NCBI GenBank assembly: GCA_947499555.1 | Contig: CANMOU010000001.1 | Span: 1,054,001 to 1,118,000, forward strand | DNA length: 64,000 nt | Source of the DNA: an uncultured Roseovarius sp. | GTDB taxonomy: Bacteria > Pseudomonadota > Alphaproteobacteria > Rhodobacterales > Rhodobacteraceae | Direction: 5' to 3' | The notes under the pieces: generated by a model | The model's input: only the letters and a program-made list of their open reading frames with translations | Databases searched by the model: none | What the model was told of the DNA's origin: nothing | In this document: piece after piece, positions 1 through 64,000 of the stretch | How positions within the stretch are numbered: the stretch's first letter is position 1 | Layout of the letters: each line of letters begins with the position of its first letter | Program-made: the position numbers and the translations under genes

Positions 1-2
1 TG

Positions 3-404
3 GTGTCCGCAGTCTCCCCACTGGACGACTTCTTCGCAGAGAACGGCATCAAGCGCGTTGGCCTATTGGGAACCAAAGTGGTGATGCAAACCAAACTCTA
101 TGGCCAATTGATCAAAACCGATGCAGTGGCACTGGAAAACGAATTGGATGAACTTGGCCGCAGCTACACGGATATGGCGCTAGCCGGGGTCTGTGACGAA
201 GCAACGCGGACTTTGTTTTTTGATGCGGGCAGCCGCCTCACGCATGATCTGGGAGCAGATGCCGTTGTTCTGGCTGGGACCGATCTCGGCCTTGCGTTCG
301 ACGAGCAAAGACCCGACTATCGCGTGATCGACGCTTTAGATGTGCATGTGGATGTTTTGGCGCGTCTGGCCTGTGACGAGATTTCCTTGACCGAGTTGAA
401 CTGA
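3..404 (+). CDS. Aspartate/glutamate racemase-family protein, C-terminal part (5' end cut by window)
   Basis: About 133 residues are visible and the reading frame is open to the window edge, so the true start is probably upstream; a GTG at base 3 is only a possible start. The segment VGLLGT near the beginning matches the phosphate/carboxylate-binding turn that opens the second half of Asp/Glu racemases. The place where the family has its second catalytic cysteine (GCTE-type) reads [10 protein letters not shown] here, so that cysteine is absent. Enzymes of this family interconvert L- and D-amino acids with a two-cysteine mechanism; without the second cysteine, racemase activity is doubtful and a lyase or isomerase role is possible. 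The stop lies 4 bases before cobT, so the two genes are probably co-transcribed, although no link to cobalamin synthesis is evident. Confidence 0.6.
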
Positions 405-408
405 GCCA

Positions 409-2286
409 ATGAGCAAACCCTCCGATAACCCCGCCGATCCGTTCAAGAAGGCGCTCGCCGAGGCCACCAAGGTTCTTGCCGACGATGCGGAGCTGTCGGT
501 CACCTATTCGGTCGATCCCGCGGGTGTGTCCGGCGACACGATGCGCCTGCCCCAAGTCAGTCGCCGCATGACACGCGAAGAGGTGTTGCAGGCGCGCGGT
601 ACGGCAGATGCGCTGGCCATGCGCCACAAGTATCACGATGAAGGCCTGCATAACCGTTACTGCCCGCCCGGTGAGATGGCGCGCGACCTTTACGAGGCGA
701 TGGAAACCGCCCGCTGCGAGGCCATGGGCGCGCGCGACATGCCCGGCACGCATAGCAATATCGATGCCAAGATCGGTGCCGAGGCGATGCGCAAGGGCTA
801 TGACCAGATCAAGGACGCCTCTGAGGCGCCCCTGGCGACCGCAGCGGGTTATCTCATTCGGCATCTGGCTACAGGGCGTGATTTGCCCGAAGGTGCGCAG
901 AATGTCATGGAGCTCTGGCAAGGCTTCATCGAAGACCAGGCTGGTGGCACGCTTGAAGATCTTCAGGCAAAGCTCTCGGATCAAACGGAATTTGCCCGTT
1001 TCGCTCGGCAGATCATTGATGATCTCGGCTATGGCGACCAGCTTGGCGACGATCCTGATTCCATCGACGACGAACAGGAAAACGAGGCCGAGCAGGACAC
1101 CGAGCAGGACGACGAGCCGGAAAGCACAGGTGAGGACGACAGCGACGAATCCGAGGCTGATGCGGACCCCGAGCAAAGCCAGGAAGACCAACAGGACGAA
1201 GCCCAGGCACAGGTCAGCATGGACGACATGGCTGATGAGGAAATGGGGGACGAAACGGAGATGCCCGAGGGCGAGGCCCCGCTGGAGCCGCCACCGCCCC
1301 AGCCCATTTCGGATGCCGACCCGGACTATGCGGTCTACAAGACAGAATTTGATGAAGAAATTCACGCCGAAGACCTCGCCGAGCCGGTTGAGCTGGAACG
1401 CCTGCGCGCCTATCTCGATCAACAATTGGAGCCGTTGAAGGGCGCGGTGAGCCGCTTGGCCAACAAGCTGCAACGCCGCCTTCAGGCGCAGCAGAATCGG
1501 TCGTGGGAGTTTGACCGCGAAGAAGGCATCCTCGATGCAGGCCGCCTCGCCCGCGTGGTGGCCAACCCGACGACGCCATTGAGCTTCAAGGTCGAGAAAG
1601 ACACAGAGTTCCGCGACACGGTCGTGACGCTGCTTCTGGACAATTCCGGCTCCATGCGTGGGAGGCCGATTTCCATTGCGGCCATCTGCGCGGATGTGCT
1701 CTCGCGCACGCTGGAACGCTGTAACGTGAAGGTCGAGGTTCTGGGCTTCACCACCCGCGCGTGGAAAGGCGGGCAAAGCCGCGAGACCTGGCTCAATGAG
1801 GGCCGCTCGCAACTGCCCGGGCGGCTGAATGATCTGCGCCACATCATCTACAAATCCGCCGATGCGCCCATGCGGCGGACGCGGACCAATCTTGGCCTGA
1901 TGATGAAAGAGGGCCTGCTAAAGGAAAACATCGACGGCGAGGCTTTGGAATGGGCACACCGGCGTCTTGTGGCGCGCCGCGAGGCCCGCAAGATCCTGAT
2001 GGTGATCTCGGACGGGGCGCCGGTCGATGACTCAACCTTGTCCGTTAACCCCGCGAATTACCTGGAAAAACACCTGCGTGACGTGATCACGATGGTTGAA
2101 AAACGCCGCCAGGTGGAACTTCTGGCCATCGGCATTGGCCATGATGTGACACGCTACTATCAACGCGCTGTGACGATCACAGATGCCGATCAGCTGGCCG
2201 GGGCCATGACCGAACAGCTCGCAGCTCTCTTCGACAGCGACCCGCGCGCCAGAGCGCGCGTGATGGGGATGCGCAAGGCAAGTTAA
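409..2286 (+). CDS. cobT: Cobaltochelatase subunit CobT
   Basis: A 625-residue protein with the three-part CobT layout: a helical N-terminal domain (about 1-210), a very acidic Asp/Glu-rich linker (about 215-300), and a C-terminal von Willebrand A domain whose MIDAS begins DNSGSMRG near residue 411. CobT works with the AAA+ subunit CobS and the large subunit CobN to insert Co2+ into hydrogenobyrinic acid a,c-diamide in the aerobic cobalamin pathway, in the cytoplasm. Length and domain order fit full-length CobT. The ATG at 409 follows the previous stop by 4 bases. cobS, its usual partner, is not in the window and may lie upstream. The opposite strand has a long open frame across this gene, caused by codon bias. 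Confidence 0.95.
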
Positions 2287-2295
2287 GATCGGGTG

Positions 2296-2334
2296 CGCGG
2301 CCGGACCGCCTGGGGGGCAACATCCGGCCACGCT
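2296..2334. other. Imperfect hairpin between convergent genes
   Basis: GCGCGGCCGGA at 2296 can pair with TCCGGCCACGC ending at 2334 (10 of 11 pairs, loop of about 17). It lies between the converging ends of cobT and the small secreted protein. No T-run follows on either strand, so its use as a terminator is only possible. Confidence 0.3.
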
Positions 2335-2343
2335 TTGTACGGA

Positions 2344-2640
2344 TCAGCTTCCGCCGTCCGTACCTTCGGGGGTGGCAACAGCAAGGCGATGCATCGCAGT
2401 GATTGCGGTGATGCCGTCATCATCGCCACCACTTTCAAACTCAAACAAAACCCGGTCTCCATGGCCAAGATCGGCAGGGGTCTCTATGTCGGCGGGTAAT
2501 TCCCAGACCGATTTGTCGGTCAAGACGATGATGTTGTCCTGACGGTCATAGGCCAACACATGGCCCTCGGTTTCCCCGGCAACGGCCGGAACAGCAATGA
2601 CACCCGCGACAAGCGCAGACAGAACGAAGGATTTCGACAT
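2344..2640 (-). CDS. Small secreted protein, DUF1344-like
   Basis: Starting at the ATG at 2640 gives 98 residues (another ATG lies at 2646). A hydrophobic signal peptide (SFVLSALVAGVIAVPAVAG) is followed by a compact domain reading EGHVLAYDRQDNIIVLTDKS, then WELPADIETPADLGHGDRVLFEFE. That pattern, a beta-hairpin ending in a sentence like 'LPA...GDRV...FE', resembles the DUF1344 family of small periplasmic alphaproteobacterial proteins, whose function is unknown. The C-terminus is Asp/Gly rich. It is convergent with cobT and stands alone. The upstream 250 bases (2647-2900), shared with the divergent aminopeptidase P gene, contain AT-rich stretches suitable for promoters, but I could not fix a convincing -35/-10 pair. 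Confidence 0.65.
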   Translation of the reverse strand: MSKSFVLSALVAGVIAVPAVAGETEGHVLAYDRQDNIIVLTDKSVWELPADIETPADLGHGDRVLFEFESGGDDDGITAITAMHRLAVATPEGTDGGS

Positions 2641-2900
2641 GTTCATAATCCAGAAGAGGTGGATGCTCTCGTCGCACCAATGCGACAAAAGCCGCCGGGC
2701 GGAGCCTCACACCCTGACGCAAAATAAATGGGACCGAGCCATTGGCTGTACAAGGGGATCTGTAGTTTCTAGCGTAAAAATTTTCTTGTGGTCTTGTGGG
2801 AAATTGCGAACACATAACTCGGTCATGCCTTTAGGGCTTTGAACCTGTCTTCAACAAAACCCCCGTTGATCTGCCGGGCGCGCTTCTCTAGCACTAAACT

Positions 2901-4724
2901 ATGACCCAAACACCTGATACCGTCTTTCAATCCTTCACCGAAACCGTCTCGCCCGATCAAGGCCCGCCGCGCTTGCAAAAGCTGCGCGAGGTGATGCGCG
3001 CAGACGGCCTTGATGGCTTTATGATCCCCCGCGCCGATGTCCATCAGGGCGAATATGTCGCGCCGTGCGATGACCGGTTCGCCTATCTCACCGGGTTCAC
3101 CGGGTCTGCCGGGTTTTGCATTGCGTTGCAGGATAAAGCGGGGGTCTTTGTTGACGGGCGATATCGCACACAGGTGCGCGCTCAGGTGGATGCGTCTGTT
3201 TTCACCCCTGTGAACTGGCCCGAGACAAAACCGGCCGACTGGCTGAAAGACGCCATACCCAATGGCGGCAAGGTGGGATTTGATCCCTGGCTTTACACGC
3301 CTGAGCAATTGGAGGCGATTGAACTGGGTCTGAAGGACAGCGGCATCAATCTGATTGCGACAGAGAACCTGGTGGATCGCATCTGGCCGGATCGTCCCGC
3401 CCCGCCGCAAGGGGCCGTGCGCGTCTACCCAGAAGCATTGGCCGGGAAGTCACACGCTGAGAAACGCATCGAACTGGCCAAGGTCCTCAAAGACGCCGGG
3501 CAAACTGCGGCGGTCATCACGCTGACGGATTCGCTTGCCTGGCTCTTGAACATCCGCGGCAGCGATATTCCCCGCAACCCGGTGGCGCATGGCTTTGGCA
3601 TTCTTAAAGATGACGGGGCGGTGTCGCTCTTCATTGATGACGCAAAACTGAACAAGGCCGTGCGCACCCATCTTGGCAAACACGTGGAGATTGCCCCACC
3701 AGATAGTTTTACCAAGGCTCTGGCTGCCCTCAAGGGCCCGGTGCGCGTCGACAAATCCAGCGCCCCTCAGGCGGTGATCGACGCGCTGGACGCCGCAGAT
3801 GTCGCCCATGCTTTTGGAGATGATCCCTGCGTCCTGCCCAAGGCGCGCAAAACCGAAGCAGAGATCGCGGCGACCACGGAAGCGCATCTGCGCGATGCCC
3901 AGGCCATGTGCACTTTCCTGTGCTGGTTTGAGGCTCAGCCGCCCGGAACGATCACCGAGATCGATGTGGTGCGAAAGCTCGAAGGCTGCCGTCGGGAGAC
4001 AGGCAAACTGCTTGATATCAGTTTCGACACGATCGCCGGCTCCGGGCCACATGGCGCCCTGCCGCATTACCGCGTTTCCGAAGCGAGCAACCGCACATTG
4101 CAGGACGGCGAACTTCTGGTGCTTGATAGCGGCGGCCAATACGAGGATGGCACCACCGATATCACCCGGACCCTGCCGATTGGCGCGCCGGGATCCGAGG
4201 AATGCGCCGCTTACACCCGCGTGTTGCAAGGCATGATCGCAATGAGCCGCGTGCGCTGGCCGCGCGGGTTGGCAGGTCGTGATCTTGATGCCATCGCCCG
4301 CTTCCCGCTCTGGACCGCCGGGCAGGATTATGACCACGGGACAGGCCATGGGATTGGCGTACATCTGTGTGTGCATGAAGGGCCGCAAAGATTGTCGCGC
4401 GTGTCGAGCGTGCCGATGGAGCCGGGAATGATTGTCTCAAACGAGCCTGGGTACTATCGCGAAGGCGCTTTTGGTATCCGCATTGAAAACATCGTCTACG
4501 TGACCGAAGCCTCTACTCTGCCCGGCGCGGATGAGCGTGATTTTCTGGCCTTTGAGACGCTCAATTTCGTGCCCATCGACACCCGCTTGATCAACGTGGA
4601 TTGGCTGAGCAAGGATGAACGGACCTGGCTCAATTCGTACCACGCCACCTGCCGCGACAAGATCGCACCGCATGTGACCCAAAAGGTGCGCGAATGGCTG
4701 CTGGCGGCGACCGAGCCCTTGTGA
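2901..4724 (+). CDS. pepP: Xaa-Pro aminopeptidase (aminopeptidase P, M24B)
   Basis: A 607-residue, three-domain aminopeptidase P of the large (eukaryote-like) type: two creatinase-like N-terminal domains (about 1-310) and a pita-bread catalytic domain. The five M24 metal ligands are visible: Asp in LVLDSGGQYEDGTTDITR (two Asp, around residues 408 and 420), His in GTGHGIGVHLCVHEGP (about 480), Glu in NEPGYYREG (about 514) and Glu in IRIENIV (about 529). The enzyme removes an N-terminal residue preceding proline, normally with two Mn2+ ions in the cytoplasm. There is no signal peptide. The start at 2901 has a poor ribosome-binding site but matches the family's N-terminus. It is a single-gene unit followed by the DUF427 gene 65 bases on. 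Confidence 0.92.
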   Translation: MTQTPDTVFQSFTETVSPDQGPPRLQKLREVMRADGLDGFMIPRADVHQGEYVAPCDDRFAYLTGFTGSAGFCIALQDKAGVFVDGRYRTQVRAQVDASVFTPVNWPETKPADWLKDAIPNGGKVGFDPWLYTPEQLEAIELGLKDSGINLIATENLVDRIWPDRPAPPQGAVRVYPEALAGKSHAEKRIELAKVLKDAGQTAAVITLTDSLAWLLNIRGSDIPRNPVAHGFGILKDDGAVSLFIDDAKLNKAVRTHLGKHVEIAPPDSFTKALAALKGPVRVDKSSAPQAVIDALDAADVAHAFGDDPCVLPKARKTEAEIAATTEAHLRDAQAMCTFLCWFEAQPPGTITEIDVVRKLEGCRRETGKLLDISFDTIAGSGPHGALPHYRVSEASNRTLQDGELLVLDSGGQYEDGTTDITRTLPIGAPGSEECAAYTRVLQGMIAMSRVRWPRGLAGRDLDAIARFPLWTAGQDYDHGTGHGIGVHLCVHEGPQRLSRVSSVPMEPGMIVSNEPGYYREGAFGIRIENIVYVTEASTLPGADERDFLAFETLNFVPIDTRLINVDWLSKDERTWLNSYHATCRDKIAPHVTQKVREWLLAATEPL

Positions 4725-4789
4725 CATATTCTTGTGACACCGATGGGTGACAACAGGCCAAGACACGCATGACCGGGGAAGGACACCAT

Positions 4790-5131
4790 ATGACCAAGAT
4801 CACGATCACCAAGGCACCAGGTACCTGGAGCGTCCGCGCCGGCGGCGCAGTGTTGGGTGAATCCAAAGACGCCTTGGTGCTAAGTGAAGGGGATTATCCC
4901 GACGTGATCTACTTCCCAAGAAGTGACATCGCGATGGCGTTTCTGGATGCCACCGATCACAGCAGCCATTGCCCACATAAGGGGGACGCGAGCTATTTCT
5001 CGATTGTCACCAAGAGCGAGACACTGACCAACGCGGCATGGAGCTATGAAGCCCCCAAAGAAGATGTGACACGGATCAAGGATCACCTGGCGTTTTATGC
5101 CAGTGACAAGGTGACGGTGGAGGAGATTTGA
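4790..5131 (+). CDS. DUF427 domain protein
   Basis: 113 residues from the ATG at 4790, chosen because GGAAGGA lies about 7 bases before it; an upstream in-frame ATG at 4769 lacks this. The protein starts MTKITITKAPGTWSVRAGG and contains the family pattern of VLSEGDYPDVIYFPRSDIAM, then the HCPHKGDASYFSI stretch and AWSYEAPKEDVTRIKDHLAFY. DUF427 proteins are small all-beta cytoplasmic proteins without an assigned biochemical role; the conserved HCPHKGDA segment may bind a metal or ligand. It follows pepP closely in the same direction and may be co-transcribed. The downstream stretch 5132-5245 shows only a small inverted repeat CTTGAAT/ATTCAAG (5233-5254) that overlaps the end of the next gene. 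Confidence 0.85.
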   Translation: MTKITITKAPGTWSVRAGGAVLGESKDALVLSEGDYPDVIYFPRSDIAMAFLDATDHSSHCPHKGDASYFSIVTKSETLTNAAWSYEAPKEDVTRIKDHLAFYASDKVTVEEI

Positions 5132-5245
5132 GGGTGGCAGGTCTGTGATTGCTACGGATTTAAAAGGTAGATGCTCCGGCACGCTCTGATGAGTGGCTGC
5201 TATGCGGACAAAGTGTACACAATTGGCCTGTCCTTGAATGTCTGC

Positions 5246-6034
5246 TTATTCAAGTGTTTCAGTGTCAAAGGGGATTTCTCCAGCGCGCCTCAGAGATTGT
5301 CCAATTTTTTCGGCGAATGCGTGGGCAAATACTTCACGTTCGGAGCTGGGTTTAGAAAAATACAATTCACGGGCTATTTTCTGATCTTGGTCAAGCGCGG
5401 TGCGACTATAGAAAACATCCTGATGATAGTGAGCCAAATGCCCCAATTCGTGAAGCAAGGTGCGATATAGCAAAGTGTTTCGGACTGCTTGCTCGGTTAA
5501 TGTGGCTTCAAAATGCCGTTTGGTTTCTACGAATGGATGTCCATCAGCAACGAGCCGTTCATATTCAGCTCTGTCTTCTAGCGGCATGCGTTTCGACCAC
5601 TTAAGTGATGCGCCTATTTCTTGGGCTTCAAGAATAATTGCAGAGCCTTCGTGTTTTCCAAATTCAGCAAAGTAAAGAAATCGTCCCCACACCGGCCTTT
5701 GCTGTCGCTGTTTACGAGTTGGCTGTCGAAAAGCAATAATCGCGGGCAAGCTCGGCGATAAGCCTACTGCTAAACTCAATACTTTGATTACATCAGAGGG
5801 TGTACATCCATAAGAAAAACCTTCGTGGGGCTCTTCGTAGAGCACTTTCAAATCGAAGACGCCTATAGTCGTATCTTGCTCCGTCGGAGAAACGAGCCGC
5901 TCATAAAACATCGAGTAATTTCCATGTTTGTCTTGCCAACTCTCAGGAACACGCATGTCATTTGATTTGGAGAAACCCGACCAAGACTTACCAACGTTTT
6001 TATTCCGTTTTTCTGGCCGCCAGACACCACTCAT
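5246..6034 (-). CDS. HELGH metalloprotease-like protein, AT-rich accessory gene
   Basis: 262 residues from the ATG at 6034, preceded by GGGAG at a spacing of 7; the frame is open further upstream but into non-coding-looking sequence. The C-terminal third holds RTLLHELGHLAHYH (HELGH at residues 195-199), followed 35 residues later by SEREVFAHAFAEKI, where the Glu at 234 is placed like the third zinc ligand of HExxH...E gluzincins such as ImmA/IrrE (DUF955). No signal peptide or membrane segment is seen. The N-terminal 120 residues are unlike anything I recognise. The gene is clearly richer in A+T than its neighbours and lies between two ordinary metabolic genes, which suggests horizontal acquisition. 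No antirepressor, integrase or toxin partner is adjacent. Protease activity is inferred from the motif only. Confidence 0.6.
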   Translation of the reverse strand: MSGVWRPEKRNKNVGKSWSGFSKSNDMRVPESWQDKHGNYSMFYERLVSPTEQDTTIGVFDLKVLYEEPHEGFSYGCTPSDVIKVLSLAVGLSPSLPAIIAFRQPTRKQRQQRPVWGRFLYFAEFGKHEGSAIILEAQEIGASLKWSKRMPLEDRAEYERLVADGHPFVETKRHFEATLTEQAVRNTLLYRTLLHELGHLAHYHQDVFYSRTALDQDQKIARELYFSKPSSEREVFAHAFAEKIGQSLRRAGEIPFDTETLE

Positions 6035-6301
6035 TATTATCTCCCAAAACCCGTAAGCGGACATTAGATCAGACAGGCGGGGTATGCAAAAAGGGCTCAC
6101 AGCAGCCACTCGCCCTAAGCCGAGCAAGCGACGGACCCGGGGGGCGGCGCATCCCAACTTAGTTCCCAGCTGTTTATCTTGGCCAAGTCTGTTTGACGAA
6201 TACTTGTTGTGCTCACGCCAACCAAAGCGACGGCCCATCGGGCCGGTCCGTCGCTGGCGCGGTGAAGTAGCGTTCACTTTCGCCTCAATGCCGCCCTCCA
6301 C
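6035..6301. other. Structured intergenic stretch with reused inverted repeats
   Basis: This non-coding stretch upstream of the HELGH gene uses one arm several times: AGCGACGGACC at 6127-6137 is complementary to GGTCCGTCGCT at 6245-6255, and AGCGACGG at 6226-6233 is complementary to CCGTCGCT at 6248-6255, with an inner GGCCC/GGGCC pair. Two alternative folds are therefore possible, a local hairpin (6226-6255) or a long-range stem closing 107 bases. A long open frame crosses it on the minus strand but has no ribosome-binding site and no recognisable protein. It could be the remnant of a dispersed repeat or a structured RNA. Confidence 0.4.
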
Positions 6302-6313
6302 AAAACAAATCCC

Positions 6314-7690
6314 TCAATTCCGCGGCGGCACCAGTTTCCCCGGGTTCATGATGTTATCCGGATCCAGCGCTGCCTTGATCGCTCCCATCATCGTCCAGCC
6401 TGCCCCGTGCTCGCGCTCCATGTAGCGGCGTTTGCCGATGCCGATGCCGTGCTCGCCTGTCGCGGTGCCGCCCATCGACAATGCCAGATCTACGAGCCGT
6501 TCCGAAGCCTCCAGCACTTGCGCCTTCTCAGAGGCATTCTCGGGGTCAAAGAGCAAAATCGCATGAAAATTGCCGTCCCCCACATGGCCAAGGATCGGCC
6601 CCTCGATGCCCGCCTCATCCAGATCGGCGCGGCATGCCGCGACCGCTTCGGCAAGGCGCGAGATGGGCACACAGATATCGGTGACCAGAGACCGCACGCC
6701 CGGACGGCTGGCGAGAATTGCGTGGTAGGCATTGTGGCGCATGGACCAAAGTGCTGTCCGATCTTCCGCCCTCGCGGCCCACTGAAAATCCGATCCACCG
6801 AACTCTTGTGCAAGCTGACCAAAAGTTTCGGCCTGCTCGGCCACAGAGGTCTCTGAGCCATGGAACTCCAGAAGCAGATGCGGTTTTTCCTCCAAACCGG
6901 ACCCGGCATAGGCATTCACCGCTTTCACGCTATCAACATCAACCAGCTCAATCCGCGCCACCGGAACACCCATCTGCACCGTGGCGATCACTGTCTCGAC
7001 CGCTTGTGGCACGTCGTCAAACGCACAAACCGCAGCAGACGTGGCTTCCGGAATACCGTGCAGCCGCAGGGTAAGCTCTGTGATCAGGGCAAGCGTACCC
7101 TCTGATCCAACGATCAGCCCGGTCAGATCATAACCCGATGAGGTCTTACGCGCCCGCGTGCCCGTGCGCAGGGTCTCACCCTTGGCCGTGACCACCTCAA
7201 GCCCCAGAACATTGTCGCGCATGGTGCCATAGCGCACCGCCGTGGTGCCGCTGGCCCGGGTCGAGGCCATCCCACCGAGCGAGGCATTTGCCCCGGGATC
7301 GACCGGAAAGAAAAGCCCGGTCGCGCGCAATTCTTCATTGAGCGCCTCGCGCGTCACGCCCGGCTGAACCCGCACAAACATGTCCTCGGGCGAAATTTCC
7401 AGAATTTTGTTCATACGTTGAAAATCAACTGTCACACCGCCCTCCGGCGCTTGCGCCTGCCCTTCCAGCGACGTGCCGGTGCCCCAGCCGATGACAGGGC
7501 AGCGATGCCGCGCACAGATCGTGATCAGCTGCGCAACCTCCTCGGACGTCTCCGGGTAGGCCACCGCATCAGGAGGTGTCAGCGGAAAATGCGTTTCACT
7601 GGCCCCATGCAAATCCAGATCGGGCTTGGACAGGCTGAGCCGTTGGCCTAAGAAAGAAGACAACTCGCCGATTGCGTCCTGGATTCCCAT
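6314..7690 (-). CDS. FAD-linked oxidase, D-lactate dehydrogenase/glycolate oxidase (GlcD/DLD) family
   Basis: 458 residues from the ATG at 7690, which has GGAAGGGG about 7 bases upstream. The N-terminal half is a PCMH-type FAD domain: VIGWGTGTSLEGQ, VRVQPGVTREALNEEL, then DPGANASLGGMASTRASGTTAVRYGTMRD and YDLTGLIVGSEGTLALIT. The C-terminal half ends TGEHGIGIGKRRYM and NPGKLVPPR, characteristic of D-2-hydroxyacid dehydrogenases such as cytochrome-linked D-lactate dehydrogenase. The likely reaction is oxidation of a D-2-hydroxy acid to a 2-oxo acid with transfer of electrons to a quinone or cytochrome; the exact substrate cannot be read. It is a single subunit without glcE/glcF neighbours, which favours a DLD-type enzyme over glycolate oxidase. 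It diverges from the ClC gene. Confidence 0.85.
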   Translation of the reverse strand: MGIQDAIGELSSFLGQRLSLSKPDLDLHGASETHFPLTPPDAVAYPETSEEVAQLITICARHRCPVIGWGTGTSLEGQAQAPEGGVTVDFQRMNKILEISPEDMFVRVQPGVTREALNEELRATGLFFPVDPGANASLGGMASTRASGTTAVRYGTMRDNVLGLEVVTAKGETLRTGTRARKTSSGYDLTGLIVGSEGTLALITELTLRLHGIPEATSAAVCAFDDVPQAVETVIATVQMGVPVARIELVDVDSVKAVNAYAGSGLEEKPHLLLEFHGSETSVAEQAETFGQLAQEFGGSDFQWAARAEDRTALWSMRHNAYHAILASRPGVRSLVTDICVPISRLAEAVAACRADLDEAGIEGPILGHVGDGNFHAILLFDPENASEKAQVLEASERLVDLALSMGGTATGEHGIGIGKRRYMEREHGAGWTMMGAIKAALDPDNIMNPGKLVPPRN

Positions 7691-7729
7691 GAGTGTGCCC
7701 CTTCCATACGCGCCTGCCCACATTAGGCC

Positions 7730-9496
7730 ATGTCCCGCGCGGGGAAAAGCATCGGTCGCCGAGAAGGTTCTCCGGAGATGAGCGAGTCCCCCAAACCGCC
7801 GCCATCAGGGCGCGAGTCGCTGCGCGGCTTTGTCTCTGACCGTTGGGCTGCCGGTGTCCAAAGCTGCAAATCCGGCTTGCAGCTTGTGCGCAAACGCGGA
7901 CCCAGCCAGATCCAATTCTGGTTTATCGCGCTGGCCATAGGGATCGCCGCGGGCTTTGCCGCGCTTTTGTTCCGCAAAGGAATCACAGCCATCCAGCAGA
8001 CAATGTATGGCGTTGAAGACATCACCACCATCCACAGCTTTGCCGAAACCCTGCCATGGTACTGGCTTTTGCTGATCCCGGCGGTGGGTGGGCTGATTGT
8101 CGGCATCATCCTGCATCACTTCACGCCGGATGGCCGCGTGCGCTCTGTGGCGGACGTGATCGAGGGCGCAGCGCTTCATGACGGGCGCGTCGAGATGCGT
8201 GCAGGCACTGCCTCGGCGCTGGCCTCGATGATCACATTGGGCACCGGAGGCTCATCAGGGCGCGAAGGCCCGGTCGTGCATATGGCCGGGGTGATTTCCA
8301 CATGGGTGAGCAACCGGATCCACGCCAACGGCATCACGGGCCGAGACCTTCTGGGCTGTGCCGTGGCAGCGGCTGTTTCGGCCTCGTTCAACGCGCCCAT
8401 TGCCGGCGCGCTTTTCGCGCTCGAGGTGGTGCTTCGGCATTTTGCCTTGCACGCCTTTGCGCCTATCGTGATTGCCAGCGTGGCGGGCACCGTGATCAAC
8501 CGCCTGGAATTTGGCGATGTGACAGAATTCATGCTGCCCACGGCCTCGGCGCTGGAATTTTACGTGGAACTTCCGGCCTTCCTGCTTTTGGGCCTGCTCT
8601 GCGGGCTTGTCGCAACAGCGCTCATGCATGCCATCTTCTTTGCCGATGACTGGGCCAGTGCCGTGCAGGTGCGCACCCGCCTGCCCCGCTGGATCCGCCC
8701 AGCCGTCGCCGGGCTTCTGCTTGGTGCGATCGCGATCTGGTTTCCGCATATCATCGGCGTGGGATACGAAACCACGTCTGCAGCGCTGACCGGTCAGCTC
8801 TTGCTCCATGAGGTGGTCGTCTTCACCATTGTCAAAGTCGCGGCGGTGGCCATCACCATTGGTGGGCGCATGGGTGGCGGTGTCTTCTCACCCTCCCTCA
8901 TGGTGGGCGCGATGACAGGTCTGGCCTTTGGCCTTGTGGCAACCGCCATCCTGCCCGACGTCTCGGGTGCCAGCACGCTTTATGCGCTCGCCGGCATGGG
9001 CGCGGTGGCGGCCGCGGTGCTTGGCGCACCTATCTCCACAACGCTCATTGTGTTCGAACTGACCGGCGACTGGCAGACCGGTCTGGCGGTGATGGTGGCG
9101 GTTTCAATGTCAACCGCGCTAAGCGCCCGGCTGGTCAAACGGTCCTTTTTCCTAACCCAGATCGAGCGGCGGGGCATTCATCTTGCTGCCGGACCGCATG
9201 CCTATCTTTTGTCGATGTACCGGGTCTCGAAGGTCATGCAGGCGATGGACAAGGCCACGGCCATTGACCCCGATCTTTGCTGGCAAAAGATCGAGGAAGG
9301 GCTCTACATCGATGCCAACGCGACGCTTGAAACCGCTATGCCGATTTTCGAGCGCACCGCAGCTCCCTTCATTCCAGTGGTAAGCTTGACAGGTGTAGAT
9401 ACCAAACCCGAACTGCGCGGTGTCCTGTTTCACGTTGATGCGCTCAAGGCCTACAACCGCGCGATGGCCGCGGTTTCGGAGGAAGAGCACAGTTAG
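7730..9496 (+). CDS. ClC-family chloride channel/antiporter with C-terminal extension
   Basis: A 588-residue membrane protein with about ten hydrophobic helices between residues 60 and 470 and the ClC selectivity motifs: GTGGSSGREGPVVHMAG (the GREGP loop with the gating Glu), SFNAPIAGALFALEVVL, and GGRMGGGVFSPSLMVGAMTG. The last 100 residues are cytoplasmic and resemble a degenerate CBS-type regulatory region (ETAMPIFERTAAPFIPVVS, RGVLFHVDAL). ClC proteins move chloride either passively or in exchange for protons; which one applies here is not decidable by eye. The start is uncertain: ATG 7730 has no clear ribosome-binding site, whereas ATG 7778 is preceded by GAGAAGG with a spacing of about 10. 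It diverges from the FAD oxidase gene with about 40-90 bases between. Confidence 0.88.
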   Translation: MSRAGKSIGRREGSPEMSESPKPPPSGRESLRGFVSDRWAAGVQSCKSGLQLVRKRGPSQIQFWFIALAIGIAAGFAALLFRKGITAIQQTMYGVEDITTIHSFAETLPWYWLLLIPAVGGLIVGIILHHFTPDGRVRSVADVIEGAALHDGRVEMRAGTASALASMITLGTGGSSGREGPVVHMAGVISTWVSNRIHANGITGRDLLGCAVAAAVSASFNAPIAGALFALEVVLRHFALHAFAPIVIASVAGTVINRLEFGDVTEFMLPTASALEFYVELPAFLLLGLLCGLVATALMHAIFFADDWASAVQVRTRLPRWIRPAVAGLLLGAIAIWFPHIIGVGYETTSAALTGQLLLHEVVVFTIVKVAAVAITIGGRMGGGVFSPSLMVGAMTGLAFGLVATAILPDVSGASTLYALAGMGAVAAAVLGAPISTTLIVFELTGDWQTGLAVMVAVSMSTALSARLVKRSFFLTQIERRGIHLAAGPHAYLLSMYRVSKVMQAMDKATAIDPDLCWQKIEEGLYIDANATLETAMPIFERTAAPFIPVVSLTGVDTKPELRGVLFHVDALKAYNRAMAAVSEEEHS

Positions 9497-9678
9497 GCGT
9501 CTCCAGGCGGCTTGGGCTGCCCCGTTTTTCGGCGTAAACTCAGCGAAAATACTCCGCCCTTTCGACATTTCACCTCAGCGCCACCGCTTTTCCGACTAAA
9601 ATAATAAGATATGACTTGCGACTCGCGAAAGACTTCTTTACCTGACAATTATAGTTGGATTTAACAGAGGCCGCACAC

Positions 9679-10707
9679 ATGGCACAGATGTCACCCCTAC
9701 GCACACTTTCCATCTTGGCTCTCGCAGCCAGCACCGCCTTGCCGGCTTATGCCGAAGGCGAATTGAACCTCTATTCCTCACGGCATTACGATACCGACGA
9801 ACGGCTCTACTCCGATTTTGAAGAGCTGACCGGCATCACCATCAACCGCATCGAAGGCAAAGCCGATGAGCTGATCGCCCGGATGAAGGCCGAAGGCGAA
9901 AACTCTCCGGCGGATGTGCTGCTCACAGTCGACACATCGCGCCTGGAACGCGCCAAATCCGAAGGCGTCTTGCAATCGATCGACAACGCGACACTTGAGG
10001 ACCGCATTCCCGGCAACCTTCAGGATGCTGACAATCAATGGTTTGGCTTTTCACAACGCGCACGGATCATCTTCTACGACAAGACAGACGTCGCAGAGCC
10101 GCCGCAAACCTATGCCGATCTGGCCGATCCTAAATACAAGGGAATGGTTTGCCATCGCTCTTCCACCAATGTCTATTCTCTGACGCTTCTGTCGGCAGTG
10201 ATCGAGAACTACGGTGAAGAAGCCGCAAAAGGCTGGGCGAAAGGCGTTGCTGACAACTTCGCGCGCGAGCCTCAGGGCGGCGACACCGATCAGTTGCGCG
10301 GCCTCGTATCTGGCGAATGCGATATCTCGATTTCGAACACCTATTACTTCGCGCGCGCGCTGCGCAAGGATGTCGACGGATTGGGCAAGGATGATCTGGC
10401 CAATATCGGCTGGGTGTTCCCATCGCAGGATGCTGAAGGAGCGCATATCAATCTGTCGGGAGGCGGTGTTGCGGCCCACGCCCCCAACAGGGACAACGCG
10501 ATCAAGTTCCTCGAATACCTCGCTTCGGACCAGGCCCAGCAATATTTCTCGGCTGGCAATGATGAATATCCGGCAGTGCCTGGCGTTGAGCTCAGCCCGT
10601 CGGTCGCGGAACTCGGCGAGTTCAAAGGCGATGACGTAAGCCTGTCGAAAGTCGCCAAGAACGTGACCAAGGCAGCCGAGATTTTTAACGCGGTGGGTTG
10701 GAAATAA
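9679..10707 (+). CDS. Periplasmic Fe(3+)-binding protein of an ABC transporter
   Basis: 342 residues from the ATG at 9679, which has AGAGG about 9 bases upstream. A typical signal peptide (LRTLSILALAASTALPAYA) precedes a mature domain beginning ELNLYSSRHYDTDERLYSDFEELTGI, the hallmark of the FbpA/FutA/AfuA cluster of iron-binding proteins. Further conserved blocks are GKADELIARMKAEG, PADVLLTVDTSRL, FSQRARIIFYDK and CDISISNTYYFARAL, the last carrying the Tyr pair that coordinates ferric iron. It would capture Fe3+ in the periplasm for an FbpB/FbpC-type permease and ATPase, neither of which is in the window, so this is an orphan binding protein. A perfect intrinsic terminator follows at 10731. 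Iron regulation is expected, but I found no clear RirA or Irr site in 9497-9678. Confidence 0.9.
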   Translation: MAQMSPLRTLSILALAASTALPAYAEGELNLYSSRHYDTDERLYSDFEELTGITINRIEGKADELIARMKAEGENSPADVLLTVDTSRLERAKSEGVLQSIDNATLEDRIPGNLQDADNQWFGFSQRARIIFYDKTDVAEPPQTYADLADPKYKGMVCHRSSTNVYSLTLLSAVIENYGEEAAKGWAKGVADNFAREPQGGDTDQLRGLVSGECDISISNTYYFARALRKDVDGLGKDDLANIGWVFPSQDAEGAHINLSGGGVAAHAPNRDNAIKFLEYLASDQAQQYFSAGNDEYPAVPGVELSPSVAELGEFKGDDVSLSKVAKNVTKAAEIFNAVGWK

Positions 10708-10730
10708 GGACGACTTCGTCCGGGAGTAGA

Positions 10731-10758
10731 GGGCGCGGGGCAATCCCGCGCCCTTTTC
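10731..10758 (+). terminator. Intrinsic terminator of the iron-binding protein gene
   Basis: GGGCGCGGG (10731-10739), a 5-base loop, then CCCGCGCCC (10745-10753) followed directly by TTTTCTG. The nine-pair GC stem plus T-run 24 bases after the stop makes this a textbook rho-independent terminator on the plus strand. The other strand has no T-run. Confidence 0.9.
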
Positions 10759-10796
10759 TGTTCAGGAGGCTCTCGTCGCAGAGCGTCGCCATTCCT

Positions 10797-12038
10797 TCAC
10801 TTCTCCAACTGCGCCTTCATCGCGGCTTCGGGAAAACATGTTGGCACTTGCCCCGTGGCCTCCTGCCAGCGACCAATGGACCGGCGGGTTTTGAAGCCCG
10901 GCAGGCCGTCCACGCCACCCACGTCATGGCCCATCTCGACCAGAGCAGCCTGCATGGCTGCCACGTCAGAGCGATAGAGCCCGCCAACCTGTCCCCATGG
11001 CGCGCTGAAATCGCCCACGCCAAACTGAATGCGATCACCCACATGGCCGACAAACAGCGCATACAGATCGCTGGTATTGTAATCCTTCAACACATAGAAA
11101 TTTGGCGTCACCAGAAAGGCCGGGCCATTGCGGCCTGCGGGCATCATGAGAAAGCCCTCGTCCGTCCGCTCATGTTCGGGAAACGGGCGGCCTGAGACAC
11201 GGGTAATCCCCATCGCTTCCCATGCAGAAATCCGCTGCCCCTGGTCCGGCCCTTCCAAAGCGCAGGACACAGACGCAGGCACCTGCACCTCGAATCCCCA
11301 ATCGCGCCCTTCAACCCAACCATGCTCTTGCAAATACCGCGCAATCGAGGCGATCGTGTCGGCTTCTGAGCGCCAGATATCGGCCTTCCCATCGCCATTG
11401 CCATCAACCGCGAATTTCAGGAAATTTGACGGCATGAATTGCGGCTGGCCAAGCGCGCCGGCCCAACTGCTTCTCAGCCGCACACCATCGGCATGGCCGG
11501 CTTCGGCGATCTGGAGCGCCGCCAGCAACTCACCCCGGAAGAACGCGGCGCGGCGGCTCATAAACCCTTTGGTGCCCAGAACCTCAAAGGCATTATGTGG
11601 GATGGCGACGCGGCCGTAGCCGCTTTCGCGCCCCCAGACTCCCAGAATGATCCGCCCCGGCACGCCCGTTTCCTTTTCAACACGCCGCAAAATTTCGGCA
11701 TGTGTCCGCGCCATCTGTCGACCCACGGACGTCGCCCCGTCGACGCTGCCGCGATTGAAATAGCGCCCTGGGCTGCCAAACTCTGCCTGCCGTTGCTTCT
11801 TGGGCGTCGCCGCCGCCTGCCCCGGCACCACAAGGTCGGGCAAATCCCAGTTTAGACGCACGCCGTCAAAGGCCTGCTCAAATGTCGCGCGGGACACGCC
11901 GCGGGTGCGGGCCTCGGGCCAGATTTCTTGCGTGAGCCACTCTTGGAACTGCGCCTCGATCTGGGCGCGGCTCTGAGCCTGCGCGACATCAGCGCAAAGG
12001 ACCAGAAGACAGGTGATATAAGGAAAAAGGCGGTGCAT
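10797..12038 (-). CDS. Lytic murein transglycosylase, MltB type, with peptidoglycan-binding domain
   Basis: 413 residues with an N-terminal signal peptide (about 1-22). The catalytic SLT_2 domain covers roughly 30-330, with the catalytic Glu in ILGVWGRESGYG (residue 138), followed by GALGQPQFMPSNFLKFAVDGNGDGKADIW, a family signature. The C-terminal 60 residues (DVAAMQAALVEMGHDVGGVDGLPGFKTRRSI) form a PG_binding_1 domain. The enzyme cleaves the MurNAc-GlcNAc bond of peptidoglycan in the periplasm, releasing 1,6-anhydro products. No lipobox is seen, so it is soluble rather than a lipoprotein. It lies 60 bases downstream of recN in the same direction, at the tail of the cell-wall gene run. Confidence 0.9.
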   Translation of the reverse strand: MHRLFPYITCLLVLCADVAQAQSRAQIEAQFQEWLTQEIWPEARTRGVSRATFEQAFDGVRLNWDLPDLVVPGQAAATPKKQRQAEFGSPGRYFNRGSVDGATSVGRQMARTHAEILRRVEKETGVPGRIILGVWGRESGYGRVAIPHNAFEVLGTKGFMSRRAAFFRGELLAALQIAEAGHADGVRLRSSWAGALGQPQFMPSNFLKFAVDGNGDGKADIWRSEADTIASIARYLQEHGWVEGRDWGFEVQVPASVSCALEGPDQGQRISAWEAMGITRVSGRPFPEHERTDEGFLMMPAGRNGPAFLVTPNFYVLKDYNTSDLYALFVGHVGDRIQFGVGDFSAPWGQVGGLYRSDVAAMQAALVEMGHDVGGVDGLPGFKTRRSIGRWQEATGQVPTCFPEAAMKAQLEK

Positions 12039-12098
12039 TGTCTCGGCTCAAATCACTTCGAGGCCAGTTTACCAAGTGCGATCTCAGGGGCAATCGTC

Positions 12099-13745
12099 TT
12101 AGCCCGCCATGAGCGCCTCTGCCGCCGCGCGCGCTTCGGGTGTGATCTTGTCCCCCGACAGCATGCGCCCGATCTCGTCGATACGGTCCTCCTCGGCAAG
12201 GGGCGTCACGGTCGAAAGGGTCGCCTCGCCTTCGACTGTCTTCTCAACCCGCCAATGATGCGCGCCACGCGCAGCCACTTGCGGCGAGTGCGTGACAACA
12301 AGCACCTGCCCCTCCTGCGCGAGCTGTGCCAGACGACGTCCCACCGCATCAGCAGTCGCCCCTCCGACACCCCGGTCGATCTCGTCGAAAATCATCGTGA
12401 GGCCGGGTTGCCCCTCTGTCAGACAGACCTTGAGCGCCAGCAGGAACCGGCTGAGTTCCCCGCCCGATGCAATCTTGCCCAAAGGACCGGCGGGAGCGCC
12501 GGGGTTGGTAGCCACCGTAAATGTCACCGTATCATGACCGGTTTCGCCCGGATCCGCTGTGTCGATCTGCGTTGCGAACACCGCCCTTTCCATTTTCAGG
12601 GGTGCAAGCTCGGCCATAACCGCCTTGTCCAGTGATTTTGCAGCATCGCGTCGCGCCTTGCTCAATTCCGCGGCGGCGGTTTCATAAACCTGATCAGCGT
12701 CTTGAGCCGCTTTCTTCAAGTTTGAGATATCAGCATCGCCCTCATCCAGAGCCGAGAGTTGAGCGCGCAGTTTTTCCGCGAACTTCGAAAGATCGTCGGC
12801 GGGCACGTCGTGTTTGCGCGCGAGCGCGCGAATGGCAAACAATCGTTCCTCTGCCGCTTCCAGTTCCAGCGGGTTGAAGCTCAGCGCCTCAAGACAGCGC
12901 GTGACACCAGTGGCCGCCTCGTCAAGTTCGGCCAAAGCCCGGCCAAGGGCCGCGATTGGAGCATCGAGCTGACCTTCGGCGCGCTCGGCCACCCCTTCAA
13001 GCCAGCGCAGCGCCTCTCCGGCAGAGGCTTCCGCACCTTGCCCAATTGCGTCACCTGCGCGCGCAATGTCTTCGCGGATACGCTCGGCCTGCTGCATCAG
13101 GCGCCGGCGGCCGTCAAGCTCTGCCTCTTCGCCGGGCTGCGGTGCGAGCGCATCCAACTCATCAACAGCATGGCGCAGGAAATCTTCATCCCCACGCGCC
13201 TTTTCAAGCGCGCGCTCTGCCTCGCTAAGCGCCTTCTTCGCCGCCATCCGCGCCCGCCAGGCATCGCGGACCGTATCACGTGCCGCCCCCAGATCACCGA
13301 AACTATCGAGCAGATCCCTGTGACCACGTGGATTCAGAAGCCCACGGTCATCATGCTGCCCGTGTAACTCGACCAGACACTCTGAAAGCGCGCGCAGCAC
13401 GTCGCCCGAACAACGCCGGTCATTGACCCATGCGGTCTTGCGCCCTTCTGCGGTGTTCACCCGGCGCAGGAGGAGCGTGTCGTCAGCCGGAAGTCCGGCC
13501 TCTTCAAGAATTCTGTGAGCGGGATGACCTGCTGGAAGATCAAACTCCGCCAGCACTTCGCCCTGCTCGGCCCCCTGCCGGACCAGGTCCGCCCGACCCC
13601 GCCATCCCAAGACAAAGCCCAGGGAATCAAGCAAAATGGATTTACCCGCACCTGTTTCACCGGTGAGCACATTGAGCCCGGGCTTAAAATTCAATTCAAG
13701 CCGGTCGATGATGAGAATGTCGCGAATATCCAGTGCGCGCAGCAT
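12099..13745 (-). CDS. recN: DNA repair protein RecN
   Basis: 548 residues. SMC-like ATPase with Walker A GETGAGKS at 29-36, the ABC signature SGGELSRF at 427-434, Walker B MIFDEID at 451-457, and a long coiled-coil middle (about 160-380) rich in Ala, Glu and Arg. RecN acts early in double-strand break repair, holding ends or sister chromatids together for RecA. The gene starts 21 bases after bamD, in the same direction; that linkage of lpxC, bamD and recN is common in alphaproteobacteria. RecN is often LexA-controlled, but no GTTC-N7-GTTC box fits in the short gap, so any SOS promoter would have to lie inside bamD. Confidence 0.95.
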   Translation of the reverse strand: MLRALDIRDILIIDRLELNFKPGLNVLTGETGAGKSILLDSLGFVLGWRGRADLVRQGAEQGEVLAEFDLPAGHPAHRILEEAGLPADDTLLLRRVNTAEGRKTAWVNDRRCSGDVLRALSECLVELHGQHDDRGLLNPRGHRDLLDSFGDLGAARDTVRDAWRARMAAKKALSEAERALEKARGDEDFLRHAVDELDALAPQPGEEAELDGRRRLMQQAERIREDIARAGDAIGQGAEASAGEALRWLEGVAERAEGQLDAPIAALGRALAELDEAATGVTRCLEALSFNPLELEAAEERLFAIRALARKHDVPADDLSKFAEKLRAQLSALDEGDADISNLKKAAQDADQVYETAAAELSKARRDAAKSLDKAVMAELAPLKMERAVFATQIDTADPGETGHDTVTFTVATNPGAPAGPLGKIASGGELSRFLLALKVCLTEGQPGLTMIFDEIDRGVGGATADAVGRRLAQLAQEGQVLVVTHSPQVAARGAHHWRVEKTVEGEATLSTVTPLAEEDRIDEIGRMLSGDKITPEARAAAEALMAG

Positions 13746-13766
13746 GGAGCGCCCCCTGCCCGCAGA

Positions 13767-14618
13767 TCAGAGCCAGCGGCCCTGAATCATCTGACGATAG
13801 ACCTGACGCAACCAGTTGTCGCCCGCCGCCTCTAGCGTCAGCCCACGACCGGTCAAAAGCGTATAACTGTCCTCGTACCATTCGGTCGCCTGGAAGTTAT
13901 GGCCCAGAATAGCCCCGGCTGTGCGCGCCTCATCCGTCAGGCCCAGAGACAAATAGGCTTCCACCAATCGATGCAGTGCCTCGGCGGTATGTGTCGTGGT
14001 CTGGAAGTCCTCGACGACAACACGGAAACGGTTGATCGCTGCGGTGAAATGATCCCGGCGCAGATAATAGCGACCGATTTCCATTTCCTTCGCGGCAAGA
14101 TGATCAAAGGCCAGATCGAATTTGAGAATCGCCGAGCTGGCATATTCGCTGTCAGGATAGCGCTCGATCACTTCTCGAAGACTTTGCAGAGCCTGGAATG
14201 TCAGGCCCTGATCGCGCCCGACCTCATCGATCTGGTCATAGTAGCTCAGCGCCAAAAGATATTGCGCATAGGCCGCATCGCCATCTGCCGGATAGACATC
14301 AATGTAGCGCTGTGCCGCCGCACGGCTGTTCTCGTAGTCTTCGTCTTTGTGATGGGCGAAGGCCTGCATGATCACGGCGCGCTTGGCCCATTCAGAGAAG
14401 GGATACAGGCGCTCGACCTCGGCAAAGAGCGTTGCCGCCTGTTCATTGCGACCCCGCGCCAAGTCAAATTCGGCACGTCCGTAAATCTGTTCCGCAGTGA
14501 AGTTCTCGTAATCGATCTGACCGCGGTCAATCTTGCCTTCGACTCCCCCGCATCCGGCCAGTATCGCCGCGCTCACCACAAGGGGGGCCAACCAAATCCG
14601 CGATCTGCCGCCAATCAT
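13767..14618 (-). CDS. bamD: Outer membrane assembly lipoprotein BamD
   Basis: 283 residues from the ATG at 14618 (GAAGGGA upstream). A lipoprotein signal peptide ends in LAGC, with the lipidated Cys at residue 23. The mature part is made of TPR-like helical pairs: AEQIYGRAEFDLARGRNEQAATLFAEVERLYPFSEWAKRAVIM, then repeats around YIDVYPADGDAAYAQYLLALSYYDQ and YLRRDHFTAAINRFRVVVEDF. BamD is the essential partner of BamA in inserting beta-barrel proteins into the outer membrane, sitting on its periplasmic face. It is placed between lpxC and recN, as in other Rhodobacterales. An upstream in-frame start at 14714 would add an implausible N-terminus before the signal peptide. Confidence 0.93.
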   Translation of the reverse strand: MIGGRSRIWLAPLVVSAAILAGCGGVEGKIDRGQIDYENFTAEQIYGRAEFDLARGRNEQAATLFAEVERLYPFSEWAKRAVIMQAFAHHKDEDYENSRAAAQRYIDVYPADGDAAYAQYLLALSYYDQIDEVGRDQGLTFQALQSLREVIERYPDSEYASSAILKFDLAFDHLAAKEMEIGRYYLRRDHFTAAINRFRVVVEDFQTTTHTAEALHRLVEAYLSLGLTDEARTAGAILGHNFQATEWYEDSYTLLTGRGLTLEAAGDNWLRQVYRQMIQGRWL

Positions 14619-14741
14619 GCCTGAACGTTCCCTTCTCGTGACACACGCCGCAGAGACACCCCTGCCCTGAGCGGTCCTAGCATATAATTTTCCGGTGCAA
14701 AACGACTTTGGCACATTTGCCGCGCCAGATGTGATCGGGGA

Positions 14742-15764
14742 TCAGGCGACCTCTGGCACTTCGCCCCAATGCACACCCGCACCGGGCAAACGCGCAGACA
14801 TGGCTGCATCGCAAGTGACGATCTCATAGGCTGCGGGATCAGCAAAAAGCGCCCGCAAAAGATCATTGGTCAAGGCATGACCGGCGCGCTCACCCTGGTA
14901 GTGGCCAAGAATAGGCAAACCCGCCAGGGCAAGGTCACCAAGCGCGTCGAGCATCTTGTGGCGCACAGGCTCATCGGGCTGGCGCAAACCACCCGGGCTC
15001 ACAACACGGTCACCGTCGAACACGACCGCGTTCTCGCCCGAGCTGCCACCAAGCGCGAGGCCATTGGCCTGCATTGCATCGACATCAGACTGACGGCAGA
15101 AAGTGCGCGACGTTGAAAGCTCGCGCACAAAACTGCCATTGGCCATATTCAGCACCTTGCTTTGCGCTCCGATGGCGGAATCTTCAAACTCGATTTTGAA
15201 CTCAATGGTGAGCGTGTCATTCGGCACCAGACGAGCCAACGCATCACCGCGCCGCACCTCAACTGGTCTGAGAACCTTAATCGCCTGAATCGGCTCATCG
15301 AGCGGACATATGCCCGCCGACAAAAGGCCGCGCACAAACTGCGCCGAGCTTCCGTCAAGAATAGGCACTTCAGGGCCCGACACCTCAATCAGTGCATTAT
15401 GGACACCACATCCGCAAAGCGCGGCCATGATATGCTCGATGGTCGATAGGGTTGTTCCCGCCTCATTCTGCAGCCGGGTGCATAACGGTGATTGGTTCAC
15501 CTTGTCCCAAAGGGCTGGCAGGTCCTGCTGGTCGGCTGGCACATCAAGACGCCGGAACACAATCCCGTGCCCTGCCTCGGCGGGCAGAATCGTGACGGAG
15601 CTCGGTTTGCCCGAATGCAAGCCGACGCCGTTAAACGTCACTGGAGTGTGAATGGTCGTCTGCAAGATGCGCCTCAGTCCCACCGCCCTCGATTTGAAGG
15701 CAATTGCATGTGTATGTGCACCTGCGGCATTGCTCAATTCACTCTTTGCAACGTGATGAAACAT
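14742..15764 (-). CDS. lpxC: UDP-3-O-acyl-N-acetylglucosamine deacetylase LpxC
   Basis: 340 residues from the ATG at 15764; the start is uncertain because the conserved protein begins only at LQTTIHTPVTFNGVGLHSG, about 30 residues in, and a GTG at 15683 would also serve. Signatures include GVGLHSG, STIEHIMAALCGCGVHNALIEVSG (first zinc His) and VRHKMLDALGDLALAG (the second His and Asp ligands). LpxC removes the acetyl group from UDP-3-O-acyl-GlcNAc with a Zn2+ ion, the committed step of lipid A synthesis in the cytoplasm. The C-terminal end carries AMSARLPGAGVHWGEVPEVA. It is separated from ftsZ by an intrinsic terminator at 15831-15864, so it needs its own promoter, which I could not identify with certainty. 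Confidence 0.93.
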   Translation of the reverse strand: MFHHVAKSELSNAAGAHTHAIAFKSRAVGLRRILQTTIHTPVTFNGVGLHSGKPSSVTILPAEAGHGIVFRRLDVPADQQDLPALWDKVNQSPLCTRLQNEAGTTLSTIEHIMAALCGCGVHNALIEVSGPEVPILDGSSAQFVRGLLSAGICPLDEPIQAIKVLRPVEVRRGDALARLVPNDTLTIEFKIEFEDSAIGAQSKVLNMANGSFVRELSTSRTFCRQSDVDAMQANGLALGGSSGENAVVFDGDRVVSPGGLRQPDEPVRHKMLDALGDLALAGLPILGHYQGERAGHALTNDLLRALFADPAAYEIVTCDAAMSARLPGAGVHWGEVPEVA

Positions 15765-15830
15765 CCGGAATCGCACGGTTGGCAAAAACCTGCCGAACTC
15801 ACTTTTTCTGCCCTTAAAGCCATGAATTTA

Positions 15831-15864
15831 AACAAAAAACAGGCCGCGCTTTGCGGCCTGTTTT
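15831..15864 (-). terminator. Intrinsic terminator downstream of ftsZ
   Basis: AAAACAGGCCGC (15836-15847) pairs perfectly with GCGGCCTGTTTT (15853-15864) around a 5-base loop. On the minus strand the stem is followed by TGTTTTTTG, so it should end the dcw transcript about 30 bases after the ftsZ stop. The A/T flanks make it potentially bidirectional. Confidence 0.88.
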
Positions 15865-15893
15865 CACGAAAAACTTGTCCTTCTTGATGCGCG

Positions 15894-17483
15894 TCAGTTC
15901 GCTTGACGGCGCAAAAATGCGGGGATTTCGATCTGGTCTTCTTCCTCGTGCCGCGACTCGAGCGCGGATTGCGCGGCCTGAACCGGAGGTTGCTGGCGCA
16001 CTGGTCGTGGCGCTTCCGGTGCGCTTTCGGCCGCATGGCCAGTCATCCGGTTGATCAGTGAGTTGATCCCAAAACGAGGCTTCTCGGCCTGCGGCTCGAC
16101 CGCTGTTGGTGCACTCGCGGCAAGAGATGCCGCCGGAGCGCGTTGCACTGCGGCCTGCAAACGGGCCATTGCCTCAGGCGACGGCGTTCCTGGCGACGGC
16201 GCGCGCGGCGCGATGAACTCTTCGCTGCTTGCGGTCTCTGCCGTGTAGGCCGGTTGCTCCGGGGCCGGTGCATAGGCCGGAGGCGGCAGGCCATCATCCG
16301 CCGCCTGGACCGCAGGCTCAAAGATATCTTCCATCTGGTCTTCCGCCGCGGCGCGTTGCGCATCGAAGCCGTGGAAAAGATTGGGTTCTTCAACCGCTGC
16401 CGCCACTTCTTGTGCCGGCATTTCTTCGACAGGCTGCTCTGCCGAAATCTCTGCCGCTGGCGCCAGAGGCTCAGCCATCGAACGGCGTGGTACGGGGATA
16501 TCAGACTGGTTGGTCGACGCGTCAATGCCCGTGGCCACGACGGAGACGCGCATCACGCCATCCATGCTTGGGTCAAGTGTGGAGCCCACGATGATATTGG
16601 CATCCGCATCCACCTCTTCGCGGATCCGGTTGGCGGCCTCATCCAGTTCAAAGAGCGTAAGATCGTGACCACCGGTGATGTTGATAAGAACACCTTTGGC
16701 ACCGCGCAGGCTGATCTCGTCCAGAAGCGGATTGGCGATGGCCTTTTCTGCGGCTTGGATCGCGCGCTCTTCGCCCGCATCCTCGCCTGTGCCCATCATG
16801 GCCTTGCCCATCTCATCCATCACAGCGCGAACATCTGCGAAATCAAGGTTGATCAGGCCGGGCCGAACCATAAGGTCTGTCACCCCTTTCACACCTTGAT
16901 ACAGGACGTCATCGGCAAGGCTGAAAGCTTCGGTAAAGGTGGTTTTTTCGTTGGCCAGGCGGAACAGGTTCTGATTGGGGATGATGATCAGCGTATCGAC
17001 CATCTTTTGAAGCTGCTCGACGCCGTCTTCGGCCTGACGCATGCGTTTCGCGCCTTCGAACTGGAACGGCTTGGTGACAACACCGACGGTCAGCACACCA
17101 AGCTCACGCGCGGCCTGTGCAATGATTGGCGCCGCGCCTGTTCCTGTGCCGCCGCCCATACCGGCGGTGATAAAGCACATATGCGCGCCCGCCAGATGAT
17201 CGACGATCTGCTCGATATTCTCTTCGGCTGCTGCAGCACCGACCGAGGCTTTAGCGCCCGCGCCCAGCCCTTCCGTGACTTTGACACCCAGCTGAATGCG
17301 CGCGTTGGCGTTGGATTGCGATAAAGCCTGCGCATCCGTGTTCGCCACGACGAAATCCACGCCCTCGAGCTGCTTTTCGATCATGTTGTTCACGGCGTTG
17401 CCGCCTGCGCCGCCCACGCCAAATACGGTGATCCGTGGTTTCAGGTCATTTTCCTGACCTGGCATGCTGAGATGTAATGTCAT
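15894..17483 (-). CDS. ftsZ: Cell division protein FtsZ
   Basis: 529 residues from the ATG at 17483; the frame extends upstream but into regulatory sequence. The tubulin-like core shows [17 protein letters not shown], the GTP-binding signature [14 protein letters not shown], and the T7 synergy loop [12 protein letters not shown] long Pro/Ala/Glu-rich linker of roughly 180 residues follows the core, ending in the conserved terminal peptide [12 protein letters not shown] that docks FtsA and other partners. FtsZ polymerises at mid-cell as the scaffold of the divisome. It is separated from ftsA by 186 bases carrying an own promoter and cell-cycle-type sites (described separately), and is followed by a terminator, so it can be expressed apart from the rest of the cluster. 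Confidence 0.97.
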
Positions 17484-17515
17484 TGCTCCGTCCGCTTTCT
17501 GAATGCCTGTTTTCC

Positions 17516-17541
17516 GAGTCTGCAAATGGCAGCCCCGACTC
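17516..17541. promoter_or_regulatory. Two GANTC (CcrM methylation) sites in the ftsZ leader
   Basis: GAGTC at 17516-17520 and GACTC at 17537-17541 lie between the proposed -10 box and the ftsZ start codon. GANTC is the target of the alphaproteobacterial methylase CcrM; in Caulobacter, methylation with GcrA stimulates ftsZ transcription. GANTC is only five bases long, so chance occurrence cannot be excluded. Confidence 0.45.
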
Positions 17542-17556
17542 CGCCAATCTGCCGCG

Positions 17557-17585
17557 ATACTACATTTGGTTAACGTCCACGTCAC
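17557..17585 (-). promoter_or_regulatory. Candidate ftsZ promoter with CtrA-like half-site in the spacer
   Basis: On the minus strand, -35 GTGACG (17585-17580), a 17-base spacer and -10 TAGTAT (17562-17557) precede the ftsZ start by about 70 bases. Within the spacer is TTAACCAA (17573-17566), one base off the CtrA half-site TTAACCAT known from Caulobacter. Placement between -35 and -10 would fit repression. Inferred from motif matching only. Confidence 0.5.
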
Positions 17586-17624
17586 CCTAAAAACACAAAA
17601 ATGACACAAAATCTGGTGGAAAAC

Positions 17625-17633
17625 TTATCCACA
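17625..17633 (+). promoter_or_regulatory. Perfect DnaA box upstream of ftsZ
   Basis: TTATCCACA at 17625-17633 is an exact strong DnaA box, about 75 bases upstream of the expected ftsZ transcription start. In Caulobacter DnaA is known to activate ftsZ. A single exact nine-base match in the regulatory gap of a division gene is suggestive. Confidence 0.55.
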
Positions 17634-17669
17634 GTCGCGGGATTTCGCCGAAACCTCCAGATATTGCGG

Positions 17670-19004
17670 TTACCAGTTGTCCTTGAACCATTTTACGGCT
17701 CTTTTCAGTGATCGCGCCGGGTACCGATCGACCGGAATCTCGAAATCCCACCACTCATCCTGGGGATTCGCGGCGAAAAGACACATGCCCACAGCGCTGG
17801 CGAATCCCGCCCCTGTCGCGGCTTGCGGCAGGCCGTGAACCCGCAAGGGGCGTCCAAGGCGAACTTGCTGACCAAGGATTCGGGTGGCAAGCCCATCGAG
17901 CCCGGGAATCTGGCTTCCCCCGCCCGTCAGGACGATCTGCTGACTTGGCAAATGCTGGAACCCTGCCGCATCAAGTCGGACTCGCACCTCTTCGAGGATT
18001 TCCTCCACCCGAGGCCGCATGATGCCGATCAGTTCAGCCCGACTCACGGTGCGCCGGTCATGTTCCCAATCGCCGGTTTCTCCGCCAATTTCGATCATCT
18101 CGCGGTCATCCATGCCGGTGGCCACAACCCCGCCATAGAAGGTCTTGATTCGCTCCGCCGTCGCCTGCGGAACCTGCAGCCCCATCGAGATGTCTCCGGT
18201 TACATGCTCGCCACCAATACGCACGCTGTCGGCATAGATCATGTGTTTCTTCATGAAAATCGAAACGCCCGCGCTGCCACCTCCGAGATCGATGCAGGCG
18301 GCACCAAGCTCTTGCTCGTCTTCCACCAGGGCAGAGATACCGGAGACATAGGAAGAGCTGGCAAGACCAGCGAGTTCAAGATCGCAGCGCTTGATACAAT
18401 GCGCGAGATTCTGAATGGCAGTGGCATCAACCGTCAGCATATGCATGTCGACAGCCAGATCCTGACCAATCTGCCCGCGCGGGTCGATCAGACCCGAGCG
18501 ATGATCCAGCGCAAAATTCACGGGCTGTGCATGCAGCACCTCGCGCCCCTCGCCGTAGTCGGGAACGTCACAGGCCGACAGAACGCGGCTGATATCCTGC
18601 TCCGAAACCATCGTATCCTCGATGGCCACCTGCCCGGCCAAACCATAACTGCGCGGATCGGCGCCCGAGAAACAGGCAATCACGTGATCAACGCGGATAT
18701 TGGCCATCTTTTGCGCCGCCTGAATGGCCGTGCGGATGGCGCGCTCAGTCTCGCCCATTGTGCACACTTCGCCGTAGCGCACCCCGCGCGAGCGCGTCGT
18801 GGCCGCACCGATCACGCGGAACCCGGCCTGACCTGCAAGCGCGCCAACACCCTCTGCCTCGCGCAGCCGGTCTGATCCGTCAAACCGCAGCACCAGACAG
18901 GCAATCTTCGATGTGCCCACATCCAAAACCGCCACCACACCGCGTTGCATCGCAGCCCGGCGCATATTCCGCATCGCCCGTTGTGTATCGTAAAGCTCAA
19001 TCAT
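17670..19004 (-). CDS. ftsA: Cell division protein FtsA
   Basis: 444 residues, the usual FtsA length. Actin-fold ATPase: phosphate-1 loop VAVLDVGTSKIACLV near residue 26, phosphate-2 region CIDLGGGSAGVSIF, and LTGGGSQIPGLDGLA in the adenosine motif. The C-terminus LKRAVKWFKDNW is the amphipathic helix that attaches FtsA to the inner membrane. FtsA tethers FtsZ filaments and recruits late divisome proteins. The ATG at 19004 overlaps the ftsQ stop as ATGA, indicating translational coupling. Confidence 0.96.
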   Translation of the reverse strand: MIELYDTQRAMRNMRRAAMQRGVVAVLDVGTSKIACLVLRFDGSDRLREAEGVGALAGQAGFRVIGAATTRSRGVRYGEVCTMGETERAIRTAIQAAQKMANIRVDHVIACFSGADPRSYGLAGQVAIEDTMVSEQDISRVLSACDVPDYGEGREVLHAQPVNFALDHRSGLIDPRGQIGQDLAVDMHMLTVDATAIQNLAHCIKRCDLELAGLASSSYVSGISALVEDEQELGAACIDLGGGSAGVSIFMKKHMIYADSVRIGGEHVTGDISMGLQVPQATAERIKTFYGGVVATGMDDREMIEIGGETGDWEHDRRTVSRAELIGIMRPRVEEILEEVRVRLDAAGFQHLPSQQIVLTGGGSQIPGLDGLATRILGQQVRLGRPLRVHGLPQAATGAGFASAVGMCLFAANPQDEWWDFEIPVDRYPARSLKRAVKWFKDNW

Positions 19005-19885
19005 TCTTCACTTGTCCCCGACCTCAAGCTCTTTGCCTGCCACCATTCTTCGGTGGCATGTGTATTCATTCTAATGGTGGGCCGCGCCGCGAGGCGCATA
19101 TCGACCGCCACCAGATCGCGCGAGAGCATCTCTTGCACATCGTCCAGCACGATCACCCGTTCGAGCGCCCGCACCGCACCTGTTTCGGGAAGCAAAATGC
19201 GTTGCCCTCCGTCCAGCACGACATCCCAGCGGCGCTCACCCATGCGCACGAGCCCACGCACCTTTGCGCCCAAAGGCCTGGCGGCATCAAAAAGCGCCAT
19301 CGCCTCGACCACCTCGGAGTCGGCCCCTTCCCCGGCAATCACCGGCAGGTCGGCGCGATCAGAGCGCGCAAAAAGCTCTCCGATCAAAATGCCCTCAACA
19401 TCGATAAGTCCAAGCCCGTCACGCGACCGCCAGACCGCCACCGGCACACGCTCAATCACGTCCGCAACCATGACACCGCCCTGGCGCACACGCACATGCG
19501 CTTCCGCCACCGCGGGCAGACCGACGATCATGTCACGCACCGCTTCCAAATCGATATCAAAGGAACTAGCCGGTAAGTCATGCGGGAAGATTTCGCGGAT
19601 ATCATCCTCGATCTCCCGGCTGGCACCCTCAATGGACAGCAAATTGACCATGAATTCAGGCCGCGTCTCAATACGCTCCCGCATGTCCGAGTAGGCTCGC
19701 GCGATTGCGTCGCGGTTTTCTGACTGCGACAGATAAGCCGCTCCAAGGCCGAGACAGATACCCAGCGGCAAGCCAAGGAACACCATCTTGCGAAAGAGCG
19801 GCGTCAGCATGAGCCGCTGATAGCGGTAGGACCAGCGTGACGGAGCCGGATCATTTCTTGGGGTCAATCGCTTCACCTGTCGCAT
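19001..19885 (-). CDS. ftsQ: Cell division protein FtsQ
   Basis: 294 residues from the ATG at 19885, chosen for a strong GGAGGA six bases upstream; this start overlaps the end of ddl by 13 bases. A basic cytoplasmic N-terminus, one transmembrane helix (MVFLGLPLGICLGLGAAYLS, about 34-55), then a POTRA domain (about 90-160, including VGLPAVAEAHVRVRQGGVMVADVIERVPVAVWR) and the FtsQ beta domain. FtsQ links early and late divisome components in the periplasm together with FtsL and FtsB. It lies between ddl and ftsA and overlaps both by a few bases. Confidence 0.93.
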   Translation of the reverse strand: MRQVKRLTPRNDPAPSRWSYRYQRLMLTPLFRKMVFLGLPLGICLGLGAAYLSQSENRDAIARAYSDMRERIETRPEFMVNLLSIEGASREIEDDIREIFPHDLPASSFDIDLEAVRDMIVGLPAVAEAHVRVRQGGVMVADVIERVPVAVWRSRDGLGLIDVEGILIGELFARSDRADLPVIAGEGADSEVVEAMALFDAARPLGAKVRGLVRMGERRWDVVLDGGQRILLPETGAVRALERVIVLDDVQEMLSRDLVAVDMRLAARPTIRMNTHATEEWWQAKSLRSGTSEE

Positions 19886-20793
19886 GAAGCATCCTCCACA
19901 AGCCACCGGCATAACTCAGGAAAATCGATCCCCGCCATCTGCGCCTGCTCTGGGCTGAGCGAGGTGGGGGTCATACCCGGTTGGGTATTTGTTTCAAGCA
20001 GAAAGAGCCCATCAAGCCCATGCGCCTCATCCCAGCGAAAATCCGTCCGGCTTAATCCGCGACAGCCCAGCGCGGCATGCGCCCGAAGGGCATAATCTTC
20101 ACAGGCGGAATAGATATCTGGCGGAACGTTGGCTGGCACTTCATGACGCGAACCGCCGTCGGCGTATTTCGCATGATAGTCATACCAGCCATCGGTGATA
20201 ATATCTGTCACACCCAAAGCGCGGTCACCCATCACCGACGTGGTGAGTTCGCGGCCCGGAATGAACGCTTCAACCATGACGTTTTGTGGCATCTCGGGGC
20301 CAAGCTTGGGGGGACCATTGGCATCCTGGTGCACAAGGTAGACACCAACGGACGAGCCTTCGTTGTTGGGCTTCACCACATAAGGCGGGCGCATGACATG
20401 CGTGGTCGAGACTTCCTTTGCCGACGCGATGATACTCTCGACCACAGGCAGACCGGCGGTACGATACACCTCTTTGCTCTTCTGCTTATCCATCGCCAAG
20501 GACGAGGCCAGAACGCCCGAATGGGTATAAGGAATTTGCATCCACTCAAGGATGCCCTGCACACATCCATCCTCGCCCCAGCGGCCATGCAGGGCGTTGA
20601 AGACAACATCTGGGGAAAGCTCGGACAGGCGCGCAGGAAGATCGCGGCCCGCATCGACCTCGATCACTTCAAATCCTGCCTCCCGAAGTGCCGCGGCGCA
20701 CTCTTTGCCTGTCGACAGCGACACCTCGCGCTCAGCCGAGGGGCCGCCCATAATCACCGCAACAGTCGGGGTGTTTCCGCTCGAAGAAACCAC
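19873..20793 (-). CDS. ddl: D-alanine--D-alanine ligase
   Basis: 306 residues from a GTG at 20793. ATP-grasp enzyme: N-terminal VAVIMGGPSAEREVSLSTG, FNALHGRWGEDGCVQGILEWMQIPYTHSGVLASSLAMDKQ, the ATP-binding lysine in VVKPNNEGSSVGV, and LLETNTQPGMTPTSLSPEQA near the end, where Mg2+ ligands sit. It joins two D-Ala molecules with ATP for the peptidoglycan stem peptide. It is placed between murB and ftsQ, as usual. The 53-base gap to murB and overlap with ftsQ support one transcript. Confidence 0.95.
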   Translation of the reverse strand: MVSSSGNTPTVAVIMGGPSAEREVSLSTGKECAAALREAGFEVIEVDAGRDLPARLSELSPDVVFNALHGRWGEDGCVQGILEWMQIPYTHSGVLASSLAMDKQKSKEVYRTAGLPVVESIIASAKEVSTTHVMRPPYVVKPNNEGSSVGVYLVHQDANGPPKLGPEMPQNVMVEAFIPGRELTTSVMGDRALGVTDIITDGWYDYHAKYADGGSRHEVPANVPPDIYSACEDYALRAHAALGCRGLSRTDFRWDEAHGLDGLFLLETNTQPGMTPTSLSPEQAQMAGIDFPELCRWLVEDASCDR

Positions 20794-20846
20794 CGTACTG
20801 CCTCAAATTCTGGACTGTTCTCAGTCCTTGTTTTCTTGGGTCCGCC

Positions 20847-21782
20847 TCAAATGTCGGACGGGGCCGTTTCGCCGACCCTCATAATTTCCCAATGTAACTC
20901 TATTCCACTGGATTCGAAAACCCTTTTTCGCACCTCTTCGCCCAGGGATTCGAGGTCTTCTGCCGTCGCTTCGCCTGTGTTGACCAGAAAGTTGGGATGT
21001 TTGGGACTCATCTGCGCGCCACCGCGTGTCGCGCCGCGCATTCCGGCATCTTCTATGACCTTCCATGCCTTCAACTCGTGGCTGTCATCCGCGCGACCTG
21101 TGCTGGAAAAACCAGCCGGGTTGCGAAAGGTCGATCCGGCGGTTCTGTCCTTTGTGGGTTGGGTTTCGTCGCGTTTTTGAAGCTGGATTTCCATGCGCTC
21201 CGCCAATACTGCCGGATCACCATTCTCGCCCTCAAAGGTCGCCTGCGTGATCACCCAGCCCTCGGGCAAGTCTGTCTGCCGATAGCGGAAGTTCAGGTCT
21301 TCCGCCGTCAGGTTGATCACCTCACCGGCCCGCGTCACGGCGCGCGCAGTGACAAAATGATCGGCAACATATGACCCATAGCACCCGGCATTCATGCGCA
21401 CAGCACCGCCGACCGCGCCGGGAATGGTGCGCAAGAAGGTCAGATCCACGCCTGCCTCGGCTGCCCGTTTGGCGACATGCGCATCAAGTGCCGCTGCCCC
21501 GGCGGTGACTTTGGTGCCCTCAATCTCGATCGCGTTGAAGCCGCGCCCCAGCCGGATCACCACTGCACGCAACCCGCCATCCCGCACGATCAGGTTCGAA
21601 CCAACGCCCATCGGAAAGACCGAGACATCGGAATCAAGCTCTTTCAGAAAGGCCGCCAGATCATCCTCGTCGGCTGGTTGAAACAGCCAGTCCGCAGGCC
21701 CACCGACGCGCAGCCATGTCAGATCGGCAAGACTGCGATCCGATGTCAGCTTGCCGCGAACCGAAGGCATGTCAGACATCAT
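20847..21782 (-). CDS. murB: UDP-N-acetylenolpyruvoylglucosamine reductase MurB
   Basis: 311 residues from the ATG at 21782, which overlaps the stop of the preceding small membrane-protein gene as ATGA; a second ATG follows at 21779. FAD-binding domain with [20 protein letters not shown] and [21 protein letters not shown], then [23 protein letters not shown], and the reductase region with the catalytic Ser in [13 protein letters not shown] and C-terminal [11 protein letters not shown]-like block ([19 protein letters not shown]). MurB reduces UDP-GlcNAc-enolpyruvate to UDP-MurNAc with NADPH. Confidence 0.95.
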
Positions 21783-22051
21783 TCCCGCCGCCACTTCCAC
21801 CAGCCAAACGCGGCCCCTGCCAATGACCCCAAAAAGGCCGGTAGGAAGACAAAATAGGCGAAGACCTGATTGTCGATGGCTTCGAAACTGGGGGCGCTGG
21901 CGGACGCCGTGTTGATTAGAAGACCTGCCAGACACCCCACGCTCAGAACACCCGCGATCCAGCCGCGATTGTGGCGAATGGCGAGCGCGCTGATCACTGC
22001 GGGCACCACGACGACAAAAGCGACAAACAGAATGAGGCTGACCTGAACCAA
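21779..22051 (-). CDS. Small membrane protein between DUF2484 genes and murB
   Basis: 90 residues with three hydrophobic segments: [41 protein letters not shown], and [22 protein letters not shown], ending in a short basic tail (KWRRE). No signal peptide cleavage site or known family was recognised. Its stop codon overlaps the murB start as ATGA, and it begins 17 bases after a DUF2484 gene, so it is translated as part of the mur cluster. Function unknown; its position points to the cell-envelope or divisome. Confidence 0.7.
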
Positions 22052-22068
22052 GGCTGTTCTCCCGATTC

Positions 22069-22332
22069 CTAGGGCTGTTCCTTGTTAAGGCCGATGACCC
22101 GTCTTGCCCAGCGACTGAGATAAATGACCGGCCAGCGCAACAAGCTCATCCCGGCAAACATGACCAAAAGGCCGATCCAGGGACCGTTCTGGTAAACAAC
22201 AAACCCCACAAGCGGAATTCCAACCGCGATCAGCACGTACGCCCGGAACCAGAGGTTATCCTTGCTGGGGATCATTGCCAGCAAGCTGGCCACGATGACC
22301 CAGAGACAGGTCAAGACAATCGACAGGTTCAT
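22069..22332 (-). CDS. DUF2484 family membrane protein (second copy)
   Basis: 87 residues from the ATG at 22332, which overlaps the stop of the preceding DUF2484 gene as ATGA. The sequence [52 protein letters not shown] has the DUF2484 pattern: LW(V)I.A...A..P then a second and third hydrophobic helix and a basic tail ([15 protein letters not shown]). About three membrane segments. DUF2484 proteins are, as far as I recall, largely restricted to Rhodobacterales and found near murC/murB; no function is known. It is paralogous to the gene just upstream. Confidence 0.75.
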
Positions 22333-22580
22333 TTCGGCACCTCTGGTCTTTCCCCCCGGGCGCGCTTCCAGAAATAGCGCAGCGGGTTGCGAAACATGGA
22401 CAGGAAAGCAAAAAGCGCCAAACCTGCCGCCAGCCATCCCAACTCTCGGCCAATGAAAAAGATCAAGACCGGAGCTGCGAACAAAAGAACAATGCCCGGT
22501 GCATATTGGGAGCGCATGGGCAGGAAGGCCACGATGGTCGCGGCAATCACCCAAAGCGCGGAAAGCACCAGAAGCGTCAC
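22329..22580 (-). CDS. DUF2484 family membrane protein (first copy)
   Basis: 83 residues: MTLLVLSALWVIAATIVAFLPMRSQYAPGIVLLFAAPVLIFFIGRELGWLAAGLALFAFLSMFRNPLRYFWKRARG. Like its downstream paralogue it has an LWVIAA...P motif in helix 1, about three membrane segments and a basic RNPLRYFWKRARGE tail, which corresponds to [14 protein letters not shown] in the other copy. It starts 5 bases after murC and is fused by an ATGA overlap to the next copy, so the pair is co-translated with murC and murB. Function unknown. Confidence 0.75.
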   Translation of the reverse strand: MTLLVLSALWVIAATIVAFLPMRSQYAPGIVLLFAAPVLIFFIGRELGWLAAGLALFAFLSMFRNPLRYFWKRARGERPEVPK

Positions 22581-22585
22581 GGGGA

Positions 22586-23983
22586 TTATCCTTTCAACCG
22601 ATCCGGCAGTCCGTTGGCCCAGGCACTGATCGTCCCGGCCCCAAGGCAGACAACCATATCGCCGGGTTGTCCCTCTTCGCGAACAAGCTGGGCAAGGTCG
22701 TCCTCGCCTTCGATGGCCCGCGCATGGCGGTGCCCATGGCGCACAAGCCCGGCCACCAGATCGTCGCGGCTGGCCCCCTCGATCGGCTCTTCACCGGCGG
22801 CAAACACCTCGGCTATCGCGACCACATCGGCATCGTTAAAGCAGGCGCAGAAATCGTCAAAAAGATCGGAAAGCCGCGTGAACCTATGCGGCTGATGGAC
22901 CGCGATGATGCGCCCTTCAGTCGCTTGCCGCGCGGCCTTGAGCACGGCAGCAATTTCGACAGGGTGGTGGCCGTAATCGTCAATGATCGTCACGCCATCC
23001 ACCTCACCTAACCGGGTGAAGCGGCGATTGACCCCGCCGAAATTCGCAAGCGCCTCGCGGATCTCATCGGTCTTCATACCAAGCGCGCGCGCCACGGCGA
23101 TGGCCGACAGCGCGTTTGACACATTATGATCACCCGGCATCGGCAGGCTGCAGCCTTTGATCACCTTGTCCTCGGCCTGCAGCGCCACATCGAAATGCGC
23201 CACGCCGGCTTTGTAGGTCAGGTTCATCGCGCGCACATCCGCCTGCGCGTTGAATCCAAAGGTCAATACCCGCCGGTCACTGATCTTGCCCACCAGAGTT
23301 TGCACATCCGGGTCATCCGTACAGCAGATCGCCAACCCGTAAAACGGAATGTTCGAAACAAAATCCAGGAACCCCTGATGCAGATTTTCCTCAGTGCCCC
23401 AATGCTCCATATGCTCGGGGTCGATATTGGTGACAATGGCAATGGTCGCGGGCAACCGGTTGAAGGTGCCATCGCTTTCATCGGCTTCGACCACCATCCA
23501 TTCGCCCTGCCCGACACGGGCGTTGGAATCATAGGCATGAATGATGCCGCCATTGATCACGGTGGGGTCAAACTTGCCATGATCCAGCACGGCGGCCACC
23601 ATAGTGGTCGTGGTCGTTTTTCCATGTGTACCCGCAATTGCAACGTTGGATTTCAACCGCATGAGTTCGGCCAACATTTCTGCGCGACGCACTACCGGCA
23701 GGCCGCGTTTGCGCGCCTCATCCAATTCCGCGTTGCCCGGTTTGATCGCGCTTGAGATGACCACAACCTCGGCGTTTTCCAGGTTTTCCGCCATCTGACC
23801 TTCAAAGATCGTGGCGCCCTGCCTCTCCAGCCGGTCGGTGATCTTGGAGCGTTTCAGGTCCGAGCCCTGTACCGTGTACCCGTGGTTCAGGAGCACCTCG
23901 GCGATACCCGACATGCCAATGCCGCCAATGCCGACAAAGTGGATCGGCCCCACATCACCGGGCAGTTTGGTGGCTGCGTTCAT
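22586..23983 (-). CDS. murC: UDP-N-acetylmuramate--L-alanine ligase MurC
   Basis: 465 residues from the ATG at 23983 (GAAGGAG eight bases upstream). Rossmann-like N-terminus [23 protein letters not shown], the Mur ligase P-loop [25 protein letters not shown], and the C-terminal domain [18 protein letters not shown]. It adds L-alanine to UDP-MurNAc using ATP in the cytoplasm, the first amino-acid step of peptidoglycan precursor synthesis. It follows murG after 29 bases. Confidence 0.96.
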
Positions 23984-24012
23984 CGGCTTGGCTCCTTCAA
24001 GTGAAAGGTCCC

Positions 24013-25116
24013 TCATGTTTGTCTGCTCCTGACGAGTTCTTCTACCATATCCGCCAGGTGCTGTGGCGCGTCTGGCATGGCCACACTCAACGCGGCCTGT
24101 GACATCTGCAACGCACCCTCAGGTGAGTTCAGCACCGTGGCTATCTGCTCTGAAACTGTTTCGATGTCCAGTCGCGATTCCGGAATGACGATGGCCGCGC
24201 CCGCCGCTGCCAAGCCCTTGGCATTGGCGGTTTGATGGTCATCTGCAGCTGCGGCATAGGGGATCAGGATCGAAGGCCGCCCGATGACGGAAATATCAGC
24301 CACCGATGAAGCACCTGCCCGGCTGATCACAAGCTGCGCTTCCGACATGCGGTTAGGTAGATCGCGAAAGAACGGCTCAACATCGGCATTGATGCCGTGA
24401 TCGGCATAGAATTGTGCCACGCGTGTCTGATCCTCATCCCGCGCCTGGTGACTGACGCGAATGTTGCGCAGCATAGGGGATGGCAAAGCCGCAATCGCAG
24501 GCGGGATCACATCGCTCAGGATGCGCGCGCCCTGGCTTCCACCAATCACAAGGATGGACATGGGGTAATCACCGGGCGGGATGTAGCCCGCTGCCGCCCG
24601 CTCCAGAACAGCCAGCCGCACGGGATTGCCCACATGCACCGCGTTGGCCCCTTCCGGCAATGTCGTCGGCCAGACCCCGCAGGCCACGCAGTCCACGCGT
24701 TTGGCAAATAACCGGTTCACGCGCCCCGGCACGCCGTTGGCCTCGTGGATCATGCGCGGCACCTTGAGAAACGTGGCCGCGCTCAGCGCAGGAATGGTCG
24801 GATAGCCGCCAAAGCCCACCACCACATCAGGCTTCATTCGCGCCATGCGCAACGCGGCTCCGATCACGCCACCCGCAATGTGCAGTGGCGCCAGCAGTTT
24901 ATTAACAAATCCACCGCGTGCAAGAGTGGCCGAGGCCACCTGCTCCACCTCGACACTATGCGGAAACCCACCCGTATAGCGCGCGCCGCGTGGATCGGTC
25001 GAAAGTCGCACCCGCCACCCTCGGCGCAACATCACCTCGGCGAGCGATTGTGCGGGAAACATATGCCCGCCGGTGCCGCCTGCCGCGATCACCAGAAGAG
25101 GCTGCCTTTCGCTCAC
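24013..25116 (-). CDS. murG: Undecaprenyl-PP-MurNAc-pentapeptide-UDP-GlcNAc GlcNAc transferase MurG
   Basis: 367 residues from the GTG at 25116, which overlaps the ftsW stop as GTGA; the frame upstream of this lies inside ftsW and is spurious. GT-B glycosyltransferase: [43 protein letters not shown], the lipid/GlcNAc region [16 protein letters not shown], and [35 protein letters not shown]. It makes lipid II from lipid I on the inner face of the membrane. Confidence 0.96.
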
Positions 25117-26279
25117 CTGCCCCGTCCGCGCAAAATGTCGTTGATCTCGCCCTGCGGTCTGGCACGCGTGAAGGCAAAGAGCATTCCCACGGCAATCCCC
25201 ATAGCCACCAGCGAGGAGCCGCCGTAGCTGACAAAAGGCAAAGTCATGCCCTTGGCCGGCAAAAGCCGCACCGCCACGCCCATATTGATCATCGCCTGCA
25301 CGCCCAAGATGGCCACAAGCCCGGTCCCGGCCAGCCGGATGAACGGATCCCGCTCCCGCATCAGCCGGATGAGCGACCGCACAACGATGGTCGCGTAAAG
25401 CGCGATGATAAAGAGCACGAGAACAAGCCCGTATTCCTCGGCCGCGACGGCGATGATGAAATCGGTATGGGCATCCGGCAAGGACCATTTGACCGATCCT
25501 TCGCCGACACCCACGCCGAAAAGGCCCCCTTCACGGATCGCATTGGTGGCAAAACCAAGCTGCGTGTTCGGGTCCACATCCGGGCTCAGAAATCCATCAA
25601 TACGGCGCGCGAAATGTTCTGAATTCGAATAGGCCAAGGTGCCGACACCGACGACCAGCACGGCCATGATGACCAACAGAAGAATTGGTGCGCCGGCCAC
25701 GAAATACATCACGCCCCATCCAAAGAGCACAAGGCACGCCTGTCCAAAATCCGGCTGCACCGCCAGCATGAAGACGATCAAGAGCGTCAGGATGAAACTC
25801 ATCCGAAGGCCCGGCGGGCCATTGATTTCCTGCCCGGCGGCAATGAGCCAGGCCGCCACCACCACGAAACCGGGCTTGAGAAACTCCGAAGGCTGGATCG
25901 CGCCAAAGCCAAGGCTGTACCAGCGCACGGCCCCCTTGCCAAAATCCGTGCCGAAGAATGGCAAAAACGCCAGTGCCACAAACGCAACGAGAAATCCCAA
26001 CGTCGCGAGCCTGCGCACCAGCGATGGGCGCATCATTGATGTCAGCACCATCGCCAGGAGCGCGATAAAACCAAAGGCCGCCTGCCGCTGCACATAATGA
26101 AACGGCTCAAATCCATTCTTTTCGGCCAGCGGCGGCGAGGCGGCAAAGCCCAACAGCAGGCCCACCGCAAAAAGCATAAGAACACAGGACATCGACCATT
26201 TGTCGATCGTCCGCCACCATTTTGGAAGAATCGGCTCAACTTCCCGGACGGGAACCGTGCCATACACCATCTCTGTCAT
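25113..26279 (-). CDS. ftsW: Peptidoglycan polymerase FtsW (SEDS family)
   Basis: 388 residues with about ten membrane segments. SEDS landmarks include [26 protein letters not shown] (the catalytic-region loop), [19 protein letters not shown] (QPDxG motif), FALVGEEYG-type stretch read here as [19 protein letters not shown], and [25 protein letters not shown] near the end. FtsW polymerises lipid II at the septum together with FtsI (PBP3). It overlaps murG. The preceding gap to murD is about 150 bases (26280-26428), the largest within the mur genes, and holds a short CCCC/GGGG hairpin but no convincing promoter. Confidence 0.95.
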
Positions 26280-26428
26280 CTAAAACCGCCAACACTGCCT
26301 CAAATCGCCCCTTTTGGGGTCTGTTCCATGCAGTTTACCGAATTATCTCCCATTCGGCCAGTCTTTTTGCACACCTCCAGAGGCGTGTTTCCGCTTCTTT
26401 CTTGTTAAAAATACCCCAAAACCACAGC

Positions 26429-27826
26429 TCAGAGCCGGGCGCGCAACTCGGCAATGAAATCCTCGCCGCGTTTTTCGAAGCTGTCATACTGATCAAAGCT
26501 GGCCGCCGCCGGGGCCAGCAGGACCGTATCGCCCGGCTCGGCGTCTTCCATTGCGCGCGCAACCGCCCGCGCCATCGTGGTGCAGGTCTCGGCCTCGGTA
26601 TCGCCCAACTGCAGGGCAAAGGCATCTGCCTCGCGCCCGATCACATAGGCCTTTGCGACATTCCGCAATCCGGGTTTCAACCCGTCAAGCCCACCCTCTT
26701 TTTCCAGCCCGCCACAGATCCAGCGAATTTTCTTGAAAGCCAAAAGCGCCATCAGTGCCGCATCGACATTGGTGGCCTTGCTGTCATTGACGAATGTGAT
26801 GCCGTCTTTCTCGGCCACGATCTGGCTGCGATGCGGCAAGCCGGCGAAGGAATGAAACGCCTCTTCAATGACGCGCGGCGCCAGCCCCAGTGCCCTGCAG
26901 GCCGCGAAAGCAGCGCAGGCATTCTGATGATTATGTGCCCCCGGCAAGCCCTTGATCGCGCGCAGATCCACAGATGCCGCCTGTCGCCCTTTGCGGTATT
27001 CCGACAAGAACCCCTTTCGGGAAAAAACCGACCATCCCGGTCCGTCAAGTTTGGCCTCGACCGAAACACGGATCACCCTGTCATCGACCACACCCTCACT
27101 CAGCTGACCGGCCAGAAACTGTCCCTCCGCCTCATCCACGCCGATGATGGCGCGATCAGGCCCGCCTTCGGCAAAAAGCCGTCGTTTTGCCGCGAAATAC
27201 CCGCCCATACCGCCGTGACGATCAAGATGGTCCGGACTTAGATTGGTGAAGACCGCGATATCGGGCGTGAGCGCACGCGCCAGTTCGGTCTGGTAGCTGG
27301 AAAGCTCCAGCACCACCACGCCGCCATCGCTGGGAGGGTCAATATCAAGCACACCGCGCCCGATGTTACCCGCAAGCTGAGCCACGCGGCCCGCCTCGCT
27401 GAGGACATGGTGAATAAGCGCGGATGTGGTGGACTTGCCATTCGAGCCGGTGATCGCAATGACACGCGGGGCGGTGTCAAAGCTGTCCCAGTCCCGTGTC
27501 GCCAGTGAGCGAAAGAACAGGCCAATATCATTGTCCACCGGCACGCCGGCCGCGAGCGCGGCGGCGACCACCTTGTTTGGTGCAGGGTAGAGATGGGGAA
27601 TGCCCGGGCTGACTATAAGGCTGGCGACATTCTCGAAATCCTCCGCCCGCCCGATCGGACTGACGTCAAAGCCTTCCGATTGCGCCGCCTCCCGCGCGCC
27701 CGGGTTATCGTCCCAGCAAATGGGCGTTGCGCCCCCTGCCCTAAGAGCGCGCGCCGCCGAAAGACCAGAGCGCCCAAGACCAAGGATCGCAACTTTCTGA
27801 CCGGAGAAACCTTGCACCGGGATCAT
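26429..27826 (-). CDS. murD: UDP-N-acetylmuramoylalanine--D-glutamate ligase MurD
   Basis: 465 residues. N-terminal [23 protein letters not shown], Mur ligase P-loop [56 protein letters not shown], and C-terminal [20 protein letters not shown] and [22 protein letters not shown]. It adds D-glutamate to UDP-MurNAc-L-Ala with ATP. Its start overlaps the ACT-domain gene by four bases (27823-27826). Confidence 0.95.
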
Positions 27827-28242
27827 GGCGCGTTGCCTTTTGCAAGATCTTGCAGGATCTGCACAGCCTGATCCGCCAGTTCTGCGGGCACGAAGGCATG
27901 GTCATGGTGGTAGGCCGCCACCATGTTGCAGGGGATATGCGCCTCGCTCAATGCAGTGGCGACCGCCGCCGTAAGGCCCACCCCATCCAGCGCCGAATGC
28001 ACGGAAAGCGTGATGCGCGACATCTGTATTTCCAGGTCAAAGCCCAGATCGCGCGCCACCACCTCGGGCAGGATCAGCGAGGTGCCTTCTTCCTCAGCAA
28101 AAACCGTAAGTGCGTGCGGCGTGGCGGTTTCCGCCAGCGACGCATCATCCGTTGTGCAGAAGTACCAGATCTCGGGGTCGCGCACCGGAGCCATGCCCGC
28201 GATCATCGCGGCGGTGTCCTTGATGGGCGCGCCAGAGGTCAT
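27823..28242 (-). CDS. ACT domain protein inserted between mraY and murD
   Basis: 139 residues from the ATG at 28242, overlapping the mraY stop (TGATG). The C-terminal 70 residues ([63 protein letters not shown]) form an ACT-like beta-alpha-beta-beta-alpha-beta domain of the ACT_7 type, and the N-terminus ([31 protein letters not shown]) looks like a second, degenerate one. ACT domains bind amino acids and regulate enzymes; the DxVGL turn where ligand usually binds is present. Coupling to mraY and murD on both sides suggests a role in sensing a small molecule for precursor synthesis, but this is inference. No enzymatic domain is present. Confidence 0.75.
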
Positions 28243-29324
28243 CACCGTACCTTAAGCGTGGCAAGGCCAATCATCGCAAGGATCAGCGAAATGATCCAAA
28301 ACCGGATGACGATCTGAGATTCAGCCCAGCCTTTCTTTTCGAAGTGGTGATGGATGGGGGCCATCAAGAACACGCGTTTGCCGGTGCGTTTGAAATATAG
28401 CACCTGAATAATCACACTCAGCGCCTCGACCACGAAGAGCCCGCCGACGATGGCCAGGACCACCTCGTGTTTTGCGGCAACAGCGATGGCTCCCAAGGCC
28501 CCGCCCAAAGCAAGCGATCCGGTATCGCCCATAAAGACAGCCGCAGGTGGCGCGTTATACCACAAAAAGCCCAGCCCGCCGCCAAAGAGACCTGCAACGA
28601 AAATCAGGATTTCACCTGTGCCGGGGACATAGTGCACATCGAGATACTCGGTGAAGTCCACCCGCCCCACCGCATAGGCGATCACGCCCAGCGCACCGGC
28701 CGCGATCATCACCGGCATGATCGCCAGACCATCAAGCCCGTCCGTCAGGTTCACCGCATTGGCTGCACCCACGATCACGAACATCGCGAAAGGAATGAAA
28801 AAGACCCCAAGATTGATCAGCGTGTCCTTAAAGACCGGCAGGGCCAGTTTGAACTGCAGCGCTTCGGGGTGGTACATCGAGGCCCAGTAGGATGCGACGG
28901 CGGCCACAAGAACCCCAAGCCCAAGGCGGACCTTACCCGGCGCACCTTTGGCAGTTTGCTTGGAGACCTTGGCATAATCATCCCAAAACCCGATAAGGCC
29001 GAATGACAAAGTTACGAAAAGGACCAGCCAGACGAAGGGATTGTCGAGCCGCGCCCAAAAGATCGTGGCGGTCAGAAGCGCCCCCACAATCAAAAGCCCA
29101 CCCATGGTGGGCGTGCCGGATTTGGCCATGTGGCTTTCCGGTCCGTCATCACGGATCGGTTGCCCTTTGCCTTGCTTGCGGCGCAAAACGTTGATCAGCG
29201 GCTTGCCGAAGAAAAACCCAAAGAAAAGCGCCGTCAGGAACGCACCACCGGCGCGGAAGGTGATATAACGAAAGAGGTTAAAGAAATCACCGCCGTCTGA
29301 TAGCGCGGTCAACCAATAGAGCAT
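28242..29324 (-). CDS. mraY: Phospho-MurNAc-pentapeptide translocase MraY
   Basis: 360 residues and ten membrane helices. Catalytic-site motifs: [18 protein letters not shown] (DD pair), [15 protein letters not shown], and [14 protein letters not shown] (HHH). MraY transfers phospho-MurNAc-pentapeptide to undecaprenyl phosphate, making lipid I in the inner membrane. Its start directly abuts the murF stop and its end is coupled to the ACT-domain gene. Confidence 0.97.
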
Positions 29325-30767
29325 CTACACTTCCTCTTCTTCACGCGTCCCTCCACGTGCCGCCCGTTTAAGCGCCTCAACCACAAGGCTGACCTTGCTG
29401 CCCTTCGAGCCTTTGACAAGGATCACGTCACCGGCATCAATCAGCCGTGCGGTCTGGGCGGCCAGCTCTTCTGCGGTCTCCACCCAGCGTCCTCTTTTGC
29501 GTTCCGGCAGCGCGTCATAAAGCGCGCGCATCCGTGGCCCGACACAATGGACAATGTCAAGCGATTGCGTGGCGGGAAGTTCCGCCAGTTCCGCATGCAG
29601 GGCCATCTCATCCGGGCCAAGCTCAAGCATATCCCCCAAGATCGCGATGCGCCGTCCGGCGGCGACACGGCCAATGCCGTCTTCGGGATGCGTACCTGCG
29701 AGAACCGCGAGAGACGCGGCCATTGAAGCGGGATTGGCATTAAAGGCGTCGTCAATCAGCGCAATCGTCAGTGTCTCATCCGCGATATCAAGCATAAGTG
29801 TCTCATGCGTGCCACGCCCCGAGGGTGGATGCCAGCGGCCCAGATCGGACACTGCAACGTCGCGATCAGCGCCCATCGCCTCGACTGCTGCCAGCACAGC
29901 CAGGGCGTTCACCGCGAAATGCGCACCGGGCGTGCCCACTTTGAAAAGAACCTTTTCCCCAGCCGCCTCGGCCTTGGCCACTGTCGCGGCGCGATGCACC
30001 TGCACATCGATCAAGCGCCAGTCCAGCCCGGCGCTTTCCCCAAATGTCACAACCGTTTCGGCATGACCCGCAGCCGTCTCGCGCAGGATCGCAGCCGTGC
30101 ATACATCGCCATTGACGATTGCGGTGCCGCCCGGCTCCAGCCCCTCAAAGATCGATGCTTTCTCATCCGCGATGCCATCGATACTCTGAAACGCTTCCAG
30201 ATGCGCAGGTGCCACAGTTGTGACAATCGCCACATGCGGTCGCGCCATGCGCGACAGCGGCGCAATCTCACCGGGATGGTTCATGCCGATCTCAATGACG
30301 GCGTATTCCGTGTCAGCAGGCATGCGCGCCAGCGTCAGTGGCACGCCCCATTGGTTGTTATAGCTGGCCTCGGCCGCGTGGGTGCAGCCCTGTCCGGCCA
30401 GAACCGTGCGCAACATGTCTTTGGTCGAGGTCTTGCCGACCGATCCGGTCACAGCCACGACACGCGCGCTCGTCCGGCTGCGTGCGGCCTGACCCAGCGC
30501 TTCAAGCGCCGACAGAACATCGTCGGCGATCAGCAGTGGCGCGTCAGAGTGCACGCCGTCCGGCACCCGGCTCACCAAAGCGGCAGCGGCCCCTTTTTCG
30601 AGCGCTTGAGCCACAAAATCATGCCCGTCTCGCACATCTTTGAGCGCCACGAAAAGATCGCCAGGCGCAAGCGTCCTTGTGTCAATCGACACGCCTGATG
30701 CCACCCAGCCACCCACGCTTCGCCCGCCAGTGGCTGCTGCGGCTTCGGCTGCGGTCCAAAGGCTCAT
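29325..30767 (-). CDS. murF: UDP-MurNAc-tripeptide--D-alanyl-D-alanine ligase MurF
   Basis: 480 residues. N-terminal GVSIDTRTLAPGDLFVALKDVRDGHDFVAQAL, P-loop VTGSVGKTSTKDMLRTVL, NNQWGVPLTLARMP, IEIGMNHPGEIAPLS and DDAFNANPASMAASLAVL, with a C-terminal VKGSKGSKVSLVVEALKRA. It adds D-Ala-D-Ala to the UDP-tripeptide. The ATG at 30767 overlaps the murE stop (ATGA). Confidence 0.96.
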   Translation of the reverse strand: MSLWTAAEAAAATGGRSVGGWVASGVSIDTRTLAPGDLFVALKDVRDGHDFVAQALEKGAAAALVSRVPDGVHSDAPLLIADDVLSALEALGQAARSRTSARVVAVTGSVGKTSTKDMLRTVLAGQGCTHAAEASYNNQWGVPLTLARMPADTEYAVIEIGMNHPGEIAPLSRMARPHVAIVTTVAPAHLEAFQSIDGIADEKASIFEGLEPGGTAIVNGDVCTAAILRETAAGHAETVVTFGESAGLDWRLIDVQVHRAATVAKAEAAGEKVLFKVGTPGAHFAVNALAVLAAVEAMGADRDVAVSDLGRWHPPSGRGTHETLMLDIADETLTIALIDDAFNANPASMAASLAVLAGTHPEDGIGRVAAGRRIAILGDMLELGPDEMALHAELAELPATQSLDIVHCVGPRMRALYDALPERKRGRWVETAEELAAQTARLIDAGDVILVKGSKGSKVSLVVEALKRAARGGTREEEEV

Positions 30768-32266
30768 GCGCCTTCACCGTCAAGCGCCGCCACGGCCACG
30801 CTTGCCTGCTCGCTATCGTCAAAAGGATAGACATTGTCACCGACGATCTGGCCTGTCTCATGGCCTTTGCCGCAGATAAGAAGCGCATCTCCAGGCCCCA
30901 GAGCATCCACCCCACGCAGGATGGCCTCGGCCCGGTCACCCACTTCGATGACGCTGTCACTTGCCCCGGCTTCGGTCACCCCGTCCAGCACGGCGGCCCG
31001 GATCACCGCCGGGTCTTCCGAACGCGGGTTGTCATCGGTGATGATGACCTGATCGGCATTTTCCCCCGCCGCCCGGCCCATCAATGGGCGCTTGCCCTGA
31101 TCGCGATCGCCCCCCGCACCGACAATTGCCACGAGGCGGCCAAGCACATGCGGACGCAGCGCATAGAGCGCCGTGGCCACCGCATCGGGCGTGTGCGCAT
31201 AATCCACGAACACCGCCGCCCCGTTGGCACGTGTCGCGGCCAGTTGCATTCGGCCTCGCACTGTTTTCATGGTCGGCAAGGTCGCGAAAACACGATCCGG
31301 GTCGGCACCCGCAGCGATGGTCAGACCGGCGGCCATCAGAACATTGTCACTTTGAAACCCGCCAATCAGGCTCAGTTCGACCTGATGCACCTGTCCGCGC
31401 CATTCAAAGCGTAACGTCTGCCCGGTGGGAGAGAAAACCCGGTTGAGAATGCGCAAATCCGCGCCTTCGGTCCGCCCGACACGCAGCACATCCTGCCCTC
31501 TGCGCTTGGCGACCTCGATCATTTTCGCGCCATAGGCATCATCGCTGTTGATCACCGCAGTGCCATCTTCTGGCAGCACCCGGGAAAAGAGCCCTGCCTT
31601 GGCCTCGAAATAAGCCTCGAAGGTTTCATGGTAATCTAGGTGGTCCTGGCTGAGATTCGTGAATCCGGCCGCCGCAAGCCGCACGCCATCCAGGCGGCGC
31701 TGCTCCAATCCATGACTTGACGCCTCCATCGCCGCGTGGGTCACACCATGCCGTGCTGCGCCCGCAAGCGCACGATGCAGCGTGATCGGCTCTGGCGTTG
31801 TATGAGCCAGCGGTGCCTCCCAGGACCCTTCGACACCAGTAGTACCAAGATTGACCGCATCCAGACCCAACGTTGTCCAGATTTGCCGGGTAAAGCTTGA
31901 AACGGATGTCTTGCCATTCGTGCCGGTCACGGCGACCATTGTCTCGGGTTGTTCTTCGAACCAAAGCGCGGCGGCAAAAGCCAATGTCTGGCGCGGGTCC
32001 TCGGCGATCACCAGGGCGGCATCGCTTTCCGAAAGCGCGGTCTCGGCGATGCGCGCGCCTTCTGGATCGGTCAGAATGGCGGACGCGCCCATTCGCAAGG
32101 CATAGGTGATAAACTCACCGCCATGGACCCGGCTGCCGGGTAGCGCGGCAAAGAGAACACCCTCTTTCGCCTCACGGCTGTCAACCGTAAGCCCGGTGAC
32201 TTCGGCGCGCCGTCCTTGCTGCGCCGTCAGCCCCAGATCCGCCAAGGATTTGCTCTGCCCCACCAC
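30764..32266 (-). CDS. murE: UDP-MurNAc-L-Ala-D-Glu--meso-diaminopimelate ligase MurE
   Basis: 500 residues. VTGLTVDSREAKEGVLFAALPG, P-loop VTGTNGKTSVSSFTRQIW, NLGTTGVEG, EASSHGLEQRRLDGVRLAAAGFTNLSQDHLDYH, and the substrate motif DNPRSEDPAVI. The DNPR form is the one that recognises meso-diaminopimelate rather than lysine, as expected for a Gram-negative. It begins 27 bases after ftsI. Confidence 0.96.
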   Translation of the reverse strand: MVGQSKSLADLGLTAQQGRRAEVTGLTVDSREAKEGVLFAALPGSRVHGGEFITYALRMGASAILTDPEGARIAETALSESDAALVIAEDPRQTLAFAAALWFEEQPETMVAVTGTNGKTSVSSFTRQIWTTLGLDAVNLGTTGVEGSWEAPLAHTTPEPITLHRALAGAARHGVTHAAMEASSHGLEQRRLDGVRLAAAGFTNLSQDHLDYHETFEAYFEAKAGLFSRVLPEDGTAVINSDDAYGAKMIEVAKRRGQDVLRVGRTEGADLRILNRVFSPTGQTLRFEWRGQVHQVELSLIGGFQSDNVLMAAGLTIAAGADPDRVFATLPTMKTVRGRMQLAATRANGAAVFVDYAHTPDAVATALYALRPHVLGRLVAIVGAGGDRDQGKRPLMGRAAGENADQVIITDDNPRSEDPAVIRAAVLDGVTEAGASDSVIEVGDRAEAILRGVDALGPGDALLICGKGHETGQIVGDNVYPFDDSEQASVAVAALDGEGA

Positions 32267-32293
32267 CTCAGTCAGCCTTAATCCAGCTTGTGC

Positions 32294-34087
32294 TTATTGG
32301 GTTGCCCCCGATGTCAGCGTTATACCGTCTAAAGCAGCAGGTTCAAATGCGGGCCGCAAGCCCAAAAGCGGCGCGACACGACGAATGATCTCTGCTGCTA
32401 CAGGCACAGCCGTCCAGCCCGCCGTCCGACGCGGCTCATCACCTGAAGTTTCCACCGGCTCATCCAGTGTAACCACCAGAACATATTCAGGCTTGGAGGC
32501 GGGGAACACGCTCGCGAAGGTCGCGATCACCTTGTCATCGTAATAGCCGCCACCACGCGGCTTGGGTTTGTCGGCCGTGCCGGTCTTGCCTGCCACCTCA
32601 TATCCCGGCACCTCGCCAAATGATGCCGTGCCGCCGCCCACCACTTCGCGCAGCATGGCCATCGTGCGGTCTGCAGCCGCCTTTGACATCACCTGCGGTC
32701 CACGTTGATTGCGGGGCTGCTTTAGCAAGGTTGGCTTCACCAGATACCCACCATTGGCCAGCGTCGCATACCCTGCTGCAAGATGCAGCGGGCTTGACGA
32801 CAAACCATGCCCATAAGCGACCGTCATCGTCGAAAGCTCTGACCATTTCGGCGGCAGCAGCGGTGCACCGCCCTTGGCCTCCACTATTTCAAGCGGCGTG
32901 GCCTCAAACAAACCCAGCGATTTCAGAAACTCTTGCTGTCGCTTCGCCCCGATCATCTGCGCTATCCTGGCGGTGCCTATGTTTGAGGATTTAACGATAA
33001 CCTCGGTCACCGAAAGCTCGTTGCCGTAATTTCGAAAATCACGGATGCGGTGCTTGCCCCAGCGCAGCGGGCCTTTGGTATCGATAATTGTTGACGGATT
33101 CACAAGGCGCAGATCAAGCGCCTGGGCGACAGTGAAACTCTTGAAGACCGACCCCAGTTCATAGACACCCTGCACGGCGCGATTGAAAAGCGGGCTATCT
33201 TCCGGGTTTCCGTCCGTTGGCGGACGCGGGCGGTCATTGGGATCAAAATCCGGCAGGCTGGCCACGGCCAGAACCTCTCCGGTTTCGACCTTCATCAAGA
33301 CCGCCGCAGCCCCTTTGGCGTTCATCAGCATCATGCCGCCCTGCAGAACACGCTCAAGCGCCGACTGCACCGACAAATCCAGCGAGAGCGTCAAAGGTTG
33401 GTGCCCCTGCGCAGGATCACGCAGGCGATCGTCAAAATATTTCTCAACGCCCGCAACACCGATCACCTCGGCGGCATGCACCCCTTCACGGCCAAAGCTC
33501 GCCCCGCCCAGAATATGCGCCGCCAGACTGCCATTCGGGTAAAGCCGCATCTCACGGGGCCCAAACAGAAGCCCCGGCTCGCCAATATCGTGGACCGCCT
33601 GCACCTGCTCCGGGCTCAGTTTCTTCTTGACCCACAGGAACTTGCGCTTGCCGGTGAAGTCCTTGAGAAGACGCTCTTCCTTGAGGTCGGGAAACAGTGC
33701 GGCCAGTTCTTTTGCCGCGCGCGCGGGCTCCACCATCTGTTGCGGTTGCGCATAAAGACTGTGCGTTTCAAAATTGGTGGCAAGGATACGCCCGTGCCGA
33801 TCAACGATATCGGCCCGCTGCGCCAGGATTTGCGCCCCGGCCACCCCGGCACGCGGTTCAACCGGCTCGGATTGTGCCATGACCCCCATGCGCGTCCCGA
33901 TCACGGCGAAGGCCAAAAAGAAAAACACCCCCAGTACCAAAAGCCGACCCTCAGCGCGCTGGCGTGCCTTGTCGCGCATCTCTTCATGGCGCAACCGAAT
34001 GTTTTCGCGCTCAATCGCATCAGGGTTCTGACCTGCATTGCGCGCCTGAAGGATTTGCGCCAGCGGGCGCAGCGGTGTTCGGATCAT
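32294..34087 (-). CDS. ftsI: Penicillin-binding protein 3 / FtsI, septal transpeptidase
   Basis: 597 residues from the ATG at 34087, overlapping the ftsL stop as ATGA with GGGAGG eight bases upstream. A cytoplasmic N-terminus of about 45 residues rich in Arg and Glu, one transmembrane helix (LLVLGVFFFLAFAVIGTRM), a pedestal domain (about 80-240), and the transpeptidase domain with its three active-site motifs: SVFK in YELGSVFKSF, SSN in VKSSNIGTARIAQ, and KTG in VAGKTGTADKPKPRGGG. It cross-links septal peptidoglycan made by FtsW and is the target of beta-lactams. Confidence 0.96.
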   Translation of the reverse strand: MIRTPLRPLAQILQARNAGQNPDAIERENIRLRHEEMRDKARQRAEGRLLVLGVFFFLAFAVIGTRMGVMAQSEPVEPRAGVAGAQILAQRADIVDRHGRILATNFETHSLYAQPQQMVEPARAAKELAALFPDLKEERLLKDFTGKRKFLWVKKKLSPEQVQAVHDIGEPGLLFGPREMRLYPNGSLAAHILGGASFGREGVHAAEVIGVAGVEKYFDDRLRDPAQGHQPLTLSLDLSVQSALERVLQGGMMLMNAKGAAAVLMKVETGEVLAVASLPDFDPNDRPRPPTDGNPEDSPLFNRAVQGVYELGSVFKSFTVAQALDLRLVNPSTIIDTKGPLRWGKHRIRDFRNYGNELSVTEVIVKSSNIGTARIAQMIGAKRQQEFLKSLGLFEATPLEIVEAKGGAPLLPPKWSELSTMTVAYGHGLSSSPLHLAAGYATLANGGYLVKPTLLKQPRNQRGPQVMSKAAADRTMAMLREVVGGGTASFGEVPGYEVAGKTGTADKPKPRGGGYYDDKVIATFASVFPASKPEYVLVVTLDEPVETSGDEPRRTAGWTAVPVAAEIIRRVAPLLGLRPAFEPAALDGITLTSGATQ

Positions 34088-34431
34088 TGGTCTGCCTCCC
34101 GGTCCATCACCTCCACCGTGCTCCAGATATCGAGCGGCTCTACAGGTTGCGGAAAGGCAACCTGATCCACTTTCCCGAACTGGTTTGGCTGAAGCGGCAA
34201 AAGCCCCAAACGCGTGAAATTGATCTCGGCCAGATCGCGCAACCGCTCGGGCCGGTTCAGATAGGCCCATTCGGCATTGAGAAACCGCAGCCGTTCGCGC
34301 GCCTCGGCGATTTGCTGTTGCACCTCAACCGACCGTGCCTGCGCCTCTTGCGTCTCGTAATTCTCACGGTAGGCCCAGAAGGCCAGACAAATCACCATGA
34401 TCGACGTGAGCACATAGTACAGCGAACGCAT
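34084..34431 (-). CDS. ftsL: Cell division protein FtsL
   Basis: 115 residues: a short N-terminus, one membrane helix (LYYVLTSIMVICLAFWAY, about 4-21), and a periplasmic coiled coil (ENYETQEAQARSVEVQQQIAEARERLRFLNAEWAYLNRPERLRDLAEINF). The NAEWAYLNRPERL stretch is the conserved FtsL signature in alphaproteobacteria. FtsL forms a complex with FtsQ and FtsB that activates FtsWI. It overlaps both rsmH (1 base) and ftsI (4 bases). Confidence 0.92.
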   Translation of the reverse strand: MRSLYYVLTSIMVICLAFWAYRENYETQEAQARSVEVQQQIAEARERLRFLNAEWAYLNRPERLRDLAEINFTRLGLLPLQPNQFGKVDQVAFPQPVEPLDIWSTVEVMDREADQ

Positions 34432-35414
34432 CAGGACTTTCCTTTCAAAATCGGCATACCAGTTGCAGCCCGGTCGACCGGGCGCGCGGGCGCATCTGTT
34501 CGGGTCGCAACCCGCAGCTTGGCACTGCGCGCGCGAGGATTAACCGCAAGCTCATCAGCATCCGGCGCGATGGCCTTGCGCGAGATTTGCGTGAACTGCG
34601 GCTGCTCTTTTGCCACTTCAGGCGCATGGCGACTGCCCTGTCCGCCCGACCCGGTCTTGATCTGCAAGAACCGTTTCACCATGCGATCCTCGATGGAATG
34701 AAACGTGACCACGGCAAGTTGCCCGCCGGGTTTCAAAGCCCGCTCTGCGGCCTCAAGCCCGGCCACAAGCTCTGAATATTCGTCATTCACCGCGATGCGA
34801 ATGGCCTGAAAGCTTCGCGTGGCTGCATGCGCCTGGCCCGGCTTGGTGCGTGGCAGGCAATTTTCAATAATCTCCGCCAGTTGCAGCGTCGTGACAATGG
34901 GCACTTCGCCCCGCTTGGTGACAATCGCCCTTGCGATCCGGCGGCTCGCGCGCTCTTCCCCATAGAGATAGAGAATGTCTGCCAAGGTGCTTTCTTCCAC
35001 CTCATTCACCAGTTCCGCCGCAGATGGACCACCCTGGCTCATCCGCATGTCAAGCGGGCCGTCTTTCATGAAGGAAAACCCGCGCTGCGCCTGATCGAGC
35101 TGCATTGATGACACACCCAGATCAAGGACAACGCCATCAAGGTCCTGCCCATACTGGTCCAATTCAGAAAAAAGGCCCTGCGCCAGGCTTATCCGATCGC
35201 CGTAGGGGCGGCTCCAATCTTGCGCCATGTCAATCGCAAGCGGATCACGATCGACCCCCGTCACATGCTCTGCCCCGGCATCAAGAAGCGCGCGCGTATA
35301 ACCGCCCGCGCCCAACGTGCCATCAAGCCAACGGCCGGTGACCGGCGAAACGGCCCTGATCAGCGGCTCAATAAGAACAGGAACATGCGGGGTCACGGCG
35401 GCAGCACTCCCCAT
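34431..35414 (-). CDS. rsmH: 16S rRNA (cytosine(1402)-N(4))-methyltransferase RsmH
   Basis: 327 residues from the ATG at 35414 (a GTG precedes it at 35417). [17 protein letters not shown]-binding [63 protein letters not shown], and [17 protein letters not shown] followed by [16 protein letters not shown]. Also called MraW; it methylates N4 of C1402 in the ribosomal P site. It follows mraZ with a gap of 3 bases. Confidence 0.96.
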
Positions 35415-35417
35415 CAC

Positions 35418-35921
35418 TCAGCCCTCGCCAGGTGGATCGATCAGCGTGAGCGGATCGAAGTCGTCCGGGTGGCCCTCGAGCCAAGCTTCGGTTTCTGCCG
35501 CCTCGATCTCTTCATAAGTGGCCGCATTCCAAATCTCGAAATAGTCGCCCATGGCGACCATGACAGCCTCGCCTTCCAGCCCGATTTGCTGACGCAGGCG
35601 CTGAGGCAGAACGATCCGGCCATCCTTGTCCACTTCCGTATCCCAGGACTTGCCAAGGATCATGCGGCTGGCCTGCTTGCGTTCAGAAGATCCGCGCGGC
35701 AGGCTCTTGATGCCCGCCTCGATCTCGGCCATCGCCTCAATCGTATAGGCGTGAAGGCAATTCTTGAGATGCGGGCCGTGTAGAACCACCAGACGTGGAA
35801 GCGGAATTTCGGGACAGCGCGGGTCGCCATCGGCCAGCACAGCGCGAAAATCGGCAGGGATCGACATCCGACCCTTGCCGTCAACCTTTTGGTTGAACTC
35901 GCCTCTGAAGCTCAGCGTCAC
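35418..35921 (-). CDS. mraZ: Transcriptional regulator MraZ
   Basis: 167 residues from a GTG at 35921 (GAGGGG and AGG upstream); the frame continues upstream through the leader RNA and its terminator, so the longer version is unlikely. Two AbrB-like half-domains each contain the MraZ signature: KVDGKGRMSIPADFRAVL near residue 12 and EVDKDGRIVLPQRLRQQIG near residue 100. MraZ is a DNA-binding ring-shaped protein that regulates its own dcw operon. It is the first gene of the cluster, preceded by a leader of about 260 bases with a terminator and two promoter candidates. Confidence 0.93.
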   Translation of the reverse strand: MTLSFRGEFNQKVDGKGRMSIPADFRAVLADGDPRCPEIPLPRLVVLHGPHLKNCLHAYTIEAMAEIEAGIKSLPRGSSERKQASRMILGKSWDTEVDKDGRIVLPQRLRQQIGLEGEAVMVAMGDYFEIWNAATYEEIEAAETEAWLEGHPDDFDPLTLIDPPGEG

Positions 35922-35972
35922 TGCGCGCCTGCCCCTCTTGTTCTGCCCCCGTGTTTCAATTTTTTGACCCCT

Positions 35973-36018
35973 AGAAACGAAACGACGGATTGAGCTGCTG
36001 CCACTGCCCAATCCGCCG
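35973..36018 (-). terminator. Intrinsic terminator in the mraZ leader
   Basis: On the minus strand CGGCGGATTGGGC (36018-36006) pairs with GCTCAATCCGTCG (35995-35983): 13 pairs including two G-U, around a 10-base loop, followed by TTTCGTTTCT. It lies about 50 bases before the mraZ start and about 165 bases after the proposed promoter, so it would terminate part of the dcw transcription. A smaller CCCGC/GCGGG hairpin sits just upstream (36026-36038). Confidence 0.75.
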
Positions 36019-36181
36019 CCCTCGTCCCGCTTTGCGGGGTGTCCAGCTGCGCGCGCCACCTGGGGGGATGTCTGCTCGCCCGCGCGCCGGATCTCTCGTT
36101 TTGATGAAGCGGGTGCCTGTATGAAACCTGACTTGGGTGTTTCGGGGTTCTTGTCGCCCCTATTTGCCCGTCCTCATCGTG
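35973..36181 (-). ncRNA. Candidate UpsM-like small RNA from the mraZ 5' leader
   Basis: The distance from the expected start (about 36181) to the end of the terminator U-run (35973) is about 209 nt. In Rhodobacter sphaeroides the abundant sRNA UpsM, about 206 nt, is made by early termination in the 5' leader of mraZ and is then cut by RNase E in an StsR-dependent way. Position, orientation, length and the final terminator match; I could not compare the primary sequence. Inference from architecture and established knowledge. Confidence 0.6.
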
Positions 36182-36187
36182 GAGTCA

Positions 36188-36215
36188 GTAATACATGGTA
36201 CTTCGTGGAACTCAA
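36188..36215 (-). promoter_or_regulatory. Candidate promoter of the dcw leader
   Basis: -35 TTGAGT (36215-36210), 16-base spacer, -10 TATTAC (36193-36188) preceded by TG (extended -10). The predicted start is near 36181. Confidence 0.5.
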
Positions 36216-36267
36216 TAAAAATTTACTCCTGACTGCCACAGAATATGGTTTTTGATGGCCTAGAAAA

Positions 36268-36346
36268 ACAATATATTGTGGAGGAGCAACGTCAAAATAC
36301 ACATCTTTTAGTTCCTAATAAAGTTTTTTGCACAATATGTTGTGCA
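36268..36346. promoter_or_regulatory. Two related palindromes with a second promoter upstream of dcw
   Basis: ACAATATATTGT (36268-36279) and TGCACAATATGTTGTGCA (36329-36346) share the core CAATATRTTG; their centres are 64 bases apart. A second promoter candidate on the minus strand, -35 TTGACG (36295-36290), spacer 16, -10 TATTGT (36273-36268), overlaps the first palindrome. The core resembles the NrdR box (consensus ACACWATATATWGTGT), but no ribonucleotide reductase gene is near. Confidence 0.5.
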
Positions 36347-36579
36347 TAATTTCATTTCCTGCCTTTTCCCATATTTTCCCGAATATTTCTTTCAGATTGC
36401 CTTCGGGAATGAGATCAAAACAAGAACATCAGCAAAACACAGCCTGAGATTCCGCAAACAGGTGCTGTGATTCGACTCAAATCAGGATAATTTCCATGAA
36501 ATCCCGCAAGCACACGCACCAGGTGCCAAAAAGCCCCAGCAGAGCTGCTCTAATATGTCGAAATGGAGAATAAGGCGCG
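36347..36579. other. AT-rich intergenic remainder, nothing recognised
   Basis: Between the palindromes and the end of the GNAT gene. The stretch is AT-rich with runs such as CATATTTTCCCGAATATTTC; no open frame with a ribosome-binding site, hairpin with T-run, or RNA gene was seen. Confidence 0.5.
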
Positions 36580-37074
36580 TTAGAGCGCCTTGAACATCAC
36601 CAATGCATCCACCAGCCCCTGCTCAGGATGCCGAAAGGCGCGCGGCAACCGCCCCACGGTCTCAAAGCCCAGCTTGGTCCAGAGCGCAATCGCCCCCATA
36701 TTGCTGGCGACCACAAAATTGAACTGCATGGCCTTATAGCCCAAATCACGCGCCGCTGTCTGGCTATGAACACACATCGCCCGGGCAATCCCCTGCCCCT
36801 GTGCGGCCGGTGCTGTGATGTAACCGCAGTTGCAGACATGGCTGCCGCCGCCCTGCTGGTTCGTCTTGATGTAGTAGGTGCCGAGGATCTCGCCATTCCG
36901 CTCGGCCACATAACTTGCTGCAGGCGCCTCGCACCAAAGCGTCAGCAATTCTTCCCGAGAGATATCCGGATCGATCGCATATGTATCCCCCGGCCGGATT
37001 ACATCGCGCAGAATTGGCCAGAGCGCGGCATGGTCATCTTCACGCACTGGCCGAATGATCAAGTCATCACGCAT
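36580..37074 (-). CDS. GNAT-family N-acetyltransferase
   Basis: 164 residues: MRDDLIIRPVREDDHAALWPILRDVIRPGDTYAIDPDISREEL, then ILGTYYIKTNQQGGGSHVCNCGYITAPAAQGQGIARAMCVHSQTAARDLGYKAMQFNFVVASNMGAIALWTKLGFETVGRLPRAF. The segment AAQGQGIARAM is the acetyl-CoA pyrophosphate loop (Q/RxxGxG/A) and ALWTKLGF the closing motif. The acceptor cannot be predicted. Its start overlaps the end of acuI by 8 bases, making it the last gene of the dmdA run, which is the only clue to function. Confidence 0.9.
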   Translation of the reverse strand: MRDDLIIRPVREDDHAALWPILRDVIRPGDTYAIDPDISREELLTLWCEAPAASYVAERNGEILGTYYIKTNQQGGGSHVCNCGYITAPAAQGQGIARAMCVHSQTAARDLGYKAMQFNFVVASNMGAIALWTKLGFETVGRLPRAFRHPEQGLVDALVMFKAL

Positions 37075-38053
37075 TCACATCCACGACCACGCGGCCTTTG
37101 ACCTGTCCTTTGAGGATGTCCGCGCCCAGTTTCGGCAAGTCACCCAGCGTCGCAGGCTGGATCATCGCTTCAAGCTTGTCCATGGGCAGGTCCTTGGCAA
37201 TCCGCTCCCATGCGCGCAGGCGGTTCTCATAAGGCTGCATGACGCTGTCGATGCCCAAGAGATTTACACCGCGCAACAGGAATGGAATGACCGTGGCAGG
37301 CAGCCCCGCGCCCCCAGCCAGACCGACGGCAGCCACGCTCGCGCCGTACTTCATCTGCCCCAGCACACGGGCCAGCATCTCGCCCCCCACGGCGTCCACG
37401 CAGCCGTCCCATGTTTCGGCCTCTAGCGGACGTTTCGTGGTCTCATTGATCTCTTCACGCGCCACGATCTGCGTGGCCCCCAGGCTTTTTAGGTAATCCG
37501 CCGTCTCGGGCCGTCCGGTCACGCCCGCCACTTCATGACCCAGATTGGCCAGAATGGCCGTGGCCACAGAGCCGACGCCGCCAGCCGCACCGGTCACAAG
37601 CACAGGTCCGTCCTTGATCCCATGATCCTCAAGCGCCATCACCGCCAGCATCGCCGTGAATCCCGCCGTGCCCACGGCCATCGCCTGACGTGTATCCAGA
37701 CCATTGGGAAGTGGCACCAGCCAATCGGCGTTAACCCGCGCCTTTTGCCCATGGCCACCCCAATGCACCTCACCCACGCGCCAGCCGGTCAAGACCACCT
37801 TGTCACCAGACTTGTAACGGTCATCCTCCGACGCCTCGACTGTGCCAGCAAAATCAATACCCGGCACATGCGGATAGCTGCGCACCAACCCGCCACCCGG
37901 TCCAATGCAAAGGCCGTCCTTGTAGTTCACCGTCGAGTACTCAACAGCGACAGTCACATTGCCCTCAGGCAAATCCGCGTCACTGATGCCCTTGACCGCG
38001 GCAGAGGTCTTGCCGCTCTCTTCGTCCTTCTCAACAACCAATGCGTTGAACAT
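37067..38053 (-). CDS. acuI: Acrylyl-CoA reductase (NADPH) AcuI
   Basis: 328 residues from the ATG at 38053 (GGAG six bases upstream). Zinc-free medium-chain dehydrogenase: MFNALVVEKDEESGKTSAAVKGISDADLPEGNVTVAVEYSTVNYKDGLC, PGIDFAGTVEAS, VVLTGWRVGEVHWGGHGQKARV, the nucleotide loop VTGAAGGVGSVATAILANLGHEVAGVTGR, and WDGCVDAVGGEMLARVL. Close to YhdH/AcuI enzymes that reduce acryloyl-CoA to propionyl-CoA with NADPH. Acryloyl-CoA is toxic and arises from DMSP cleavage; roseobacters commonly have acuI directly after dmdA, as here (58-base gap). No terminator lies in the gap. The DMSP role is inferred from this neighbourhood; the fold alone says quinone-oxidoreductase-like. Confidence 0.9.
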   Translation of the reverse strand: MFNALVVEKDEESGKTSAAVKGISDADLPEGNVTVAVEYSTVNYKDGLCIGPGGGLVRSYPHVPGIDFAGTVEASEDDRYKSGDKVVLTGWRVGEVHWGGHGQKARVNADWLVPLPNGLDTRQAMAVGTAGFTAMLAVMALEDHGIKDGPVLVTGAAGGVGSVATAILANLGHEVAGVTGRPETADYLKSLGATQIVAREEINETTKRPLEAETWDGCVDAVGGEMLARVLGQMKYGASVAAVGLAGGAGLPATVIPFLLRGVNLLGIDSVMQPYENRLRAWERIAKDLPMDKLEAMIQPATLGDLPKLGADILKGQVKGRVVVDVNA

Positions 38054-38111
38054 TTCGCTCTCCATCCTGTTCCTGCAGAGCCACGCCCTGCTTTCATCGT
38101 TCAATAAATAA

Positions 38112-39215
38112 TCAGATCCAGAAACACCGGTTCACCGTGGCGCGACGCGTGCCATCCGGGGTCTCGACGTCCAAAACCGTCTCCGGTGTCCAATGGGTCA
38201 TCCGGATCATGCCGATGGCCACGTTGGTGTCGAAATCCGGGCTCCACGCCGCAGAACTCACTCGGCCCACCACAGTGCCTTCAGACGTCACCGGCCACCA
38301 CCGGTCGCAGCCCGGCACGGGTGGACCGTCAATGGAAATCGCCCGGATTTCCTGCACCGGGCCTTCCTTGGCCACACGCAATAGCGCGTCGCGGCCGATA
38401 CAGCCAATTGCGCTATGGGTATTGCAAAACTTGCCCAACCCGCATTCATGCGGCGTGTTGTCGTCAGTCATGTCATTGCCATAGCTGAGCAAACCACCCT
38501 CGATCCGCTCAATGAGGTTCGGACATCCGGCATGCACATCGAGATCTTTGCCCGCCTCCATCAGCGCGTTCCAGAGCGGCATGCCAATATCGCCGCCTTC
38601 GACGTAAATCTCAAAACCACCCTGCTTGGAATAACCTGAACGTGCGATCACCAGGTCGCGACCCTGAAAATCGAATACGCCAAAGCGGAAAAAGCGAATG
38701 TCACGCACGCCGTCGCCAAAGACCCGCGACAGAAGCTCATCGGACTTTGGTCCCTGAATGGCCAGAGGGGACACATCCGGCTCATCCACCAGGACGTCCA
38801 GCCGCCAGCCATGTGCAATCGCCTTGACCCAGTAGAGCAGGTCGCTGTCGGCAATGGAAATCCACCAGCGATCTTCGGCCAGTTTCACCGCCACCGGATC
38901 GTTCAACATACCCCCGGTCTCGTCAACGATTGGCACATAAAAACACTGCCCCGCATTCATGCCGCGCAGATCACGTGGGGTCAGCATCTGCATAAGGCGT
39001 CCAGCATCCGGGCCACGCAGTTCGACTTGCCGCTCAACGGCCACATCCCAGACCTGCACGGCTTCTTTGAGATGACGGTAGTCTTCTTCGACCGAACGGA
39101 ACATGGTCGGCAAGAGCATGTGGTTATAGACGGTGTAGGCCTTAACCCCTGCCGCTTCGACACCATCGGAGAAGGGTGTGCGACGCAGGCGCCGCGAAGG
39201 AGACAAAAGCGCCAT
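38112..39215 (-). CDS. dmdA: Dimethylsulfoniopropionate demethylase DmdA
   Basis: 367 residues, starting MALLSPSRRLRRTPFSDGVEAAGVKAYTVYNHMLLPTMF, the characteristic DmdA N-terminus, followed by EDYRHLKEAVQVWDVAVERQVELRGPDAGRLMQMLTPRDLRGM, SPLAIQGPKSDELLSRVFGDGVRDIRFFRFGVFDFQGRDLVIARSGYSKQGGFEIYVEGGD and ERIEGGLLSYGNDMTDDNTPHECGLGKFC. It belongs to the glycine-cleavage T-protein fold but is distinct from GcvT. DmdA transfers a methyl group from DMSP to tetrahydrofolate, giving methylmercaptopropionate and 5-methyl-THF, the first step of DMSP demethylation in the cytoplasm. The start codon overlaps the stop of the small zinc-ribbon gene by one base (TGATG). Confidence 0.95.
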   Translation of the reverse strand: MALLSPSRRLRRTPFSDGVEAAGVKAYTVYNHMLLPTMFRSVEEDYRHLKEAVQVWDVAVERQVELRGPDAGRLMQMLTPRDLRGMNAGQCFYVPIVDETGGMLNDPVAVKLAEDRWWISIADSDLLYWVKAIAHGWRLDVLVDEPDVSPLAIQGPKSDELLSRVFGDGVRDIRFFRFGVFDFQGRDLVIARSGYSKQGGFEIYVEGGDIGMPLWNALMEAGKDLDVHAGCPNLIERIEGGLLSYGNDMTDDNTPHECGLGKFCNTHSAIGCIGRDALLRVAKEGPVQEIRAISIDGPPVPGCDRWWPVTSEGTVVGRVSSAAWSPDFDTNVAIGMIRMTHWTPETVLDVETPDGTRRATVNRCFWI

Positions 39216-39469
39216 CAGCTTTTTCCTCGCAAGTTACGTTTACAATTGGTTGGTGCTTTGCCTGTGGTCGAATAGGCAGCTATCCCGCAAATGGCACAGC
39301 GATATTCAACGAAGCGCCCATTCTGATCGCCGGACTTTGCCCATTTGCAATCGCGTTTGCGAAAGACCTGATCAAGCATTCCCGCAACGGCATTGCCAGC
39401 CCTCTGTCGGCCCCACGCCCACCAGACGAAGCCGATCACCGCAAGCGCTATGACAAGGGCCAATGGCAT
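39215..39469 (-). CDS. Small membrane-anchored zinc-ribbon protein coupled to dmdA
   Basis: 84 residues from the ATG at 39469. One N-terminal membrane helix (MPLALVIALAVIGFVWWAW), a short basic linker, then a putative Cys4 zinc ribbon: C in RKRDCKWAKS, the pair CAIC in YRCAICGIAAYS, and C in APTNCKRNL. Its stop overlaps the dmdA start (TGATG) and it begins one base after the DinB stop, so it is translated within the same transcript. No family name came to mind. A membrane-tethered ribbon could act as an adaptor or a metal or redox sensor; this is inference. It could easily be missed in automatic annotation because of its size. Confidence 0.7.
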   Translation of the reverse strand: MPLALVIALAVIGFVWWAWGRQRAGNAVAGMLDQVFRKRDCKWAKSGDQNGRFVEYRCAICGIAAYSTTGKAPTNCKRNLRGKS

Positions 39470-39470
39470 C

Positions 39471-39980
39471 TCAGAAGCTCTCGGGCATGAGAAAAAGATC
39501 ACTGACCGGTGCTGTGAGCCCAGCCGCAGTCAAAAGCGCATGGACCTGCCCGCGGTGGTGTGTCTGATGGTTGAACATATGGGAAATACAAAGACCGATC
39601 GGCTTTGACACCGTCCGGCCCGCTGCACCGGAATACCACGTCAATTCCCCCGTCAGATCAACGCTCCGCAGCGAGTTGGCCCAATGGCGGATTTTACCAT
39701 CGAGATGAAACCGTGTCGCACTCCATGCGCCAAGCGTCGGCGTCAGCATCGGGCTCTCTGATATTCCGCCATTGGGAGCCACAACGGAAGGGTCAAACCG
39801 GCTCATCCAGATCTGGTCGCCCCATAGCAGATGATTGAGCGTACCCAGGATCGAGCCAAAAAACGCACCACGATCCTTGGTCAAAACCGTCATTGGCTGA
39901 CCATCCAGCGCATCGAAAATCTGACGATTTTGCCAGGCCCCGTAGCGCGCCATCATATGACAATACTCAGGCGTGATCAT
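39471..39980 (-). CDS. DinB-family protein
   Basis: 169 residues. The four-helix DinB fold is suggested by MMARYGAWQNRQIFDALDG, FFGSILGTLNHLLWGDQIWMSRF, and the C-terminal HMFNHQTHHRGQVHALL. The three metal-binding histidines are visible: His in TLNHLLWGD and two in HMFNHQTHHRGQ. DinB-superfamily proteins include metal-dependent, thiol-using transferases (glutathione, mycothiol or bacillithiol S-transferases and maleylpyruvate isomerases). Substrate unknown here. It starts 9 bases after the DUF1326 gene and ends next to the zinc-ribbon gene, so it sits inside the dmdA run. Confidence 0.88.
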   Translation of the reverse strand: MITPEYCHMMARYGAWQNRQIFDALDGQPMTVLTKDRGAFFGSILGTLNHLLWGDQIWMSRFDPSVVAPNGGISESPMLTPTLGAWSATRFHLDGKIRHWANSLRSVDLTGELTWYSGAAGRTVSKPIGLCISHMFNHQTHHRGQVHALLTAAGLTAPVSDLFLMPESF

Positions 39981-39989
39981 TTGCGCGGC

Positions 39990-40697
39990 CTACGGTTTCG
40001 GGCCTTTCCAGTCAATCGGACAAATTTCGGCTGACTTGCCGCCAAAATCCCAGATGCGACCGAAATCGCGCACTTTGGATTTTGTACCGCGCGCCGCGAT
40101 GATGTCTGGGCCCATCCAGTATTTGGAATTGGAGATCATGACCGGATGATCCTCGCTTGCGCCATCGATCATCTCGATCTCGCCCTGGATCTTACGGCCA
40201 ATGTAAAGCCCGCGCTTTTTGCCCTCGCGCACGATCTCGACCTTTTCGCGTTCTGCGCCGACGATGTCACTTACGAGCATGGTGAAAAGCCCGGTTGTGC
40301 CGCCTGCGGCACCAGAGAAAATCTGCAGCAGACCGTTATACGCCTTGCCGCTTGCGCGTTCATCCACATAGGCCGCAACCTTCCAGCCGCCTTCGGCCAT
40401 ACGGCCGGGAATCTCCACCATCAGACCCACATTCAATCCCGAAAGGTCTTCACCTTCGAAATGACCCTCATCGATGGCAATTGCCATCCAGGCGTTGCAA
40501 TGCCCCTCGGTCGGCGGGTGCTGACCCAGGCTCACCACGCACGGGCAGAAAACAGTGCAGGAGCAGTTCAGGAAAAGCTCTCCCTTGATGGCCCATTCCG
40601 TAGGGTTGATCTTGCGCCGCTTGGGGTTGGCCATACGGTTATCGATGCGCTGTGAGACCGGCAGTTTGTCGGCGTTCTGACGACGTTTCAAGGCCAT
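39990..40697 (-). CDS. DUF1326 domain protein
   Basis: 235 residues from the ATG at 40697, with GGGAGGA seven bases upstream lying inside the end of the DUF2182 gene. The DUF1326 signature is WAIKGELFLNCSCTVFCPCVVSLGQHPPTEGHC, a cysteine-rich N-terminal block, followed by AWMAIAIDEGHFEGEDLSGLNVGLM and later GGTTGLFTMLVSDIVGAEREKVEI. No signal peptide. Function unknown; the CSC...CPC cysteines suggest metal binding. DUF1326 genes are frequently next to DUF2182 membrane proteins, as here, and the two may form a complex. Confidence 0.88.
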   Translation of the reverse strand: MALKRRQNADKLPVSQRIDNRMANPKRRKINPTEWAIKGELFLNCSCTVFCPCVVSLGQHPPTEGHCNAWMAIAIDEGHFEGEDLSGLNVGLMVEIPGRMAEGGWKVAAYVDERASGKAYNGLLQIFSGAAGGTTGLFTMLVSDIVGAEREKVEIVREGKKRGLYIGRKIQGEIEMIDGASEDHPVMISNSKYWMGPDIIAARGTKSKVRDFGRIWDFGGKSAEICPIDWKGPKP

Positions 40698-40701
40698 GTT
40701 T

Positions 40702-41493
40702 CTATCCTCCCATAACCAGCGGCGCGGCCAGAACGGCCAGACCGCTTGCGATCAAGATCCCACCCATCGGCCGGATCACGCGATGACCGATCTGTGGCAA
40801 TTTTTCCAACACCATGAACAATGTGGCAAGCCCCATCCACAAAAGGCTCATGACGCCGCCAACAAATCCAAGCGTCATGAAACCCCAGCAGCAACCGACG
40901 CAAAACGCGCCCATGCCGAGCCCCATCCGGATGCCGCCACCAAAGCCTGTGCGCCAATGGCCCAGGAAATAGCTCATCGGGCTGTGGCACACGCCATGGC
41001 AGACCTCTTTGGCGCGGGTGAACTGAAACGCACCCACGGCGATGAGCAAACCACCTGCGATCCACGGTGAGGTGGCGATCCCCAGCAAGTCAATCGCCCC
41101 ACTGAAAAGAAGCCCAAGCTGCACGCTTGTGATGAGGGCGGCAAACCCGACCCAGACCAGGAAATAGCCAAGCAAAACACCGAACCATCCCGCCCGGGTG
41201 GCATCAGCGCTTTGCATAAGATCTTCATAGGCACGCAGCGTCGGCACCATTGTCGGCAGCATCATCGCCGCCATCATCACCGCCCACATCGCAAAAAGCG
41301 GGCCAAACTGCGTCATCGGCATACCCACGGCCGCGCGCGGATCTATCTGGCGCATTTTCTCGGCCATGGCACCGGGACGACCAATCAGATCCAGCCCCAT
41401 GCCCATCGCCATCATGTAAAGCCATATCCAGGCCAGCAGAATGCAGCCAAAAAAGCTCAGCCATGCAATGGAACGCATCGGAAAAGCGGTCAT
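40702..41493 (-). CDS. DUF2182 integral membrane protein
   Basis: 263 residues with about seven membrane segments. Starts with SIAWLSFFGCILLAWIWLYMMAMGMG; contains the DUF2182 hallmark FAMWAVMMAAMMLPTMVPTL (methionine-rich helix), CHGVCHSPMSYFLGHWRTGFGGGIRMGLGMGAFCVGCCWGFMTLGFVGGVMSLLWM, and MVLEKLPQIGHRV. The Met-rich helices and Cys/His clusters (CHGVCH, CVGCCW) suggest a membrane metal-binding, perhaps copper-related, function; none is demonstrated. It is the first gene after the divergent GntR regulator and ends 4 bases before DUF1326. Confidence 0.88.
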   Translation of the reverse strand: MTAFPMRSIAWLSFFGCILLAWIWLYMMAMGMGLDLIGRPGAMAEKMRQIDPRAAVGMPMTQFGPLFAMWAVMMAAMMLPTMVPTLRAYEDLMQSADATRAGWFGVLLGYFLVWVGFAALITSVQLGLLFSGAIDLLGIATSPWIAGGLLIAVGAFQFTRAKEVCHGVCHSPMSYFLGHWRTGFGGGIRMGLGMGAFCVGCCWGFMTLGFVGGVMSLLWMGLATLFMVLEKLPQIGHRVIRPMGGILIASGLAVLAAPLVMGG

Positions 41494-41507
41494 GGGTGCG
41501 CAAGCCC

Positions 41508-41536
41508 TTGGATTGAGTCGCGAATGGCGATATAAA
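41508..41536 (+). promoter_or_regulatory. Candidate promoter of the GntR regulator gene
   Basis: -35 TTGGAT (41508-41513), 17-base spacer, -10 TATAAA (41531-41536). The predicted start near 41543 falls inside the palindromic operator. On the opposite strand, TTGTCA (41561-41556) and TTTATA (41536-41531) could serve the DUF2182-dmdA run with a longer, 19-base spacer. Confidence 0.55.
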
Positions 41537-41560
41537 TGTCAGACATTTAAAGGTCTGACA
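41537..41560. promoter_or_regulatory. Perfect palindromic operator between gntR and the dmdA run
   Basis: TGTCAGAC (41537-41544), an 8-base spacer, then GTCTGACA (41553-41560): eight of eight bases mirrored. It directly follows the -10 box of the regulator, covers its likely transcription start and ribosome-binding site (AAAGG at 41549-41553), and reaches to one base before its ATG. Such placement is typical for an autorepressing GntR/FadR protein that also controls the divergent genes. Confidence 0.7.
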
Positions 41561-41561
41561 A

Positions 41562-42311
41562 ATGAAATCTGCCTCCGAGCCAAAACCAGATAGCAAACCG
41601 CAGGACCTCTCGGCCCAGATCGCGCAGGCCATTCGCGATGCCATTGTCGAAGGCCGTATGATCGTGGATGAGCGCCTGCCCTCCGAGGCCGAACTCTCAG
41701 AACAGTTTGGCGTCTCAAGGTCCACTGTGCGCGAAGCCTTGAAACGACTGGCCGCGCAGTCCCTCATCCGCACCCAGCGCGGTGCTTTTGGCGGCGCTTT
41801 TGTCAATAAGCTGAGCTACGAGGACGCCTACAGCCAGCACATCACAACCTCGACGCTTCTGCTGTCAATGAACGCCGTCAGCTTCGAGACCGCCTGTGAG
41901 GCGCGCTATGCATTGGAACGCGCCTGTGCGCCTCTTGCCTGCGAACGCCGGACGCCGGATCACCTGGCCACGATGCGCGCCGAGATCCATCGCCAGTCGC
42001 AACCCGGTCTGAGCGATGAAAGCTTTTGCGCCTCCGATGTCGCGCTGCACCGTGCCCTTGTGGACGCCGCCGGCAACCCGGTTCTGAGCTACCAACTGGC
42101 TGGGGCGGTCGAGGCCATGCAACCGCTGATGAACATGATTACCTTCACAGCGCGCTCCCGTGAGGAAATTGTTGGCCTGCACACTGAACTGGCCGATGCA
42201 CTTGAAGGCGAAACGCCCGTTCTGGCAGAAGCGGCGCTGCATAAGTTGGAAGCCTACACGCTCACACTGGGCCAGGATGTCATGGCCGCGCGCGCCCGAA
42301 AATCAAGCTGA
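41562..42311 (+). CDS. GntR-family regulator, FadR subfamily
   Basis: 249 residues. N-terminal winged helix (about 14-82): LSAQIAQAIRDAIVEGRMIVDERLPSEAELSEQFGVSRSTVREALKRLAAQSLIRTQRGAFGG, with the GntR signature LPSEAELSEQFGVSRSTVREAL. The C-terminal FCD domain is all-helical (about 95-235) and includes ASDVALHRALVDAAGNPVL and MMIHTEL-like HTELADAL, with Asp/His residues (DVALH and LHTEL) that usually hold a metal and an organic acid ligand. It would bind the palindrome in front of its own gene and respond to a carboxylate such as a DMSP-derived acid; the ligand is inferred from context. It diverges from the seven-gene dmdA run. Confidence 0.9.
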   Translation: MKSASEPKPDSKPQDLSAQIAQAIRDAIVEGRMIVDERLPSEAELSEQFGVSRSTVREALKRLAAQSLIRTQRGAFGGAFVNKLSYEDAYSQHITTSTLLLSMNAVSFETACEARYALERACAPLACERRTPDHLATMRAEIHRQSQPGLSDESFCASDVALHRALVDAAGNPVLSYQLAGAVEAMQPLMNMITFTARSREEIVGLHTELADALEGETPVLAEAALHKLEAYTLTLGQDVMAARARKSS

Positions 42312-42328
42312 CCCGGCGCGCCTTTTTT
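42290..42328 (+). terminator. Intrinsic terminator overlapping the end of the gntR gene
   Basis: GCGCGCC (42290-42296) pairs with GGCGCGC (42315-42321) with the stop codon in the loop, followed by CTTTTTT. Seven GC pairs plus a six-T run; it separates this gene from the converging AraC gene. Confidence 0.6.
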
Positions 42329-42331
42329 GAT

Positions 42332-43261
42332 CTATACGTCGTCCGGCAAGCTGCCACCGCACCCGTTGCGGAATTCCGTCGGGCTCACACCGGTGCTGCG
42401 CTCAAAGGTCCGGCTAAAGGCTGTGCGGCTGGAAAAACCAACCTGATGTGCGATGCTCTTGATCGGTAAATCACTCTGGCGCAGCAATACCCCGGCCCGC
42501 TGCACCCGCAAATCGCGCAAAAGCTCTATCGGCCCGTGTCCTAAGACGTCTCCAAAGCGTTGCGCGAAACTCGACCGGCTCATCCCTGATAGGGCCGCCA
42601 AACTTTCAACCGTATGAGGCGCGCCGGGATCATCCAGCATGACGCGCAGGCTGGCCCATAGCGCGGGATCCTGAAGCACGCTCATCCATCCCACACCCGC
42701 ACCCTGGCGCTTAAATTGTCGCCGCAGCAACTCAATCATGCATTGCGTCAGCAACGCCCGGATCATCGCGCGGCTTCCCAAACCGGGCGCGCTCAGCTCT
42801 TGCAGCAGCGCCCGAAGTACTGGTGCCAACGCCTGCCCGTCGTGAATGGTTTCGCTTAGGGGCGTCCGGATCAGATCGATGATGTCATCTGCGCCGCGTA
42901 GACCGACCCGAACATGTGCACAAAGCGCAGTAACCTGTGCCTTGGCTTCCGTGCCGGGCTGCGTTTTCAACAAGCGACGCAGTTGAAGCTCCGCAGGTCT
43001 GCAATCGGGTGTCGGATGCGTTGTTTCACCAACGCTGCGCAGAGTGTGGCGATGCATTCCCGGGATCAGAATGAGCGACCCCTTCTGTACCGGAATATCT
43101 GATCTTCCGGGCAAAACGATCTCTCCACGCCCCGAAAGGATGTAATGCAGCGTGGCTCCTGTATCCTGCCCCAGACCAAGATCACACCTCCCGCGTAACT
43201 CGCAAACTGCGAAAGGGTCGGGGAAAATATCAATCCGGTCGAGCAACTCATCATAGTTCAT
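42332..43261 (-). CDS. AraC-family transcriptional regulator
   Basis: 309 residues from the ATG at 43261 (MNYDELLDRIDIFPDPFAVCELRG); the frame upstream runs through the intergenic repeats. The N-terminal part is a cupin of the AraC_E/cupin_6 type: TLHYILSGRGEIVLPGRSDIPVQKGSLILIPGMHRHTL. The C-terminal 100 residues form the double helix-turn-helix (PHTVESLAALSGMSRSSFAQRFGDVLGHGPIELLRDLRVQRAGVLLRQSDLPIKSIAHQVGFSSRTAFSRTFERSTGVSPTEFR). It diverges from the Tat-exported cysteine hydrolase gene and probably regulates it through the direct repeats in the gap. The effector is unknown. Confidence 0.92.
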   Translation of the reverse strand: MNYDELLDRIDIFPDPFAVCELRGRCDLGLGQDTGATLHYILSGRGEIVLPGRSDIPVQKGSLILIPGMHRHTLRSVGETTHPTPDCRPAELQLRRLLKTQPGTEAKAQVTALCAHVRVGLRGADDIIDLIRTPLSETIHDGQALAPVLRALLQELSAPGLGSRAMIRALLTQCMIELLRRQFKRQGAGVGWMSVLQDPALWASLRVMLDDPGAPHTVESLAALSGMSRSSFAQRFGDVLGHGPIELLRDLRVQRAGVLLRQSDLPIKSIAHQVGFSSRTAFSRTFERSTGVSPTEFRNGCGGSLPDDV

Positions 43262-43282
43262 ACAGTATCTGACACGCTTTCT

Positions 43283-43341
43283 GGACGAAAAGATACGAAT
43301 AAAAGACTTTTGTTGCGAAAACCGGACGCAAAGATACGCAT
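43283..43341. promoter_or_regulatory. Pair of 18-base direct repeats between araC-type gene and hydrolase
   Basis: GGACGAAAAGATACGAAT (43283-43300) and GGACGCAAAGATACGCAT (43324-43341) match at 16 of 18 positions and start 41 bases apart, close to four helical turns. Directly repeated sites on one face of the helix are typical AraC-type operators. Confidence 0.6.
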
Positions 43342-43387
43342 ATATCTCCATCTTTTGTTTTGCACCTAACTGTATGGAGGTTTTCAG

Positions 43388-44215
43388 ATGTGCAGAGAAC
43401 ATGACCACGAAGAGCACGGCCCAAAGATATCGCGCCGCACGGCGCTTACCGGCGTCGCTGCGGCCACAGCGGCAGGCGCAGCGACCGCCCTGTCATCGCC
43501 AGCCGCGGCGCAATCGAACCCTTACGCTGATCCAGCCGAACCCGCACTGCCCCCGTCTGATATGAAGCTCGATTTAAGTCGTACAGCCCTGGTTGTGACC
43601 GACCCGCAGATTGATTTCCTCCATCCCGACGGCGTGACCTGGGGTGTGATCGGAGCCAGCGTGACCGAACACAACACGGTGGAGAACATTGAAACGCTCT
43701 TCAAGGCGGCCAAGGCGGCCGAGATCACGGTCGCCGTATCTCCGCATTATTACTACCCGACGGATAAAGGCTGGAAATTCGAGGGGGCGCTGGAGAAGCT
43801 GATGCACAAGATCGGCATGTTTGATCGGACTGGTCCGACCAATCTTGACGGCTTCGAAGGATCCGGCGCGGATTTCATGCCGCAATACAAGCCTTACATC
43901 GAAGACGGCAAAACCATCGTAACCTCGCCACATAAGGTCTATGGCAACGACACCAACGACCTGACACTGCAATTGCGCAAGAACAAAGTCGATCAAGTGA
44001 TCCTTGCAGGCATGTCCGCCAACCTCTGCACGGAAAGCCACATGCGTGAATTGCTCGAAGATGGATTCGAGGTGGCCGTTGTGCGCGATGCCACCGCAGC
44101 AGCCATGCTGCCCGAAGGTGACGGATATCTCGCCGCCCTGACCAATTTCCGCTACATGGCTAATGCAGTCTGGAGCACGGAAGAGGCGGTAGAGCACATA
44201 AAGAGTGCCGCATAA
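43388..44215 (+). CDS. Tat-exported isochorismatase-family cysteine hydrolase
   Basis: 275 residues from the ATG at 43388, with GGAGG seven bases upstream. A twin-arginine signal peptide (ISRRTALTGVAAATAAGAATALSSPAAAQ) directs it, folded, to the periplasm. The mature enzyme is an isochorismatase-like hydrolase: catalytic Asp in VVTDPQIDFLHPDGVTW and the nucleophilic Cys in AGMSANLCTESHMRELLEDGFEVAVVRDATAAA. Members hydrolyse amides such as nicotinamide, N-carbamoyl amino acids or biuret, or C-C ester-like bonds; this one's substrate is not predictable. Tat export is not common in this family. Divergent from an AraC regulator and followed by a convergent hairpin. Confidence 0.88.
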   Translation: MCREHDHEEHGPKISRRTALTGVAAATAAGAATALSSPAAAQSNPYADPAEPALPPSDMKLDLSRTALVVTDPQIDFLHPDGVTWGVIGASVTEHNTVENIETLFKAAKAAEITVAVSPHYYYPTDKGWKFEGALEKLMHKIGMFDRTGPTNLDGFEGSGADFMPQYKPYIEDGKTIVTSPHKVYGNDTNDLTLQLRKNKVDQVILAGMSANLCTESHMRELLEDGFEVAVVRDATAAAMLPEGDGYLAALTNFRYMANAVWSTEEAVEHIKSAA

Positions 44216-44233
44216 AGCTTTCTTTTGAAGAGA

Positions 44234-44265
44234 ATAAGCGCGCGGAAGTGATGCCGTGCGCTTAT
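44234..44265. terminator. Convergent-gene hairpin
   Basis: ATAAGCGCGCGG (44234-44245) pairs with CCGTGCGCTTAT (44254-44265), 12 pairs including one G-U, loop of 8. It overlaps the trm112-like stop codon. Flanking T-runs are weak (TTCTCTTC on the minus strand), so it is a probable bidirectional terminator. Confidence 0.5.
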
Positions 44266-44465
44266 CCGATCCTGCGGGCCTGATCGATAAGCATGATCGG
44301 GATGCCGGACCTGATCGGAAAAGCAAGCCCCGCCGCATGAGACACCAATTCCCCGGCCTGCCTGTCATAGCTGAGCTCGGTATGGGTCTGCGGACAAATC
44401 AGAGCTTCAAGCATGCGACGGTCAAATTCGGTGACCTCTGCAACACGTGTCTCTTCGTCGCTCAT
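44262..44465 (-). CDS. Trm112-like zinc-ribbon protein
   Basis: 67 residues: [67 protein letters not shown]. The [13 protein letters not shown] start and the [12 protein letters not shown] end are the conserved parts of the Trm112/YcaR (UPF0434) family, whose members act as activators of methyltransferases or in envelope synthesis. Only one of the usual zinc cysteines (in ICPQT) is present, so this copy may not bind zinc. It overlaps the LON-domain gene by four bases (ATGA). Confidence 0.85.
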
Positions 44466-45106
44466 TGCATGACCTCTCTTTCATCCCCACCGCGCAGTGA
44501 AAACTCCATCAGCGTCACAAGTGTCTCGCGCCGGGTTGCAAGACAAGGCGCCTCAAGCAAAGCCTGTTTGTCCTCGGGATCGAACCCAAGCAGCATGGAC
44601 AAAGAGTTAATTAGCAATTCGTCATCCGCCTCTTTCAAAGCTTCCCAATCCGTGCGCAATTCATGCACTTCAAAATACCGCGTCAGAAGTTGCATGAACA
44701 TGCCCCGGTCGAACCCCCTGTCTTTTTCACAAGGAGCAAAGTCACGTTCGAAACCGCTCCACGAGACCTCGGCCCGGCGATAGGGCGTAAAGCCGTCGAT
44801 CTCGGTCTGGATCCGAAACCGCGAGATCCCGGCCAGCGTGATCATGTAGCGGCCATCTTCGGTTTCCGAAAACTGGGTCACGCGGCCAGCACAGCCGATC
44901 GAGTGAAGACCTTTGCCGTCGCCCCCCCCCATTGGATTGGGTTGCACCATGCCGATAAGCCGGTGCGGCGTTTTCAACGTATCCTCAAGCATCGCGAGGT
45001 AACGTGGCTCAAAAAGATGCAAGGGCAAACGAGACCGTGGCAACAGCAAGGCCCCGGGCAACGGAAAAAGAGACACTGTCTCTGGAAGATCACCCTGTTT
45101 GATCAT
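44462..45106 (-). CDS. LON peptidase substrate-binding domain protein
   Basis: 214 residues: [50 protein letters not shown], then [30 protein letters not shown]. That is the Lon N-terminal (PUA-like) domain alone, without the AAA+ and protease parts of Lon. Stand-alone copies of this kind are widespread in alphaproteobacteria, and their role is unknown; they may bind substrates for ATP-dependent proteolysis. It lies between the thioredoxin-TPR gene (26 bases upstream) and the trm112-like gene. Confidence 0.9.
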
Positions 45107-45132
45107 GCCGATGATGTAGGGCGCTCGGCGCG

Positions 45133-46044
45133 TCAGGCAAATATCATTGAACTCAATTTCCGCCGACCATTGAGGACAATTGGATCATTCGGTTTCAGCG
45201 CGTCGAAAATCGTGAAGAGTTGTGTCTTGGCGGCACCGTCATTCCACTCACGATCGCGGCCAAATAGCTCCAGCAATTCTGCGACCGCCGCCTCGCTGTC
45301 ACCCGAAGCCTGCAGAGCCTGCGCCAGGTCATACCGAGCCTGATGATCATCAGCATTGGCCTCGACCGCCGCCCGCAATTCGGCCACAGGACCGGCGTCT
45401 GCCGCCTGTCGCGCCAGCGCAAGCTGTGCATGGGCTGCTTCAAGCTCGGGGCTTTCGGCAATGGAGGCAGGCGCGCCGTTCAGGATCGCTTCGGCCTGAT
45501 CAGCGTCATCCATTGCCAAGTAGCTGGCCACAAGCCCGGCATAGGCGGCGGCGTTCTCACCATCCTCTTGCAATATCGCCGCGAAAGTCTGAGCCGCATC
45601 CGCAGCGGCCCCCTGATCCAGCATCTCTTGGGCTGCTGCCACGGCATCATCCAAACCGCCGCTGGCATCGCCCCCTGCCGCTTCTACGGTACGCGCCACA
45701 AACGCGTCAATCTCGGATGGCGGAACCGCGCCCTGAAACCCGTCAATCGGCTGGCCCTTGTAAAAGGCGTAGACCGTGGGGATCGACTGCACCTGAAGCT
45801 GGCCCGCGATCATCTGGTTTTCGTCCACATTGACCTTGGCCATCCTGACCGCACCCTTGGCCTTGGTCACCGCCGCCTCAAGCGCCGGACCCAGGGTCTT
45901 GCACGGGCCACACCATGGCGCCCAGAAATCCACGATGACCGGAACGGTCTGTGATGCCTCCACAACCTCGGCCATGAAGTCAGCTTCTGAGACGTCCTTG
46001 ATCAGGTCATCTACAGGCGGGGTCTGGCCACCGAGTTCAAGCAT
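45133..46044 (-). CDS. ybbN: Thioredoxin-domain co-chaperone, YbbN/CnoX-like
   Basis: 303 residues from the ATG at 46044, with GGAGG 5-6 bases upstream (ATG 46062 is also in frame). An N-terminal thioredoxin domain (about 18-125) has the WCGPC active site (Cys45-Cys48) in VPVIVDFWAPWCGPCKTLGPALEAAV and VQSIPTVYAFYKGQPIDGFQG. The rest is alpha-helical with TPR-like repeats rich in Ala and Glu (AQTFAAILQEDGENAAAYAGLVASYLAMDDADQAEAIL). YbbN/CnoX protects proteins from oxidation and hands them to GroEL and DnaK. In Escherichia coli the first Cys is altered; here a full CGPC suggests oxidoreductase activity. Confidence 0.92.
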   Translation of the reverse strand: MLELGGQTPPVDDLIKDVSEADFMAEVVEASQTVPVIVDFWAPWCGPCKTLGPALEAAVTKAKGAVRMAKVNVDENQMIAGQLQVQSIPTVYAFYKGQPIDGFQGAVPPSEIDAFVARTVEAAGGDASGGLDDAVAAAQEMLDQGAAADAAQTFAAILQEDGENAAAYAGLVASYLAMDDADQAEAILNGAPASIAESPELEAAHAQLALARQAADAGPVAELRAAVEANADDHQARYDLAQALQASGDSEAAVAELLELFGRDREWNDGAAKTQLFTIFDALKPNDPIVLNGRRKLSSMIFA

Positions 46045-46134
46045 GAAAGCCTCCGGGTTCATCAATTCGAACAGATGGCCGTTACATGGCGTAGCGAGGG
46101 CAGTCTTGCAAGAGGCAGATCGGCAGAAGGAAAC

Positions 46135-46428
46135 TCAGGACTTCGCAGGTAATGGCAGACAACCCGGCAAGCCCGCTGGAAGAACCAGCCGCCCACCAGC
46201 CCGATAGAGCGATAGCCCAAGGTTTTCGGTATCACCACGCACCGCGACCCAGAAGGTGCCGCCGCCAACCACCGCAGCCCCCTCCGGCATGTTCGACACA
46301 AACTCTGGGTTCGGCCACAGCACAATGGCACCGGGCGCGGCATCTGTGACCACCATGACCGTCATGATCGTCGCAAGCCACCCCGCCGTAACCCCCGCAA
46401 GGGCCAGCACCCAGGTTCTAATAGTCAT
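46135..46428 (-). CDS. Small membrane-anchored protein of unknown function
   Basis: 97 residues: MTIRTWVLALAGVTAGWLATIMTVMVVTDAAPGAIVLWPNPEFVSNMPEGAAVVGGGTFWVAVRGDTENLGLSLYRAGGRLVLPAGLPGCLPLPAKS. One hydrophobic helix (about 5-27) anchors a small beta-rich domain. It begins inside the last 11 bases of the preceding 355-residue gene and is the fourth gene of a tightly packed run with an exported flavoenzyme. No family recognised. Confidence 0.6.
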   Translation of the reverse strand: MTIRTWVLALAGVTAGWLATIMTVMVVTDAAPGAIVLWPNPEFVSNMPEGAAVVGGGTFWVAVRGDTENLGLSLYRAGGRLVLPAGLPGCLPLPAKS

Positions 46429-47485
46429 GGATATGCTCTAACCGCAGACGGTCCGGTCCGGTGGCGGCCTGCATCTGCCGCAGCCGCTCGGCCAGGTCCG
46501 CGATCTTCACCATCACCAGATGACGGTTATCGCCATATCCTTGCCTTGGGAAACTGTGCAGCGCATCCTCGGCGGTTTTCGATTGTGAGAGGGCGGTGAA
46601 CATGATGTCATCATTGCCCGCAATCTCGACAAACTCGGCCCCCTGCCCGGCCATCTCCATCAACAGATTGGTCAAGACACGGTAGCGCGGGGTCTCAATC
46701 TCAACACCCTGAGACCGCGCACCGATCACCGTCACGCCGTCAAAAGCCTGCAGGGCCTCGGCATCGAGGCCGCTCACAACCATCCGCAGGCTCAGCTCAT
46801 CCGGACCCACTTCGGCCACGGCATCCGCTATGACCCGCGCATAAGCCGCCTTGACCTTGTATTCTGATCCAAGGGCCGCCGCCCGTTCTACATCGCGCAG
46901 CGTATCCGTGGCCTGATCCAGAAGCGCCGCACGGTCCCTGTCAAAATCCCATTTGAACCAGGGCACCTGCTGCAGAAACGCCGCATAGGCGCGCGCCTGC
47001 TCGGCGGAAAGCTCATCAAGAGGGGCACGCTGCTCGCCGCGGGCCAGTGTTGCCAATCGTCCCAGAGTTTCCTCATAGGCCGCCTTGGCCAAAAGCTCGG
47101 CTGTGAAACTCACGCCGATCACATAGACCATGCGCTTGGTCTCCCAGTCGATCCCGCCATGATCAGCCGAGGCAAAGCTCAGCTCACAAAGCGAGGACCA
47201 GAAGCCGCCAATGGCCGAGAGATACCCAAACTCATGCGGATCACCGGTGCTGATGACCTGTGCGTAATCGTCATAGGCATGCACGATATGCCACTCGGGA
47301 TAGGTCATCAGCGTGCGCGCCTCAGAGCGGTGATGCTCTGGCGGCAGGATCGCCGTGTAGGTGCTGTCCTTGGTCTTGGGGATACAGGACAGCTCATTAT
47401 ATCCCACCGGCAAGAGCAGCCCGATGACCAGCAAGACCAGCAGGAGGACAAGCCGCTTGGTCCATTTGAAAATCCACCGGATCAT
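46418..47485 (-). CDS. Membrane-anchored protein of unknown function (355 residues)
   Basis: One N-terminal membrane helix (LVLLLVLLVIGLLLPVGYNEL) anchors a large extracytoplasmic domain with recognisable but unnamed blocks: EARTLMTYPEWHIVHAYDDYAQVISTGDPHEFGYLSAIGGFWSSLCEL, RMVYVIGVSFTAELLAKAAYEETLGRL, and EFVEIAGNDDIMFTALSQ. The TYPEWHIVHAYDDYA and EFGYLSAIGGFWSSLC segments look strongly conserved in character, with aromatic and charged residues suited to substrate or cofactor contact. I do not recognise the family. It lies one base after the four-helix membrane protein gene and upstream of the 97-residue gene, in an operon with a Tat-exported VAO-type flavoenzyme, so it may be a partner of that enzyme. 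Confidence 0.75.
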   Translation of the reverse strand: MIRWIFKWTKRLVLLLVLLVIGLLLPVGYNELSCIPKTKDSTYTAILPPEHHRSEARTLMTYPEWHIVHAYDDYAQVISTGDPHEFGYLSAIGGFWSSLCELSFASADHGGIDWETKRMVYVIGVSFTAELLAKAAYEETLGRLATLARGEQRAPLDELSAEQARAYAAFLQQVPWFKWDFDRDRAALLDQATDTLRDVERAAALGSEYKVKAAYARVIADAVAEVGPDELSLRMVVSGLDAEALQAFDGVTVIGARSQGVEIETPRYRVLTNLLMEMAGQGAEFVEIAGNDDIMFTALSQSKTAEDALHSFPRQGYGDNRHLVMVKIADLAERLRQMQAATGPDRLRLEHIHDY

Positions 47486-47486
47486 G

Positions 47487-47894
47487 TCATGCCGCCCGGT
47501 CGAGCTTTAGCCCGGCGAAAAGCGCAAATCCCCCCAATGCGATATGCGGCAGGTTTGCAAGGATACGCGGAACCGACAAAGAGAAGCCTTCCGAGGGGTT
47601 CGAAAAGATCGCCAGATCGAGAAACCCATAGGCCGTGAAGATGCCGAAGATGCCATCGGCCAGATATAGCGCGCCAAAAATGACCAGAAAGATCTTGGCC
47701 GCCCGATGGCTGATCACCGCGGCCGAAAACGCCCAGAGCGCCGAGACGACATGCAGCGCGTCATCAAACGGGTCGAGCGCGAAAATGCCAAAGGCCAGCC
47801 CATTTTCATCCGTAAGACCGGGGATGTAGTTCAGCGACGCCGCCACAAGCAAAGCGGCTGTGTAGAAAAGACAGATTTTACGCAACAAAGTCAT
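47487..47894 (-). CDS. Four-helix membrane protein, DUF4383-like
   Basis: 135 residues from the ATG at 47894, which overlaps the flavoenzyme stop as ATGA. Four hydrophobic helices: ICLFYTAALLVAASLNYIPGL, ALHVVSALWAFSAAVI, AAKIFLVIFGALYLADGIFGIFTA, and ILANLPHIALGGFALFAGL. The NLPHIALGG motif in the last helix resembles the NxxHxxxG signature of DUF4383 and related small membrane proteins. No transport motif. Coupling to the flavoenzyme gene suggests a functional relation, for example anchoring or electron acceptance through a quinone, but this is inference. Confidence 0.7.
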   Translation of the reverse strand: MTLLRKICLFYTAALLVAASLNYIPGLTDENGLAFGIFALDPFDDALHVVSALWAFSAAVISHRAAKIFLVIFGALYLADGIFGIFTAYGFLDLAIFSNPSEGFSLSVPRILANLPHIALGGFALFAGLKLDRAA

Positions 47895-49378
47895 AGCTGG
47901 CTCAAATATTGGTCCCAAAGGTTGTTTCTGAAGACAAGGCCCGGATCGAGGGCCCGCTTGGCGGCGACAAAAGCCTGCGCGCGCGGATAGGCGCGCCGCA
48001 TTTGCGGGATCGTCGCATGTGGTCGGTAAGGCAGGTAATATGTCCCACCGATATCGATGATCCCATCAATCAACGCGCGTGTCATCCGCGCCATGTCGGC
48101 CTCGCCGCGTGCGGTCATTTCCTGGCTGAAGGACATCACTGCCGCAATACGCGGCACCGGCGCATAGGCCAGCCAGCTGTCCGGATCGGTATCAATGAAG
48201 CGCAGAGTGACATTGAGAAATTCCTGGAATGAGCCGGGGATCACCTTGCGACAAAGCTCCAGAAACTCCGGGAACCGCTCTGGGCTAATGAAATATTCAT
48301 GCAGGATATCCGTGCGATCCGGGTTGCGATCGTCCAGCGTCACCACCGGTTCGTTCATCAGCGAATTGCGCGTCGCCACGCCATCGCCGATGGACGGTCC
48401 AAGATCGGTCTCAAACCACCAGCGCAGCGATTTCATCGACTCATTGCCAAGCTGCCAGCGATAGACCCGGCTGGCGATACGCGCCATTGCGCCCGACCCG
48501 GAGGCCGCTGGCAGATCCGACTGGTCCTCGGTGGCGCGATAGGTGATCATCAGCGCCTTTTCAAAAAAGCTCTCACGCTCCACGTTGAGCCGCCCATAGG
48601 CCATGGTGACCCCCGGATCGGCCAGCGCCTCGATGAACCTAGTGCCATACTCTTTGGCCGGAAATTCCTCGAATTTAGGGGCAAGCCGCGTGTTGCGCTC
48701 CATTTCCACCACCATTTCCGTGATAGCACCGGTCAGGCCATAACCGCCCATCGTCTGGCCAAAAAGATCAGCGTTCTTCGAGCGCGAGCAGCTCACCAAC
48801 TCTCCATCTGGCAACACCATGTCAAAGCTTCGGACCGTGGCCCCCATCGGCCCCATCTTCACCGGCCAGCCATGAGCGTTCACGCAAAAGGTCGCCGCCA
48901 CGCCGAAGTCATGGTTCGACTGCATGACCTTGGGGCCGAACCCAATCGGATCGAGCGCGGCGATCACCTCGGCCCAGGTCGTGCCCGCCTGCACGCGGTA
49001 GGTGCCGGCTTCTGTGTTCGGCTCCACGAAACCGCCCTGATAGGTGATCGCATGCCCATCGCGCGGAATGGCCTGAGCCCCCATGGAATGGCGCGCGGCG
49101 CTGACATTCACCGGTCGCCCGGCGGTCCGCGCCAGCCGGATTTCATCGCGAAGCGCACCGACCAGCGCATCCCCCCGGCTGTTTTCCAAAATCAGGTGCT
49201 TGGCAATCGGCGTCTCCGAGAGGCCGCTGGCGTCATTCAGCGTGCCCTCAGCCCCCGTCGGCTTGATCCAGGTCACGCCATCATAGCTGGGCAAATCAGA
49301 ACTCAGACGGTTGGCCGCAAGCCCCCCGGCAAACGCGGCACCGCCCAATAAAATTGCGCGTCTCGAAAGCTTGCGCAT
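47891..49378 (-). CDS. Tat-exported FAD-dependent oxidase, sugar-lactone oxidase (VAO) type
   Basis: 495 residues from the ATG at 49378 (GAGGG upstream). A twin-arginine signal (KLSRRAILLGGAAFAGGLAA) targets it to the periplasm. The VAO/PCMH FAD domain shows GRPVNVSAARHSMGAQAIPRDGHAI, TWAEVIAALDPIGFGPKVMQSNHDFGVAATFCVNAHGWPVKMGPMGATVRSF and FGQTMGGYGLTGAITEM. The C-terminal part (SWLAYAPVPRIAAVMSFSQ, LDPGLVFRNNLWDQYL) resembles D-arabinono-1,4-lactone oxidase and alditol oxidases. It probably oxidises a sugar-like or polyol substrate outside the cytoplasm; the acceptor could be oxygen or a membrane quinone. It is the first gene of a four-gene run with three membrane proteins. Confidence 0.85.
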   Translation of the reverse strand: MRKLSRRAILLGGAAFAGGLAANRLSSDLPSYDGVTWIKPTGAEGTLNDASGLSETPIAKHLILENSRGDALVGALRDEIRLARTAGRPVNVSAARHSMGAQAIPRDGHAITYQGGFVEPNTEAGTYRVQAGTTWAEVIAALDPIGFGPKVMQSNHDFGVAATFCVNAHGWPVKMGPMGATVRSFDMVLPDGELVSCSRSKNADLFGQTMGGYGLTGAITEMVVEMERNTRLAPKFEEFPAKEYGTRFIEALADPGVTMAYGRLNVERESFFEKALMITYRATEDQSDLPAASGSGAMARIASRVYRWQLGNESMKSLRWWFETDLGPSIGDGVATRNSLMNEPVVTLDDRNPDRTDILHEYFISPERFPEFLELCRKVIPGSFQEFLNVTLRFIDTDPDSWLAYAPVPRIAAVMSFSQEMTARGEADMARMTRALIDGIIDIGGTYYLPYRPHATIPQMRRAYPRAQAFVAAKRALDPGLVFRNNLWDQYLSQL

Positions 49379-49554
49379 CGCATCCCTCGTCTCATGCCCC
49401 TTGTACCATCTTTGGCCCAAAGGCGCCTTATTGCAGGTCCGGAAACCCTGACCTTTCAAACAACACATTGGGTTTGCACCAGAATATGCGCATTTTCTGG
49501 GCCATTTTCAGCAAAGATAAAGGTGGTTTTGGACACGATCAGCAGTTCGCGCGA

Positions 49555-49604
49555 CCAGAGTTTTCAAAAAACTCTGGCCAAAAATTTTTCAAAAATTTTT
49601 GGCC
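49555..49604 (-). terminator. Tandem perfect hairpins after xthA
   Basis: GGCCAAAAATTTTT (49576-49589) and AAAAATTTTTGGCC (49591-49604) are exact reverse complements around one base, immediately downstream of the xthA stop. The neighbouring pair CCAGAGTTTT (49555-49564) and AAAACTCTGG (49568-49577) forms a second hairpin that shares two bases with it. On the minus strand this ends in T-rich sequence, so it probably terminates xthA. Confidence 0.65.
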
Positions 49605-50393
49605 CTACAAATCAAATGTCGCAAAGACAGGCGCGTGATCAGACGGTTTGTCCCAGCCTCGCGCATCGCGCAAAATCCGGCTGGAATGGGCCGCGGCCTT
49701 GATGTCGTCGCTGGCCCAGATGTGGTCCAGCCTGCGGCCCTTGTCGGCCGTATCCCAATCCCGCGCCCGATAAGACCACCAGCTGTAAAGCTGCCCTTCT
49801 GGGATATCGGCGCGGGTCACATCAGCCCAGCCGCCTGCCTCCATCACATCACCAAAGTGCTCCACCTCGATCGGTGTATGGCTGACCACTTTGAGAAGCT
49901 GCTTATGGCTCCAGACATCATCTTCGCGCGGGGCGATGTTCAGGTCACCCACCAGAATGGCGTTCTCAGGCCGCTCGGATTTGAACCAGTCGCGCATATC
50001 CGTCAGGTAATCGAGCTTCTGGCCAAACTTCTCGTTCACCGCCCGGTCCGGTACATCACCGCCCGCAGGCACATAGAAATTGTGAATGACCGTGCCATTC
50101 TCCAGCCGCCCCGCCACATGGCGCGCATGGCCCAGACCGGCAAAATCCTTGTTACCCAGATCCTCAATCGGCAGCTTCGACAGGATCGCAACACCGTTAT
50201 AGCCTTTCTGCCCCCGCGCGATCATGTGGGTGTAGCCCAAGGCCGCGAAACTTTCTGCCGGGATCTTTTCAACCGGTGATTTGCATTCCTGCAAGCACAG
50301 CACATCCGGGCCCTCTTCCTGCAGAAGTCTGGCCACAATCGGCTGGCGCAGACGCACGGAATTTATGTTCCAGGTGGCAAGCGTAAAGGGCAT
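49605..50393 (-). CDS. xthA: Exodeoxyribonuclease III
   Basis: 262 residues from the ATG at 50393 (MPFTLATWNINSVRLRQP); the frame further upstream overlaps the hydrolase gene and is spurious. AP-endonuclease fold: VLCLQECKSPVEKIP, HMIARGQKGYNGVAILSKLP, ENAILVGDLNIAPREDDVW, WADVTRADIPEGQLYSWWSYRARDWDTADKGRRLDHIWASDDI, and WDKPSDHAPVFATF. The catalytic Glu (QEC), Asp/Asn (GDLN) and Asp-His (SDHAPV) are all present. It cuts at abasic sites and degrades one strand of duplex DNA in base-excision repair. Confidence 0.95.
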   Translation of the reverse strand: MPFTLATWNINSVRLRQPIVARLLQEEGPDVLCLQECKSPVEKIPAESFAALGYTHMIARGQKGYNGVAILSKLPIEDLGNKDFAGLGHARHVAGRLENGTVIHNFYVPAGGDVPDRAVNEKFGQKLDYLTDMRDWFKSERPENAILVGDLNIAPREDDVWSHKQLLKVVSHTPIEVEHFGDVMEAGGWADVTRADIPEGQLYSWWSYRARDWDTADKGRRLDHIWASDDIKAAAHSSRILRDARGWDKPSDHAPVFATFDL

Positions 50394-50412
50394 GGTCGGC
50401 GTCCTGAGCAGA

Positions 50413-51402
50413 TTATCGGGCGGCTTGTTCGGCAAGCTGCCCCAGGGCCAGATCAAGTGCAAGCAGGAACGCGTCCAGATCCTCGATCTGCGGAATATGA
50501 CCGACACCCGGCATGAGGATCAGCTCCGAGCCTGGTGTCGCCTCCTTTAACGCAAAGCCCTGGTCCACCGGCGTGACGGTGTCTTCCTCGCCCCAGAGAT
50601 AGACAACCGGGAGCGTCAACGCTGCATAGCTTTCGGCGCGGGTACTCAAAGCATCCTGAGGCGGAACCAGAAGAGAGGGTAGCCAATCGGCATAGGCTGC
50701 CGTGGTTCCTTCGCGCGCGAAAGGCCGCGTGAGAACAGCGATCACGTCATCCGTTGCAGCCTCCTTGACGTGAATAAGCCCTTTCAGGAAAGTCCGGGTA
50801 AGCCAGGGATTGGTCACTGTCAGCGCCGTTGCCGACTCGCGGATTGCTCGAATCCGCAGAATGAACGGCAGTGATTTTCCGGTCTCATGGCTGCCCAGCC
50901 CCAGCGCCCCGTCAACCACGATCAGACCTTCAAAAGCAGCCGGGTCTTGCAGCACCGCTTCAACACCCGGCGCCGCCCCAACCGAATGCGCCACCAGAAT
51001 AGGCTTGGTGCCCAGCGCCGCCACGAGCGCACGCACGCGTTCGGCCTGACGCGTCCTTGCATAGTTGCCGTCGGTGGCATGATCCGAAAATCCAAAGGGC
51101 GGCATATCAAAGGCGACTGCCCGCCAGCCCTCGGCGCCCATCTCGCGCAGGACAGGTGCCCAAAGGCCCGACCACGCCGCTGTGCCATGGGCAAAGAGCA
51201 GCATAGGCGCATCTTCCGGTCCCTCTTCCCAGACAAAGATGTCACCCTCGGATGTCTCTACGAGCCGCCCCTCATCAGGCAAGACTTCGGTCAGAGGCTG
51301 ATTTTCGCGCAGCATCGCCGCACCACGCGCAACCAGCAGAACCAGCACCGAAACAAGTCCGGCCCAGATCAGTATCCGAGAGATCCAGCGCATTTGTCCC
51401 AC
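50413..51402 (-). CDS. Alpha/beta-fold hydrolase with N-terminal membrane helix
   Basis: 329 residues. An N-terminal hydrophobic helix (RILIWAGLVSVLVLLVARGAAML) precedes the alpha/beta hydrolase domain: MLLFAHGTAAWSGLWAPVLREMGAEGWRAVAFDMPPFGFSDHAT (oxyanion region HGTAA), the nucleophile elbow VAHSVGAAPGVEAVL with Ser, VVYLWGEEDTVTPVDQGFAL with the acid, and MPGVGHIPQIEDLDAFL with the catalytic His. The substrate is unknown. Convergent with nothing; it is followed by xthA after 19 bases in the same direction, which may be co-transcribed. Confidence 0.88.
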   Translation of the reverse strand: MGQMRWISRILIWAGLVSVLVLLVARGAAMLRENQPLTEVLPDEGRLVETSEGDIFVWEEGPEDAPMLLFAHGTAAWSGLWAPVLREMGAEGWRAVAFDMPPFGFSDHATDGNYARTRQAERVRALVAALGTKPILVAHSVGAAPGVEAVLQDPAAFEGLIVVDGALGLGSHETGKSLPFILRIRAIRESATALTVTNPWLTRTFLKGLIHVKEAATDDVIAVLTRPFAREGTTAAYADWLPSLLVPPQDALSTRAESYAALTLPVVYLWGEEDTVTPVDQGFALKEATPGSELILMPGVGHIPQIEDLDAFLLALDLALGQLAEQAAR

Positions 51403-51473
51403 CTCCGCTTTCGGGCCACCATATCAAGACGGCAAATCACGGCAATTTCGAATTTCCGAAATGCGAGGCGGTC

Positions 51474-51502
51474 AAAAAAAGGCCCCGGGCGATGCCGGGG
51501 CC
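51474..51502 (-). terminator. Intrinsic terminator of the response-regulator transcript
   Basis: GGCCCCGG (51481-51488) and CCGGGGCC (51495-51502) form an eight-pair stem with a six-base loop. On the minus strand it is followed by seven T (51480-51474). It lies about 100 bases after the response-regulator stop, leaving a long 3' untranslated region. Confidence 0.88.
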
Positions 51503-51599
51503 AGTCCAACAGGGAGGTGCATATATAAGCCGCTATATGCTGCGGTATAGGTCAGTCCTAGCAAGCCATGGGCGCGCCAGCTTTGACCTATGTCAAGTC

Positions 51600-52286
51600 T
51601 TACGCCAAGAGCCGGTAACCCCCGGATTCTGTCACCAGAAGCCGCGCGTTGGACGGATCAGGCTCGATCTTCTGGCGCAGGCGATAAATATGTGTCTCAA
51701 GCGTGTGGGTGGTCACACCGGCATTATAGCCCCAGACCTCATGCAAAAGCACATCACGTGCCACCACGCCATCTGGCGAACGATACAGAAACTTCAGAAT
51801 ATTGGTCTCTTTCTCGGTCAGGCGAATCTTGCGCTCGTCCTCGGTGATCAGCATCTTCATCGCGGGCTTGAACGTGTAGGGCCCAAGCTGGAAGATCGCA
51901 TCCTCAGACTGCTCGTGTTGACGTAGCTGGGCGCGAATACGGGCCAGCAGCACGGGGAATTTGAACGGCTTCGAAATGTAGTCATTCGCCCCTGCATCAA
52001 GACCTAGGATGGTGTCGGCATCACCATCATGGCCCGTCAGCATCATGATCGGCGCTTTCACACCTTGCTTGCGCATGAGCCGACACAGTTCGCGACCATC
52101 GGTGTCCGGCAGACCCACGTCCAGAATAACCAGATCATAGATCCCGTCCTTGACGCGCCCCATGGCATCACTTCCATTGCCGGCTTCGAACACATCGAAG
52201 TCTTCGGTCATCACCAGTTGTTCACTAAGCGCTTCGCGCAGGTCGTCATCATCATCGACAAGCAGAATTTTCTTGAGCTGAGCCAT
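51600..52286 (-). CDS. cenR: OmpR-family response regulator, CenR-like
   Basis: 228 residues from the ATG at 52286. Receiver domain (about 4-120) with the acidic pocket LVDDDDDLREAL, the phospho-acceptor Asp56 in DLVILDVGLPDTDGREL and the Lys in DYISKPFKFPVLLARIR. C-terminal winged helix (about 130-228): KIRLTEKETNILKFLYRSPDGVVARDVLLHEVWGYNAGVTTHTLETHIYRLRQKIEPDPSNARLLVTESGGYRLL. The receiver closely resembles alphaproteobacterial CenR, an essential envelope regulator partnered with the kinase CenK. No histidine kinase is adjacent, as is usual for cenR. The name is a best guess from similarity; the family assignment is sure. Confidence 0.88.
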   Translation of the reverse strand: MAQLKKILLVDDDDDLREALSEQLVMTEDFDVFEAGNGSDAMGRVKDGIYDLVILDVGLPDTDGRELCRLMRKQGVKAPIMMLTGHDGDADTILGLDAGANDYISKPFKFPVLLARIRAQLRQHEQSEDAIFQLGPYTFKPAMKMLITEDERKIRLTEKETNILKFLYRSPDGVVARDVLLHEVWGYNAGVTTHTLETHIYRLRQKIEPDPSNARLLVTESGGYRLLA

Positions 52287-52317
52287 GTTCGCGTTCCTCT
52301 TTGCTTGCAAGCCTACT

Positions 52318-52407
52318 TGTGACAGGCCAGCATGACACGCAAGGTCTGTGACAGAGCAATCACGGCCAAGTGTTACAGAGCGGTCAAATGTTTCATTCCG
52401 TTATAAT
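52318..52407. promoter_or_regulatory. Repeated TGTGACAG boxes and a consensus -10 in the cenR-ribA gap
   Basis: TGTGACAG at 52318-52325 and 52347-52354 and TGTTACAG at 52371-52378 lie upstream of TATAAT (52402-52407), a perfect -10 reading toward ribA without a good -35. Sites of this kind at a weak-35 promoter are candidates for activator binding, perhaps by the CenR-like regulator on the other side. Confidence 0.4.
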
Positions 52408-52457
52408 ATCCTGTAGGGCGGCGCTGAACCCGACGATGGCAGAAACAGAGGCACAAA

Positions 52458-53537
52458 GTGACTGGCCTTGGACCTGATATGACAGAGCGTCTGGCACGTG
52501 CACGTGCCGATCTGCGTATGGGCGTTCCCGTCATACTCAAGGATGCGGACGAGCAGGCGATCATCTGTGCCGTCGAGACCCTGAGCGCCGGTCGGCTGGC
52601 GGCACTCAGAGAGCTCAACGGCATGCCCGTGCTCGCCATCTCGGCGCGCAGGGCCGAGACGCTCAAGGCGCGCGCCTATGACGGGGATCTGGCGCGCATC
52701 GTGATCCCCGAAGATGCGCCACTGTCCTGGCTCATTGGTGTCGCCGATCCGGCAGATGACCTCAACACGCCGATGAAAGGGCCGCTCACCTCCGAACGCA
52801 GCGGCTCGGCCAGCCTGCATCGTCTGGCCATCGGCCTGGTCAAATCCGCCCGGCTTTTGCCGGCCGCGCTTGTGTTGATCACCGCTGAGGACGCAGCTGA
52901 TCTGACATGTCTCGAAACCACATCGCTGGCGCAGGCTCTGACCGATCAAAGCCCGCTCAACCGGGTGGTCAGCGCCCGCCTGCCCTTACAGGTGTCCGAG
53001 GCAGGGCGATTGCACATCTGGCGGCCCGAGGATGGTGCCGAAGAGCATTATGCGGTGGAAATCGGCAGCCCCGACCGCGAGGCACCCGTTCTGGCACGCC
53101 TGCATTCGGCCTGTTTCACCGGCGATCTTCTGGGGTCTTTGAAATGCGATTGCGGCCCGCAGCTGCGCGGCGCTCTGGCGCAGATGGGTGCCGAAGGCGC
53201 GGGCGTCCTGCTCTACCTCAATCAGGAAGGCCGCGGGATCGGGCTTGCCAATAAGATGCGCGCCTACGCGCTACAGGATTTGGGGTTCGACACAGTCGAG
53301 GCCAATCACCGCCTGGGTTTCGAGGACGATGAGCGCGACTTCCGCATCGGCGCCTCCATCCTGCGGGACATGGGGTTTTCTGCCGTTCGGCTTCTGACCA
53401 ACAACCCTGCCAAGATAGACATGATGCAGGCCCATGGGATCGAAGTGACCGAACGCGTGCCCCTCAAGGTTGGCGAAGGCAAGCACAACCGTGCCTACCT
53501 GGCCACCAAGGCGAAGAAATCCGGACATTTGTTGTAA
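52458..53537 (+). CDS. ribA: GTP cyclohydrolase II, with degenerate N-terminal DHBP-synthase-like domain
   Basis: 359 residues from a GTG at 52458 (AGAGG six bases upstream; ATG 52479 is the alternative). The C-terminal half is a full RibA domain: ARLHSACFTGDLLGSLKCDCGPQLRGAL (the three zinc cysteines), LNQEGRGIGLANKMRAY, and VRLLTNNPAKIDMMQAHGI. It opens the imidazole ring of GTP in the first step of riboflavin synthesis, giving the 2,5-diamino-pyrimidinone phosphate. The N-terminal 190 residues resemble RibB in outline (LMTLRELNGMPVLAIS-like region) but lack the acidic catalytic DDENREGD-type loop, so that part is likely structural. Confidence 0.9.
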   Translation: MTGLGPDMTERLARARADLRMGVPVILKDADEQAIICAVETLSAGRLAALRELNGMPVLAISARRAETLKARAYDGDLARIVIPEDAPLSWLIGVADPADDLNTPMKGPLTSERSGSASLHRLAIGLVKSARLLPAALVLITAEDAADLTCLETTSLAQALTDQSPLNRVVSARLPLQVSEAGRLHIWRPEDGAEEHYAVEIGSPDREAPVLARLHSACFTGDLLGSLKCDCGPQLRGALAQMGAEGAGVLLYLNQEGRGIGLANKMRAYALQDLGFDTVEANHRLGFEDDERDFRIGASILRDMGFSAVRLLTNNPAKIDMMQAHGIEVTERVPLKVGEGKHNRAYLATKAKKSGHLL

Positions 53538-53683
53538 AGTCGGGAAGTCGGCTTTGCGGGACGGAGCAGACATCGCTTTCTGCACGACCAAAGTCTGTTT
53601 TTCAAATTCCCGAGAAGTGTTTCCTTAAGCTTTTGTCGCTAGGAACACAGCTTTCTGCATACCTGTCGAACACGTCTGCGCGC

Positions 53684-54754
53684 ATGGCTAGTTTCTCATT
53701 CAAATTTTCAAGCGGATCGCCGACTTCAAACGGTTTCTCGGAGACCGTTAATGATACTTTTACCTACACTGGTCCGAGCAGCCCGGATGGTGAAATTGTC
53801 ATCACGGATAATGGATCCGGAATAGATGGTCAGACACTGGAAGACGACAACGGTGGCGGCAGCGAATTAGCAACCGGTACGGCTACAATTGGCGGATTGA
53901 CCTCAACGGATAGTCTCGTCAATGCCGAAAGGGCCTACACCGTAAGAGACGAAGTCACCGGCAGAGTATTTGAAGTTGTCTCTCTGGAAATTGAGACAGG
54001 CGACGCTGCTGGCTTCTACACGCTGTCCGAAGTGCCTCTGGTTGCGGGGCGCAGCTACACCTTGCTTGATTTCGATGGTTCCCCGGATGCGTCATCTGGC
54101 GACCCCGCCTTCACTTACGCCGAGTACGTATGTTTTGGCGACGGCACTTTAATTGCAACGCCGCAAGGGCCACGGAAGGTTGAAAACCTTAGTCGAGGCG
54201 ATCTGGTCGAGACGCTCGATCATGGCGCACAGCCGCTCATTTGGACAGGGTCAAGGCGTCTGAGCTTCAGCGACAACCACAGCAGCCAGAAACCAATCGA
54301 GATCAAATCTGGCTCCTTGAGTAACGGGGTGCCCCACAGCCGGCTTATTCTCTCGCCCCAACACCACATCTTGATTGCCGGGCCGTCCGTGTACGACATC
54401 TCAGGCGGCAATGAAGCATTCGCACCTGCCAAAAGCTTGCTCAATATCAAGGGAATCCGCGTCATGGCTGGCCGAAAACACGTCCGCTACCACAGCCTCA
54501 TGACAGGGCGGCATGAGGTTTTGTTTGCCAATGGACTTCCAGTCGAGAGTTTTTGGCCGGGCCATTATGCACGATCACTGCTCGCTTGGACTGACAGGCT
54601 GACGATTTTGTCGCTCTTTCCGGGCATCTCTCACGATGTTGACACAGCCTATGGACCGATGGCCCGCCGACGAGTTTCGGTTGGACAAATTCGTTCGTTA
54701 GATGTTACTTCACTTGGTGCGCCGGTAACCGGTCATCAAAAAAGCTGCTGTTAG
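53684..54754 (+). CDS. Hint-domain protein
   Basis: 356 residues from the ATG at 53684 (MASFSFKFSSG); a TTG 51 bases upstream is less likely. The N-terminal 145 residues are acidic and Gly/Thr/Ser-rich, including DNGSGIDGQTLEDDNGGG, and may be a calcium-binding or adhesive domain. The C-terminal Hint_2 domain (about 148-295) begins VCFGDGTLIATPQGPRKVENLSRGDLVETLDHG with the nucleophilic Cys, contains RLILSPQHHILIAG and ends NGLPVESFWPG. Hint domains splice or cleave themselves; roseobacters have many such exported proteins and their function is unclear. The gene has lower GC than its neighbours and no signal peptide. It is alone, on the opposite strand to DUF2842 and purA. Confidence 0.85.
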   Translation: MASFSFKFSSGSPTSNGFSETVNDTFTYTGPSSPDGEIVITDNGSGIDGQTLEDDNGGGSELATGTATIGGLTSTDSLVNAERAYTVRDEVTGRVFEVVSLEIETGDAAGFYTLSEVPLVAGRSYTLLDFDGSPDASSGDPAFTYAEYVCFGDGTLIATPQGPRKVENLSRGDLVETLDHGAQPLIWTGSRRLSFSDNHSSQKPIEIKSGSLSNGVPHSRLILSPQHHILIAGPSVYDISGGNEAFAPAKSLLNIKGIRVMAGRKHVRYHSLMTGRHEVLFANGLPVESFWPGHYARSLLAWTDRLTILSLFPGISHDVDTAYGPMARRRVSVGQIRSLDVTSLGAPVTGHQKSCC

Positions 54755-54824
54755 AGCAGAACGCAGCGTTGCGTAGTTTGGGCTCAAAGATGGCTTTCCC
54801 ATACGGTCATGCCGAAGATGCAGC

Positions 54825-55061
54825 CTAGCGCTCCTCGCCGGCATCCGGGTCCGCCTGTCCCACGCCCAGAAACACCGGCTTGAGCGGCACGATCCAGATT
54901 ATGCCCAGCACGACAAAGACCAAAAGCTCGGTCAGAAACCCGATCTCGAACCGCGCGCGCAGCCAGTCGGTCAGGTTGACCGCCACTACAATGTATAGCG
55001 GCAGCGCGATCAGCAGGATCAGCAGCGACAGCTTGCGGCGGGTCTTATAGGGCAGCGCCAT
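54825..55061 (-). CDS. DUF2842 membrane protein
   Basis: 78 residues from the ATG at 55061, with GGAGG five bases upstream; the longer frame adds an implausible MPIEEAR leader. YKTRRKLSLLILLIALPLYIVVAVNLTDWLRARFEIGFLTELLVFVVLGIIWIVPLKPVFLGVGQADPD contains two membrane helices and the conserved LPLKPVF-type end of DUF2842. Function unknown. It starts 10 bases after purA and is probably co-transcribed with it. Confidence 0.88.
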   Translation of the reverse strand: MALPYKTRRKLSLLILLIALPLYIVVAVNLTDWLRARFEIGFLTELLVFVVLGIIWIVPLKPVFLGVGQADPDAGEER

Positions 55062-55071
55062 GCGCGCCTCC

Positions 55072-56367
55072 TCAATCGGCAAAAGGATCAGTCACGAGGA
55101 TAGTATCGTCGCGTTCCGGTGAGGTGGAAAGTAGCGCGACAGGGCATTGGATCAACTCTTCCACCCGGCGCACATATTTGATCGCATTGGCCGGCAGATC
55201 GGCCCAAGACCGCGCGCCTTCGGTGGTCTGCGACCAGCCCGGCATTTCCTCGTAGATCGGCGCGCAGCGCCATTGCTGATCGGTAGCGGTCGGCAGATAA
55301 TCCAGCCGCTCGCCATCGAGCTCATAGCCGACACAGATTTTCAGGATCTCAAACCCGTCGAGCACATCAAGCTTGGTCAGCGAAATACCCGTAACGCCCG
55401 AAGTGGCACAGGTCTGCCGCACGAGGGCTGCATCAAACCACCCACAGCGCCGCTTGCGCCCCGTCACGGTGCCAAACTCATGGCCGCGCGTGCCAAGCCG
55501 GTTGCCATCTTCATCATCCAGCTCGGACGGGAACGGCCCCTCGCCCACCCGCGTGGTATAGGCCTTCACGATCCCCAGCACATAATCAATTGATCCGGGA
55601 CCAATACCGACGCCCGTCGCGGCCTGACCGGCGATCACGTTGGACGAGGTCACAAACGGATAGGTGCCGAAATCGATGTCGAGGAGCGCGCCCTGCGCCC
55701 CTTCAAAAAGGATGCGCTTGCCCGCCTTGCGTTTCTCGTTGAGCACCTTCCAGACCGGCGCTGCATATTGCAGGATCTGCGGTGCAATCTCGCGCAGCTT
55801 CGCCAGAAGCGCGTCGCGATCAATCGCCTCGATCCCCAACCCCTTGCGCAGCGGATCGTGGTGCTGGAGCGCCCGGTCCACCCGCGCCTCAAGCGTGGCC
55901 TCATCGGCCAGATCAGCCACCCGGACCGAGCGCCGCCCAACCTTATCCTCATAGGCCGGTCCAATGCCGCGCCCGGTCGTGCCAATCTTCGTGCCCTTGC
56001 TCGCCGCCTCTTCGCGCGCCCGGTCAAGCTCGCCATGGATGGGCAGAATAAGCGGCGTGTTCTCGGCAATCATCAGTGTCTCGGGCGTGATCTCGACCCC
56101 CTGTTCACGGATCGAGGCGATCTCGTTCATCAGATGCCAGGGATCCAGCACCACACCGTTGCCAATCACTGACAACTTGCCGCCCCGCACCACGCCCGAC
56201 GGCAGCGCGTTGAGCTTGTAGACCTTGCCATCGATCACCAAAGTGTGCCCAGCGTTATGTCCGCCCTGAAACCGCGCGATCACATCGGCCCGCTCCGAGA
56301 GCCAGTCGACAATCTTGCCTTTTCCTTCGTCGCCCCACTGAGCGCCGACAACCACAACATTTGCCAT
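55072..56367 (-). CDS. purA: Adenylosuccinate synthetase
   Basis: 431 residues from the ATG at 56367 (AAAGGGG upstream). GTP-binding P-loop [45 protein letters not shown], catalytic [23 protein letters not shown], and [33 protein letters not shown], with C-terminal [17 protein letters not shown]. It converts IMP and aspartate to adenylosuccinate with GTP, the first committed step of AMP synthesis. Its promoter region overlaps the divergent DUF6524 gene. Confidence 0.97.
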
Positions 56368-56516
56368 GAAGACCCCTTTGGTTTCGGTGAACCCCGCGCC
56401 GGTATAACGACAGGCCAAGGCGGGGGAAACCGGAATTTCAGCACAAAGCCGGGACGAGAGGCTGGACAGGCACCACCGCCCTTGGCAGTCTTTGCGCAAC
56501 AGGCAAAGGAGCAGAC

Positions 56517-56915
56517 ATGGCAGGGTTTCTGGCAAGATGGAGCGTGGCCTTCGTGCTGCTGGCCGCGACCTTCAACCCGACGCAATGGAATTACATCCGC
56601 TGGGTGCAGGAGAATTGGAGCGAACAGATGCCGGTGGCGGTATTGCTGGGCCTGCTCCTGCTGGTGGGCTACATCATCTACCTGCGCGCTACCGTGCGCT
56701 CCATAGGGGCGTTTGGCATGGGGCTGGTTCTGGCCATTGCCGCAGCGCTCATCTGGGTGCTGGTCGATCTTGGCTGGATCAATCTCGAAGACCCGACGGC
56801 CAATCTCTGGCTGGGTCTTGTGGCGCTTTCCCTCGTGCTGGGCATCGGCCTCAGTTGGAGCCACGTTCGCCGCCGTTTGAGTGGTCAGGCGGATATGGAT
56901 GACGTAGATGAATGA
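56517..56915 (+). CDS. DUF6524 membrane protein
   Basis: 132 residues with four hydrophobic helices: [76 protein letters not shown], and [28 protein letters not shown], with an acidic Asp-rich tail. The RW.....LL..TFNPT.WNY start is characteristic of this small membrane family (DUF6524 as I recall it). Function unknown. It is divergent from purA. Confidence 0.75.
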
Positions 56916-57207
56916 GGGGGTTGGAAATTTGCAAATTTCCAGACTGATTTCTAGCAAGAAATCCTGCGCGGCATGACCCGCCGAACTTGCGCGGTTAATG
57001 ATAAGGCGTGGTGAAGAGCGGCTTAGAGCCCAAATCGGACGCCCCTCGCGCGGACTCAGGGCCGAAGACCTTGCGCGCCCACCCTCATAGTGGAGGTCGT
57101 GAGCATGCAGCTGCCCGATGGCTTTCCGCGATTTGTCAGCCGAAGCTTGAAAACCGACCCAAGGTGGACACCTTGGATCAGTCTTCATGCCGTGCAGGTC
57201 TTGCGAA
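56916..57207. other. Gap between convergent genes with tandem hairpins
   Basis: Contains GGAAATTTGCAAATTTCC at 56923-56940, a perfect 18-base palindrome, followed by GATTTCT (56947-56953) and AGAAATC (56958-56964) as a second hairpin. No T-run follows. The rest of the gap (56965-57207) shows no gene or motif. The layout resembles the tandem hairpins after xthA. Confidence 0.45.
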
Positions 57208-60200
57208 CTAGATCAGAAAGTCGTTAGCCGTGAGTTCAAAAGCCGTGCTGGAAAACACGTCCACCGTCGCCTCTTGGCATTTATCATTCACGAATGTGAT
57301 CGTTGCTGCAGTGTCAGACGTCTGCGTGATCGTGATGTCGTCAAAGTCGTCCACCTCATCCAGGCGCGAGAGGTCGATCTGATCGATACCGGCTTCCCAG
57401 TCGACGATGGTGCCGCCGCGACTGTTGTCCTGGAAGCCGAACACATCGGCACCCTCGCCTCCTGTCATCACATCGACCCCTGCGGTTGAGACCAGAACGT
57501 CGTTTCCAGCGCCGCCATCCAGAACGTCACGGCCCCAGCCGCTTTCCAGGTAGTCGTTTCCGCCACCGCCAAACAGGATGTCATTGCCGCCATCGCCGAA
57601 GACAAAATCATCGCCATCGCCTGCATTGATCAGGTCATTGCCGCGATTGCCATGAATATTGTCGGCCCCGTCCGTGCCAACCAGGTTGTCGGCCTCATCC
57701 GTTCCGGCCTGATGTGCCGGAGCGTCGGCAAAGGGCTCAAACGCATCGATGCCGTCAAATACGCCCTTGGCCTGGACCTTGACGTTATCTTCGGTGACCT
57801 TGTCACCGTAAATCTTGAGCGTCCCAAGCGGGTCTTCATCATGCGCACCGCCGCCATCGCCCTGTTGCGAGCGAATGGCAATCAGGGAATAGTCCCCGCC
57901 TGCATCCTCACCATAGGTGATGTCCGCAATCTCGACGGTATGCCCGCGCAGAATGATCTGATCCCCGTCCTGTTCAGAGAAATCAAGCAGGGTATCCTCG
58001 CCGATGCCTTCGACCCAGTGGTCATGCACCGCGTCGTTTTCACCTGCAACTTTGCGCCAGTTGATGGATCCATCATCCTTGGTATGCCGCGCAAGGACAA
58101 CAGCGGTGGCGTTCAGCAACATGTTAAAGGTGAACCGGTCCTTGCCCTGACCGCCGGAAATAATGTCGTTGGTGGTTGATGGATCGACGGGTGGATTTAT
58201 GCGCCCCTCGGCTCCGTCGGTCTGTGCCGGATCAGGTTCACCCGCATCTGCGTAAATGCGAATGTGGTCACGCCCGGCACCGGCGAAAACGGTTTGCGCG
58301 CCTGCGCCAATTTCGATGTGGTCTGTTGTCTTGATGCCTGCGGGGGCGCTCACGATCACATCGCCATCGGTGGATGAGGCAAAGCTTTGCACGCCCCCGT
58401 TATAGTCGGCCAGCTGATCAGCCTCCGCCAGACGATCTACCCCGTCAAAGACGCCCGACGCCTGCACCTTGACGTCACCGATGTTAACCTTGTCGCCATA
58501 GACCTTGATCGTGCCAAGCGGGTCTTCGTCATGCGCGCCGGTTTCGGTATTGGCCCCACCTGCACCGCCATTGCCTTGTTGGCTGATGACGCGGATAAGC
58601 GAATACTCACCCCCCTCGTCCGTGCCGTAGGTGATATCGGCAATTTCGACCGTGTGCCCGCGCACGATGATCTTGTCACCTTCGTCCTTATTGTAGTCCA
58701 TGATCTTGTCGTTGCCAAAGCCTTGGACCCAGTGATCATGCACGTTGTCGTTCTCACCGGCGACCTTGCGCCAATTGACGTGGCCGCGGTCGTTTGTGTG
58801 TTGCGCCAGCACCTCGGCGCGCGCATTCAAGAGCGCGTGAAATTCAAATCGGTCACCACCGGCACCACCAATAAAGACATCGTCGGATGCGTCCGGCGAC
58901 AAGGCAGGGTTCACACGTCCCTCGGCCCCATCGGTCTGCGCCGGGTCCGGCTCACCGGCATCACCGTAAGAGATGAACCGATCCCCGCCAGCACCACCAT
59001 TCACGGTTTGTGATCCGCTGCCCGCCTTGATGAAATCCCAGCGCGACGTGCCTTCGAAATTCAGATCGATGGCTTCGGGGTTTTCTTCACCCCATTGCGG
59101 CTGCACGACTTCGCGCTCAGGCGTAGAGGCCGGAGACATGGCTTCACCTTCGCTGATCTTGTCCAGCTGATCGACACCGTAGAAAACTTTGGCCTTCAGA
59201 TTGATGTCGTCCTCGGTGACCTTGTCGCCATAGACCTTTATCGTACCAAGCGGATCTTCGTCATGCGCGCCACCACCATCGCCCTGTTGCGACCGCAGGG
59301 TGATGAGCGAGTAGTCCCCGCCCTCATCTTCATCATAGGTGATCGAAGCGATCTCAACGGTGTGTCCGCGAATGTCGATCTTGTCGCCATCCTGGTTTGA
59401 GAAGTCGAGGATCGTGTCATTTCCGATCCCGGCCACCCAATGGTCATGCACGTTTTCATTCTCACCGGCCACTTTGCGCCAGTTGATCGATCCATCTTCG
59501 CGTGTGTGTTTTTCAAGGATCTCGTCCTTGGCATCCAGAAGCAGGCGGAAGGCGAACGTGTCCTTGCCCTGACCCCCAGCGAAAATGTCGTCTGCTGCCC
59601 CGTCTGTCACCGGCGGGTCAACGCGGCCTTCTGCGCCATCGGTTTGCGCAGGATCAGGCTCACCGGCATCCGAATAGCTGTAAATCAGGTCATTGCCGCC
59701 GCCCGCGTCCACGGATTGCTGGCCTTCGCCCGCATGCACGATATCGCGCTGCCGATAAAGGCTGCCGTCGTAATTGTCGCCATCCGTATTGGTGTAAACC
59801 TCTTGGGTGGCGAGAGAGTCGATGGGCGCATAGGCCGCATCTGCATGGTAAAGCCTGTCGATGCCATCATTGGTGTTGGTGACCTTGACATCATCAAGCG
59901 TGACCTCATCGCCGTAGACCTTGATCTGGCCCAGCGGATCTTCGTCATGCGCACCGGTTTCCGTGTTGGCCCCGCCAGCACCACCGTCGCCTTGCTGGCT
60001 TATCACGGTGATCAACGAGAAGGCACCGCCCTCATCCTCGCCATAGGTGATCGATTGGATCGTGGCTGTGTGCCCCTTGATCTCAATCGTGTCGCCTTCG
60101 GCCTTGGAAAAATCAGTGATCGTGTCAAAACCAAACCCGTTGACCCAGTGATCATGCACATTGTCATTCTCACCGGCCACGTTGCCCCAGTTCGTCCGAC

Positions 60201-60486
60201 CCGCCGAATTTGTGTGTTCCGCGATCACCTCTTGCTTGGCGTCAATCAGCGCGTGGAACTCGAAGCGATCAGCCCCGTCCCCGCCGGTCAAAGTGTCGTT
60301 GGCGTCTTCGGCCGGGATCGCTGCGGTAACGCGGCCGTCGGCCCCGTCAGTTTGCGCCGGATCCGGTTCCCCGGCATCGGCCAAAGAAATGATCCGATCA
60401 TTTCCATCCCCGCCATCCACAAATTGTGCGCCGCTGCCTACGATGATGCGGTCATTTCGATCTGTTCCGATGATATCGTCTTCCAC
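57208..60486 (-). CDS. RTX-type calcium-binding protein with four repeated ~236-residue modules
   Basis: 1092 residues from a GTG at 60486 (GGAG seven bases upstream; a GTG at 60492 is too close to it). There is no signal peptide, as expected for type I secretion. Four modules each contain DAGEPDPAQTDG (residues 37, 273, 509 and 747), then INWRKVAGEN and HDHW (111, 347, 583, 821), GHTVEI, SQQGDGG and DEDPLGTIKVYGDKV. Modules 1 and 3 share an AGGANTETGAH insertion and FEFHAL; modules 2 and 4 share GGQGKD and GGGAHDED, giving an A-B-A-B order. Residues about 928-1018 carry RTX nonapeptides (GGNDILFGGGGNDYLESG), and the last 70 residues resemble a secretion domain. No type I exporter is in the window. 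Function unknown; adhesion or surface binding is possible. Confidence 0.85.
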   Translation of the reverse strand: MEDDIIGTDRNDRIIVGSGAQFVDGGDGNDRIISLADAGEPDPAQTDGADGRVTAAIPAEDANDTLTGGDGADRFEFHALIDAKQEVIAEHTNSAGRTNWGNVAGENDNVHDHWVNGFGFDTITDFSKAEGDTIEIKGHTATIQSITYGEDEGGAFSLITVISQQGDGGAGGANTETGAHDEDPLGQIKVYGDEVTLDDVKVTNTNDGIDRLYHADAAYAPIDSLATQEVYTNTDGDNYDGSLYRQRDIVHAGEGQQSVDAGGGNDLIYSYSDAGEPDPAQTDGAEGRVDPPVTDGAADDIFAGGQGKDTFAFRLLLDAKDEILEKHTREDGSINWRKVAGENENVHDHWVAGIGNDTILDFSNQDGDKIDIRGHTVEIASITYDEDEGGDYSLITLRSQQGDGGGAHDEDPLGTIKVYGDKVTEDDINLKAKVFYGVDQLDKISEGEAMSPASTPEREVVQPQWGEENPEAIDLNFEGTSRWDFIKAGSGSQTVNGGAGGDRFISYGDAGEPDPAQTDGAEGRVNPALSPDASDDVFIGGAGGDRFEFHALLNARAEVLAQHTNDRGHVNWRKVAGENDNVHDHWVQGFGNDKIMDYNKDEGDKIIVRGHTVEIADITYGTDEGGEYSLIRVISQQGNGGAGGANTETGAHDEDPLGTIKVYGDKVNIGDVKVQASGVFDGVDRLAEADQLADYNGGVQSFASSTDGDVIVSAPAGIKTTDHIEIGAGAQTVFAGAGRDHIRIYADAGEPDPAQTDGAEGRINPPVDPSTTNDIISGGQGKDRFTFNMLLNATAVVLARHTKDDGSINWRKVAGENDAVHDHWVEGIGEDTLLDFSEQDGDQIILRGHTVEIADITYGEDAGGDYSLIAIRSQQGDGGGAHDEDPLGTLKIYGDKVTEDNVKVQAKGVFDGIDAFEPFADAPAHQAGTDEADNLVGTDGADNIHGNRGNDLINAGDGDDFVFGDGGNDILFGGGGNDYLESGWGRDVLDGGAGNDVLVSTAGVDVMTGGEGADVFGFQDNSRGGTIVDWEAGIDQIDLSRLDEVDDFDDITITQTSDTAATITFVNDKCQEATVDVFSSTAFELTANDFLI

Positions 60487-60575
60487 TTTCACTCTCCGTC
60501 TTCTGTCGCGTCGTCATGCGGGCGGGACGCCTCATCGCAAGCGCGCAATCCATACGTCCAAGTCCATCGAAGAGC

Positions 60576-60614
60576 TGGGCAAAAGCATGGCATGAAGCTT
60601 CACAATTTTGCCCA
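60576..60614 (-). promoter_or_regulatory. Nested inverted repeat in the RTX gene leader
   Basis: TGGGCAAAA (60576-60584) and TTTTGCCCA (60606-60614) form nine pairs around a 21-base loop that itself contains the palindrome TGAAGCTTCA (60593-60602). It lies about 90 bases upstream of the RTX start. Confidence 0.4.
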
Positions 60615-61091
60615 AGTTGGCGCTGTGGAAGCCCTGAATACACAAGGAAAAGAGGGCGCGGTTTCCTCTCAAGCATATAATTTGAAAGACATAATTTTTC
60701 GCGTGGGACACTCGAAAAATGCCGGTTTAGCTTGGCAGAGAGAGGCTCCTGCGTCGGCGGAGTTCTGCGCAAAACCAACCCCTGCAAACCAACGGAAAAT
60801 GACAATCATAACTGTGAACTCAAGAGTGTTTCGGAGACACAAACAAACGGTAGGCAAGGCAACACGCGAAGACTGACACTTCTTAGTCTGGCCAAAAGTC
60901 TTTCAAACAGAAAATAGCCGGCGGCTCGCGTCAGATTGATTTTGATCCCGCAGCGGTCCTGCGCTCCAGGACACCATAGGCACGGAATCGAGGGCGGCAG
61001 GCCCGTCGTGCCAGCCTCCTGATTGAAGACGCTTGCTAACTGCGTACGGCCATTTGCCCAACCTTCTATCTCCAAACCCTCACAGACCGGG

Positions 61092-61120
61092 TTGCAGGCT
61101 CGCCTTGAATTGCTTAGATA
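61092..61120 (+). promoter_or_regulatory. Candidate secG promoter
   Basis: -35 TTGCAG (61092-61097), a 17-base spacer, -10 TAGATA (61115-61120). The expected start is about 40 bases before the secG ATG. Confidence 0.6.
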
Positions 61121-61163
61121 CCGCCCATCCCAGACCGGGATTGTGACCCAAAGGGCCTGATCT

Positions 61164-61532
61164 ATGGAAAACGTCATTCTGCTTATCCACCTGCTGCTGG
61201 CGCTGGCGCTTATTGCGGTTGTGCTCTTGCAACGCTCTGAAGGTGGCGGGCTTGGCATGGGCGGCGGTGGCGGCAATGTCACCACGGGTCGCGCGGCGGC
61301 CACGGCTTTGGGCAAGCTCACATGGCTTCTGGGCATCTCGATTTTCTGCACCACGCTGGTTCTGACCGTGATCGCAGCGCAAAATTCGGGCGGAAGCTCG
61401 GTGCTCGACCGCATCACCGATGCACCTGCGTCGAGCGGCGACAGTACTGTTCCGGGCCTGCCATCGACCGGCGAAGGGCTTCTGCCGCCATCGCTTGATG
61501 ATGACGCGCCGCTGGTGCCGCTGGCCGAGTAG
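61164..61532 (+). CDS. secG: Preprotein translocase subunit SecG
   Basis: 122 residues. Two membrane helices, ENVILLIHLLLALALIAVVLLQ (about 2-23) and LTWLLGISIFCTTLVLTVIAA (about 52-72), separated by RSEGGGLGMGGGGGNVTTGRAAATALGKLT, the conserved glycine-rich SecG loop. The C-terminal 45 residues are acidic and Pro/Ser-rich. SecG assists SecYE in protein export through the inner membrane. It has its own promoter candidate and precedes pyrG. Confidence 0.95.
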   Translation: MENVILLIHLLLALALIAVVLLQRSEGGGLGMGGGGGNVTTGRAAATALGKLTWLLGISIFCTTLVLTVIAAQNSGGSSVLDRITDAPASSGDSTVPGLPSTGEGLLPPSLDDDAPLVPLAE

Positions 61533-61560
61533 ATCACCCACCACAATCGGTAGAGAGCTG

Positions 61561-61650
61561 AGAAAAGACCGCAACATCATGTTGCGGTCATCTTGCGCGT
61601 CGCAAACGAATCCTTTAAAGATTGAGCCCCGTGGGTTTGCGGTCTTTTCT
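61561..61650 (+). promoter_or_regulatory. secG-pyrG leader with two mutually exclusive foldings
   Basis: GACCGCAACA (61567-61576) and TGTTGCGGTC (61580-61589) form a ten-pair hairpin with a three-base loop. The same left side, extended to AGAAAAGACCGCAA (61561-61574), is the exact complement of TTGCGGTCTTTTCT (61637-61650), so a 14-pair long-range stem competes with the hairpin. The hairpin can act as a weak terminator after secG; the alternative could prevent it. The pyrG start lies 88 bases downstream. Confidence 0.5.
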
Positions 61651-61737
61651 GGACATTTCGAGCCTCAATAACAGCCCTGAAAATGGGCGTTTAGCAGGCT
61701 ATGCAAGCCAAAGACACGGGGGGCGAGAGGCCGGATC

Positions 61738-63381
61738 ATGGCTCGGTATGTTTTCATTACAGGCGGTGTTGTTTCCTCTCTGGGCAAAGGCTTGGCCTCG
61801 GCCGCTTTGGGCGCTCTGTTGCAGGCACGCGGCTTTTCGGTGCGCCTGCGCAAGCTGGACCCCTATCTCAATGTCGATCCCGGCACCATGTCGCCCTTTG
61901 AACATGGCGAGGTCTTCGTCACCGACGACGGGGCCGAAACCGACCTCGATCTAGGCCATTACGAACGCTTCACTGGCGTGCCTGCGCGCATGACGGATTC
62001 GGTAAGCTCGGGCCGCATCTACTCCAACGTGCTCGAACGTGAACGGCGCGGCGACTATCTTGGTAAAACCATTCAGGTCGTCCCGCATGTCACCAACGAG
62101 ATAAAGGATTTCATCGAGATCGGCGATGATGAGGTAGATTTCATGCTCTGCGAGATCGGCGGCACCGTTGGCGATATCGAAGGCCTGCCTTTCTTTGAGG
62201 CCATCCGCCAGTTTAGCCATGACCGCCCACGCGGCGAATGCATCTTCATGCATCTCACGCTCCTGCCCTATCTTGCCGCTTCGGGTGAGTTGAAGACCAA
62301 GCCGACCCAGCACTCAGTCAAGGAATTGCAGTCCATCGGGATTGCCCCCGACATCCTTGTCTGCCGCTCAGAGCAGCCCATCCCGGAAAAAGAACGCGAG
62401 AAGATCGCACTCTTCTGTAATGTACGCAAAGAGGCGGTTGTTGCGGCCTATGACCTGAACTCCATCTATGAGGCGCCGCTGGCCTATCACCGCGAAGGTC
62501 TGGATCAGGCCGTGCTCGATGCCTTCAACATCGCGCCTGCGCCAAAACCGGATCTGAGCGTCTGGCAGGACGTGGTTGACCGCATCCACAACACCGATGG
62601 CGAAGTGAATGTCGCCATTGTCGGCAAATACACCCAGCTAGAGGACGCCTATAAATCGATCAAAGAGGCGCTGACCCATGGGGGCATGGCCAACCGCGTG
62701 AAAGTCAATGTCGAATGGGTAGATGCCGAGGTGTTTGACCACAATGACCCCGCCCCGCATCTCGAAGGCTTTCACGCCATCCTCGTACCCGGCGGTTTCG
62801 GCGAGCGTGGCACCGAGGGCAAGATCAAGGCAGCCCAGTTCGCGCGCGAACGCAAAATTCCCTATTTGGGCATTTGCCTTGGCATGCAGATGGCCGTCAT
62901 CGAGGCTGCGCGCAATCTGGCAGGGCTCAAGGATGCCGGTTCCGAAGAGTTCGATCATGAGGCTGGCAAGAAACGGTTCACGCCAGTGGTCTACCACCTG
63001 AAGGAATGGGTACAGGGCAATCAAAAGGTGCAGCGCAAGGTCAGCGATGACAAAGGCGGCACAATGCGGCTTGGGGCCTATGATGCCGTGCTGAAGGAAG
63101 GCTCAAAAGTGGCTCAGGTCTATGACACCCTGGCCATTGATGAACGGCACCGTCACCGCTACGAGGTGGATATCAAATACCGCGAGAAACTGGAAAAATG
63201 CGGGCTGACATTTTCGGGCATGTCCCCGGATGGTCGCTTGCCTGAGATCGTGGAATGGGAAGATCACCCGTGGTTCATCGGGGTACAGTTTCATCCCGAA
63301 TTGAAATCAAAGCCTTTTCACCCGCATCCGCTTTTTGCAGATTTCGTGCGCGCGGCGGTTGAGACATCACGCCTGGTCTGA
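61738..63381 (+). CDS. pyrG: CTP synthase
   Basis: 547 residues. N-terminal amidoligase domain: [78 protein letters not shown]-terminal class-I glutamine amidotransferase domain with the nucleophile in [18 protein letters not shown] (about Cys379) and [15 protein letters not shown] providing the His-Glu pair. It makes CTP from UTP, ATP and glutamine in the cytoplasm, a central step in nucleotide supply. The leader can form alternative hairpins, which suggests attenuation. Confidence 0.97.
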
Positions 63382-63391
63382 GGCAGCTGCC

Positions 63392-63973
63392 TTACCCGCT
63401 TTTTGACGCTTTCCGGCGTGGTACGGGCTTGCGCAGATCGCGCTCTTCGGTTTCTTCTTCCGGCAGATAGCGCAGCATCCGACGCGACACGCCAAGCTCC
63501 ATCACCGGGCTGAGAAGATCGCGCAAAAGGCTCTGGTTCTCGGCGTAAATCGCGGTTTCATGCTCGCGGTCGATCTTTAGTTCGTTCTGCGTGAGCGTGG
63601 CGACAATCGCCTCATCAAGCACATAACGCCCCTGACGGTTTTCTTCACGGTCCTTCGCCTGCGCAATAAGCCAGCGTCCCAGACGACGTTGGTCCAGCAC
63701 GCCCCGGTCCGGCCAGGCCAGGTAAAATCCGGAATTGACCCTCAGGCAGATATTGTCGAGCAGACGTGCCGTAGGTTTCCAACGTTCCGGCACATCGCGC
63801 TTGGGCATGTAGTTGAAGCGCTCAGGCTCCCCGTTGAGAAACGCCGTGATCGCCGAGCCAAGATCGATGCATTTCTGCGCCATGATCCAGTTCAAAACAA
63901 CATCGGGATGCACGCGCCAGTCATAGGCCATGGCCAATGCCCGCAACTCTTGGTCTGTCCCGGTTTGGGCCAT
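63392..63973 (-). CDS. Hypothetical protein, possibly DUF4274-like
   Basis: 193 residues, cytoplasmic, charged. The stretch LRALAMAYDWRVHPDVVLNWIMAQKCIDLGSAITAFLNGEPERFNYMPKRD recalls the DUF4274 pattern in which a short helical domain reads '...NW...P..VL..I..H..CDLG.AL..F...'. The remainder (RLLDNICLRVNSGFYLAWPDRGVLDQRRLGRWLIAQAKDREENRQGRYVLDEAIV) is unlike known families, and the C-terminus is basic (RKPVPRRKASKSG). Convergent with pyrG, with the stops 10 bases apart. The family assignment is weak. Confidence 0.6.
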   Translation of the reverse strand: MAQTGTDQELRALAMAYDWRVHPDVVLNWIMAQKCIDLGSAITAFLNGEPERFNYMPKRDVPERWKPTARLLDNICLRVNSGFYLAWPDRGVLDQRRLGRWLIAQAKDREENRQGRYVLDEAIVATLTQNELKIDREHETAIYAENQSLLRDLLSPVMELGVSRRMLRYLPEEETEERDLRKPVPRRKASKSG

Positions 63974-64000
63974 GTCGAGTTGCTCTTCTGGAGTGCCTTT

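Follow-up and report, generated by a model that had tools for sequence, protein, structure and literature searches.

At this locus dmdA and acuI, two much-studied genes of the ocean sulfur cycle, lie behind a series of other genes in the window, i.e. the entire 64,000-nucleotide stretch of an uncultured Roseovarius sp. that was analysed. The first-pass annotation had described a seven-gene DMSP demethylation operon under a divergent GntR-type regulator, in which the additional genes were suspected to handle metal or thiol stress. Checking the open reading frames of the window yielded seven minus-strand genes from 41493 down to 36580 (Table 1). Counted from the PpoB2 gene to the GNAT gene, the first three junctions are gaps of 4, 9 and 1 bases; the 84-aa ORF and dmdA overlap by 1 base, dmdA and acuI are 58 bases apart, and acuI overlaps the GNAT gene by 8 bases. 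These values reproduce the spacing described before (9 bases or fewer apart from one gap of 58). The 58-base gap between dmdA and acuI presumes that acuI starts at MFNALVV, which matches residue 1 of the solved AcuI structure 5gxf. Consensus scans, which say little about transcription, found 7 terminator-like sites (6.1 expected), all of them outside the 58-base gap. Promoter-like sites numbered 4 (2.4 expected), two of which are within dmdA.

Table 1 Features of the gene run and its regulatory region (positions in the window)
Feature	Position	Strand	Remarks
GntR/FCD-family regulator gene	41562..42311	+	Divergent from the operon; Pfam GntR 69.4 bits, FCD 70.3 bits
Predicted operator, two GTCWGAC sites 15 bases apart (perfect 8+8 palindrome)	41537..41560		43 bases before the PpoB2 gene
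PpoB2 (PF09948, formerly DUF2182), predicted membrane copper chaperone	40702..41493	-	206.8 bits (cut-off 28.7)
DUF1326 (PF07040)	39990..40697	-	168 bits (cut-off 25); five invariant cysteines
DinB-family protein, optional member	39471..39980	-	PF05163 66.7 bits (cut-off 23)
84-aa Cys-rich ORF, local addition	39215..39469	-	Matches no family
dmdA, DMSP demethylase, optional unit member	38112..39215	-	NF009133 (equivalog model) 681 bits (cut-off 410)
acuI, acrylyl-CoA reductase	37067..38053	-	624 bits to solved AcuI 5gxf; TIGR02823 above cut-off
GNAT acetyltransferase, local addition	36580..37074	-	Acetyltransf_1 54.7 bits

The family assignments made earlier hold for all genes except the 84-aa 'zinc-ribbon' ORF, for which no family was found in Pfam or NCBIfam and which, on our own reading, appears to have a hydrophobic start. 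The dmdA product, predicted to demethylate DMSP by means of tetrahydrofolate, aligns with 374 bits to 3tfh, which we take to be the Pelagibacter DmdA. The acuI product stays below the cut-off of the AcuI equivalog model NF051456 (418.8 against 440 bits), but exceeds that of the subfamily model TIGR02823 (440.7 against 297). Since it aligns to 5gxf over residues 1–328 of 328, it is nevertheless named AcuI. The linkage of dmdA and acuI is already published; in Ruegeria pomeroyi, the two genes are described as induced approximately 10 fold by DMSP and 14 fold by acrylate, but not by methylmercaptopropionate (MMPA), and AcuI as giving protection from acrylate (PMC3338564).

Comparison with related genomes, with kinship ignored in the counts, separates the run into a core and additions. 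When the dmdA loci of other genomes were ranked by score, 54 of the top 60 had both PpoB2 and DUF1326, 58 had acuI and 55 the GntR gene. The gene order is conserved in related genomes; a lack of such conservation was one of two outcomes that the annotation had named beforehand as refuting its proposal, so on this point the proposal was not refuted. Conservation is strong for PpoB2, DUF1326, dmdA, acuI and GntR and moderate for DinB. In 54 of 60 Rhodobacteraceae loci dmdA and acuI stand behind two or three conserved genes, an arrangement of which no description was found in the openly searchable literature. The 84-aa ORF and the GNAT gene are absent from all 60 loci and were found in 2 and 7 of 80 relatives, respectively; they are local additions limited to some close kin. 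The pair of PpoB2 and DUF1326 is dispensable, since it is missing from 6 of the 60 loci and DUF1326 from 25 of 169 dmdA genomes.

DUF1326 was found in 144 of the 169 genomes with dmdA, compared to 65 of 225 genomes without it (kinship ignored). From these 65 genomes, 40 DUF1326 loci were examined. An operon-type order was observed in 33 of them, 27 of which have acuI in the locus (within 650 bases in 23 cases; kinship again ignored), compared to none of the 7 loci with another order. In one further genome (L228), the unit with acuI is located 55 kb away from dmdA. The core therefore follows acuI rather than dmdA, and dmdA is an optional passenger. The earlier proposal stands as far as one tight run with its regulator is concerned; a seven-gene demethylation unit as such is not supported, since the core is also kept next to acuI where dmdA is absent and two of the seven genes are local. 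What is widely conserved in marine Rhodobacteraceae is a block joining a likely copper-handling pair to acuI, the gene for clearing a toxic derivative of acrylate that arises from DMSP, a compound of algae. The DMSP-lyase cupin domain PF16867 was detected in 16 of the 27 genomes having a dmdA-less unit with acuI, with no match in the other 11, compared to 14 of 53 control genomes (p 0.007).

The regulator contains both a GntR helix-turn-helix and an FCD domain, and operators of GntR/FadR (FCD) regulators are typically of the GT-NNN-AC type. The predicted site fits this type. It is the palindrome noticed earlier, found again as a perfect TGTCAGAC-8-GTCTGACA beside the regulator gene, and is the sole match in the 3.7 Mb genome when up to 3 mismatches are allowed. 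Tandem sites recur in the relatives: sites 15 bases apart were found in 77 of 147 GntR-adjacent regions for strict GTCWGAC, leaving about half without them, and in 97 of 147 for GTNNNAC; the spacing is instead 32 to 35 in 14 regions that contain two strict sites. Of 125 loci combining dmdA with the pair, 66 have the strict operator, as do 4 of 8 having dmdA but lacking the pair and 4 of the 10 GntR-bearing loci of dmdA-less genomes. With at most 1 mismatch it was found in 23 of 40 genomes, always at this promoter and with 2 extra sites in total. Residues C156, D159, H163 and H207 of the regulator are conserved in 147 of 147 aligned sequences. The same regulator accompanies 10 of the 27 dmdA-less units with acuI, and the other 17 have no GntR of more than 50% identity in the locus.

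The metal link suspected for the DUF2182 protein gained support, as the family is now listed in Pfam as PpoB2 'copper chaperone' and its member from Marinomonas mediterranea is described as transferring copper to tyrosinase (PMC2855505). In the window protein, M73, M78, C169, C198, C201 and C202 are invariant (52 rows) and the predicted model is helical (pLDDT 92.5); soft-metal Met/Cys ligands in a helical protein are in line with a PpoB2/COG5486 copper chaperone. By analogy to this one distant studied member the metal would be copper, while zinc or another soft metal may take its place. The conserved cysteines of DUF1326 agree with the metal-related character attributed to it, and its predicted structure is an acetoacetate-decarboxylase (ADC)-like barrel. 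DUF1326 of the unit type forms a single branch in a tree, together with three relatives whose genes are ordered alike (SH-aLRT 99). The family also occurs in other proteobacteria. No papers naming DUF1326 were found in the openly searchable literature. Members of the DinB/YfiT superfamily typically have a histidine triad; the match to PF05163 and the conservation of H50 (117/117), H138 and H142 (113/117 each) are in line with the earlier annotation of this gene. A search of the openly searchable literature for dmdA together with DinB returned no on-topic paper.

Taken together, the reading we favour, with a probability somewhat short of one half, is that of a protective operon responding to acrylate or acryloyl-CoA. 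The GntR/FCD protein would bind the tandem operator and keep its own gene as well as the run repressed; a signal derived from acrylate (acrylate itself or its CoA ester) would lift this repression. AcuI would then reduce the thiol-attacking acryloyl-CoA. PpoB2 would act as a Cu(I) chaperone in the membrane, with a path of Met and Cys residues. DUF1326 would be cytosolic, with an ADC fold and clustered cysteines, and most probably the partner of PpoB2 in metal handling. This pair may balance copper and thiols while acryloyl groups use up the thiols that buffer Cu(I). DinB may be an optional helper of the metal or thiol type, and dmdA, where present, would steer DMSP away from acrylate production. 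We are more doubtful about a further step, in which the pair forms a second arm of the acrylate response that has gone unrecognised: DUF1326 could be a new kind of PpoB2-loaded metalloprotein, with a cysteine cluster on an ADC-like scaffold, working with AcuI against acryloyl-CoA either enzymatically or through protection of thiols and copper, and the regulator could sense electrophiles via the invariant C156 of its effector domain, thereby tying copper handling to the switch between DMSP cleavage and demethylation.

An unlikely alternative is that DUF1326 works as a metalloenzyme in its own right, with acrylate, acryloyl-CoA or a different C3 acid from DMSP breakdown as its substrate and PpoB2 as the chaperone dedicated to loading its metal, comparable to PpoB2 and tyrosinase in Marinomonas. 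The predicted barrel is shared with the ADC-like superfamily (PDB 3bh2, 4jmd, 5upb) at 8 to 12% identity, although a common fold proves no function and no sequence-level match of DUF1326 to an enzyme was found. This superfamily typically uses a Schiff-base lysine. In place of a conserved lysine DUF1326 has its five invariant cysteines; none of the lysines in the window protein exceeds 60% conservation in 54 rows or reaches 97% in 147 unit rows, which makes known ADC-type chemistry unlikely.

Marginally less probable is that the pair works in metal homeostasis in general, that chance put it behind a regulated promoter and inheritance spread it, and that it has no functional relation to acrylate or DMSP. 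Outside Rhodobacteraceae, 30 loci of 26 genomes include 25 with PpoB2 and none with a true acuI, so the pair is mostly a two-gene unit there and acrylate is not its general role; close kinship also inflates our counts. Against a chance placement, the pair stayed beside acuI through at least 16 changes of dmdA state on the AcuI tree, for which sampling was biased and support weak on most branches. It did so in many genera and with several arrangements of the genes, one of them divergent (L048, L246).

The pair could also supply copper to the methanethiol oxidase MtoX, described as copper-dependent (PMC5739008), or guard against methanethiol; the window's genome has two mtoX genes, a few genomes have mtoX close to dmdA, and among dmdA-less genomes mtoX occurs in 17 of 65 with DUF1326 compared to 18 of 160 without (p 0.008). 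We consider this improbable, and the earlier methanethiol and thiol-stress interpretation weakened, because mtoX and DUF1326 are not significantly associated in genomes with dmdA (89/144 with DUF1326, hence 55 without mtoX, against 12/25 in the small group without DUF1326; p 0.27), the pair persists without dmdA, and mtoX is accompanied in many genomes by its own SCO1 chaperone gene (PMC5739008).

If the protective reading is correct, acrylate detoxification in these bacteria gains a metal/thiol arm whose operator and regulator are defined, the function of DUF1326 becomes approachable for the first time, and the switch between demethylation and cleavage becomes testable via one nearly single-site regulator.

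Among known systems, the closest is dmdA-acuI of R. pomeroyi (Todd et al. 2012, PMC3338564), where acuI directly follows dmdA as in the window, acrylate is the published inducer and the arrangement is described as widespread in Roseobacters. Its promoter, according to the cloning description, lies just before dmdA, whereas here PpoB2, DUF1326, DinB and the small ORF precede dmdA, and the window-type unit also exists without dmdA. The acuI system with a TetR-type regulator described in the same paper shares acrylate-responsive control of acuI, but there the TetR-type regulator and a DMSP lyase gene take the place of GntR, PpoB2, DUF1326 and dmdA. The mtoX-SCO1-mauG cluster (PMC5739008) likewise ties a copper chaperone gene to DMSP sulfur metabolism; it differs in chaperone family, in place and in its IclR regulator in R. 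pomeroyi, and is not co-distributed with the pair among dmdA genomes. In the ppoB1-ppoB2 operon of M. mediterranea (PMC2855505), a PpoB2-family membrane protein is operon-encoded as here, but its partner is a tyrosinase, whereas the run in the window has no tyrosinase gene and pairs PpoB2 with DUF1326.

The seven minus-strand genes that the first-pass annotation placed in one tight run are real, and their coordinates were confirmed. PpoB2 is the new name of DUF2182 (Pfam PF09948). DmdA scores 681 bits against a curated cut-off of 410. AcuI does not reach the NCBIfam equivalog cut-off (418.8 versus 440 bits) and aligns over its full length to a solved AcuI with 624 bits. The Cys-rich ORF was assigned to no family. 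By our ORF reading, the end of the run adjoins mraZ and cell-division (dcw) genes. Beyond the GntR gene lie two overlapping ORFs, the hydrolase having a Tat-like start by our reading.

Coordinates of features in the window and in other genomes (G, searched genomes; L, fetched loci; spacing in bases to the next gene of the run)
Feature	Position	Direction	Spacing
PpoB2 gene	from 41493 downward	minus	gap 4
DUF1326 gene		minus	gap 9
DinB gene		minus	gap 1
84-residue Cys-rich ORF		minus	overlap 1
dmdA		minus	gap 58
acuI		minus	overlap 8
GNAT gene		minus	
GntR/FCD regulator gene	41562..42311	opposite to run	
Palindrome	41537..41560		
mraZ and dcw genes	window:35418-36580		
Cupin-AraC regulator gene, isochorismatase-family hydrolase gene	window:42332-44215	divergent	
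DUF1326-PpoB2-DUF1326 triple	L223:341-2529; L226		
Acyl-CoA ligase, DmdA-like, PpoB2, DUF1326, acuI genes	L038:5038-10393		
Second perfect operator copy	L272:5493-6725		
mtoX near dmdA	G066:C1:189548-192088; G345:C1:233839-237421; G043:C11:639633-644846; G240:C14:36084-44438		

Among 394 genomes of the same family (Rhodobacteraceae), nearly all of different genera, 169 contained dmdA over the cut-off, 209 DUF1326 and 136 mtoX. DUF1326 was present in 144 of the 169 dmdA genomes versus 65 of the 225 others (raw counts, kinship ignored). The 60 highest-scoring dmdA loci of other genomes, in most cases examined with about 6 kb on each side, contained the PpoB2-DUF1326 pair in 54 cases, acuI in 58, the GntR gene in 55 and DinB in 35; the small Cys-rich ORF and GNAT were found in none of them. 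The 80 named loci whose DUF1326 is closest to that of the window, some truncated at contig ends, yielded PpoB2 (80), acuI (76), dmdA (75), GntR (73), DinB (65), GNAT (7) and the small Cys-rich ORF (2); the closest DUF1326 is that of Roseovarius aestuariivivens (94%). Based on these counts, the common unit is the regulator plus four genes, with DinB variable. The proposed seven-gene order is thus widely conserved except for the small Cys-rich (zinc-ribbon) ORF and GNAT, which are local. The observation is sound, and the conservation reaches far beyond what the first-pass annotation could know. A MraZ match was seen in 7 of the 80 loci; in L223 and L226, one PpoB2 gene is flanked by two DUF1326 genes.

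The run had been read as a DMSP demethylation unit. Loci were examined in 40 of the 65 dmdA-less genomes with DUF1326. PpoB2 precedes DUF1326 as in the window in 33 of the 40, in 27 of these 33 the locus also contains acuI (no more than 650 bases from DUF1326 in 23), and 10 of the 33 carry the same GntR; the core therefore stays beside acuI without dmdA. In L048 and L246, acuI and the GntR gene adjoin the pair in divergent orientation. The remaining seven of the 40 have the reversed order and distant DUF1326 versions, lack acuI, and show no GntR above 50% identity. In one dmdA genome (L228), a PpoB2-DUF1326-DinB-acuI unit lies 55 kb away from dmdA, and acuI is kept in 8 of 15 dmdA loci picked for absence of DUF1326. 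In a tree of 54 DUF1326 proteins, those of the unit type group into a single branch (support 99) together with three relatives that share their gene order. An AcuI tree of 95 loci, for which sampling favoured mixed states and branch support is weak, gave minimum state changes of 16 for dmdA, 13 for DUF1326 and 26 for DinB. The centre of the operon is acuI, the regulator and the pair, rather than DMSP demethylation. A DmdA-like match (40–44% identity) lies close to the pair in four dmdA-less loci (L038, L035, L041, L233); in L038, where it scores 368 bits (cut-off 410), the five genes form one tight run, and the DmdA-like protein of this arrangement may demethylate another methylated compound.

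The palindrome noticed beside the regulator was confirmed as two GTCWGAC sites spaced 15 bases. This strict tandem recurs in 77 of 147 regions 5' of the GntR gene, and in 97 as GTNNNAC, for which every other spacing from 8 to 29 occurs at most twice; 14 regions instead contain a pair of strict sites at a spacing of 32 to 35 bases. The background was 109 of 20,000 random windows from the same loci. Among loci with dmdA, 66 of the 125 that also have the pair and 4 of the 8 that lack it contain the strict site, as do 4 of 10 GntR-bearing loci of dmdA-less genomes. The palindrome is the sole site in the window's genome at up to three mismatches; at up to one mismatch, 23 of 40 other genomes were positive, always at this promoter, with one extra site in each of two genomes. 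Given this near-uniqueness, the regulator looks local, with nearly a single target. One extra site, in another genome of the genus, directly precedes an acyl-CoA dehydrogenase gene; the second extra site matches less well and falls within an ORF. In the FCD domain, all 147 rows keep D159, H163, H207 and an unusual C156; C122 of the regulator is conserved in 143. C156 is close in sequence to D159 and H163, and the regulator could possibly sense electrophiles through it.

The suggested methanethiol role is weakened. Methanethiol fits less well than acrylate, because among dmdA genomes mtoX shows no significant association with DUF1326, and because many genomes provide mtoX with a SCO1 chaperone gene of its own (PMC5739008). 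In dmdA-less genomes mtoX and DUF1326 are associated (p 0.008), which speaks against a clean separation. Among the matches listed, four genomes have mtoX no more than about 6 kb from dmdA, and in one of these it follows dmdA by 72 bases. In favour of acrylate, hits to PF16867 (DMSP-lyase cupin) were obtained in 16 of the 27 dmdA-less genomes that have the unit, versus 14 of 53 that lack DUF1326 (p 0.007).

In the open literature searched, DUF1326 was absent, alone or with DUF2182; it may be described elsewhere, the genes perhaps being called hypothetical. The same search returned only unrelated polymer work for dmdA with DinB, and only a Marinomonas review for COG5486/COG5588. Taken together, the genomic linkage of acuI, the regulator and the pair is well supported, while the biochemical role of the unit is a proposal. 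Linkage of dmdA and acuI is already known. For Ruegeria pomeroyi, PMC3338564 reports that DMSP raises the expression of dmdA-acuI fusions about 10 fold and acrylate 14 fold, that methylmercaptopropionate does not induce them, and that AcuI confers acrylate resistance; these findings, too, speak for acrylate.
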